Shown: positions 1-30,619 of the stretch, piece after piece
Position numbering within the stretch: position 1 is the stretch's first letter
Layout of the letters: every line of letters begins with the position of its first letter
Origin: a virus
Direction: 5' to 3' (one strand)
IMG/VR virus record: IMGVR_UViG_3300011252_000171
Location: 1-30,619 of that record
Length of the DNA stretch: 30,619 bases
Program-made: the position numbers and the translations under genes
Notes under the pieces: generated by a model
Seen by the model: the letters and a program-made list of their open reading frames with translations, nothing else
What the model was told of the DNA's origin: nothing
The model's database searches: none

Positions 1-245
1 ACATAGCCAACAACTGTAGCAATTCTTTCTTTGTCTAAAGTTTGTTTAGCTAGATAAATTCCACCTTTAGTTTGCTCGGGTAAAGTAAAAGGTAATATTA
101 AGACACGATAACCCGTTGGTTTGGGTAGCTTGTCTGCATGAGAGTCTAAATTGTCAACTGTGATTTCTTGAACGGGATCAATAGGGATCTCGTCAACATC
201 AGTGCTGCCAAAATTAGCTACTCGGTCTGGAACAGTCTTAGTCAT
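1..245 (-). CDS. GroES-like co-chaperonin, C-terminus cut by window edge
   Basis: Reading the minus strand from ATG at 245 gives about 81 codons still open at base 1. After an acidic lead of roughly 38 residues comes KLPKPTGYRVLILP, then KGGIYLAKQTLDKE and ATVVGYV. This is the GroES beta-barrel start followed by the mobile-loop region, seen in phage gp31/GroES-like co-chaperonins and related marine-phage proteins. Such proteins cap GroEL to help fold capsid protein. GGAGG lies just upstream. An earlier in-frame ATG at 251 abuts the GGAGG, so 245 is preferred. The start overlaps the stop of the preceding gene by 8 nt. Its place after the portal gene fits a head-assembly role. The family call is fairly good, but the C-terminus cannot be checked here. 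Confidence 0.72.
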   Translation of the reverse strand, partial: MTKTVPDRVANFGSTDVDEIPIDPVQEITVDNLDSHADKLPKPTGYRVLILPFTLPEQTKGGIYLAKQTLDKERIATVVGY

Positions 246-435
246 ATGCATCCTCCATATTAGAATGTAAAGTTTGAATTTCCTGTTCACAGAAACTCAA
301 ACCTGCTATTTCACCGACTATCCTTTGGTATTGCTCAAAATTCTCAATACTTCCAGAAGCCAATGTTTGCATGAGAGCTTCTTTCCTCTCACGAAATTTA
401 CGAAGCAAATGCTCCGTTGCTAAGATATAGTCCAT
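238..435 (-). CDS. Hypothetical 65-aa protein between portal and co-chaperonin
   Basis: Small, mostly helical, acidic protein with Arg/Lys-rich patches near the N-terminus (LLRKFRERKE) and a CEQEIQ segment near the C-terminus. No recognised domain. It starts 3 nt after the preceding gene ends, with no clear Shine-Dalgarno, and overlaps the co-chaperonin start by 8 nt, so it is probably translated by coupling. Small helical proteins in this late-operon position are common in podovirus-like marine phages. The function is unknown. Confidence 0.6.
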   Translation of the reverse strand: MDYILATEHLLRKFRERKEALMQTLASGSIENFEQYQRIVGEIAGLSFCEQEIQTLHSNMEDAYD

Positions 436-438
436 TAA

Positions 439-642
439 TTATTTAATAGAACGATACCAAAGAAGTCCTTTTGTCTGTCCATAAGCCGCTTTTACTTTAG
501 CTTCTTCAGGTTTGTCTAAGCATTCACCTGCTTGAACAGATTGTGTTTTTGTTGTATCCTCTACGCTAGGAAAACTAGGAGACGCCTTTGTTTTCTTAGG
601 TGACGGTGAAGGATATTTATCGTTATCGTAATAATCTCTCAT
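439..642 (-). CDS. Hypothetical 67-aa Pro/Ser/Lys-rich protein downstream of portal
   Basis: The start overlaps the portal stop as TAATG, with GGAG upstream (CGGAGAAAAATAATG), so it is coupled to the portal gene. The protein is low-complexity (PSPSPKKTKASPSFPS) and probably disordered, ending in an aromatic/basic tail (GLLWYRSIK). No domain is recognised. It could be a minor virion or assembly protein judged only by position. Confidence 0.6.
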   Translation of the reverse strand: MRDYYDNDKYPSPSPKKTKASPSFPSVEDTTKTQSVQAGECLDKPEEAKVKAAYGQTKGLLWYRSIK

Positions 643-3071
643 TATTTTTCTCCGTTTTGTTTTCGAGTTTCTCGAACTGTTTTAACTAATTCCGTATAGT
701 TCTTTTCTGCATCAACTTTAGCTCTTTGCTCTAGTTCTTGCAATTCTATTGCGGCTTTAGTATCTTGTACACGTAAATCAGCTTCGATCTTCTCACGTTT
801 AATTTGTGCGTCTAATTCAGCTTTCATTGCGGCTAGTTGTGCATCTCTTTGATCGTCGCCTTCTTTTTGCATCAACTGTTCTCTTTCAAGTTGTAGTTGT
901 TGTTCGAACATCTGTCTTTGTGGATCTGGTGTTTGCATTGCTGCTGCCATCGCTTGTGCTTGACCTGTAACTTGTTGTGTTGCTGCTTGTGCCATTAATG
1001 CAATCTCATTCATCATTTCAGGCGGCATTTGTCCTGCTTGTATTTCTGGTAACGGTTGTCCCATCGCTTGTTCTATTTGTAATTTATATAACATCGCTTG
1101 GTGTTCTTGTATATTTGCACCGATTGCTTGTGAAGCTACTGGATTTTGTTGGACCATAGGATTTTGCATAAACGCACTATGTGCTGCTATATAAGCTTCG
1201 TGGTTTTGAAACTCGTAAGCTCTAATCGGTGTTCCTGTTAAAACTGCTTGTTGTTCACTAATAGGATCACGTGCAGGTACTTCTTGTTCAGGTGGAAGTA
1301 GTGCATCAATATCTTTTATGTTTAATGCGATATACATTTTCTTATACGACTCACGTAAGTCGTGTAATTCAGGTGCGGCTTGTGCCATTTGTAATTGTGT
1401 CTGAGCTAATGTAATTCTTTGTGTCATACTAAAGATATTAGGGTCAGAAACTGGTATAACGTCTACAGAACCATCAAAATCCTGTTTAAATACGTTTTCG
1501 GAAGCACCTTGTACTTGATAAGGGTATTCAGGTGGTAAAAACTCACCAAATACTCTTTTTAGTATTTTAAACTCACATCTTTGTGCATAATGTAATCTTT
1601 TATGGATTGCGGACATTACTCGTTGTCCTTTTTCCATTAATGCTACGGTTGTGCCTACAGGAGCTTCGGAATTACCGTCGCCTGTCGGATTTTCTACGGT
1701 TGCTGCAAATCTTTTACCTGAATCAACTAAAGCACCTAGTAAGGTGGCTAATGTACCGCTTGGTTCTTTATAAGGCAGTGGTAAAAACGCGTCTTGTAAT
1801 CGACCTCCAGGAGCATCGACATCACGCCACTCTCCAGGTTGTAACGGATCATCATGACGCTGAATATTTAGTCCTCTTGATTTAAATCCTGCGGGTAAAT
1901 TAGAAAGCGTACCTGCATCAATCAACTGACGTAAAATAGAAGTAACTGATTTAGTTAATCCACCCATCATATGAATTAAACCAAAACCATAAAAACCTAA
2001 TCCTGGAAGAAACTTATAATGAGTAAAATATTCAACTTTTTTACGCATAGGATCGTTTTGATCATAGTTAGGTCTAATCGCTAATACTTTATTATTATCT
2101 TTACAAATAGTAACGATATAGGGTAATGCTAATCCTGTTTCTTCACCGTTAGCGTCTACATCTTCGAAGCCTTCGAGGTCTAAATTAACGTGCATTTCTA
2201 ATAACGTAAATTCTTCGTCGCTTATTGTTCTAGTTAACCCTTGAAGTTCGTCAATTTTATCATCTACTTCCGTTAAATCAGGATTACTGGTCGGAGACAT
2301 CATATCGGTGTCTTTATAGAACCCAGAAATTTGTAATTTACGTAATTCGTTCTCGTTCATATGAATTACATGGGTAATTCTTGGTGCGGTAAGTAAATCT
2401 ACTGCGTAATACGGAACAACAAGGTGCTCTGACTTAACAAAACGTGCAACCGCACGTCCTAAAGCAGGATCGTAGTAAACTTTTTTGAAAGCGGAGCCAG
2501 AAAGCGGTAAATAAAAGAGTAATTGATCCATTTCTGGGTCATATTCTTCCATTTTGTACGTAATTTGGTAATTCATGAAGTTTTTTACACGATTTGCCTT
2601 TTCCATCTTAGCATTATCGGTAATTCCTAAAACTTCTGTATCTACAGGTCCACCTGCGGGTAACATTTCTTTATAAGCTTGTGCTTGGAACTGTGTTACT
2701 GCTTCAGCAAGGATCGGATGATGTACTCCTGAAGCTCCAACGAAAGGTTGTGACCTAGAATCAGAACTAATGCCTAATAATTCTAAACCTTCGCTGTATG
2801 TTTGAAACCAATCATCTCTAGAATCTAAATCTTCTTCGTAAGATGAAACTAATTCTGCGGCAATAGTGTTTAATTCACGGTCGTCTAAAACTTCTGCTAA
2901 GTTTTCGCCAAACTTAGACGGTGTTTCTTCTTCCATGTCGCTGCCACGCACAATAGAACCATCAGGCTGAACGAAAAGCTCAGTTTCTTCGTCGGGTTGC
3001 TGTACTAATTCTAGTTCGATTGGGTCTTCAGAACGAGAACGCATAGGAATTGGTTGTTTTTCAATAGCCAT
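642..3071 (-). CDS. Portal protein (large, 809 aa)
   Basis: Forms the dodecameric ring at the capsid vertex through which DNA is pumped by terminase. It lies 26 nt downstream of terL, the usual packaging order. The N-terminal 100 residues are acidic. The body has portal-like features: a DDWFQTYSEGLELLG helix followed by QPFVGASGVHHPILAEAVTQFQAQAYKEMLP, then GSAFKKVYYD, and a long segment ending in KSVTSILRQLIDAGTLSN. Residues from about 600 on are very rich in Gln, Ala and Met, then Lys/Glu (EREQLMQKEGDDQRDAQL), giving a long coiled-coil tail like the barrel of P22-type portals. It is longer than T7-type portals (about 530 aa) and fits the class of 700-850 aa marine-phage portals. There is no strong Shine-Dalgarno close to the ATG. 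Confidence 0.85.
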   Translation of the reverse strand: MAIEKQPIPMRSRSEDPIELELVQQPDEETELFVQPDGSIVRGSDMEEETPSKFGENLAEVLDDRELNTIAAELVSSYEEDLDSRDDWFQTYSEGLELLGISSDSRSQPFVGASGVHHPILAEAVTQFQAQAYKEMLPAGGPVDTEVLGITDNAKMEKANRVKNFMNYQITYKMEEYDPEMDQLLFYLPLSGSAFKKVYYDPALGRAVARFVKSEHLVVPYYAVDLLTAPRITHVIHMNENELRKLQISGFYKDTDMMSPTSNPDLTEVDDKIDELQGLTRTISDEEFTLLEMHVNLDLEGFEDVDANGEETGLALPYIVTICKDNNKVLAIRPNYDQNDPMRKKVEYFTHYKFLPGLGFYGFGLIHMMGGLTKSVTSILRQLIDAGTLSNLPAGFKSRGLNIQRHDDPLQPGEWRDVDAPGGRLQDAFLPLPYKEPSGTLATLLGALVDSGKRFAATVENPTGDGNSEAPVGTTVALMEKGQRVMSAIHKRLHYAQRCEFKILKRVFGEFLPPEYPYQVQGASENVFKQDFDGSVDVIPVSDPNIFSMTQRITLAQTQLQMAQAAPELHDLRESYKKMYIALNIKDIDALLPPEQEVPARDPISEQQAVLTGTPIRAYEFQNHEAYIAAHSAFMQNPMVQQNPVASQAIGANIQEHQAMLYKLQIEQAMGQPLPEIQAGQMPPEMMNEIALMAQAATQQVTGQAQAMAAAMQTPDPQRQMFEQQLQLEREQLMQKEGDDQRDAQLAAMKAELDAQIKREKIEADLRVQDTKAAIELQELEQRAKVDAEKNYTELVKTVRETRKQNGEK

Positions 3072-3097
3072 GGTAATACATCATAGTATGATTTTCC

Positions 3098-4624
3098 TCA
3101 ATAATAAACCCTTTCGCCTTGATAGGGTTCTTCCTCTTCAAAATAATCACTCGAAAGTGTCAAAAACCCGCCTTCCCTGAACCTAGCTAACGCTAAAGTC
3201 GTTGCGTCTACTAAGTCATCGTTCTCACCGTTCGGGAAATCAGAAACTTCATCCATAAGTTCTTCGCCCCAACGGTTATCTGGAATCCAAACACGTCCAT
3301 CTTGAAAAATAGGAGACACAGAATTTAGTCTAGCTATTTTATCTTGCCCTTTTCCAGGAGAAAAAGTATTTACAGGAATACCGATTCTACGTAATTCTTG
3401 TACTAATGGCAAACCACTAGCTTTTGCTTCAATAATAATTGTATCAGGTTGCCAATATTCATACAAACGTAAAGCTTCGGCTTTTAATTCAGGAAAATCG
3501 TAACGTTCTTTTATACAATCAATCAAAATTAAATGAGCTTCATCCCCGTGATAGTGTTCTTCGCCTATTTTACCTTCAGGATAAAATACACCCCACGTTG
3601 TTATAGCAGTATAGTCAGCTCTTTCTGATTTTAAAAACGCTGTATCAAAACTTTGTATTAGATAATCGCATTTAGGTGGTTTTTCTTCGTCCCAAATCAT
3701 AAACCAATCTTTCGGTATAATTGAAATACCTTCACCTGTAGGTCGTTGCATATATTGAGCCGCCCATTTTCCTGGACTAACTGATGCTTTTATACTTTCG
3801 AGTTCTTCTAATTTCCAAAAATTATTCCATAAAGGTTTACCGCTTGGTAATATTGCAGGAAACTCAATAACCTCCCATTGGTCTGCTCCAGGATCTTGTG
3901 CCATTTTCTTAACTAACCGCCCTGTAAGATCTTTTTTATTCCAACGGGTCATCACAATAACGATTGCACCTCCAGGTTGTAACCTTTGTCGTGGACCTGC
4001 CATAAACCATTCGTAAGCCTCGTCCATCGCTTTATCGGACATAGCGTCTTGTTCCGAATGTGGATCGTCAATAATAAACAAATCCGCACCCCTTCCTGCT
4101 AATGCACCACCAATACCTGCTGCGTAATATTCACCGCCTTTATTTGTTAACCATTTACCTGCAGAACGACTATCTGCTTTTAGTTCAGTTTCAGGAAATA
4201 AAGCCGCGTATTCTTCTCCGTCAATTAAATCCCTAACTTTACGTCCGAAGTTAACCGCAAGGTCAGCGGTATGGGTTGCTTCTATAATTTTTAATTTAGG
4301 ATTTTTACCTAATAAGTACGCAGGGAACAAATGTGATGCAAACTCAGACTTTGTATGTCTAGGCGGCATATTAATAATTAAACGTTTAAGTTTACCTGTA
4401 GCAATATCGTCAAAAGCTTTTGCCATTTTAACGTGATGATCACCGTTAATAAATTCTTGCCATATAGATTTAACAAAATCCATAAAGGTGCTTGTGGCTT
4501 TTTCTTGAAATTCACGTTTTTCTAGTTCTTCTAAAAGAATCGTAAATTCTTTAGCTTCTGCTTTAGTTAAATGAGAAACATCTATTTCTCGTAAAGCTGC
4601 TAACTTATCTGCGTTAGATGTCAT
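3098..4624 (-). CDS. terL: Terminase large subunit (ATPase-nuclease)
   Basis: DNA-packaging motor. The N-terminal ATPase shows a Walker A variant around residues 85-93 (NMPPRHTKS) and Walker B DLFIIDDPHS at about 181-190, with a coupling segment near MTRWNKKD. The C-terminal RNase H-like nuclease shows its three acidic motifs: QSFDTAF, IIIEAKASG and NDDLVDATTLAL. The length of 508 aa is normal. The ATG lies directly after the stop of the 204-aa gene, and the portal follows. The family is not resolved between cos and pac cutters from sequence alone. TerS is not adjacent but about 3 kb upstream in the same direction. Confidence 0.95.
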   Translation of the reverse strand: MTSNADKLAALREIDVSHLTKAEAKEFTILLEELEKREFQEKATSTFMDFVKSIWQEFINGDHHVKMAKAFDDIATGKLKRLIINMPPRHTKSEFASHLFPAYLLGKNPKLKIIEATHTADLAVNFGRKVRDLIDGEEYAALFPETELKADSRSAGKWLTNKGGEYYAAGIGGALAGRGADLFIIDDPHSEQDAMSDKAMDEAYEWFMAGPRQRLQPGGAIVIVMTRWNKKDLTGRLVKKMAQDPGADQWEVIEFPAILPSGKPLWNNFWKLEELESIKASVSPGKWAAQYMQRPTGEGISIIPKDWFMIWDEEKPPKCDYLIQSFDTAFLKSERADYTAITTWGVFYPEGKIGEEHYHGDEAHLILIDCIKERYDFPELKAEALRLYEYWQPDTIIIEAKASGLPLVQELRRIGIPVNTFSPGKGQDKIARLNSVSPIFQDGRVWIPDNRWGEELMDEVSDFPNGENDDLVDATTLALARFREGGFLTLSSDYFEEEEPYQGERVYY

Positions 4625-5239
4625 TTAGGGTTTAAATAAGCTTCCTAGACCTGCTTCTCGCATTGCTTGTTGTATTTGTTCGGGAGTTAATTTATCAGGC
4701 ATTAAATCAGGCAGTTTACCGCCTCCTGCTTTTCTTATTCGTTCGATCTCTCTTAATGCTGCTGCTTCCATTGCATCGGCTTGTTTTATTTGTCCTGCTG
4801 GGTTTTTCATGCCAATCGTATCTCTAGCTAGTTCTTTTGCTTTTTGTATTTGATCTAAAGCTTTTTGATACATAGTAGCTAACGTAGGAGCAGGGTTAGC
4901 TGTTTGGTATGCTTCGTTAATCATGTTTTGTCGTTTTAACGCTTCGCCTGTAAGTTTTGGTGCTCCTGATCGTGTAGTAGCTGTTCTTGCTATTTCATCT
5001 ACAGGTAACATAAATCTTTGCATCCCTACGTTGATTGCACTTTTAGCGGGTTTTTTAGGAAGTCCTGCCATCATCATTAAAAAATCATCTTGTCCTTGTC
5101 GGTCGGTTAATAATTCTAATAAAGGATTTAGTGTAGGTTCGGTATCAGGAATCATTCGACCCATTAAAGAATCAGGTACGTCAGCACCAAAATCTTCTGA
5201 TAAAAGCAATTCGGTTATACGATCGAGATCCGCCATCAT
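4625..5239 (-). CDS. Hypothetical 204-aa protein upstream of terL
   Basis: Unknown protein with helical, Lys/Ala/Glu-rich segments (MYQKALDQIQKAKELARD, ADAMEAAALREIERIRKAGGG) and a C-terminus that reads like a short helical domain (DLMPDKLTPEQIQQAMREAGLGSLF). No catalytic motif was seen. It directly precedes terL without a gap. The first two codons are both ATG (5239 and 5236). A TATACT box ends 6 nt before the second ATG and no Shine-Dalgarno is visible, so the message may be leaderless and begin at 5236. It could be a packaging accessory or a minor virion protein; position is the only support. Confidence 0.65.
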   Translation of the reverse strand: MMADLDRITELLLSEDFGADVPDSLMGRMIPDTEPTLNPLLELLTDRQGQDDFLMMMAGLPKKPAKSAINVGMQRFMLPVDEIARTATTRSGAPKLTGEALKRQNMINEAYQTANPAPTLATMYQKALDQIQKAKELARDTIGMKNPAGQIKQADAMEAAALREIERIRKAGGGKLPDLMPDKLTPEQIQQAMREAGLGSLFKP

Positions 5240-5242
5240 CGA

Positions 5243-5272
5243 AGTATAAGCTAATTAATAACAAAATGTAAA
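5243..5272 (-). promoter_or_regulatory. Candidate promoter for a leaderless 204-aa/terL/portal message
   Basis: On the minus strand TTTACA (5272-5267), 18 bp, TATACT (5248-5243). The usual start point 7 nt past the -10 falls on the second ATG of the downstream gene. No Shine-Dalgarno fits between them. Confidence 0.5.
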
Positions 5273-5301
5273 ACGTTGTGTTTTAGGGATAAGTAAAGTA
5301 G

Positions 5302-5619
5302 TTAGGGTGAGGGGTGGGATCCTTGGTTCGCGGTAGCTTTTTTCTTAGCCCGTCGTTCCCTAGCCCTGAAATTTAGACTATCTTTCGTATTCCGTATTTC
5401 GTCTTCCATGTCTTGCCAGAAGGCATCCCTGAACAACTGTTCGTGGTCCGCGGATAGTTTGGTATGAATAATTAGATCTTTATCTTTAGGAATCCAATCT
5501 TCCCAAAACTGTTTACGTTGATCAGCCCACTGCCATTTGATCTCGCCTAATTCAGGTCTAGCGTGGATGTGATACCCGAAGATTAGTGGTTCTTTGAACT
5601 TTGGTACTGTTTTTGGCAT
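5302..5619 (-). CDS. Hypothetical 105-aa Trp-rich protein
   Basis: Reads like a real phage protein: Trp/Asp-rich middle (KWQWADQRKQFWEDWIPKDKD), FRDAFWQDMEDEI, then a basic tail (RARERRAKKKATANQ). No domain is recognised. Its first 62 nt overlap the 3' end of the 46-aa gene in another frame, which is more than usual for this genome. The start could therefore be later, although the N-terminal residues (FGYHIHARPELG) look conserved in style. Function unknown; it lies in the lysis/packaging operon. Confidence 0.6.
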   Translation of the reverse strand: MPKTVPKFKEPLIFGYHIHARPELGEIKWQWADQRKQFWEDWIPKDKDLIIHTKLSADHEQLFRDAFWQDMEDEIRNTKDSLNFRARERRAKKKATANQGSHPSP

Positions 5620-5698
5620 CTTTCTTCCCGAATATTTTTTCCCAGTTATCTTGGTATTGATTACCTTTTTCTGGTCTACGTTTACTTCCTTTACTCAT
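5558..5698 (-). CDS. Short basic protein MSKGSKRRP-type (46 aa)
   Basis: ATG at 5698 opens 46 codons to TAG at 5558: MSKGSKRRPEKGNQYQDNWEKIFGKK followed by a less conserved tail. The pattern (M-S/G-K-G-S-x-R-P ... Y..N..KIFG) matches a tiny protein I recall from many marine podoviruses, of unknown function. The start overlaps the o-spanin-like gene stop by 8 nt, and its 3' end overlaps the 105-aa gene. It is easily missed because of its size. The residues after position 26 may be under less constraint because of the overlap. Confidence 0.6.
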   Translation of the reverse strand: MSKGSKRRPEKGNQYQDNWEKIFGKKDAKNSTKVQRTTNLRVSHPR

Positions 5699-6047
5699 CG
5701 TATTCCCTATAATACTCTACAATCGCTAAAATGTTCTTTGTGTAGCGTGTGATCTCTGCCATATTCATCGAAAGGTTTTCGTATTGTTGTGTAGTCAACG
5801 CATAGTATGCAACCGCAGGAGCTTTACCGTCTTTAACGAGTTGTAGGTATTCTTCCATGATCTCTGGAGTTAACACTTCAAATGTTACCTCGGTCGCTTG
5901 GATTTCCATAGGTAACGGTGGGTGGTACATCGGAGCAGGTAATGCGATCGTATTCACATCTATCGGTTTAGCTGTAGGTAATAACGAACAACCACTGACC
6001 GCGAACAACGCAATAATACTAAATTTTTTCAATCGGTCCTTCTTCAT
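5691..6047 (-). CDS. Outer-membrane lipoprotein, probable o-spanin
   Basis: Signal sequence MKKDRLKKFSIIALFAVSGC with lipobox VSGC (Cys20), followed by a Pro-rich stretch (PAPMYHPPLP), the usual composition of o-spanins. The C-terminal half (FEVLTPEIMEEYLQL, YYALTTQQYENLSMNMAEITRY) is a motif I recall from lipoproteins next to lysis genes in marine phages. The start overlaps the stop of the i-spanin-like gene as ATGA, the standard i-/o-spanin order. Together they would bridge and fuse inner and outer membranes in the last step of lysis, which implies a Gram-negative host. Endolysin and holin are not in this window. Confidence 0.65.
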   Translation of the reverse strand: MKKDRLKKFSIIALFAVSGCSLLPTAKPIDVNTIALPAPMYHPPLPMEIQATEVTFEVLTPEIMEEYLQLVKDGKAPAVAYYALTTQQYENLSMNMAEITRYTKNILAIVEYYREYDE

Positions 6048-6427
6048 CCACTCGGCTCCTCCTCGCTGACCGTGGTCAACTCTACAAGGTTATCTATTAC
6101 TCGTTTAGTACCACGGTTAACCATCTTCTCAACAAGTTTAGGTTTGTTTAGTGCAAGGTTATCTAGATCGTGCTTAGCAAATGTGTTTCTTAATTTATTT
6201 ACTTCACGAAGTGCGTTTTGTTTTTCGGCTTCTAACGTACCAAGACTCGCGGACAGCTGTTCTTGTTTAGCTAGGTATTGTTTGATGGATTCGTTTTGCT
6301 CGGATATTTTTGATTCCAGGATTATCTGATTACCTTTGAGCGTGGATATCTGGTCTAATAAGAACCACGAACCCGCCAAAGATGCCGCCAATAGGACTCC
6401 GAGAACCAAGCTAAGTTTAAAACCCAT
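6044..6427 (-). CDS. Inner-membrane coiled-coil protein, probable i-spanin
   Basis: One N-terminal transmembrane helix (about residues 4-24, LSLVLGVLLAASLAGSWFLL), then a long heptad-like coiled coil (about 28-85, rich in Glu, Gln, Lys and Leu) in the periplasm, and an acidic tail. This is i-spanin (Rz-like) architecture and length. The next gene is a lipoprotein overlapping by 4 nt. No Shine-Dalgarno is present; a TATACT box sits 6 nt before the ATG, so the message may start at the ATG itself. Confidence 0.68.
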   Translation of the reverse strand: MGFKLSLVLGVLLAASLAGSWFLLDQISTLKGNQIILESKISEQNESIKQYLAKQEQLSASLGTLEAEKQNALREVNKLRNTFAKHDLDNLALNKPKLVEKMVNRGTKRVIDNLVELTTVSEEEPSG

Positions 6428-6433
6428 CCGAAA

Positions 6434-6461
6434 AGTATAATCGTAAAAAATTTTTTCGCAA
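6434..6461 (-). promoter_or_regulatory. Candidate promoter immediately upstream of the i-spanin-like gene
   Basis: Minus strand TTGCGA (6461-6456), 16 bp AT-rich spacer, TATACT (6439-6434). Six nucleotides (TTTCGG) separate the -10 from ATG 6427, predicting a leaderless lysis transcript. Confidence 0.5.
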
Positions 6462-6647
6462 AATTTTTATCACAGGGACTTATTTGTAAAGTAGTTGCAA
6501 TCGGAAGGCTGAACCCAAGGAGCGGCGGAGGGTGAGGACGTAGAAGCGGTCTAGGGGGGTATAGGGTACGTTCTAAGAGTAGCTATATATGGTGTAAGGG
6601 TAGAGGTAGTGTTAGTGATGTAAGGGGCTAGGGTTATATTGTAGGCA
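6462..6647. other. Non-coding stretch, strongly G-rich on the plus strand
   Basis: No convincing gene on either strand between the spanin promoter and the terminator. The plus strand carries many G runs (GGCGGAGGGTGAGG, TAGGGGGGTATAGGG, AAGGGG, TAGGG) with few C, a strand skew not seen elsewhere in the window. It could be a packaging/processing site, a G-quadruplex-forming element or the remains of an RNA. Nothing decides between these. Confidence 0.4.
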
Positions 6648-6675
6648 TAAAAAAAGGGCTACGAATGTAGCCCTT
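6648..6675 (-). terminator. Rho-independent terminator after the 133-aa gene
   Basis: Perfect 9-bp stem AAGGGCTAC/GTAGCCCTT with a 4-nt loop, followed on the minus strand by seven T. It lies 18 nt past the stop codon at 6694. Confidence 0.9.
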
Positions 6676-6693
6676 AGGTAAGGTAGCTAGAGG

Positions 6694-7095
6694 TTAGCTA
6701 ACTAGTGGTTTAATACCGTTGGATTTGTTCCAAGCATCAGTACCTTTCATTTTAGATATGTAGGTACGTAGTATTTTACTAGGGGTTTGTTCGTACGCAT
6801 CACCGCTAGCAGTTACCCATGCAATACTATCCTCAGCAGTTACGCTAAAGTCATCTATTTGCTTGACTGTAGCCTTACCGCCTAAAAGATGAAGGTAAGC
6901 TAAAACTAGTTGTACTTGTCTAGGTGCTATACCTCTATCATTCATGGCGTTATCAGTTAATGATAAGACCATTGATTGAGCAACACCGCCACCGCTTTTA
7001 CCAATAGGGGCAATGTTATCTATATCGGCTTTTCTTTTATCTACATTAGCAGTAGCCGTTTTGACTGCTAATCTATCTTTACTTTGTTTATCCAT
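6694..7095 (-). CDS. Winged-helix-like DNA-binding protein, paralogue 1 (133 aa)
   Basis: Lys/Asp-rich N-terminus, then a compact helical domain: GIAPRQVQLVLAYLHLLGG, KATVKQIDDF, and a last element QTPSKILRTYISKMKG. The same order (x-G-x-x-P-Q/R ... Q-x-P-x-x-I-x-x-x-Y-x-K) occurs in the proteins at 7457-7750 and 15201-15572. These look like three diverged paralogues of a small winged-helix family. The gene stands alone: long leader upstream, strong terminator downstream. A role as abundant DNA-binding or transcription factor is inference. The start at 7095 is followed by DKQSKDRLAV; no strong Shine-Dalgarno beyond AAGAGG. Confidence 0.65.
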   Translation of the reverse strand: MDKQSKDRLAVKTATANVDKRKADIDNIAPIGKSGGGVAQSMVLSLTDNAMNDRGIAPRQVQLVLAYLHLLGGKATVKQIDDFSVTAEDSIAWVTASGDAYEQTPSKILRTYISKMKGTDAWNKSNGIKPLVS

Positions 7096-7416
7096 GTTGG
7101 ATACCTCTTAGGCTATTAGTTAGTTAGTATTGATAAGGTAGCCTAGTTGCCTAATCAATAACCTATTATATAACTAAACTACTTTACTTGTATACATATA
7201 TATACATTTATTTAATTATTTATTTATTAGCGATTTTTACGATTTTAGCGATTTTATTTTTTATTTACCCGATTCGCACGAATGTTTTTTCTTTCTGGGC
7301 GATTCGCTCGAATGTATTTATTATATATAGAGTAGAGCAGGAAGGGTTGAGTAGAGCGACGGATAGAGTGATAGAGTAGATTGAGTGATAGAGTAGAGCG
7401 TAGAGTAGAGCGGACA
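7096..7416. promoter_or_regulatory. Intergenic region with leader hairpin, operator-like dyads and GAGTAGAGC repeats
   Basis: No believable gene in 361 bp. It holds, from low to high coordinates: a hairpin (7130-7162, 7-bp arms TATTGAT/ATCAATA) in the leader of the 133-aa gene; TATAAT on the minus strand (7170-7165) as a likely -10 without an obvious -35; an AT-rich tract with ATACATATATATACA; two 12-bp dyads ATTCGCACGAAT (7272-7283) and ATTCGCTCGAAT (7302-7313), 30 bp apart; and GAGTAGAGC four times (7330, 7349, 7391, 7403) within GATAGAGTAGA-type repeats. A partial third dyad, ATTCGCACGAGT, lies at 7872-7883 next to the terS stop. The dyads look like binding sites for a dimeric regulator. 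Confidence 0.55.
7330..7411. repeat. Short imperfect direct repeats GAGTAGAGC / GATAGAGT
   Basis: Four exact GAGTAGAGC units at 7330, 7349, 7391 and 7403, with interspersed GATAGAGT units at 7363-7393. Spacing is irregular. The tract sits just past the terminator of the 97-aa gene. Confidence 0.7.
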
Positions 7417-7440
7417 CAAAAAAGGGGACCGAAGTCCCCT
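7417..7440 (-). terminator. Rho-independent terminator after the 97-aa gene
   Basis: 7-bp stem AGGGGAC/GTCCCCT closing a UUCG tetraloop on the minus-strand transcript, followed by six T. It is an especially stable terminator 16 nt past the stop. Confidence 0.93.
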
Positions 7441-7456
7441 CGTTCGCTGTCCGTGG

Positions 7457-7750
7457 TTAGCTGACAGTAATCAGCTTTTCCTCGATCAAGCGTTTTCTAT
7501 AATGAGCCCAAATGTCATTCGGCTCTTGGACTGTTACCAATCCAGCTTTGACTAATGCACTCTCGGTCGAACCGTCAGTGCCGATCAGCTCACCCACCGT
7601 CATGGTGTGATCTTTCGCAGCGATTAACGCTTCGATGATCTTCCCTGCTTGGGGTGGGAACTTTCCTTTTGGCGTAGCAATCAAAGTGATCACTGCGTCG
7701 TAGTTAATTGACCCTCTTTGGGCTCCTGCTTGATAGTTCTTATCTATCAT
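7457..7750 (-). CDS. Winged-helix-like DNA-binding protein, paralogue 2 (97 aa)
   Basis: The shortest of three related proteins. The core runs GKFPPQAGKIIEALIAAKD, TVGELIG, LVKAGLVTVQEPNDIWAHYRKRLIEEKLIT. The alternation of helices ending in a short strand pair suggests a winged helix. It is a monocistronic unit with a promoter of the shared family at 7805-7834, a perfect AGAAAGGAG Shine-Dalgarno and a UUCG-loop terminator, which points to strong, independent expression. Function by homology is not known to me; DNA binding is inferred from fold and setting. Confidence 0.68.
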   Translation of the reverse strand: MIDKNYQAGAQRGSINYDAVITLIATPKGKFPPQAGKIIEALIAAKDHTMTVGELIGTDGSTESALVKAGLVTVQEPNDIWAHYRKRLIEEKLITVS

Positions 7751-7804
7751 AATAATTCTCCTTTCTTTAGTTAATTCTTAAATAACCTTTATTTAAGATA
7801 AGTA

Positions 7805-7834
7805 TATTATTGCTTACAAACAAGCGAAAGTAAA
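7805..7834 (-). promoter_or_regulatory. Promoter of the TGCTTTACTTT family (97-aa gene)
   Basis: Minus strand AGTGCTTTACTTTCG with TTTACT at 7834-7829 and ATAATA (7810-7805) after an 18-bp spacer; TAATAT with 19 bp is an alternative -10. It lies between terS and the 97-aa gene. Confidence 0.65.
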
Positions 7835-7884
7835 GCACTAAAAAGAGTCCAGGATTATGCCACCAGGAGCGATTCGCACGAGTC

Positions 7885-8415
7885 TTAGTCCGCGGCTATC
7901 TCTCCTTCAACAACTTTTGCATCCAAAGTTCTTTTCTTAATAAGGTTTTCGAGTCGATCGAGTATGTCGTCCTTGGACATCAGATCGATTTTCGCGGTTA
8001 GTATCTCGCGTCGATCGATGTAGAGTCCACCCGCCTTCCCTCGATGGACCTCGGCTGTGATGGCTGCGGATATTTGACCTTGGTCCTTCGCCTCCTCTCT
8101 AAGGTCGTGTAGAGTAGAGAGGTGTGCCTCCAAGGAAACTGCATCTCTTTCCGAAGCTGCGATTTCCAAGTCGATCAAGTAATTCTTTACAACTGGGTTA
8201 TGATTTAGTAATACACTCCCCTGTGTCTTCGCACCCTTGCGATCCTTCGTATACCCTGCTTTTATCGCGGCTTCAGTGGCTGTTTGTCCTTTGAAGTACT
8301 CTTTACAAAACTTCTTTTGTTTAGAGTTGAGTGGCTGCCAAATCTTACCACTATCGTCAATGAATCCTTTACCATCTTCTGTTGGCATTAATGACGTGTA
8401 TGTCAGCTGTTTCAT
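7885..8415 (-). CDS. terS: Terminase small subunit
   Basis: Recognises phage DNA and feeds it to TerL. The N-terminal domain has the terminase_2-type helix-turn-helix pattern KQKKFCKEYFKGQTATEAAIKAGYT (about residues 33-57), then GSVLLNHNPVVKNYLIDLEIAASER. A central helical oligomerisation region with LSTLHDLREEAKDQGQISAAI and VHRGKAGGLYIDRRE follows. The length (176 aa) is normal. GGAGG precedes ATG 8415. It leads the late block and is separated from terL by about 3.2 kb of other genes. Upstream lies the shared 19-bp motif and an AT-rich control region. Confidence 0.85.
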   Translation of the reverse strand: MKQLTYTSLMPTEDGKGFIDDSGKIWQPLNSKQKKFCKEYFKGQTATEAAIKAGYTKDRKGAKTQGSVLLNHNPVVKNYLIDLEIAASERDAVSLEAHLSTLHDLREEAKDQGQISAAITAEVHRGKAGGLYIDRREILTAKIDLMSKDDILDRLENLIKKRTLDAKVVEGEIAAD

Positions 8416-8692
8416 TCTACCTCCGAGCTTCGCATAAAGTTATTACAATCATATTAGTTTTATTATCAAATAAATAGTTTTCTCATGCCCTCTAGGTAAT
8501 CTTACCATAGTTTCTAATAGAGTAATAGAATTCTATTAGTTTTGTAAAATCAAAGAATAGAGTAACCAAGAGACTTACAGAACGAATCTATTAGTTTATT
8601 AGAGATATTAGTACATTTGAAAAACTTTTTTCAAAAACTTTTTTAATTTTGAGAATAACAATACACATAGATTAATAGAACATGATAGACAT
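8416..8692. promoter_or_regulatory. Left control region: late promoter area, inverted partner of the 30.3-30.5 kb region
   Basis: No gene. It contains the 19-bp motif (8476-8494) shared in inverted orientation with 30440-30458, then CTATTAG/CTAATAG units (8514, 8533, 8588) and T/A tracts (8617-8645). Toward terS, TTGTAATA lies 27 bp beyond the motif, as it does (28 bp) on the right. The region probably houses the promoter of the late operon. The very AT-rich, iteron-like half could also serve in replication initiation. Confidence 0.6.
8476..8644. repeat. Left copy of a diverged inverted repeat pair (partner 30301-30458)
   Basis: Reading this copy on plus and the partner on minus gives the same order of elements: the exact 19-mer, TAGTTTCTAATAG, AATCTATTAGnTTATTA, GATATTAGTA, then a GAAAA(A/G)TTTTT block ending in ACTTTTT. 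The distal 60 bp (8585-8644 against 30360-30301) agree at about three quarters of positions by hand alignment. Confidence 0.72.
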
Positions 8693-8727
8693 AAAAAACC
8701 CCCGACCAACGCACCGCTGACCGAGGG
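8693..8727 (-). terminator. Terminator closing the early/middle block
   Basis: 12-bp stem with several G-U pairs (8699-8727), G-rich 3' arm, then six T on the minus strand. A second hairpin (GCTTGA/TCAAGC, 8732-8748) lies between it and the stop of the 185-aa gene. The tandem hairpins separate the early block from the late one. Confidence 0.8.
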
Positions 8728-8749
8728 CAAAGCTTGAGGGAGTCAAGCC

Positions 8750-9304
8750 TTAATTAAGTTCCCAACCATGAGCATAAAGTAGATCATCAATCATTTCATT
8801 AAGATAAGTCAAACCTAGACGTTGAGTGATATGACAAAGACCGTCACCAAGATACCTAGTAATTTGATCGCAATCATTAGAAAGCTCGAAGCCACTATCA
8901 TACATATAATAGCAATGATCCATACGAAAGTAGACCGTTTTATCAGCGGACTCCTCCCAAGCACGGATAAACTCGATATCACCTTGTTCACCACGATCAC
9001 ATAAAACATCAACAACGTCACTACTTAACGAAGCACGAACTTCGGGAGTTATTTCTAACAATAGAGCGGCTCCAGTTTCTTCACCGAACTGAGCATAGAT
9101 AGCATTAATAGGACCGTCGAAATCTTCGGGATTATATTTGTTATCTTTTATATAATCAATCACTCCACTTTGCTCATATAAATCCTCTGGACTAAATGCA
9201 AAATACTCTAATCGAATAAATTCGTTATGTACTCGTTTAATCTCCTGGATCACGGGTTGAGCATTGTCTACGAATACTTTCATTGTATCTTTAGTTTTAT
9301 GCAT
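8750..9304 (-). CDS. Hypothetical 184-aa acidic protein
   Basis: The open frame reaches 9352, but the upstream 16 codons overlap the previous gene. The likely start is ATG 9304 (MHKTKDTMKVF), 2 nt after that gene's stop; ATG 9283 is also possible. The protein is acidic with many Asp, Glu, Tyr and Cys residues (LCDRGEQGDIEFIRAWEES, RMDHCYYMYDSGFEL). It has no recognised domain. It is the last gene before the terminator. Confidence 0.6.
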   Translation of the reverse strand: MHKTKDTMKVFVDNAQPVIQEIKRVHNEFIRLEYFAFSPEDLYEQSGVIDYIKDNKYNPEDFDGPINAIYAQFGEETGAALLLEITPEVRASLSSDVVDVLCDRGEQGDIEFIRAWEESADKTVYFRMDHCYYMYDSGFELSNDCDQITRYLGDGLCHITQRLGLTYLNEMIDDLLYAHGWELN

Positions 9305-9306
9305 GA

Positions 9307-9576
9307 TTATGCCCACGCTGATTCGTAATAAGCGTCTTCTGACATCAAGCACTCCTCATACTCTAATTCTACCACGGTAGAATCATTCTCAGGGTATCTA
9401 GTATGTAACTTAATCCCTGCTTCTGCTGCTGTATAACCATCATAGTAATCGTTGACATACTTTCCGAAGTAGTTCGCTGTTACCCGTGTTTTCGATGCGT
9501 CACAAGGTAATCCTGCTTTCGCGTCGTTGATACCTTGGTTATAAGCATCAATCTCTTCTTTAGTTAATATTCTCAT
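9307..9576 (-). CDS. Hypothetical 89-aa protein
   Basis: MRILTKEEIDAYNQGINDAKAGLPCD... then GKYVNDYYDGYTAAEAG, followed by an acidic tail. The Y-x-x-G-x-x-A pattern twice (AYNQGINDAKAG, YYDGYTAAEAG) suggests two short similar helical repeats, a style common in small phage proteins. It has a perfect AGAAAGGAG Shine-Dalgarno and its own promoter at 9629-9656. Function unknown. Confidence 0.65.
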   Translation of the reverse strand: MRILTKEEIDAYNQGINDAKAGLPCDASKTRVTANYFGKYVNDYYDGYTAAEAGIKLHTRYPENDSTVVELEYEECLMSEDAYYESAWA

Positions 9577-9616
9577 ATCTTTCTCCTTTCTTAGTTAATC
9601 GCTAAAAAGTTATTTT

Positions 9617-9730
9617 TTAACTATATATAGTATAGCTAGGAATTAGCGGAAATAAAGCAACGTACGACGCTATCACTAACGCCACCAAGCCGAACAAAAA
9701 GAATAATAACATATTGTCTGGGTCTCTCAT
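9617..9730 (-). CDS. Small membrane protein, 37 aa
   Basis: ATG 9730 overlaps the stop of the 100-aa gene as ATGA, the genome's usual coupling. The peptide begins MRDPDNM and continues with an unbroken hydrophobic helix (LLFFLFGLVALVIASYVALFPLI). The last 14 codons contain the -35 and -10 of the next promoter (9629-9656), so promoter and coding share DNA. Coupling and the clean transmembrane helix favour a real gene; the small size keeps doubt. Confidence 0.48.
   Translation of the reverse strand: MRDPDNMLLFFLFGLVALVIASYVALFPLIPSYTIYS
9629..9656 (-). promoter_or_regulatory. Promoter of the shared family (89-aa / 184-aa operon)
   Basis: Minus strand TTGCTTTATTTCC with TTTATT (9656-9651), 16 bp, TATACT (9634-9629) continuing TATATATAG. 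Confidence 0.7.
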
Positions 9731-10029
9731 ACTGCCTTGCTATTGATATTATATAAATCGACAGTCCCTGTATATACTGTACCACCGTCATGCACTGGTT
9801 TTGCATCAACATCTTCCTGGACTACAAATTTCCAATCACCGTAGTTATAGATTCGTATTATAAGATCACAAATACCACCGAAGCCATAATCAATACGACC
9901 AGCATTTATAATACCAACAGGCGATAGATGGGTAGCGAGTACATTCAAAGCCATTCCGCCATCCTCACCGACTAATCGACGTTCGTTTTTATTCAACATA
10001 TCGATAATTTCTTTTAGTTCTTTTTCCAT
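9727..10029 (-). CDS. Hypothetical 100-aa protein
   Basis: N-terminal helix (EKELKEIIDMLNKNERRL) followed by a Gly-rich, beta-strand-like body (GRIDYGFGGICDLIIRIYNYGDWKFVVQED) and HDGGTVYTGTVDLYN. No known domain. It has a perfect AGAAAGGAG Shine-Dalgarno and a single upstream promoter of the shared family. It is coupled to the 37-aa membrane peptide. Confidence 0.6.
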   Translation of the reverse strand: MEKELKEIIDMLNKNERRLVGEDGGMALNVLATHLSPVGIINAGRIDYGFGGICDLIIRIYNYGDWKFVVQEDVDAKPVHDGGTVYTGTVDLYNINSKAV

Positions 10030-10072
10030 TGCTTTCTCCTTTCTAAATAATGGTTAGTTTTTAACTATATAT

Positions 10073-10100
10073 AGTATAACCGCGACCAAGCCGAATTAAA
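10073..10100 (-). promoter_or_regulatory. Promoter of the shared family (100-aa gene)
   Basis: Minus strand ACTGCTTTAATTCGG with TTTAAT (10100-10095), 16 bp, TATACT (10078-10073), followed by the same TATATATAG as the promoter at 9629. Confidence 0.7.
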
Positions 10101-10112
10101 GCAGTAATAGAG

Positions 10113-10307
10113 TTACCTCCCGATAGTCTCTAAATCGTTTTCAGTTATATATTGATAAGCTCCTTTGTTATACACTGGAGCAATCTGTTTTTTACGCTTT
10201 TCCGCTAACTCGTTGGCTGCGGCTTCACCACAACCTAAACAAGTCATATAGCCAAGGCTTCTTCGTCCTTGGCTAATAGGTTCGTCACATAGAGTACAGT
10301 CGGTCAT
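10113..10307 (-). CDS. Small zinc-finger protein, DksA/TraR-like (64 aa)
   Basis: Cys4-x2-Cys7 and Cys23-x2-Cys26 frame CDEPISQGRRSLGYMTCLGCGE, the layout of DksA/TraR C4 zinc fingers. It lacks the long N-terminal coiled coil of full DksA, as in short phage TraR-like proteins. Such proteins can bind the RNA polymerase secondary channel, but that role is only inferred here. The start overlaps the preceding stop by ATGA (10304-10307). Confidence 0.6.
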   Translation of the reverse strand: MTDCTLCDEPISQGRRSLGYMTCLGCGEAAANELAEKRKKQIAPVYNKGAYQYITENDLETIGR

Positions 10308-10489
10308 GGTGAACCGCTCTCAAGTTTCTTTATAAACCATCTGAACTCAGCGTCTGTTAGTTCTTCTCGAACTACTTTCAACACAGCGTTAATCTTATCG
10401 AAGTCAATCTTCGGATAAGGGTCAGCAGCCATCACTCCTGCAACTAAAATAGCATCTGCTATTTCTGATGGGTGGTTATCATCACTCAT
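10304..10489 (-). CDS. Hypothetical 61-aa protein
   Basis: Acidic, helical (EIADAILVAGVMAADPYPKIDFDKINAVLKVVREELTDAEFRWFIKKLE). ATGA-type overlap with both neighbours makes it part of a tightly coupled three-gene operon (10719-10113). No domain recognised. Confidence 0.58.
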   Translation of the reverse strand: MSDDNHPSEIADAILVAGVMAADPYPKIDFDKINAVLKVVREELTDAEFRWFIKKLESGSP

Positions 10490-10719
10490 GCTTCTTTCCT
10501 CGTAAATAATGGTTTAGCGGCAACAAACTCGGTGTTCTCAATACCGTATTTCAATACGGTGCTAACAATCAAGTTCTGCTGGAATGCACACGCCATATGC
10601 ATCAGTACAGCCTCTTCAGGTATATGCTTATCGATGTAAGCGTTCAACTCCTCTGAACTCTCTGGAGTCCAGAATAAATTCGACTCGTGAATCGAAAGTG
10701 GTTTAGTTTTATCACTCAT
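10486..10719 (-). CDS. Hypothetical 77-aa protein
   Basis: First gene of the three-gene operon, with AAGGAG 7 nt before ATG and a promoter of the shared family at 10754-10781. Sequence includes SSEELNAYIDKHIPEEAVLMHMACAFQQNLIV. No domain recognised. Confidence 0.58.
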   Translation of the reverse strand: MSDKTKPLSIHESNLFWTPESSEELNAYIDKHIPEEAVLMHMACAFQQNLIVSTVLKYGIENTEFVAAKPLFTRKEA

Positions 10720-10753
10720 AGTAAATCTCCTTAGTTATTTTTTACTTATAAAT

Positions 10754-10781
10754 AGTATAAAGCCGAGTATAGCGAATAAAA
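10754..10781 (-). promoter_or_regulatory. Promoter of the shared family (77-aa operon)
   Basis: Minus strand GCTGCTTTTATTCGC, -35 TTTTAT (10781-10776; TTTATT one base on is an alternative), 16 bp, TATACT (10759-10754). Confidence 0.65.
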
Positions 10782-10792
10782 GCAGCCTTGCA

Positions 10793-11251
10793 CTACCACC
10801 AGCACAGCATTACCGCACCACGCTCACTCGCACAACGTAATAACAATTCCAAGTCTTGGACTTCTTGATAAGTATATTCATACGGTGAAGCATGATGTGT
10901 TTGATAAATAATCGTTTCAGGTGATAGAGTAGCTTTACCATCGTCAATCAGTAGATCTTGTTCTTTAGCATCTGATTCGACTGCATGTAATAGATCAGCT
11001 AGAGCTTGAGCTTGTTCTTTTAACCATTCAGGTAAAACTCCAAAACTATCTTCAGGCATATGCCATATACCGTCATCTCCCATCAACTCATCCATTAAAG
11101 GCTCGTACCATTTACCTCGGAACGATCCGTCGGCACCGTGACCACTCATCATCCCACCGCATAAATTAATATCTTTTATACGTGGGTCATCTTCAGCTGT
11201 GAAAGGCTTCTCACGGTCATTACTGTGAACAATATAACAATCTAATCCCAT
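10793..11251 (-). CDS. Hypothetical 152-aa protein (MGLDCY- family)
   Basis: Starts MGLDCYIVHSNDRE, an opening I have seen in a widespread family of phage and bacterial hypothetical proteins. Then CGGMMSGHGADGSFRGKWYEPL and a C-terminal LLLRCASERGAVMLCWW. GGAGG sits 8 nt before ATG. It is the last gene of the operon begun at 12492. Function unknown. Confidence 0.65.
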   Translation of the reverse strand: MGLDCYIVHSNDREKPFTAEDDPRIKDINLCGGMMSGHGADGSFRGKWYEPLMDELMGDDGIWHMPEDSFGVLPEWLKEQAQALADLLHAVESDAKEQDLLIDDGKATLSPETIIYQTHHASPYEYTYQEVQDLELLLRCASERGAVMLCWW

Positions 11252-11253
11252 AA

Positions 11254-11421
11254 TTATTCCTCCGTTGGATCCCAGTTTTCGTTATCAAATATTTCAGTAT
11301 TTAATGCTTTAGGGCTCATCTCACCATTAGCAATTAATTTAATAATCTCGACATAATCGATATTTTCGGTTTCTACCCAAAATTTGACCTGTTCTTCGCT
11401 TAGTTGTGGTACAAATCTCAT
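11254..11421 (-). CDS. Hypothetical 55-aa acidic protein
   Basis: ATG 11421 overlaps the preceding stop as ATGA. The protein reads MRFVPQLSEEQVKFWVE, then TENIDYVEIIKLIANGEM and an acidic C-terminus. Its stop lies 2 nt before the ATG of the 152-aa gene, and its last codons (ACG GAG GAA) supply that gene's GGAG. It fills an otherwise empty slot in a contiguous operon, so it is likely real. Confidence 0.6.
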   Translation of the reverse strand: MRFVPQLSEEQVKFWVETENIDYVEIIKLIANGEMSPKALNTEIFDNENWDPTEE

Positions 11422-11777
11422 CTTATTGATATAGGTGTAAAGTACTCATCATCGTAATCCCACTCGACATCTAAAGTATCGGGAATACCTTCAACATAAC
11501 CATCATGTTCATACCAATCAGACCAAGTTTTAAATTTTAAGTCTTCAGTATCTTTACTGCCATCGTATGGGTTATCATCCCAACCGTTATCCCAGTGATG
11601 TTTTACTTCGTCCCAATTTTTGAAATGTTGCACAGGAAAAGAACCTGCAATACTTAGTGCATGGTCTTCGGGAGACTCACCACTAGACCAAGCGTCTAAT
11701 AAATCAGCTCGATCGTAACCATCATGTATCCATGGCACAAATAAATGATAATAAATAATTAATTTTTCTTGTTTCAT
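11418..11777 (-). CDS. Hypothetical 119-aa protein rich in Asp, Trp and Tyr
   Basis: KLIIYYHLFVPWIHDGYDRADLLDAWSSGESPEDHA then a strongly acidic, Trp-rich C-terminal half (HHWDNGWDDNPYDGSKDTEDLKFKTWSDWYE). No domain recognised. The composition resembles DNA-mimic or anti-restriction proteins, but that is weak. The start overlaps the previous stop as TGATG. Confidence 0.6.
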   Translation of the reverse strand: MKQEKLIIYYHLFVPWIHDGYDRADLLDAWSSGESPEDHALSIAGSFPVQHFKNWDEVKHHWDNGWDDNPYDGSKDTEDLKFKTWSDWYEHDGYVEGIPDTLDVEWDYDDEYFTPISIR

Positions 11778-12148
11778 CAGTGCATCTCCTTCTCATCGGG
11801 AATCGGTATAAATTGCATAAAAGGTTCTTCGACATGATCCTCAGGCATCCACTCGATCGTATCAGCATTATAATTACCGCTAATAGTCGCACCCTCATCA
11901 TCATAACCAACAATAATGGCACGACCTGCTAACGGCTGATGGAACTCTGATAGTTTGAAATATCGATTATTGTTTTTTAATAAACCTTCATCGTCAACTA
12001 TGACCATCGTATCGTCACTTAATGTAACAACGTCGAGGGGTCCATCAAGTTGCATATGTTTTTTAGCGTCGGCAAAGGTAGAGTCTTCTGACAACTCTAC
12101 CTCGGTAACAATTTGCTCGAACGGGTCGATAAGTAGTCCGTGTATCAT
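11777..12148 (-). CDS. Hypothetical 123-aa acidic protein
   Basis: The frame opens with GTG at 12157, but ATG 12148 (MIHGLLIDPFEQIVTEVELSED) overlaps the upstream stop as ATGA, matching every other junction in the operon, so it is taken as the start. Regular beta-strand pattern (DVVTLSDDTMVIVDDEGLL, GRAIIVGYDDEGATISG) and net acidic. No domain recognised. Confidence 0.6.
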   Translation of the reverse strand: MIHGLLIDPFEQIVTEVELSEDSTFADAKKHMQLDGPLDVVTLSDDTMVIVDDEGLLKNNNRYFKLSEFHQPLAGRAIIVGYDDEGATISGNYNADTIEWMPEDHVEEPFMQFIPIPDEKEMH

Positions 12149-12492
12149 CTTGCCCACACTGATAAACTACCGTCGTCTAACTCGGCACTGAAATCCATAT
12201 TTTGAATAGCACCTTTGGCGATATCTTCGATACCTTCTTCAGTGTACTCACGAGCTTCTATATTATCGATACGAGCAGTTAACTCGGATAATGTGTTAAG
12301 TACTTTTTGCTCGGCTTCTTTCGATAAATCAGCAGGATCGATTACTCGAGGCTGTAAATCATCTAAAACATCGGTAATACGATGTAATGAAGTCAGTAAG
12401 TCTGAATTAAATTCGCTGACTGTAGCATGTTCTAATAAACTGACATTGTTTTTAAGGTCAGCCACCTGTTGTTGGATTTTTTCAATATCCAT
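12145..12492 (-). CDS. Coiled-coil hypothetical protein (115 aa)
   Basis: First gene of the 12492-10793 operon, with an AGAAAGGAG Shine-Dalgarno and a family promoter at 12543-12570. Helical with heptads (IEKIQQQVADLKNNVSLLEHA, SLHRITDVLDDL, LNTLSELTARIDNIEARE), then a compact acidic tail. No domain recognised. Confidence 0.62.
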   Translation of the reverse strand: MDIEKIQQQVADLKNNVSLLEHATVSEFNSDLLTSLHRITDVLDDLQPRVIDPADLSKEAEQKVLNTLSELTARIDNIEAREYTEEGIEDIAKGAIQNMDFSAELDDGSLSVWAR

Positions 12493-12542
12493 ATCTTTCT
12501 CCTTTCTAGTTAATGTTATTAAACCATTTAATAACTAATACA

Positions 12543-12570
12543 AGTATGCCTAAGAGTACCGCGAAGTAAA
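12543..12570 (-). promoter_or_regulatory. Promoter of the shared family (115-aa operon)
   Basis: Minus strand ACTGCTTTACTTCGC with TTTACT (12570-12565), 16 bp, CATACT (12548-12543). The sequence CTTAGGCATACTTGTA closely matches the promoter at 15630 (CGTAGGCATACTTGTA). Confidence 0.7.
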
Positions 12571-12592
12571 GCAGTACTAGAAGGCAAGAAAC

Positions 12593-12898
12593 CTAGAGGT
12601 CTTCTTGTTTCTTCCATAAACCGTTTTCTAATCGACCTGTACGACCAGATATCTCATCGTAAGCGGCTTGCATGCACTCCTCGAGCGTTAAACCTTTTTG
12701 TTCGGCTAAAACGATCAAACAAACAACACAATCCCCTATCCCGTCTTTCAATCCAGGTGCATCATCGTAGGCGAGTGCTCGAGCTGTCTCACCGACTTCT
12801 TCTACAAGTTTCAACATCTGTTTTTCAGGTTGTATATCTTGTCCGTAAATTAGTCCGCGTACCTCCGCCCAATCAACGATATCATTAATTACTTTCAT
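12593..12898 (-). CDS. MazG-like nucleotide pyrophosphohydrolase
   Basis: All-alpha NTP pyrophosphatase fold: KLVEEVGETARAL (EEVGE about residues 33-37) followed by LKDGIGDCVVCLIVLAEQ (acidic pair about 52-56), the paired metal-binding helices of short phage MazG-like proteins (101 aa). Phage MazG proteins cleave non-canonical dNTPs or (p)ppGpp-like nucleotides. With a TS homologue in the same genome it could clean nucleotide pools. The second motif has Asp where classical MazG has Glu. The start overlaps the upstream gene by 14 nt. Confidence 0.78.
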   Translation of the reverse strand: MKVINDIVDWAEVRGLIYGQDIQPEKQMLKLVEEVGETARALAYDDAPGLKDGIGDCVVCLIVLAEQKGLTLEECMQAAYDEISGRTGRLENGLWKKQEDL

Positions 12899-13136
12899 TA
12901 TTACTCCAAATTTTAGGTGGTTCGGTAGGTGGTAAAGTTAAATCAAAAGCTATTTGTTTTTTATCGATCATCCTGCGTAAAGCTTCATGAACGTGAAACA
13001 TCTCGATTCGACCGTTTTCGCCCTCAGGAAGCTTAAATGCTATTTTAATGGTAGCAATCGGATAATCTTGTGATTCGTCCGTATGTGAGATCCTATAGCC
13101 TACAGCACCCATCATATTAAAATCACTCATTTTCAT
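12885..13136 (-). CDS. Hypothetical 83-aa protein
   Basis: The open frame reaches 13151; ATG 13136 (MKMSDFNMMGAVG) or ATG 13130 is more likely, because both overlap the stop of the 42-aa gene and follow AAGAAGA. Beta-rich middle (PIATIKIAFKLPEGENGRIEMFHVHEAL) and a Pro-rich end (TLPPTEPPKIW). No domain recognised. Confidence 0.58.
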   Translation of the reverse strand: MKMSDFNMMGAVGYRISHTDESQDYPIATIKIAFKLPEGENGRIEMFHVHEALRRMIDKKQIAFDLTLPPTEPPKIWSNNESN

Positions 13137-13251
13137 TCTTCTTAATTTCATAACCCAAACAGTCGTTGTCCATTAATTCCTTTAGGTAATTGTAAACATC
13201 TTCATTTGTTGGATTATCGTTAAATTCTAATTCTATAATTACTCTATTCAT
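13123..13251 (-). CDS. Hypothetical 42-aa protein
   Basis: ATG 13251 to TGA 13123: MNRVIIELEFNDNPTNED, then VYNYLKELMDNDCLGYEI and a Lys/Asn/Glu tail. An amphipathic strand followed by a helix looks like a folded mini-protein. It overlaps the upstream gene by 8 nt and the downstream gene by 8-14 nt, and it fills the only gap in the operon, which supports it. Confidence 0.52.
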   Translation of the reverse strand: MNRVIIELEFNDNPTNEDVYNYLKELMDNDCLGYEIKKNENE

Positions 13252-13417
13252 CTTTGCCACTCAAATCTGTTGTAACCACGCGACCGCTTTTATATTTAAG
13301 TTCGCGATAATGGGTTGTTGGACTTTTTTGATAATAATATGAAAGTAATTTGTTATTATCTTCCTCTTGTGCAAGTTTTTTGCGTTGTTGCTCAACGACT
13401 GCCTTATGTTGTGTCAT
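13244..13417 (-). CDS. Hypothetical 57-aa basic protein
   Basis: ATG 13417 overlaps the previous stop as ATGA, with GGAGG upstream. The protein starts MTQHKAVVEQQRKKLAQEE (helix) and continues YYYQKSPTTHYRELKYKSGR. No domain. Coupling, Shine-Dalgarno and placement support it. Confidence 0.55.
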   Translation of the reverse strand: MTQHKAVVEQQRKKLAQEEDNNKLLSYYYQKSPTTHYRELKYKSGRVVTTDLSGKDE

Positions 13418-13662
13418 AAGTCCTCCTTATAATCGAAACCTTCTAACATAGCATCGGTTATTTTTTCATAATCGATAACGTCATCGGCTTCTAATGTATC
13501 AAATAATAATGCTATACCCCTTTCGACTCTATTACGATCCATACGTGCTAAATATTCTTCAGACGTTTGATCAGCTATATAAGGCTCTAAAGCAATAGCG
13601 ATCGTCGCAACAGCTCGTTCTATAGGGTTTAAATCAAACTTGGGTTTAGCTTTTCGTGGCAT
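13414..13662 (-). CDS. Hypothetical 82-aa protein
   Basis: The frame opens with GTG 13668, but ATG 13662 (MPRKAKPKFDLNPIERA) lies 5 nt after AGAAGG and is the better start. Basic N-terminus, then an acidic helical body (AVATIAIALEPYIADQTSEEYLARMDRNRVERGIALLF). No domain recognised. Confidence 0.6.
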   Translation of the reverse strand: MPRKAKPKFDLNPIERAVATIAIALEPYIADQTSEEYLARMDRNRVERGIALLFDTLEADDVIDYEKITDAMLEGFDYKEDL

Positions 13663-13900
13663 CTTCACCTTCTTTTTTGAAACGGTTAATCATCGTATCG
13701 AAAATATCGTTAATCGCAACAGGTTCTTTTGTTTTGATCACGTTAGCTTCGACTTCGAGTTTTTTAATACGTTGTATCAACATATTATTCACATCGAGTT
13801 GTGTTTGCATAAACTCTTGTGTCGAGCGTTGCGTTTGTACTAATAAATCGAGGCTTTGTGTAAGCGTATCGATCATTTGTAGTATTTCATTCTTTTCCAT
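13646..13900 (-). CDS. Coiled-coil hypothetical protein (84 aa)
   Basis: Long amphipathic helix (MEKNEILQMIDTLTQSLDLL continuing through QTQRSTQEFMQTQL, NNMLIQRIKKLEVE), then a short C-terminal helix. Perfect AGAAAGGAG Shine-Dalgarno. It is the first clear protein of the operon that ends with MazG, lying about 320 nt from the promoter at 14226-14255. That leaves a long, structured leader. Function unknown. Confidence 0.62.
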   Translation of the reverse strand: MEKNEILQMIDTLTQSLDLLVQTQRSTQEFMQTQLDVNNMLIQRIKKLEVEANVIKTKEPVAINDIFDTMINRFKKEGEDATKS

Positions 13901-13917
13901 CTATTTCTCCTTTCTTA

Positions 13918-14219
13918 TTAATAAACTGTTGGCGGTGTTTTGTGATAGACCGCCATCTATCACCAAATTCATATTTAGACTCCCGCTCTTGGTGCTGGAG
14001 AGTAAAAAAGTGTGGTGATGAGAGGATCTCGGTTTCCGCATATACCTCCGTTCATCCTAACCGACTCGAAAGTACAGGCTTTTACAAGGATCGGGACATC
14101 ACCACGGTTTTGAGCCAGAGAGGTGAGCGGTCTAACTAAAAAACTCCGCTCGGTATCATTATTTAATGGAGTAATCATATGAATCTCTCTGGACTTATCA
14201 AACTTGTTCTAGTAAACAT
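13918..14219 (-). ncRNA. Candidate structured RNA or long structured leader with pseudoknots
   Basis: About 300 nt between a strong promoter and the next Shine-Dalgarno, roughly half G+C (31/60 and 29/60 in 13981-14040 and 14041-14100) against AT-rich surroundings. Complementary pairs: 14185-14192 with 14115-14122 (8 bp); 14146-14151 with 14125-14130 (6 bp); 14097-14105 with 14012-14020 (9 bp); 13998-14003 with 13979-13984 (6 bp). Its loop 13989-13994 pairs with 13961-13966. The stem 13956-13963/13942-13949 (8 bp) has a 6-nt loop 13950-13955 perfectly complementary to 13930-13935: a compact H-type pseudoknot just before the Shine-Dalgarno. A 67-codon frame (14178-13975) is open across it but looks unlike other proteins here. 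Strand is assigned from the promoter. Confidence 0.5.
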
Positions 14220-14225
14220 ACTTAT

Positions 14226-14255
14226 AGTATAAAGTACGAAAGTTAGCAAAGTAAA
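14226..14255 (-). promoter_or_regulatory. Promoter of the shared family upstream of the structured RNA
   Basis: Minus strand AGTGCTTTACTTTGC with TTTACT (14255-14250), 18 bp, TATACT (14231-14226). The predicted start at about 14219 is where the structured region begins. Confidence 0.75.
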
Positions 14256-14261
14256 GCACTA

Positions 14262-14450
14262 CTAAGACCCCCGCATTCGTGCCATAGTTTTTGTTTTTCG
14301 ATATATTGCACGACCGCATTTAGGATCTAAAAAGATCGTAGGTAGTAAAGTACCAAACCGATCTTTTGTTTGTACGTGTTTAGCGTCTCGCCAATCAGCT
14401 CCACCTGTTGCTAAAACTTTGCGTAATAATTTAGCTTTCTTTAAGTTCAT
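14262..14450 (-). CDS. Hypothetical 62-aa basic protein
   Basis: MNLKKAKLLRKVLATGG, then RDAKHVQTKDRFGTLLPTIFLDPKCGRAIYRKTKTMARM. The opening (MNLK-x-AK-x-LRK) and the R-x-IYR-x-x-K element are familiar from small basic proteins of other phages, function unknown. It overlaps the lipoprotein gene by 20 nt. The promoter at 14226 lies just past its stop. Confidence 0.62.
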   Translation of the reverse strand: MNLKKAKLLRKVLATGGADWRDAKHVQTKDRFGTLLPTIFLDPKCGRAIYRKTKTMARMRGS

Positions 14451-14643
14451 AATCTATTTCCATACATTTTGACCATTGGTCTTGGTTAACTTCTTCAGGA
14501 TAGGTTGTATACAACTTATCCCGACATTCTTCAAACTGTTTACGCCAAGCCGCAGGATCATATCGATCGTTCCATTCCTTAGTTTCTGGAACGTATGCCG
14601 CACAGCCTGTAATGATAAATACTGTTAATAATCGATAAATCAT
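14431..14643 (-). CDS. Small lipoprotein (70 aa)
   Basis: Short signal MIYRLLTVFIITGC with lipobox IITGC (Cys14), then YVPETKEWNDRYDPAAWRKQFEECRDKLYTTYPEEVN. Two further Cys (C37 in EECRD, C60 in SKCME) may form a disulfide. The mature protein would be about 57 residues on a membrane. Possible roles include superinfection exclusion or a second o-spanin-like protein; neither is supported beyond the lipobox. ATGA-type overlap with the upstream gene. Confidence 0.62.
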   Translation of the reverse strand: MIYRLLTVFIITGCAAYVPETKEWNDRYDPAAWRKQFEECRDKLYTTYPEEVNQDQWSKCMEIDYELKES

Positions 14644-14957
14644 AATTCGTCTGACAGAATATTGTTGGGTAAATCGACATAAGGTAGATTGTTATAATCT
14701 TCGTATTCCATATCTAAAAAGAATCGCTCGTTTGCTTCTGGATCAGGTCCTGGAATTACAAACATAGCTCTAACTTCTACATCGTTATGATCTAAAGTGT
14801 AAGTAATCGGAAGTTTGACTTCTTCTAAATCGTAGCCTAATTCGAGTAAAGCTCCGTTAACAATCCCTACGTCAGGGTATCTGTTTTTGCCAGAATCTTC
14901 GGCTTTTTGTGTAAGAGTTTCTAATATCTCAACCGTTGCATATTTAACTTGTGCCAT
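14640..14957 (-). CDS. Hypothetical 105-aa acidic protein
   Basis: N-terminal helix (ATVEILETLTQKAEDSG), then strands (KLPITYTLDHNDVEVRAMFVIPGPDPE) and an acidic end. GGGGA precedes ATG 14957, and the gene overlaps its neighbours at both ends. No domain recognised. Confidence 0.6.
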   Translation of the reverse strand: MAQVKYATVEILETLTQKAEDSGKNRYPDVGIVNGALLELGYDLEEVKLPITYTLDHNDVEVRAMFVIPGPDPEANERFFLDMEYEDYNNLPYVDLPNNILSDEL

Positions 14958-15147
14958 CTTTTTCCCCTATAAGATTATCGATTGCTTCATACATAACGTT
15001 ATGTACTGCTTTTTCAAAAAGCTCAGCATCCTCGTTTTTAATTTCAATAAACGGATCTTTTAACATTGCGTGTATTACGTGTCGTGCTAAAACTGCTACG
15101 TTGGTTTTAAACGTTAATCCGTTTTGTTTAGTTATTTCTATTTCCAT
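14944..15147 (-). CDS. Hypothetical 67-aa protein
   Basis: MEIEITKQNGLTFKTNVAVLARHVIHAMLKDPF then EIKNEDAELFEKAVHNVMYEAIDNLIGE: strand-strand-helix-helix pattern. TAGGGGA precedes the ATG. The gene starts 12 nt past the terminator of the upstream unit and no family promoter lies before it, so it depends on read-through or on an unseen promoter. Confidence 0.6.
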   Translation of the reverse strand: MEIEITKQNGLTFKTNVAVLARHVIHAMLKDPFIEIKNEDAELFEKAVHNVMYEAIDNLIGEKDGTS

Positions 15148-15158
15148 CGTTTTCCCCT

Positions 15159-15194
15159 AAAAAATAAGTGCACAACAAACATTGTTATGCACTT
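15159..15194 (-). terminator. Rho-independent terminator after the 123-aa winged-helix-like gene
   Basis: 7-bp outer stem AAGTGCA/TGCACTT (15166-15194) plus a 5-bp inner stem AACAA/TTGTT with one mismatch between, followed by a T-rich run on the minus strand, 7 nt past the stop. Confidence 0.85.
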
Positions 15195-15200
15195 AACAGA

Positions 15201-15572
15201 TTATACCTTTGCGAAGTAGCCTTCATCAACAAGTCTTTTCGCATAAAATCTAAAGATTCTAAGCGGGTCTTGACCTGTAGTCAGATTGCCTTGCTTTACT
15301 GCAAGAGATACTAGATCTTGTGCTGTAAAACTAGCAGAGTCTAAATCACTCTTTTTAGCTTCACTAACAGTTAAGATCAAGGCTCTCATCTGCGGAGTAA
15401 AACCTTTGGCTTCAGGAACTTTGCCTATGAACTTATATAAAGTTCTAGAAGCTCCTTTGCCTGTTGAACTAGGCTTCGGGACTGCTGTCACTTTAGCTTT
15501 GCTCAAAGGTTTTGTTACTGCTTTCGCAGGAACTCTCTTTGCAGAGGTAGATGTAGATGTTGCTGTTTGCAT
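15201..15572 (-). CDS. Winged-helix-like DNA-binding protein, paralogue 3 (123 aa)
   Basis: The open frame reaches 15599, but ATG 15572 (MQTATSTSTSAKRVPAK) sits right after the perfect AGAAAGGAG and is the start. The first 45 residues are a Lys/Ala/Pro/Ser tail like those of nucleoid-binding proteins. The domain KGFTPQMRALILTVSEAKKS ... FTAQDLVSLAVKQG ... QDPLRIFRFYAKRLVDEGYF matches the other two paralogues in order and spacing. Single-gene unit with family promoter (15630-15658) and terminator. A histone-like or regulatory DNA-binding role is inferred. Confidence 0.7.
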   Translation of the reverse strand: MQTATSTSTSAKRVPAKAVTKPLSKAKVTAVPKPSSTGKGASRTLYKFIGKVPEAKGFTPQMRALILTVSEAKKSDLDSASFTAQDLVSLAVKQGNLTTGQDPLRIFRFYAKRLVDEGYFAKV

Positions 15573-15629
15573 ATCTTTCTCCTTTCTTTTGGTTAACAAA
15601 TTCTAACTTGCGTTAGAACAACTATTACA

Positions 15630-15658
15630 AGTATGCCTACGAAATACGTGAAAGTAAA
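15630..15658 (-). promoter_or_regulatory. Promoter of the shared family (123-aa gene)
   Basis: Minus strand AGTGCTTTACTTTCAC with TTTACT (15658-15653), 17 bp, CATACT (15635-15630). Confidence 0.73.
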
Positions 15659-15690
15659 GCACTATAACGAGTACCTCATAGGCAGACTGT

Positions 15691-15951
15691 TTACAAGCTA
15701 CGCCAAACGCGGACGCCTGAGATTTCGTTTTCTAAACGATATCTAATGACGAACTTCCATTCGGGTTCTTGTTTTTTGCCAAAGCCTCGACTGGCTTGAG
15801 CTAAACGGTTCTTCATTCGCTGAGAGTTATCGCTTGGGCTAAGTGGGAAGAAGATCGAGTCTCCTACTTTCATCTTAGCAAACGGATAGCTTGTCTGCGA
15901 ACGTTGATCCTCAGGTAAAGGTATACCTGATTCGATTATAGGTTCTTGCAT
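15691..15951 (-). CDS. Hypothetical 86-aa protein (KVGDSxFxP family)
   Basis: KMKVGDSIFFPLSP ... SQRMKNRLAQASRGFGKKQEPEWKFVIRYR ... GVRVWR. This pattern (KVGDS, a short Arg/Ala helix, G-K, then a strand ending GVRVWR) is common to a small phage protein family of unknown function. The fold is probably a small beta-barrel or AP2/wHTH-like DNA binder, which is inference. The start overlaps the previous stop as TAATG. Confidence 0.65.
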   Translation of the reverse strand: MQEPIIESGIPLPEDQRSQTSYPFAKMKVGDSIFFPLSPSDNSQRMKNRLAQASRGFGKKQEPEWKFVIRYRLENEISGVRVWRSL

Positions 15952-16190
15952 TAGTGCACCTCCTTAGGTGGGTCGGAAAACTCAACTAGACCTTTTTCTT
16001 CTAGGAAGTTTTTCCAGAACATTAAAATTAATGATTGATCGGTAATACCGTGTAATTCTTGACAGCCTTGAGCAATCATCGTATCACGTATGACGGAAGC
16101 TAACTCATCGTTAGCTCCCTCATACAATGCTGACCAGACCATGGCTAAAACTTCACCATCGACTAAATATGATTTAGGGTCTCTCGGCAT
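15951..16190 (-). CDS. Hypothetical 79-aa protein
   Basis: Helical, acidic (VDGEVLAMVWSALYEGANDELASVIRDTMIAQG), with a Trp in WKNFLEEKGLVEF. Coupled by TAATG to the DUF932 gene upstream and to the 86-aa gene downstream. No domain recognised. Confidence 0.58.
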   Translation of the reverse strand: MPRDPKSYLVDGEVLAMVWSALYEGANDELASVIRDTMIAQGCQELHGITDQSLILMFWKNFLEEKGLVEFSDPPKEVH

Positions 16191-17224
16191 TATGCAGCCT
16201 CCGCATATTTCACAGCTAAATCTAAGGCTTTAGCTTTACGATTAGCCGCAGCACCAAACCATGAACTATGTAAAGCGTTGCCTTCGGTTACAGACTCACG
16301 TAAATGGTCTTCAACGTAGGTGACAGCATTCAATGCTCCCCACCACGTACCTTTAGCAGACTTCAGGTTTGCACCTGGAGACTGTTCTAGAGCATCGACA
16401 GCAAGAAGTGGAAACTTGTTAAATTTCTCAACAAGAGGTTCTTGCATACCTATCAACTTACCTTCAGCTTTGAGCTGTTGGTCGTGTCTATAAGCAGCAA
16501 TCATATCAGGTTGATAAATATCACCTACAAACTCAAGAAACTGAGAATGTTTAGCTTTCTTCTTAGAGAGTAAGTTTGCAGCTTCTCTAAACTCTGTCAT
16601 ACGTTCAGCAGATAGCCCTAGAGCTTCTTCTGCGATCTGTATAACATCGTCATCGAATGCTTTAACGTGTGGCATACGGAAGGACGCTGTGCCACCGTGT
16701 TGTAAAGCCATCGTTAAAGTGTTGTTGCAAACAACTCTGATAGGTGTCAACTTAATAGTCATTGCTCGACCAACGATATGTGGTTGGTTGATAAGCAAAT
16801 AACCTTTAATAAGGTCGTCACCCGCTAGTTCGAAGTCTTCTGAGATTTTAGCTAAACCCCAAATTTCTCCACCGTCTTTCAAACTACCTGCGGTTTCCAT
16901 GGTCATATGACCAGCATCCGTAAAGCGTTTAAAGAATTTGAATACGTCTTCATTCTGTATAGGGACATAGTCTCTACCACAATGCGATAGTATTCGGTTA
17001 TCGCTATCTCGAACAACGTGGAAGGTATTTTCCGCTTGGATAAGACCAACATCGTCACTCCACTCAGGAGCGTCTATAGTATAACTAGGACGTTTGCTAA
17101 CTGTCCAGTCTAACTGAGCCGCTTTCTGCATTTCAGATGGTTTAAGGTTAGAATCAACCTCGACACCTAATCCGTGCCAAGGTACATCCCCCGTCCAAGC
17201 CATCGTTTCTACTTGGTGTGCCAT
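16190..17224 (-). CDS. DUF932 phage/plasmid-like protein
   Basis: The frame opens at 17248, but ATG 17224 (MAHQVETMAWTGDVPWHGLG) follows a perfect AGAAAGGAG and is the start, giving 344 aa. The opening, with GDVPWHGLG, and the block WTVSKRPSYTID, followed by RVVCNNTLTMALQ, are hallmarks of the DUF932 family found on phages and plasmids. Function is not established; the family is often proposed to be an early DNA-metabolism or regulatory factor. It heads a three-gene operon behind the best consensus promoter of the window. Confidence 0.85.
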   Translation of the reverse strand: MAHQVETMAWTGDVPWHGLGVEVDSNLKPSEMQKAAQLDWTVSKRPSYTIDAPEWSDDVGLIQAENTFHVVRDSDNRILSHCGRDYVPIQNEDVFKFFKRFTDAGHMTMETAGSLKDGGEIWGLAKISEDFELAGDDLIKGYLLINQPHIVGRAMTIKLTPIRVVCNNTLTMALQHGGTASFRMPHVKAFDDDVIQIAEEALGLSAERMTEFREAANLLSKKKAKHSQFLEFVGDIYQPDMIAAYRHDQQLKAEGKLIGMQEPLVEKFNKFPLLAVDALEQSPGANLKSAKGTWWGALNAVTYVEDHLRESVTEGNALHSSWFGAAANRKAKALDLAVKYAEAA

Positions 17225-17290
17225 AATTTTCTCCTTTCTAATGTGCATGGCTGCACTGGTTAATCACGTAGCCTATTAGCTACTTTTATC

Positions 17291-17319
17291 ATTATAGGTA
17301 CGAAAACTACGAAAGTAAA
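17291..17319 (-). promoter_or_regulatory. Promoter of the shared family (DUF932 operon), best consensus
   Basis: Minus strand AGTGCTTTACTTTCG with TTTACT (17319-17314), exactly 17 bp, TATAAT (17296-17291). The -35 lies inside the last codons (SALLS) of the upstream nuclease gene. Confidence 0.82.
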
Positions 17320-17696
17320 GCACTAACAAGAGCGTCCCAATCGTAAGGAATCGTAAGAGTCACAAGAGCTTTTGATTTATATCCAGTTTTAACGAGGTCT
17401 TGAATACCTGTAAGACTGTCAATATGGTAGAGCTTGATCTCATCGTTTTTACGAGCCATAACGAAAACTTGACCACCAAACGATGCACGTTTCGCTAACC
17501 ACGATATTTGCATAGGGCGTAGAGTAAGAGCATTACCTGAATGTATTTCTTTTAGCTCAATCCAGAACTCTTTACCTTTGGCACAACCGTTAACGTCAGG
17601 AACACCTGCTCCTGTCATACCTGTTTCAATTCGTTGTAAATGTATTTCAGGAAGATTTGATCTTAACAAGAGCCATAAATTTTTTTCTTTCGCCAT
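17307..17696 (-). CDS. VRR-NUC domain nuclease
   Basis: Small PD-(D/E)xK-type nuclease: RIETGMTGAGVPDVNGCAKGKEFWIELKEIHSG. The motif is GVPD (Asp34) followed by IELKE (Glu47, Lys49), then PMQISWLAKRASFGGQVFVMAR. Full length (129 aa) for stand-alone phage VRR-NUC proteins. These act on branched DNA (Holliday junction-like or flap structures) in recombination or debranching before packaging. The start overlaps the zinc-finger gene by 50 nt, so the two are co-transcribed. The 3' end carries the next operon's -35 box. Confidence 0.85.
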   Translation of the reverse strand: MAKEKNLWLLLRSNLPEIHLQRIETGMTGAGVPDVNGCAKGKEFWIELKEIHSGNALTLRPMQISWLAKRASFGGQVFVMARKNDEIKLYHIDSLTGIQDLVKTGYKSKALVTLTIPYDWDALVSALLS

Positions 17697-18363
17697 ATTT
17701 CATTTTACGGTAACGTTTCATAATCGAGCGTTTTGTTAAAATAGACCAACGTTCATTAAAAGAACGACTGTTTGCGTATTTTGCTCGTTTTCGATGTTTA
17801 GATACATTGGGTTCTCGCCACCAATAATTTCTCCATTTTTTCAATTTAAACGATAACGGATCAGGTTTGTATACAGTTCCGTCTGAGTATCTAGGTGTTG
17901 TATGTTCTTCATGTAATACACGTTCGAGCCACTCCATATCTTCTTGTACGTAAGGTTCATCAGTCGCTAAATATTCTATATGGTCTAAAATATCGTTATC
18001 TATAACCGCTTCGTCATAAGCACAACAAGACCAATTTTGATATTTATTTGATAATATCTGTTTACGTTTGCCTGATCCATAAGTTGAATGTGGGTCTTTA
18101 TTTTTAGAATACTGATATTGTTTTTGACAATCCTTAGAACAATAATTTAATAATCCAGTCTGACTCTTAAAAAACTCAATGGAACAATGTGCACACGATC
18201 GAGGAGCTTCTACATATAATCGTTTATGTTTATCTTGATCATGAAACTTAACGCTACATTTAGAACTACAAAACTTTCGTCTTTGTCCGTATAAAGGTTT
18301 CGAACATACCTTGCACTCTCCGTTGTTCGGTAGTTCTATTTGTGTGTTACTTGCTAAAAACAT
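17647..18363 (-). CDS. Double zinc-finger protein, 238 aa, possibly endonuclease-derived
   Basis: Two N-terminal C4 modules: CKVCSKPLYGQRRKFCSSKC (about residues 17-35) and CAHCSIEFFKSQTGLLNYCS...C. This C-x2-C ... F/Y-C-S-x2-C layout is typical of zinc-binding lead domains in HNH/GIY-YIG homing endonucleases and related DNA binders. The rest is very basic (SKHRKRAKYANSR, MKRYRKMKYGERKK) but no HNH or GIY-YIG core was found, so it may be a degenerate endonuclease or a different DNA/RNA-binding protein. The -10 of its promoter ends 8 nt from the ATG, suggesting a leaderless start. Confidence 0.62.
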   Translation of the reverse strand: MFLASNTQIELPNNGECKVCSKPLYGQRRKFCSSKCSVKFHDQDKHKRLYVEAPRSCAHCSIEFFKSQTGLLNYCSKDCQKQYQYSKNKDPHSTYGSGKRKQILSNKYQNWSCCAYDEAVIDNDILDHIEYLATDEPYVQEDMEWLERVLHEEHTTPRYSDGTVYKPDPLSFKLKKWRNYWWREPNVSKHRKRAKYANSRSFNERWSILTKRSIMKRYRKMKYGERKKFMALVKIKSS

Positions 18364-18371
18364 ATACCTTA

Positions 18372-18400
18372 AATATAAAAGGCAAAGTTTAGAAAGTAAA
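18372..18400 (-). promoter_or_regulatory. Promoter of the shared family (zinc-finger / VRR-NUC operon)
   Basis: Minus strand AGTGCTTTACTTTC with TTTACT (18400-18395), 17 bp, TATATT (18377-18372). Only 8 nt separate the -10 from ATG 18363. Confidence 0.72.
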
Positions 18401-18408
18401 GCACTGTC

Positions 18409-18753
18409 CTAGCCCGACCAGTCCCAACCAGTATGTGGAGCGGCTTTTTGGTTATTAGCAATAAGTTTGATGTCTCTTTCTTTTAACCAGTCATCGAAAG
18501 CACGTTTAGTCTGATCGAGGTCATCGTACATTGTTTTAAACTCAGACCATTTGTTTCTAGCAATCTGTGTACCGTAGTAGTAATCACCATCACCGAGTTT
18601 ACAACGTGTAATGATCTGCCACATACGTTGTTTTGTTAAATTATGCTCTCTACCCATTTGTTCTAGAGTCGTAGAGCTCTCTACCCATTGTTCGTACATT
18701 CGTCTGTACTTAATAGAGTATTCTTTAGCTTTTTCTTGTGAGATACCTTTCAT
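18409..18753 (-). CDS. Sigma-70 region-4-like helix-turn-helix protein
   Basis: The frame reaches 18777; ATG 18753 (MKGISQEKAKEYSIKY) overlaps the polymerase stop as ATGA with AAAGGA upstream, so 114 aa. YEQWVESSTTLEQMGREHNLTKQRMWQIITRCKLG resembles the sigma region 4.2 helix-turn-helix (TLEEIG-x-x-x-G/N-V/L-T-x-x-R-V/M-x-Q-I), the part that touches -35 DNA. No region 2 is present. It could alter promoter choice, or it could simply be a small DNA binder. Its operon position after the replicase is typical of nothing specific. Confidence 0.62.
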   Translation of the reverse strand: MKGISQEKAKEYSIKYRRMYEQWVESSTTLEQMGREHNLTKQRMWQIITRCKLGDGDYYYGTQIARNKWSEFKTMYDDLDQTKRAFDDWLKERDIKLIANNQKAAPHTGWDWSG

Positions 18754-20615
18754 TTTATTTCCTTTGTTTCGCCCCATGAACTTCCGAGTTCCTTATCCAC
18801 TAGTAGGGGTACTGCAAGTTCTACACAAGTTTCCATTATTTCTGCAATCTTGTCAGCTTGTTCAGTGTTCTCTACTGAGATATCAACCTCATCGTGGACT
18901 TGTAGGTGAGGAACAATTCCTTCCTCCCACAGACCAAGCATTGCTAACTTCGTCATGTCAGCAGCCGATCCTTGAATCAACCGATTCAGAGCCTTATATG
19001 TATATGATCTTTTTAAATTATCACCGTATTTTTCCTGTGCTTCTTCGTACGGTAGAGGTAGAGTACGTTCATATCTATCTTCCCATAAATTAAACCTACA
19101 ACGTCTACCAGCAAACGTTCGTATATAGCCACGTTCCATGGCTACCCTTGCACACTGATCTTGTAACCCTCGTATAAAGGGAACTTTATTATGATACTGC
19201 TGAAATAACCCCTCAGCTTCCGTATCGTCTATCCCTAGCTCTTTAATAAGCTTTTCTTTACCCATCCCATAGCTAAGTCCTAAATTAATCGTCTTAGCCT
19301 GTTTACGCGGTATATTAGCCATATCTGCAACGATCTGGTGGAAGTCCGCGTTCTTTTCTGTATACTCAACTACCGCATCTTTTGCCCCTGCTAAGTTCAT
19401 TCGATCAGCGTAATGAACAGTAAGCCTTGGCTCTTGTTGTGAATAATCGAATACACCCCACTGACAACCATCCTCTGGAATAAACAAAGATCGTATTAAA
19501 TTACCGATCTCTGGATCTCTTGCAGGAACTTGTTGTAGATTAGGATTACTATAGCTAAATCTACCACTAACCGTGCCGCCACGATCGTTACGCATAGCAT
19601 GAGCTTCTGCGTGTATACGACCATCGAAACAGTGATCTTTAATCATCTTATCGATGAAAGTAGTTCTAGCTTTATTAAGTTTCCTCGCTCGAACAATAAG
19701 TTGTGGTAACTCGTGTTCGTGTCCTTCTAACCAGTCTTTTTGAAAACTAGCCATACCTTTTGCGGTTCTAGGAAACCATATCTTGTTCTTTTCAAAGATA
19801 GCTTCTAACGATGCATTAGCCCATAAATTAACTTCTGCACCATATTTACGTTTAATCTCGACCTGTAGCTTTTGTTCTTCGATCGATAACTTTTTACTAA
19901 CATCGTCAGCTTTTTGTTCATCGATTCTAACCCCTCGCCATCGCATTTCTAACAGTAAAGGAATCAGTCGGCATTCCATGTCGAGTATTTTTTCTAACCC
20001 TTGTTCTTGAACTTCGATTTTTAATTTTTGCCAAAGTTTTAGAGTTAGTGCTGCATCTTGCTCACCATAAGGTCCAACGAACTTAGACGGTAGTTTATAC
20101 ATTTCTGATTTAGGATTTACTCCAAACGATAAAGCAGCGTTTTGTAATAACGATTCATCTTTCTTTTCGTTACAGTAAAACTCACCGAGGTTATCTAAAG
20201 AATAAGAATACCTATTCTCGTTTACTAGGGGAGCCGCCACGATCGTATCTAATATTTTACCGCCTACGTGTACGCCTTCTCTACGGAGCCACCCTACGTC
20301 GTATAAGGCGTTATGAAATATAACGTCTCGCTTTTCCGATGCTAGAGTGTTGCGTAACCAACGTAATACAATATCTTCGTCAAGATTACCTCCGCCTTGA
20401 TGACGGATAGGAAAGTAACCCTTCCAACCCTCTGTCGCAATACCAACACCCACGATATACCCACGACCTGTAGCCCATCCTGGACCACAAGTCATGAGGT
20501 GTGGATCGTAAGTTTCTAAATCTACTGCAATCGTTTCTGTCTCAGAAAACTGAGGAAAGATCTCAGGTATAGACCAGTCACTTGTTGGAGCGAACATAGG
20601 GGTTTGTAAAATCAC
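18750..20615 (-). CDS. polA: Family A DNA polymerase with 3'-5' exonuclease
   Basis: Phage replicase, 621 aa, lacking the 5'-nuclease domain. Exonuclease motifs: VDLET (Asp32, Glu34), HNALYD (101-106), YGEQD (183-187). Polymerase motif A VFDYSQQEPRL (388-398); motif B RKQAKTINLGLSYG (437-450); motif C VHDEVD (573-578). Lys441 and Tyr449 are in place. The residue equivalent to E. coli Phe762 is Leu445, the leucine variant widespread in marine phages. GTG 20615 overlaps the previous stop as GTGA; ATG 20597 (MFAPTSDW) is an alternative. It is in one operon with the thymidylate-synthase and base-modification genes. Confidence 0.95.
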   Translation of the reverse strand: MILQTPMFAPTSDWSIPEIFPQFSETETIAVDLETYDPHLMTCGPGWATGRGYIVGVGIATEGWKGYFPIRHQGGGNLDEDIVLRWLRNTLASEKRDVIFHNALYDVGWLRREGVHVGGKILDTIVAAPLVNENRYSYSLDNLGEFYCNEKKDESLLQNAALSFGVNPKSEMYKLPSKFVGPYGEQDAALTLKLWQKLKIEVQEQGLEKILDMECRLIPLLLEMRWRGVRIDEQKADDVSKKLSIEEQKLQVEIKRKYGAEVNLWANASLEAIFEKNKIWFPRTAKGMASFQKDWLEGHEHELPQLIVRARKLNKARTTFIDKMIKDHCFDGRIHAEAHAMRNDRGGTVSGRFSYSNPNLQQVPARDPEIGNLIRSLFIPEDGCQWGVFDYSQQEPRLTVHYADRMNLAGAKDAVVEYTEKNADFHQIVADMANIPRKQAKTINLGLSYGMGKEKLIKELGIDDTEAEGLFQQYHNKVPFIRGLQDQCARVAMERGYIRTFAGRRCRFNLWEDRYERTLPLPYEEAQEKYGDNLKRSYTYKALNRLIQGSAADMTKLAMLGLWEEGIVPHLQVHDEVDISVENTEQADKIAEIMETCVELAVPLLVDKELGSSWGETKEIK

Positions 20616-20953
20616 TTCTTCTTTTTGATCCTCGTGACTTTAGTTTTCTTAGCTTTTGGCTTTTTTGCAGGAGCTTTACCACCTTCCCAAGCTTCGTTAA
20701 CATCTGGAGTAGACTTATCGTCTGCCTTATATGTTCCTTTTTTCGTTCTAGCTCGTTTAGGATCTTTCTGCACCACTTCATAGATGTTCCCTGCTTTAAG
20801 TTCGTCGTCAAACTTCTTTAAAACAACTTCAGCATCTTTGATTGCTTTTTCAAGAACTTCTTCCTTTACAACTTTCTTAGGTTGTAGTTCTTCTTTTGGT
20901 AAAGGTGTAAAAAATTTAACAAACTTTTTCCACCAACTATCTGTATTACTCAT
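20612..20953 (-). CDS. Hypothetical 113-aa protein with Lys-rich tail
   Basis: N-terminal SWWKKFVKFFTPLPKEE (amphipathic, aromatic) followed by a helical KKVVKEEVLEKAIKDAEVVLKKFDDELKAG, and a C-terminal tail of Lys/Ala/Pro ending KVTRIKKKK. It starts by TAATG overlap and ends by GTGA overlap with the polymerase gene. It may bind DNA or assist the replicase; only charge and position suggest so. Confidence 0.62.
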   Translation of the reverse strand: MSNTDSWWKKFVKFFTPLPKEELQPKKVVKEEVLEKAIKDAEVVLKKFDDELKAGNIYEVVQKDPKRARTKKGTYKADDKSTPDVNEAWEGGKAPAKKPKAKKTKVTRIKKKK

Positions 20954-21300
20954 TAATAATCCTCCTTGCCATCTTCTGCGGCATAATTAACATCGTCAGC
21001 TTCAACGCTAACTTGATTAGTATTAGCTAAAATGTATTCTTCAACTAATAATAAATATCTACGTAAGTCTCGAATATCATCGAGTAAACCTGCTTCGCCT
21101 TTGTAGACTTCACCTGCTTCGAAGATATCCCACCCGTGCTTTTCAGACTGGTGTTCTATACGATCGAACTTACGTGCTAACATCATAAAGGCACCAACAC
21201 CTCCACGACGTCTCCAAGAATCACCGTACGAAGTCTCTGCTCGTTTAAGAGCTTCAAGATCGTTTTGGGCAACTTCTTTCATGTTTTCCCATTTGCTCAT
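20953..21300 (-). CDS. Nmad1/DUF1599-like nucleotide-modification-associated protein
   Basis: The frame reaches 21360 inside the TS gene; ATG 21300 (MSKWENMKEVAQ) overlaps the TS stop as ATGA and is the start, giving 115 aa. Core SYGDSWRRRGGVGAFMMLARKFDRIEHQSEKHG ... GLLDDIRDLRRYLLLVEEYIL recalls the YG-x-S/A-W ... K-x-x-R-I ... D-L-x-x-Y pattern of the Nmad1 (DUF1599) family, predicted to act near modified-nucleotide metabolism. The match is by eye and imperfect. Position directly behind TS and ahead of the replicase fits. Confidence 0.58.
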   Translation of the reverse strand: MSKWENMKEVAQNDLEALKRAETSYGDSWRRRGGVGAFMMLARKFDRIEHQSEKHGWDIFEAGEVYKGEAGLLDDIRDLRRYLLLVEEYILANTNQVSVEADDVNYAAEDGKEDY

Positions 21301-22388
21301 TTGCTTTCTCCTATATCCGCATTGTTTAAAGTATAGGCGGTGTCTCGTTTGCGGATCCACTCAAAACACGCCTCCATCCAATCGAGAGACTTAATAGACT
21401 GTACTTCTCGATACGAATTCAAATAATCTCTTTCTTTATGATAATGAAATGCTTTTAACATAGGCACTGCTACGTCTGGAAAAATATTATTATCCCATTC
21501 GATATCATCTGTTCTTTTTAGCATTTCTTTTGGATTATATCTAAAAGTTTCAAAATAATCGAAGAAGAACCTGACTTCTCTGTTAAAAGAAATAAGGTCA
21601 TTAACAATAGGTACAGGCTCATATTCATCGATAAGATCGTAATGATTTTGTATATGTTTATAGGTGTATACATTTAATTCAATATCTTTAACTTTTTCCC
21701 ACACAGGAGTGTTTGGATAAATATGAAAACTATCACTAATTTGAGTATAATCACCCATCGGTAAATTTAGATTAAGAGCTACGAACTCTTGCAACATAGA
21801 CATATGAACTGCGTTAGCACCATAAGCTCCCCAAAGCATATCGTTAGAACGATTACAAACAGTCATGCATAACTTACCATCACGTACTTTAAAATAAATA
21901 TTCGTATTACAAGGTACGTCTTTTCTTTCAACTTTTTTATTACAAGTTCTCGCTAAATCGTCCTTAGGATCCCACATCTGTAGAACTGCTCGTCTTTCGT
22001 AAGGGTTTTCTTTTAACAAACCGATAATTGCAGCTATTTGATCTTTCTTAAAATAACTTCTCCATCTCCAACCATAAGCTCCCCATAAAGTTTCACCGTC
22101 GTCTGAAAAATCAAACATCGATTTAACAAAATAAGTTAGTGGTTCTAAGTCGTTACGACCATCGAGCATCCATAACCCTTCTATAAAATGAAAAAATGGA
22201 TTAGCGTCTCTTTGTTTTATTAAACAAACTCTTTCCCAAGGTTTTTTGTATACGGTAGCTACAGGTGTCTTAGCTTCATACGTTATACCATTACGACTTT
22301 CCTGTACTCTATATTCAGTAGGGTCTTGAAATAAATCTATACCTTTTTCTAACGCGTCGTTTACGTTTCTTGCATTAATTACTTTCAT
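21297..22388 (-). CDS. Thymidylate synthase homologue (dTMP or 5-hydroxymethyl-dUMP forming)
   Basis: ThyA-fold enzyme, 363 aa (E. coli ThyA 264). Seen: FFHFIEGLWML (64-74), TLWGAYGWRWRSY (100-112), phosphate-binding ERR (121-123), catalytic Cys160 in VPCNTN, RSND (180-183), Asn192 in GAYGANAVHMS, and FHIYPN (221-226). Asn192 matches the residue that reads uracil in ThyA; dCMP hydroxymethylases carry Asp there, so the substrate is probably dUMP. Whether it adds methyl or hydroxymethyl cannot be told from motifs. The neighbouring HMUDK-type protein favours hydroxymethylation. The C-terminal extension after about residue 230 replaces the usual ThyA end. Confidence 0.85.
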   Translation of the reverse strand: MKVINARNVNDALEKGIDLFQDPTEYRVQESRNGITYEAKTPVATVYKKPWERVCLIKQRDANPFFHFIEGLWMLDGRNDLEPLTYFVKSMFDFSDDGETLWGAYGWRWRSYFKKDQIAAIIGLLKENPYERRAVLQMWDPKDDLARTCNKKVERKDVPCNTNIYFKVRDGKLCMTVCNRSNDMLWGAYGANAVHMSMLQEFVALNLNLPMGDYTQISDSFHIYPNTPVWEKVKDIELNVYTYKHIQNHYDLIDEYEPVPIVNDLISFNREVRFFFDYFETFRYNPKEMLKRTDDIEWDNNIFPDVAVPMLKAFHYHKERDYLNSYREVQSIKSLDWMEACFEWIRKRDTAYTLNNADIGESK

Positions 22389-22603
22389 AAGGTGTCTTGA
22401 TAACCTCCTACTATTTCATGTATCACAAAACGAATTTCTTCATCGTTTAACATTGGTACTTTTCTTTTTATAAAAGCTATTGCAAGTCGCTCATCTGCGG
22501 CTACTTTTAGAAAGAAAGCTACCTCTAAAAACTGTGTGTAATGTATATCGATTACATCACCATACTCTTCTAACAACTCTATTACTCTATCACTCATTCC
22601 CAT
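22385..22603 (-). CDS. Hypothetical 72-aa protein in the modification operon
   Basis: Helical: SDRVIELLEEYGDVIDIHYTQFLEVAFFLKVAADERLAIAFIKRKVP. AGGAG lies 9 nt before ATG 22603; a second in-frame ATG follows two codons on. It lies between the HMUDK-like and TS genes and overlaps both, so it is part of the same unit. No domain recognised; might be a subunit or chaperone of its neighbours. Confidence 0.6.
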   Translation of the reverse strand: MGMSDRVIELLEEYGDVIDIHYTQFLEVAFFLKVAADERLAIAFIKRKVPMLNDEEIRFVIHEIVGGYQDTL

Positions 22604-23522
22604 ACTTACTTTCTCCTTCTATTAAGTCTTCCACCATTGGAAGATTATTATGTTTATACACCGATCGTGTTCTTCCCTCGTTTTTATATATTCGAGAATA
22701 TTTATCAAACTCACATAGACCACCTTCGATCTCTCGCATTTCATAATTAGCACCGTTTCTAAAAATAATCGAAGGAGCTAATACTTTCTTTACTTGTTTA
22801 AATAGGTCTTGCATTTCTTCACACCATGGATGGCTTTTACGACTATAGTCTAACGGTCTGCCTGTAAGACGATTAAGTCCTCGCATGGCTCCTGGACCTG
22901 CATTAGCCCAAGTCATAATATCGTTAGCGTTTTCTAATAAATAGGTATGTCTTAAATCAGTAACAACTTCGTAAGCCATAAATGGACCCATGTATGGATA
23001 ATCTCTAAGAATTAACCATGTTGCTTCTAATGAAGATTCACCCTTTACTAAATTCTCATGTAATCTAGATAATATAGATTCTCTAGCTTTCCAAATATGT
23101 GAAACACACTCGGCTACTCCTGTTACTTTATCCATACCGTTTGGTGTTTTAATAATGTAAGCACCCGTGATCCACTTAGGTTGTTTAGTTATTTCATAAA
23201 TAGCTTTCTTTCTATTCCACTTACGTAATAAATCATGATCGATTAAAGTTCTCCCTGTTTCTATTAAATTAAACCAACGGAATATAATCGTAGCCATAAG
23301 AACGTCTTCTTCGTTCCGCATAGGCTCTCTTATATGTGTTCTAAACCAACGTGTTGTACGATCATCTTCTCTAAACACTTGGCAGAACTTAAACTCCTGC
23401 AAAATTGGATCGTCAGTCCAGGGAGGGGAAAGAACTGCAGATTCTTTTTTAATGCGTATCGACTCACGTTCAGTTTGCCAATAGCAATAACGATCCAACT
23501 CTGCGGGAATAAACTCAGTCAT
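22590..23522 (-). CDS. 5-hmdU DNA kinase helical-domain / aGPT-PPlase family protein
   Basis: 310 aa. Family signature elements in order: RYCYWQTERESIRIKK (11-26), SPPWTDDPILQEFKFCQVFREDDR (32-55), a middle helix set, YPYMGPFMAYEVVTDL (175-190), NAGPGAMRGLNR (207-218) and ENxxCEFxKY-like EGGLCEFDKY (266-275). This matches the helix-hairpin-helix-like domain of phage 5-hydroxymethyl-dU DNA kinases (HMUDK), first described as alpha-glutamyl/putrescinylthymine pyrophosphorylases. They activate hmdU in phage DNA for further decoration. No P-loop is visible, so kinase chemistry is not shown by sequence. The pairing with TS and a methyltransferase supports a thymidine-modification role. Confidence 0.8.
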   Translation of the reverse strand: MTEFIPAELDRYCYWQTERESIRIKKESAVLSPPWTDDPILQEFKFCQVFREDDRTTRWFRTHIREPMRNEEDVLMATIIFRWFNLIETGRTLIDHDLLRKWNRKKAIYEITKQPKWITGAYIIKTPNGMDKVTGVAECVSHIWKARESILSRLHENLVKGESSLEATWLILRDYPYMGPFMAYEVVTDLRHTYLLENANDIMTWANAGPGAMRGLNRLTGRPLDYSRKSHPWCEEMQDLFKQVKKVLAPSIIFRNGANYEMREIEGGLCEFDKYSRIYKNEGRTRSVYKHNNLPMVEDLIEGESKYGNE

Positions 23523-24364
23523 TACTTTTTACGTAACACCCAAGAACAGTTATTAGCGACTTCAGGATAAAACGTGGCGGCAACAACTCGTAAAAACTGT
23601 CTACCGTATCTGTTTTGTAATTTTTGAAACTGTTCAGGAGTCCATCCTGTTTCAGAATCTTCTTTCATCGCTTTCTTTAAATTAGGTAATTGTATAAACG
23701 TTCCTGTAACGTCTACTATCTCGAAGTTTCTTTCTAATTCTTCTTTTAGTTCTTGAAACCCCCACTCGTATACGTGATCCTCAGGAAGCTTGTCGTTAGA
23801 ACCATCGTGGTTAGGAGTAGATACAAAAGCTAACCCATTCGGTCGTATAGTTCTAGCAGCATCATCCAACCATGCACTAATAAACTCTCTACCCATATGT
23901 TCTATAACTTCGGTCGTCCAGAAAAAATCTATACTTTCATCTTCTAGTCTAAATAAAGGGTTTACAGTTAAGTCTTGTATACGTATTTCACCATTAAAGT
24001 TTTGAAACCATGTGGATTCAGATAGTTCTCCACCTGCGTTAGACCAAAAAGGATTTTCTAATTCACAAGCAGGATCAATATCGTAACCATAATACGATTG
24101 GATAATATCTGATTTCTTTACAACATAGGCTTTGTATAGATTACGTAAAGCCCAACATTCACCACAACCTACTTCAAACGTATCAAGTGGTCGACCTAAC
24201 CGTTTAGCTTCAGCGATACACATAGAGGAGATTTTATCGAACCGACTCATATGAGCAAGTTCATCAGGTCTCCAGTTTCCTAACACTCCTGCCGAAGCAA
24301 GATCCATTCTAGTATTTTTACTGTCGTTTTCATTAACAGTAAGTTTCTTTCTTATTGATGACAT
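23522..24364 (-). CDS. SAM-dependent methyltransferase (class I)
   Basis: 280 aa. Motif I FEVGCGECWAL (63-73), acidic residue of motif II in GYDIDPA (93-99), post-motif DFFWTTEVIEHMG (146-158) and VSTPNHDGS (181-189), then DHVYEWGFQELKEELE: the Methyltransf_11/23 layout of small-molecule or nucleobase methyltransferases. No DPPY/NPPY of N6/N4 DNA amino-methyltransferases. In this operon it could methylate an intermediate on hmdU, or a side group, which is inference. The stop overlaps the HMUDK-like start closely (shared 23522). Confidence 0.82.
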   Translation of the reverse strand: MSSIRKKLTVNENDSKNTRMDLASAGVLGNWRPDELAHMSRFDKISSMCIAEAKRLGRPLDTFEVGCGECWALRNLYKAYVVKKSDIIQSYYGYDIDPACELENPFWSNAGGELSESTWFQNFNGEIRIQDLTVNPLFRLEDESIDFFWTTEVIEHMGREFISAWLDDAARTIRPNGLAFVSTPNHDGSNDKLPEDHVYEWGFQELKEELERNFEIVDVTGTFIQLPNLKKAMKEDSETGWTPEQFQKLQNRYGRQFLRVVAATFYPEVANNCSWVLRKK

Positions 24365-24369
24365 TTAAT

Positions 24370-24852
24370 TTACCTCCACCAACTTGGTTTAGTTCTACCC
24401 TTTTCCCACTTAGCGTAATGTTTCTCGTTAATAACGTAATTACGATAAGCTAGAACAGAGTCCTCGTTTTTATATTCGTCAGGCATCGCTTGAGCAACTG
24501 GTGTCATAAGACCTCGAGTAATGTTTTTAGGCATTACATATAAGGCGTCTGACAATTTAGCAAGACTTGCATGAGTCCGTTGGTAACGATATGTATATTC
24601 GTTACCTAACGCTATAAAATGTTTATAAAGCCAATAATAGTTACCACTGCATTCTCTAGCCCAGATTGTACAGGGATGGTTCATATAAGCTTTCCTATAT
24701 AACCCTACACTATCTGCATATTCGTCTCCGTCTAATAAACGGTGAGCTGTACAGAGCATCTGTGCGGTTTCTAATGGCATCTTCACTAGCATTTTATCTG
24801 GTTGCGACTTAGCCGCAATCACAGGATCTTCGTTAAAATAGAATATGTTCAT
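24370..24852 (-). CDS. Conserved marine-phage protein, 160 aa, unknown function
   Basis: First gene of the modification/replication operon, with perfect AGAAAGGAG and a family promoter. Opening MNIFYFNEDPVIAAKSQPDKMLVKMPLETAQMLCTAHRLLDGDEY, then NHPCTIWARECSGNYYWLYKHFIALGNEYTYRY, MPDEYKNEDSVLAYRNYVINEKHYAKWEKGRTKPSWW. I recognise this pattern (N-x-F-x-x-D-P-x-x-AA, K-x-LETAQ-x-L, HP-x-x-WAR, EYTYRYG) from many cyanophage and other marine-phage proteins that carry no assigned function. The conserved His/Lys/Arg/Trp residues look catalytic or nucleic-acid-binding. Leading this operon, it is a candidate base-modification partner. Confidence 0.72.
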   Translation of the reverse strand: MNIFYFNEDPVIAAKSQPDKMLVKMPLETAQMLCTAHRLLDGDEYADSVGLYRKAYMNHPCTIWARECSGNYYWLYKHFIALGNEYTYRYQRTHASLAKLSDALYVMPKNITRGLMTPVAQAMPDEYKNEDSVLAYRNYVINEKHYAKWEKGRTKPSWWR

Positions 24853-24888
24853 AATTTTCTCCTTTCTTTAAACATAAATATAAGTACC

Positions 24889-24918
24889 TTTATACTTTAC
24901 TTTTATGTGCAAAGTAAA
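24889..24918 (-). promoter_or_regulatory. Promoter of the shared family (modification/replication operon)
   Basis: Minus strand AGTGCTTTACTTTGC with TTTACT (24918-24913), 18 bp, TATAAA (24894-24889). It lies 7 nt past the helicase stop. Confidence 0.72.
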
Positions 24919-24924
24919 GCACTT

Positions 24925-26421
24925 TCACATTTGATAGCAGCGTGTTGTTTTAGGCTCTATCAAATACAGGTTTTCTTTTGTTCTTGTAATACCCACATAG
25001 AATACTCTATTTTCCTCATCAGGGTTTTGTTGATAATTTTTATAAACTCTTGTAGTTATATCCGTAAGTAATACAACGTTGGTAGCTTCTCCACCTTTAG
25101 CCGCATGGATTGTAGATAATCTAATACGTGGTTGTTTAGTAATCTTTTCTCCTCTACGTAGCATGGCTCGTATGTAACTAATATCTTTAGGACTTAATAA
25201 GGTAAAAACATCATACCAATGACCATCAGGCAAGTCTGGAAGATGACTTTTAAGATCTTCGTACTGTAAAACTAAATCAGTATCTAATAAATCAAGTTTC
25301 TTAGGTGTTTTAACTTTGATATATTTTAGAATGTTTGCACATTCAGCCAAGGTTACTGTTTGACCTTTACGTAATCGTTCCCAATAGATAACTGCTCTAA
25401 CCTTTGCCTCTGAAATAGACGGTCGACCTTTAACTTCGAAAAACCATCCTTCGTTTCTACAATACTCATCAACGCTTTCTAATAAATAATTTGTTCTAGC
25501 TAACACTAACCACTCACCTTGATCCATGTTTACCTGTTCTATCGTAGCTTCCCAACGTACCAAACCTTCATCTGTTCTAGGTTTCCATTCTTTATAAATA
25601 CGCGAACCTACTTGACCTATACATCGACTAGCAACTTTATGTACAGAAGACGGTACTCGATAAGATTGTTTTAGTATCATAGCGTCGGTAGAATTTTTTA
25701 TCAAATACTCAACATCCGCTCCCGCCCAACGATAGATTGCTTGGTCGTCATCTCCTGCGACGTATATCTTTTTGGCTTTTTCTGCTAACTTACGCACCAC
25801 CGCCCACTGCAAAGGAGAAAGGTCTTGTGCTTCGTCTACGAACATAACATCTAATACAGGTACATCACCATCAACTAAAAAGTTTTGTAACATATCTGTA
25901 TAATCAACAAGCAACCGATCTTCTTTAAATAACTTCAATCCTCGAGCAAAACGTTCTAGCTCAAACCAACCAACCGCATCTTCAACCTCGTGCCACTGTT
26001 CTTTTAGTGGCACGTCTCTCATCCTAGCTAAGTTTTCTATAAAGGCTAGACGATCATCATGAGTCATACCGAATAAATGACCATCATCGGAAGTTGTCCT
26101 ACCTGTAAGTTTTAAATTAAGTTTTTCGTTTAGGTCTGATATGTCTGAATTACTTACTACGCTTTCTCTAGTAAGTCCTAGTTGTCTAAAAGCTAATGAA
26201 TGTAGAGTACGGAAAAATGGCAGTTGTTTATTAGTAATACTAAAACGATTCATGGCTCTTTCTTTACCTTCGTTTACTGCTTTTTTAGTAAACGTGAAGA
26301 AACCAATACGTTCAGGTTCAGTACCGTTTTCTAGTTCGTCTTCGATTAAGCCAAGGAGTGTGCTAGTTTTCCCTGTTCCTGGAGGTCCAAGGATCACTTG
26401 CGTATGGCTAGGTAAGGTCAT
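24925..26421 (-). CDS. UvrD/Rep-like superfamily 1 DNA helicase
   Basis: 498 aa. Walker A GPPGTGKT (12-19), Ia FFTFTKKAVNEGKERA, Walker B FVDEAQD (194-200), motif III GDDDQAIYRWAG (223-234), motif IV/V region LSTIHAAKGGEATNVVLLTD near residue 434, motif VI RVFYVGITRTKENLYLI near 471. All SF1A motifs are present, so an active 3'-5' helicase is expected; it is shorter than UvrD (720) because the 1B/2B insertions are reduced. It acts in replication or recombination. ATGA overlap with the AlkB-like gene; last gene before the next promoter. Confidence 0.92.
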   Translation of the reverse strand: MTLPSHTQVILGPPGTGKTSTLLGLIEDELENGTEPERIGFFTFTKKAVNEGKERAMNRFSITNKQLPFFRTLHSLAFRQLGLTRESVVSNSDISDLNEKLNLKLTGRTTSDDGHLFGMTHDDRLAFIENLARMRDVPLKEQWHEVEDAVGWFELERFARGLKLFKEDRLLVDYTDMLQNFLVDGDVPVLDVMFVDEAQDLSPLQWAVVRKLAEKAKKIYVAGDDDQAIYRWAGADVEYLIKNSTDAMILKQSYRVPSSVHKVASRCIGQVGSRIYKEWKPRTDEGLVRWEATIEQVNMDQGEWLVLARTNYLLESVDEYCRNEGWFFEVKGRPSISEAKVRAVIYWERLRKGQTVTLAECANILKYIKVKTPKKLDLLDTDLVLQYEDLKSHLPDLPDGHWYDVFTLLSPKDISYIRAMLRRGEKITKQPRIRLSTIHAAKGGEATNVVLLTDITTRVYKNYQQNPDEENRVFYVGITRTKENLYLIEPKTTRCYQM

Positions 26422-26996
26422 AAACCACTTCTAAAAGTTAAATTAACTCTTTCTTCTGCTCCTACTAAATCAGGAACAGCATGAGTAGCTTTCATCTGTG
26501 AGTATCCATCGAACATAATTACATCACCGTGATCAAGAAGATATAACTTCTCATCTTTTATAAAATTTTCCTTAAAATCTACATCACTGGTATTTGTATG
26601 TCGTTTTATATTATTTTGATAAGTTCTCCAAGCAAAAACTCTAGGTGCACCAAAACTTAAAGAAACAACCACGTCATCAAGAGTAGGTACAGTATCGCTG
26701 TGGTGTGGTATACCTTTATCATCAGGATAAAAACCACATAAACAAAAAGTAAATTTGATTTCTTTATCGAAAACTCTGGAAGCTACATCTTCTGCCGCAA
26801 CCTTGATTAATTGCATTTTATGAGTCCATGGTTCAGGTTCATATAACTTACCTGCATAATTAAAAGTTGAATCACCAAACCCACGAGTCGGTCGACCTTT
26901 AACCATCGTGCCTTCGAACATACGTTCACGAGGATCGTCCCACTTATCTATTCCGTGCTCAAACTCTGCAAATATATGTTTGATATGTTTAATCAT
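26418..26996 (-). CDS. AlkB-like Fe(II)/2-oxoglutarate dioxygenase
   Basis: 192 aa. Double-stranded beta-helix motifs: FCLCGFYPDDKGIPHHSDT with His99-x-Asp101, DHGDVIMFDGYSQMKATHAVP with distal His172, and RVNLTFR (Arg183, Arg189), the AlkB R-x-N-L-T-F-R signature for 2-oxoglutarate. Bacterial and phage AlkB proteins oxidise N-alkyl lesions on DNA or RNA. Here it lies between a primase and a helicase in the early operon, so it may repair phage DNA or take part in base metabolism. ATGA overlaps on both sides. Confidence 0.88.
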   Translation of the reverse strand: MIKHIKHIFAEFEHGIDKWDDPRERMFEGTMVKGRPTRGFGDSTFNYAGKLYEPEPWTHKMQLIKVAAEDVASRVFDKEIKFTFCLCGFYPDDKGIPHHSDTVPTLDDVVVSLSFGAPRVFAWRTYQNNIKRHTNTSDVDFKENFIKDEKLYLLDHGDVIMFDGYSQMKATHAVPDLVGAEERVNLTFRSGL

Positions 26997-28516
26997 AATA
27001 AGTTATCGTTAAATTCTGGTAAATCATGTGGTTCGTCTTGAGCTTTAAATTCTTCTATATACCAAACGTTTACTCCTCGACCCTTGATATTAAAAAAGTG
27101 TGGTTCTCCATGTAGTTGTTTTAGTTTAGATGTTAAATTATTTCTTTGATAGTCTTTAAAGTTATGTCGATGTAAATATTCCATTAAATCACCAAGTCGA
27201 AAATAGGTTTTACCATTATCCGTCCATGGTTTATGTAATAAAAGCTCATCACGTTCTCTCGCAGGTCGTTCTGTACAAAAATTCTCTAATAGTTCTAAAA
27301 AGTGCCCTTCTGTGGAACTTTCTTTAGGAACTTCGACCACGGTTAACGCGTCTAGGAGCTGCTGGATGATCTGTCTCCAGACGTTTTCCTTAACCTTCTG
27401 AGGTATCTTATTTAGAGCATCCATACACTTTCTTTGAAATCTGTTTTGATTTAGTAAGTCATCTGTCTCTAATTCTAACCTGCCGCCTTCTACATCCAGG
27501 AACCAAATCGGTGGTTCACTATCTTGTTTAGTTAAATTACTAAATAACGGTGTACCACCATTAGCACCAATCCCATATTTACGTGTTCGACATAGCGGAC
27601 TATTACAATGACTAGCTATTGGCTGATCATTACATTTATAAAAGTAATCTTTACGTTGTACTTGCTTACCGACGGTCAACACTTCTTGTGCTCCTAATGG
27701 TGGTTGCATATATTTTATATTTACATCCTCTAATCTTTTTTCCCAATCGTCAGGAAATTTCTTTCTAAGAAATACTCCTACATTAAATAATCCTGAATTA
27801 CGCGTACCTTTAGGAAACCCCTGTACGATTAAATGTTGTATACACGGGGGTGATTGATCTAACCAATCAATAGCTTCGTTTAATGGACTAGCTTCTAATT
27901 TTTCTAACTCGTTTGGAGTTAAGGCTAGTTCAGATGCGAAGTTAAGGAACTCTTCTGGAGTTAACGCTCCACCGTCTCTACCGTAAGCATAACGTGTTGA
28001 GTTCTCTCCTCCGAAGTAAGGCATATTTAACGTGCTACCTCTATCACCACGTTCTAATAATAGTTGTGTTTGTTTAGGAAATATCTCTGCTTGACCGTAG
28101 CCGATTGCCGCGGCTAATTGTCTAAGTTTTCGTTGTAGCATCGAAGCCGCAACAGGTTCTTGTAGGAAGATATAAATATGTGCTCCTCCGCTTTTACTTC
28201 GACAAAGTATTAGAGGTAGTTCTTGTTTAGCTAGTTTCTTAGAGAGGTCTTTTAAATCTAGTTGATACTCATCAACATCGATCGCTCCCCATACACAGCT
28301 ATTGTTTTCATCTATCGCTACAATCCCTACGCTTTGACGACCTGACAAGTGGTCATCCCACAGTTTCAGAAGATCTTTATCAGATAACTCCTTAGATATG
28401 GTGATGTTTTTACCACTTGCCTTGCCATCCTCTCGAGTTTCATCACTTGCGGTAAACGTACCGTAAGCTTTCCGCAATCCAGCATAGCGTGTAGCAAATT
28501 TCTCTGCTAACGACAT
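26993..28516 (-). CDS. Archaeo-eukaryotic-type primase with PriL-like cysteines
   Basis: 507 aa. AEP catalytic core: WGAIDVDEY (76-84, paired Asp), CRSKSGGAHIYIFL (105-118, sxH-like motif) and AEIFPKQ (143-149), followed by GSTLNMPYFG: the TOTE/prim-pol style of AEP. After it come Cys215 (PPCIQH), Cys295 (YKCND), Cys304 (SHCN) and Cys309 (PLCR) across a helical region, like the four Fe-S ligands of PriL; the first two are 79 residues apart, as in eukaryotic PriL. The C-terminal third is a helical unknown. GGAGG before ATG. Together with SSB, helicase and PolA it forms the replisome set. Confidence 0.82.
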   Translation of the reverse strand: MSLAEKFATRYAGLRKAYGTFTASDETREDGKASGKNITISKELSDKDLLKLWDDHLSGRQSVGIVAIDENNSCVWGAIDVDEYQLDLKDLSKKLAKQELPLILCRSKSGGAHIYIFLQEPVAASMLQRKLRQLAAAIGYGQAEIFPKQTQLLLERGDRGSTLNMPYFGGENSTRYAYGRDGGALTPEEFLNFASELALTPNELEKLEASPLNEAIDWLDQSPPCIQHLIVQGFPKGTRNSGLFNVGVFLRKKFPDDWEKRLEDVNIKYMQPPLGAQEVLTVGKQVQRKDYFYKCNDQPIASHCNSPLCRTRKYGIGANGGTPLFSNLTKQDSEPPIWFLDVEGGRLELETDDLLNQNRFQRKCMDALNKIPQKVKENVWRQIIQQLLDALTVVEVPKESSTEGHFLELLENFCTERPARERDELLLHKPWTDNGKTYFRLGDLMEYLHRHNFKDYQRNNLTSKLKQLHGEPHFFNIKGRGVNVWYIEEFKAQDEPHDLPEFNDNLL

Positions 28517-28530
28517 AAAACCCCTCCTTG

Positions 28531-29316
28531 TTAGATTGCGTCGTCAAACGTAGTATCTTTTACGTCATCTCTTTGATGTTCCTCTTTAACTTGAACGTCT
28601 CCTGCTCTTGCCGCAGACATAAAGTCTTTAGCCATCATTGCAATAGGCATCTCTGTAGCACCTTCTTGGTTAACAGAATATCCGTTCCAACTACCTTTAT
28701 CGTTAGACTGTGTGGTTGTAGTAAGTCTATAAGTATAAGCAAACATTGGTGCTTCTACAGACTCACCTTTACTGTTTTCTACTCTAGCCATTCTTAACAT
28801 CGTTAACCATTTTCTAGCTACACCTAATTGTGTAGAAGTAAACGTTACTACAGCCTGTTGTGGAGAACCACCTTCTAATACTAAAACGAAAAACTGTGCA
28901 GTTTCTACAATCTCGTTACCGTCTGGCGTATATGACCGTCTAGTTTCAGGATCTTTAGTACATTTAGATAAGATAGAAATGTCATGGTTAGCGTTCACTA
29001 AACCACCACCTTTCTCTCTAGGAATCCATTCGATGTACTTTTTGTTATAAGCACACGGAACAATTAATATTCCTTTTTCTCCGTCGTGGGCTTCACCTGT
29101 AACGGTGTTATACAGATCACCCGCACTCGCACCTTGTACATAACTACCATGTTGTTTTTGTAGTTGTGGTGACATGGGTTGAAGAACTCTTATAAAGGGG
29201 ATCGCAAAATCCTCTGTAGTTGTTTCTTCTAGTCCTGTACCGCCTGACAATAAAGTATCGTCAAAAGTGCTGATAGCGGTATTAGATGTTTCAGCTATAT
29301 CTTTTTTATCTGTCAT
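28531..29316 (-). CDS. SSB-like single-stranded DNA-binding protein
   Basis: 261 aa. N-terminal FAIPFIRVLQPMSPQLQKQ, then a long beta-rich body (ILIVPCAYNKKYIEWIPREKGGG, AQFFVLVLEGGSPQQAVVTFTSTQLGVARKWL) and an acidic tail (EEHQRDDVKDTTFDDAI). This resembles the phage SSB-like family that sits beside primase genes. The acidic, Phe-containing tail recalls the partner-binding tails of SSB and gp2.5. It coats ssDNA during replication. AAAGGA before ATG; 2 nt from the previous stop. Confidence 0.68.
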   Translation of the reverse strand: MTDKKDIAETSNTAISTFDDTLLSGGTGLEETTTEDFAIPFIRVLQPMSPQLQKQHGSYVQGASAGDLYNTVTGEAHDGEKGILIVPCAYNKKYIEWIPREKGGGLVNANHDISILSKCTKDPETRRSYTPDGNEIVETAQFFVLVLEGGSPQQAVVTFTSTQLGVARKWLTMLRMARVENSKGESVEAPMFAYTYRLTTTTQSNDKGSWNGYSVNQEGATEMPIAMMAKDFMSAARAGDVQVKEEHQRDDVKDTTFDDAI

Positions 29317-29318
29317 AA

Positions 29319-29891
29319 TTAATCCTTTTTAATGGTTGCTTTAGTACCTATATAGATACCAAATGGTTCGGTTGGTATATCGTTACCCGAAGTAAACTGC
29401 TCTTTTACAAAAGCTTTTAATGTACTCGGATGAACACTCTGTCGCACTTCTGGTGATAGACCTCTAGATTGCAGAGCCGAAACAGTTTCGTCTACGACTG
29501 TGCTTTCCTCACGTCCGAACTTTAAAAGAACCTCGTTCTTTATAAGTCCTTCGTGACCGTTTTCTACTAACCACTGATATGCTACTTCTTGGTTTGCCTT
29601 CGATATGTGAGCGTTATAGAACTCATTAATAGAGATTTTCTCTCCAGTACTAAGTACTATTTGATTAAGACCTGCTGCTTGCATCGCATCAGGTAGTTCT
29701 TGCTCCGAAGTTAAACGAAGTTCTTCTTTCTTAGCTTTGAGATCTTCTTCTAACGTGGCTACTTGCCTAGCTAGTTGAAGTTGTTTCTTAGCTAAGTTAG
29801 AAACAATATTAAGTTCTCCGTCAGATACTTCATTCGTCCATTCTTCAACGGATTCCGTACCGACTAAGTCCTCAAAAGTTGGTTTATTCAT
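29319..29891 (-). CDS. Coiled-coil early protein, 190 aa
   Basis: Coiled coil at about residues 30-65 (NLAKKQLQLARQVATLEEDLKAKKEELR), then a mixed domain containing GLNQIVLSTGEKISINEFYNAHISK and KEQFTSGNDIPTEPFGIYIGTKATIKK. The layout (coiled coil, then a beta-rich end beside an SSB gene) recalls recombination/Gam-type accessory proteins, but no specific family is recognised. Perfect AGAAAGGAG; overlaps the 108-aa gene by 8 nt. Confidence 0.65.
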   Translation of the reverse strand: MNKPTFEDLVGTESVEEWTNEVSDGELNIVSNLAKKQLQLARQVATLEEDLKAKKEELRLTSEQELPDAMQAAGLNQIVLSTGEKISINEFYNAHISKANQEVAYQWLVENGHEGLIKNEVLLKFGREESTVVDETVSALQSRGLSPEVRQSVHPSTLKAFVKEQFTSGNDIPTEPFGIYIGTKATIKKD

Positions 29892-30210
29892 CTATTTCTC
29901 CTTTCTGATGTAGATCGATATCAACAGGATAGTATAAACTTTCCTGTCGATCCCACTTTAATATACTATATCTACCTCGGTTATAAAATGCAGCGATAGA
30001 ACACGCTACGCCAATGGCGGCAGGATCGCCTATTAATAATAAGTAATCTCCTTCTTTGAAGTCCTGTAAGAGTTTTTTCATCCTACGAACAGAGGGAGCA
30101 GCACTTAACATAATTTGTGTGTTAGAGGGTAACAGAACTTGAAAATCACCATAGCTTCTAGCCGAGGCAATGTTGCGTCCTGGAATCTCCTGTACGACAT
30201 ATACTGTCAC
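29884..30210 (-). CDS. Conserved early protein, 108 aa, unknown function
   Basis: First gene of the early operon, GTG start 30210, 7 nt after a perfect AGAAAGGAG. VVQEIPGRNIASARSYGDFQVLLP ... VRRMKKLLQDFKEGDYLLLIGDPAAIGVACSIAAFYNRGRYSILKWDRQESLYYPVDIDL. The DYLLLIGDP-x-x-IG and LKWDRQ-x-x-YYPV elements are familiar from first genes of marine podovirus early operons; the role is unknown (host takeover is plausible from position). Confidence 0.72.
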   Translation of the reverse strand: MTVYVVQEIPGRNIASARSYGDFQVLLPSNTQIMLSAAPSVRRMKKLLQDFKEGDYLLLIGDPAAIGVACSIAAFYNRGRYSILKWDRQESLYYPVDIDLHQKGEIDE

Positions 30211-30241
30211 TTTTTTCTCCTTTCTTATTTCTAGAACTTAA

Positions 30242-30270
30242 ATAATATCTAGCAATACCGACAAAGTAAA
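30242..30270 (-). promoter_or_regulatory. Promoter of the shared family (first early operon)
   Basis: Minus strand TAGCTTTACTTTG with TTTACT (30270-30265), 17 bp, TATTAT (30247-30242). It is the only member with TAG in place of TGC-type sequence ahead of TTTACT. Confidence 0.7.
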
Positions 30271-30300
30271 GCTATTAGTTATATAGTAGTTTTAAGAATA

Positions 30301-30458
30301 AAAAAGTTTATAGGAAAAACTTTTCGAAAACTACTAATATCGGTAATAATCTAATAGATTTTTAAACAAAGCCAGTGTTTAAGAGTGTTACAGTCTATTA
30401 GATTGTACGATTCAATCTATTAGAAACTACTAATTCTATTAGAGGGCATGAGAAAACT
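30301..30458. repeat. Right copy of the diverged inverted repeat pair (partner 8476-8644)
   Basis: The reverse complement of this copy runs parallel with the left copy: exact 19-mer at one end, CTATTAG units, GATATTAGTA and the GAAAA/TTTTT block at the other. About 21.8 kb separates the two copies. Confidence 0.72.
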
Positions 30459-30523
30459 TTTTAGTTTGGGGCTTTTTATAAGTAAATTGTAATATATAAT
30501 GGGAACTAGAAATTAGAAAGAAT

Positions 30524-30619
30524 ATGCAGTATAAGTTTAAAACCAAGCCCTATGAGCATCAGCTTGAGGCATTAAAAAGATCATGGAATAAGCGTGAATA
30601 TGCTTATTTTATGGAAATG
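30524..30619 (+). CDS. Superfamily 2 (SNF2-like) helicase, N-terminus only
   Basis: ATG 30524 opens 32 codons to the edge: KPYEHQLEALKRSWNKREYAYFMEM. P-Y/x-x-HQ-x-x-A-L followed by an aromatic YAYFMEM is the Q-motif region that precedes G-x-G-K-T/S in phage SNF2/DEAD-type helicases. It is the only convincing plus-strand gene in the window. GAAAG lies 5 nt upstream as a weak Shine-Dalgarno. The Walker A lies past the edge. Confidence 0.68.
   Translation, partial: MQYKFKTKPYEHQLEALKRSWNKREYAYFMEM

Follow-up and report, generated by a model that had tools for sequence, protein, structure and literature searches.

A HEN1-like methyltransferase stands in for the P-loop kinase beside HMUDK_hel in a predicted thymidine-modification cassette of bacterial viruses

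The window, by which we mean the whole analyzed stretch of 30,619 nucleotides of viral DNA, contains a gene cassette that sits between the genes for a UvrD-type helicase and a family A DNA polymerase (PolA). All cassette genes are co-directional on the minus strand, where the initial annotation had placed them, and the genes of the methyltransferase (MT) and of the HMUDK_hel protein (HEL) overlap by one base (Table 1). This cassette is carried by a group of bacterial viruses, most of them marine, and across their loci MT, HEL, the thymidylate-synthase (TS) homologue and PolA form a constant core, while the other members vary. No 72-aa protein was found in the HEL-TS interval of, for example, L035-L039 and L044, nor was the 113-aa protein found in some relatives, such as L021, L053 and L057, and neither these two nor the 115-aa protein gave a match above a cut-off in the Pfam and PHROG searches. 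No P-loop kinase, radical SAM enzyme, PLP enzyme or acyltransferase occurs among those cassette proteins that match a family. Two earlier proposals, namely that this is a thymidine-modification cassette built on 5-hydroxymethyl-deoxyuridine (5-hmdU) and located in the replication operon, and that the known finishing enzymes are missing from it, are both supported by our analysis.

Table 1 Features of the cassette and its surroundings in the window
Feature	Position	Strand	Basis or remark
PolA, family A DNA polymerase with 3'-5' exonuclease	18750..20615	-	PF00476 7.5e-62, PF01612 1.2e-9
113-aa Lys-rich protein	20612..20953	-	No Pfam match; variable
115-aa protein	20953..21300	-	Near-constant HEL companion in MT loci
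TS homologue (Cys160, Asn192)	21297..22388	-	phrog_5131 5e-103; PF00303 6.3e-20
72-aa protein	22385..22603	-	Without family match; several relatives lack it
HEL, HMUDK_hel / aGPT-PPlase1 protein	22590..23522	-	PF18723 1.5e-41
MT, HEN1-like class I SAM methyltransferase	23522..24364	-	Methyltransf_23 7.1e-8; probable finishing enzyme, judged from sequence
160-aa Pyr_excise relative	24370..24852	-	PF03013 above cut-off; dispensable
Promoter-like element, 9-base inverted repeat (CTTTACTTT / AAAGTAAAG) before TATAAA	24889..24918	-	
UvrD-type helicase	24925..26421	-	PF00580 2.8e-30

Of the small proteins, that of 160 aa had been regarded as an unknown and as a possible participant in the finishing step. 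By its profile matches (28.5 bits to PF03013 Pyr_excise, whose cut-off is 23; phrog_624, 1.7e-56), it is a relative of pyrimidine dimer DNA glycosylases. A phmmer search of the PDB returned no convincing relative. The catalytic residues of DenV are Thr2 and Glu23; the 160-aa sequence starts M-N rather than M-T. The protein is found in 44 of the 102 MT loci with UvrD upstream, and of the 58 without it, 31 have a UvrD-MT gap of less than 150 bases, while the remaining 27 contain open reading frames in the gap that the 160-aa family profile does not match. It thus appears dispensable, and on both grounds we rejected it as the finisher. The 115-aa protein was found in 104/109 MT loci, 10/10 GT153 loci, 19/23 TAGT loci and 4/72 kinase loci, where it should be considered that many of the 72 have short flanks. 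Its best named phage match is a Pam3 protein annotated as "nucleotide modification" (56% over 45%), and the earlier label of Nmad1-like finds no backing in Pfam (no match at E<=1) or NCBIfam (none at E<=0.1). The promoter proposed upstream of the cassette has indirect support from conservation: TTTACTTT lies just after UvrD in 73 of the 74 loci that belong to the window's own clade, CTTTACTTT is present in 67/74 and both arms (with AAAGTAAAG) in 45/74 of the UvrD-cassette gaps, and the element is found in 0/27 loci of the second MT clade. A simple promoter scan, however, shows no excess, with 15 promoters against the 19.6 that chance would give, and this element is not among them.

The TS homologue is probably a dUMP hydroxymethylase, as judged from its relatives. 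Among solved structures, CMP 5-hydroxymethylases are its best relatives (8.8e-22), with true thymidylate synthases following from 9.2e-12, and it shows about 41% identity over 98% of its length to the enzymes of M6-like phages. As had been expected from the sequence, the alignment pairs Asn192 with the Asn of thymidylate synthases, a position held by Asp in the CMP enzyme, and the profile search that had been suggested for this 363-aa protein returned the matches given in Table 1. The Asn is present in 216/216 HEL-linked TS homologues. The TS fold and Asn192 would also suit an ordinary thymidylate synthase acting on dUMP, in which case virion DNA would contain plain T and the neighbors would serve otherwise. 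We hold this to be highly improbable, as the closest solved relatives are hydroxymethylases, as HEL, a marker of 5-hmdU systems, adjoins the gene and as no TS is seen at the UvrD-PolA junction of sibling phages without the cassette either. The window's TerL is 50-58% identical to those of HTVC023P, HTVC027P, 023Pt_psg01 and DSL-LC04, of which the last three have no cassette between UvrD and PolA; in DSL-LC04, UvrD overlaps PolA directly. The enzyme could also make 5-hydroxy-dUMP instead, from which MT would give 5-methoxy-dU, since 5-hydroxy-dCMP is the product of a TS-superfamily enzyme in RB69-type phages (excerpts of PMC13390438). The similarity to the enzymes of M6-like phages, whose modified T derives from 5-hmdU (excerpts of PMC6449724 and PMC9476957), leaves this equally improbable.

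HEL, the 310-aa protein, was to be compared with the HMUDK/aGPT-PPlase profile, and it matches both PF18723 and phrog_2396 (4.8e-62). Its model is all-helical (pLDDT 85.9), and the nearest folds are HhH DNA glycosylases, DUF2419 and PaMx11 gp46, which account for the first 46 matches in VIA-align at Z 6.1-10.8, after which Z falls to 2.5. The likeness to DNA glycosylases is modest, as the best Z of 10.8 compares with about 13 advised for helical proteins and the best Foldseek E is 1.0, and neither phmmer nor a profile search found a convincing relative in the PDB. The predicted fold suggests that HEL probably serves in 5-hmU-DNA recognition or base presentation. The initial annotation had instead seen in it an activating kinase, a reading that we rejected, as HEL has no P-loop and also accompanies glycosyltransferases. 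The purified 5-hmdU DNA kinase of M6 is reported, as unpublished work, to act on DNA (PMC6449724, in excerpt); if it did so alone, then the partner does not strictly require HEL in vitro.

For MT, 5 of 10 hits of its profile in the PDB are named Hen1, HEN1 or small-RNA 2'-O-methyltransferase, and two more, 3jwi and 3jwg, which rank best (best 2.1e-6), are Hen1. MT aligns with Hen1 in the profile comparison and carries E-x-x-E-H plus a downstream H, the residues that serve as metal ligands in HEN1. These residues (E152, E155, H156 and H197) are invariant in 129/129 full-length members, 97 of them distinct, with 5 of the 134 MTs left out for length. The AlphaFold2 model (pLDDT 83.6) has a class I SAM methyltransferase fold. 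The fold comparison does not single out HEN1, as a large number of class I methyltransferases score alike at Z 16-18. EVxEH-type motifs are known also from small-molecule O-methyltransferases, and NCBIfam gives a sub-threshold UbiG match. In sequence, MT resembles HEN1, a metal-dependent O-methyltransferase. A conventional base-N or C5 DNA methyltransferase was considered and rejected, as no DPPY/NPPY-type or PCQ motif was seen by eye and Pfam gives general class I families only. The MT of ct3Et533, used as a query, had no match in the viral scan. As the closest solved relatives are small-RNA enzymes, MT might be a true RNA 3'-end methyltransferase used in RNA repair or host takeover and unrelated to DNA bases. 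This is quite unlikely, since MT pairs with HEL and TS, since a distant second MT group lies beside pyrimidine hydroxymethylases in 24/25 loci and since the cassette family matches include no Pnkp-like partner. With its HEN1-like ligand residues, MT is rather the probable finishing enzyme, and the earlier suggestion to this effect is supported as likely, given that in M6-type phages a kinase holds the same place before HEL.

The position of MT carries most of the argument. In 79 of the 80 loci found with HEL, MT lies directly upstream, at a distance of at most 166 bases, the exception (L031) beginning 46 bases before HEL; likewise, HEL lies directly downstream within 250 bases in 79 of the 80 loci found with MT, the remaining one ending in MT. 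The two sets share contigs, and both exceptions are cut by contig ends. In M6 and PaMx11, a P-loop 5-hmdU DNA kinase directly precedes HEL, and in PaMx11 the two genes overlap by one base, as MT and HEL do in the window. When partners were assigned by BLAST to named queries, within 4.5 kb or the whole locus, 238 HEL loci (including contigs present two or three times; 181 distinct HEL sequences) gave MT in 109, kinase in 76, a glycosyltransferase in 44 and none identified in 13. Examples of the latter are L154, L232 and L145/L282. The partners are mutually exclusive, save for kinase with GT236 in 4 loci. The HEN1-like MT thus replaces the P-loop kinase as the partner of HEL. On a HEL tree of 106 sequences less than 90% identical, drawn from 227 long-enough HELs by a quick method and with several long branches, a minimum of 9 changes is required to explain the partner labels, and the MT groups are compatible with a single origin, so that the large number of MT loci does not stand for as many independent events.

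One should still consider that the window is a fragment, and that the canonical amino-acid pathway might operate through a diverged kinase and a transferase encoded elsewhere, with MT methylating the attached amino acid. The kinase Pfam model (PF18748), which matched 0/47 possibly incomplete MT-type records, finds even the PaMx11 and Epa5 kinases weakly (about 1e-4), and diverged kinases can be missed. A kinase profile of 15 sequences, however, matched 5/5 kinase-type records (3 of which had supplied sequences to it) and 0/33 MT-type records of 42-84 kb, and then 0/6 further MT-type records, with the M6 control found. The amino acid:DNA transferase (ADDT, PF18724) was found in 0/47 and 0/14 records, again possibly incomplete, with the controls found. 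The MT-type records include a 65.5-kb near-twin of the window in which neither kinase nor amino acid:DNA transferase was found, and we consider this pathway very unlikely.

The scheme that we favor begins with the TS homologue, which, from its family and residues, would convert dUMP to 5-hmdUMP. Cellular kinases and PolA would then place 5-hmdU in DNA for some or all T, as in M6-type phages, and HEL, given its predicted DNA-glycosylase-like fold and its company, may bind and present 5-hmU in the DNA. Finally, MT, holding a metal by E152, E155, H156 and H197, would transfer the SAM methyl group to the exposed CH2-OH, giving 5-(methoxymethyl)-dU, a product that would be small, neutral and closed to phosphorylation and would hide the DNA from restriction enzymes. 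The methylation chemistry is what we infer, and we hold with moderate confidence that this is a 5-hmdU-decorating cassette in which a HEN1-like O-methyltransferase, helped by HEL, has replaced the P-loop kinase and yields 5-(methoxymethyl)-dU. In the open-licence PMC literature, judged mostly from listings, we found no report of a methoxymethyl-type base or of an MT-HEL pair.

MTs of the same family occur in AXL3/PW916-type cassettes together with an NTP-PPase, a nucleotide kinase, a hydroxymethylase and a dCMP deaminase. They share 13/13 tested residues with the window MT but only 23-27% identity, their hydroxymethylases have Asp at position 192 in 24/24 where the window has Asn, and HEL is found in 0/26 records (M6 control found). 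As the MT family thus also stands beside Asp-type hydroxymethylases without HEL, the simplest common target is the 5-CH2OH. The same phages fit a pathway in which MT converts the mononucleotide 5-hmdUMP to 5-methoxymethyl-dUMP for insertion by the polymerase, with HEL, for instance, protecting or checking modified DNA, as they have MT without HEL and as the nucleotide kinase and NTP-pyrophosphatase mostly adjoin MT. We regard this as unlikely, since MT is paired with HEL in HEL loci wherever the contig reaches far enough, since it occupies the position of a kinase reported to act on DNA and since HEN1 relatives act on nucleic acids. AXL3 DNA is cut by only 2/37 enzymes (excerpts of PMC7504290). 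The resistant sites include T-free ones, which means that the change in this phage affects C or G. Other genes could cause this resistance.

Returning to methylation of 5-hmU in DNA, we propose, tentatively and with less than even confidence, a wider view: that the phages carry 5-(methoxymethyl)-2'-deoxyuridine, that HEL is a general 5-hmU-DNA presenting subunit with swappable transferases (kinase plus amino-acid transferase, several unlike glycosyltransferases, or the HEN1-like methyltransferase) and that AXL3-type MTs make 5-(methoxymethyl)-dC. This predicts a simple new DNA base, with MT, HEL and TS as a minimal set of three genes, and would recast HMUDK_hel, named as part of a kinase, as a module common to several systems in which the partner sets the chemistry. 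If so, one neighboring gene would predict the modified base of many uncultured phages. AXL3 and PW916 are both cultured, and AXL3, with its restriction-resistant DNA, offers a ready test case for the cytosine version.

With respect to known systems, the likeness of MT to the HEN1 small-RNA 2'-O-methyltransferase consists of profile similarity and the pattern EVIEH...H, while MT differs in its base-modification context, its function being predicted. The presence of TS and aG/PT-PPlase1 genes near PolA is partly known: excerpts of PMC9599517 describe it for uncultured HTVC023P-type pelagiphages, some with a putative glucosyltransferase as well, and the word "methyltransferase" is absent from the main text of that paper. 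Loci in which HEL accompanies TAGT or other glycosyltransferases share HEL and TS with the window, and frequently also the 115-aa protein and a similar adjacent UvrD, but have a sugar transferase in place of MT. The M6/PaMx11-type hypermodification cassette (see also excerpts of the SN1 paper, PMC9476957) has in common with the window the TS-type hydroxymethylase, the HMUDK_hel protein, the place before PolA and the order partner-HEL-TS. It differs in that no amino acid:DNA transferase, radical SAM, PLP or FAD enzyme was matched in the window cassette, in that the 115-aa protein is added here, and in that the kinase there is a HEN1-like MT here.

The interval between the UvrD helicase and the family A polymerase (PolA) in this 30,619-bp IMG/VR virus record holds seven genes, all co-directional on the minus strand. 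The initial annotation had proposed profile checks of the 310-aa and 363-aa proteins, and both assignments were confirmed, while the 160-aa protein, described there as a conserved unknown, has a recognizable family.

Genes of the UvrD-PolA interval and two nearby genes in the window, with the outcome of family searches
Feature	Position	Strand	Assignment or site
AlkB-like protein	26418-26996	-	2OG-Fe(II) oxygenase (PF13532, 8e-18), between primase and UvrD
UvrD helicase	24925-26421	-	upstream border of cassette
160 aa	24370-24852	-	Pyr_excise relative (phrog_624)
280 aa (MT)	23522-24364	-	class I methyltransferase
310 aa (HEL)	22590-23522	-	HMUDK_hel (PF18723)
72 aa		-	no match
363 aa	21297-22388	-	TS homologue (phrog_5131)
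115 aa	20953-21300	-	nothing above a cut-off
113 aa		-	nothing above a cut-off
PolA	18750-20615	-	downstream border of cassette
DUF932 protein	16190-17248	-	PF06067, 4e-42, downstream of PolA

A near-twin of the window, a 65,538-bp record (L327/G065), shares 99.94% and 99.83% identity with it in two blocks jointly covering bases 238-30619, and its cassette proteins match at 100%. The window terminase shares 50-58% identity with its counterparts in HTVC023P, HTVC027P, 023Pt_psg01 and DSL-LC04. As UvrD overlaps PolA directly in DSL-LC04, and as the interval holds small genes only in HTVC027P and 023Pt_psg01, the cassette is a present/absent block at this junction. TS and aG/PT-PPlase1 near PolA were already noted in related pelagiphages in PMC9599517. 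The AlkB-like gene is far more variable (48-100%) than adjoining genes, and in loci L073 and L075-L079 it lies on the opposite strand, away from the primase-UvrD site. The DUF932 gene is kept downstream of PolA in every locus of the window's clade compared that extends there.

MT lies just before HEL, at most 166 bases apart, in 79 of the 80 HEL-containing IMG/VR loci, the contig of the 80th (L031) starting 46 bases before HEL. A reverse search with a distant MT as query gave 80 loci, with HEL at most 250 bases downstream in 79 and the last cut at the end of MT; as contigs are common to both searches, these should not be considered independent samples. When the two MT clades and the window are pooled, the MT-HEL distance is -60 to +10 bases in 101 of 109 loci and 146-206 bases in the other eight, three of which (L206-L208) have a 72-78-aa ORF between the two genes. 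Several loci lack the 72-aa gene, and the 160-aa gene, supposedly conserved, was found in 44 of the 102 MT loci with UvrD visible. Where it was not found (n = 58), the UvrD-MT gap is below 150 bases in 31 loci, and in the other 27, which all belong to the second MT clade, it contains different ORFs, unmatched by the 160-aa family profile. MT is also more conserved than its neighbours (L073 and L075-L079 versus the window: MT 78-80%, HEL 62-63%, TS 55-56% identity).

Of the 74 loci from the window's clade, 73 carry the word TTTACTTT at the cassette head, where a promoter had been proposed, and 45 carry both inverted-repeat arms; the element is also found where MT directly follows UvrD; it is present in none of the 27 loci of the second clade. 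A plain consensus promoter scan gave no excess, and the conserved element is thus the best support for the proposed promoter.

The HEL set was widened by further scans and neighbours were labelled, yielding 238 loci, some of them repeats, with 181 distinct HEL sequences. The partner is MT in 109, a kinase in 76 and a glycosyltransferase in 44, with none identified in 13. MT never occurs together with either of the others, and kinase and glycosyltransferase occur together in four loci only, all of one kind. The glycosyltransferase class includes TAGT (PF20691); for the partners GT153, GT140 and GT187, which have no Pfam match, the label comes from the look of the sequence alone, and the partner GT236 is a putative member of the class. 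One set of this class adjoins a radical SAM enzyme, some members also a cytidylyltransferase, and one adjoins a PIG-L-like protein (PIG-L score 27.7 versus a cut-off of 28.2). On a HEL tree of 106 sequences, the partner labels require at least nine changes, fewer being forced if only well-supported branches are counted, and the MT-linked HELs fall into two supported groups (31 and 11 rows), possibly of one origin. The 115-aa protein, perhaps involved in nucleotide-pool control, accompanies 104/109 MT, 19/23 TAGT and 10/10 GT153 loci but 4/72 kinase loci, a contrast that may be inflated by the short flanks (5 kb or less) of many kinase loci.

Other HEL systems were met in these scans. In L187, L189, L190 and L198 the neighbours of HEL include a glycosyltransferase-like protein and a radical SAM enzyme of SPASM type (tested in L187), L190 and L198 adding a cytidylyltransferase-like protein with a cupin fusion (tested in L198); these loci may encode a further thymidine modification not yet described. 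L140, which shares its contig with L256, has a glycosyltransferase-like protein and the PIG-L-like protein just below cut-off at the kinase's place, the rest being M6-like, and possibly places an amino-sugar on 5-hmdU. L176-L184 and L153 hold HEL and TS together with the 115-aa protein and a 445-aa glycosyltransferase-like protein, with UvrD adjoining; L176 has an FkbM-type methyltransferase as well, with similar-size ORFs in the others, and L153 is a phage-like contig, though labelled a Cytophagaceae MAG.

The initial annotation had described a likely thymidine-modification cassette lacking the known finishing enzymes, and for the kinase and the amino acid:DNA transferase (ADDT) this holds in the MT-type records searched. 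Among 47 such records, not certified complete, neither PF18748 (5-hmdU DNA kinase) nor PF18724 (ADDT) was found, while both were found in 3/3 control phages, two kinases weakly. Likewise in records not certified complete, a 15-kinase profile found nothing in 33 MT-type records (42-84 kb long; 25 belong to the above 47), in seven glycosyltransferase-type records or in six more MT-type records including the near-twin; it found M6 and 5/5 kinase-type records, three of them sources of profile sequences. With the same limit on completeness, a second ADDT search found it in 0/14 records (M6 found as control) and TAGT in 0/33 MT-type records above cut-off, with one stray sub-threshold match and 3/3 TAGT-type records found. 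For ten more near-twin proteins the outcome was a lysozyme, nuclease, SNF2 helicase, terminase or capsid match, or no match at all.

A profile of 36 MTs matched ten chains of solved structures at E<=0.001: 3jwi and 3jwg ('methyltransferase type 12', which we take to be Hen1), two small-RNA 2'-O-methyltransferases, three Hen1/HEN1, two tellurite-resistance (TehB-type) and one other. In the alignment, MT residues E152, E155, H156 and H197 fall on the EVIEH and DH positions of Hen1, which hold the metal in HEN1. They are invariant in 129/129 full-length MTs (97 distinct), a set joining the HEL-linked and AXL3-type groups, whose mutual identity is 23-27% only. The predicted MT model (pLDDT 83.6) has a class I methyltransferase fold and resembles HEN1 3htx_D (Z 16.9; rmsd 2.8 across 187 residues), level with many other structures. 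At E<=0.01, relatives of the window MT occur in only five of 50,697 phage records, all of AXL3 type, and a second-clade MT as query gave four such records.

In AXL3 and in 24 of 25 further loci of this type, which come from PW916, 22 IMG/VR contigs and two environmental genomes, MT is followed within 6.5 kb by a pyrimidine hydroxymethylase, the contig of the 25th (L112) ending before this range; most also encode an NTP-pyrophosphatase, a nucleotide kinase and a dCMP deaminase. A search for HEL in 26 AXL3-type records gave no match, the M6 control being detected. At position 192, the TS homologue carries Asn in 216/216 HEL-linked proteins (at least 280 aa) and Asp in 24/24 AXL3-type ones (179 distinct sequences in all), and CMP hydroxymethylase 5b6d has Asp at the equivalent position. 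HEL thus goes with the uracil type and MT with both types, which have in common a hydroxymethyl group on C5. We infer that the product of the MT-HEL cassette would be 5-(methoxymethyl)-dU. According to PMC7504290, AXL3 DNA is cut by 2/37 enzymes, whose sites consist of A/T only. A cytosine change would agree with this pattern, which alone does not implicate MT.

PDB sequence and profile searches revealed no relative of HEL of known structure. Its predicted model (pLDDT 85.9) is all-helical, and the best 46 matches in fold comparison are HhH DNA glycosylases, DUF2419 and the PaMx11 glycinyltransferase gp46 (Z 6.1-10.8), the next dropping to Z 2.5; for a helical protein, this likeness to HhH glycosylases should be considered only suggestive. 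A base-flipping fold common to systems with three different chemistries suggests that HEL may act in recognition, although, as gp46 is an enzyme of similar fold, a catalytic role is possible. Purified M6 kinase is reported to be active on DNA (unpublished activity mentioned in PMC6449724), and HEL may therefore be dispensable to its partner in vitro. Distant HEL relatives (L159-L175; 22-26%, or short matches) lie mostly on Patescibacteria-type MAG contigs, with no kinase recognised beside them and mostly no TS.

In the literature searched, as far as it was available, we found no earlier description of the methyltransferase partner, its HEN1-like nature or the near-exclusive partner pattern. 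The M6-like cassette, as described in the SN1 paper (PMC9476957), comprises a hydroxymethylase, Nmad5, aGPT-PPlase1, kinase, radical SAM, PLP enzyme and aGPT-PPlase2. In M6 and PaMx11, a P-loop protein annotated as 'terminase small subunit' is encoded directly before HEL and matches PF18748 (7.7e-18 and 0.002, respectively). MT takes this kinase's place beside HEL, and the evidence supports a kinase-to-methyltransferase replacement. The initial annotation's thymidine-modification cassette is borne out, as is its suspicion that the methyltransferase takes part in finishing. The PaMx11 kinase and HEL genes overlap by 1 base, the same as MT and HEL in the window.
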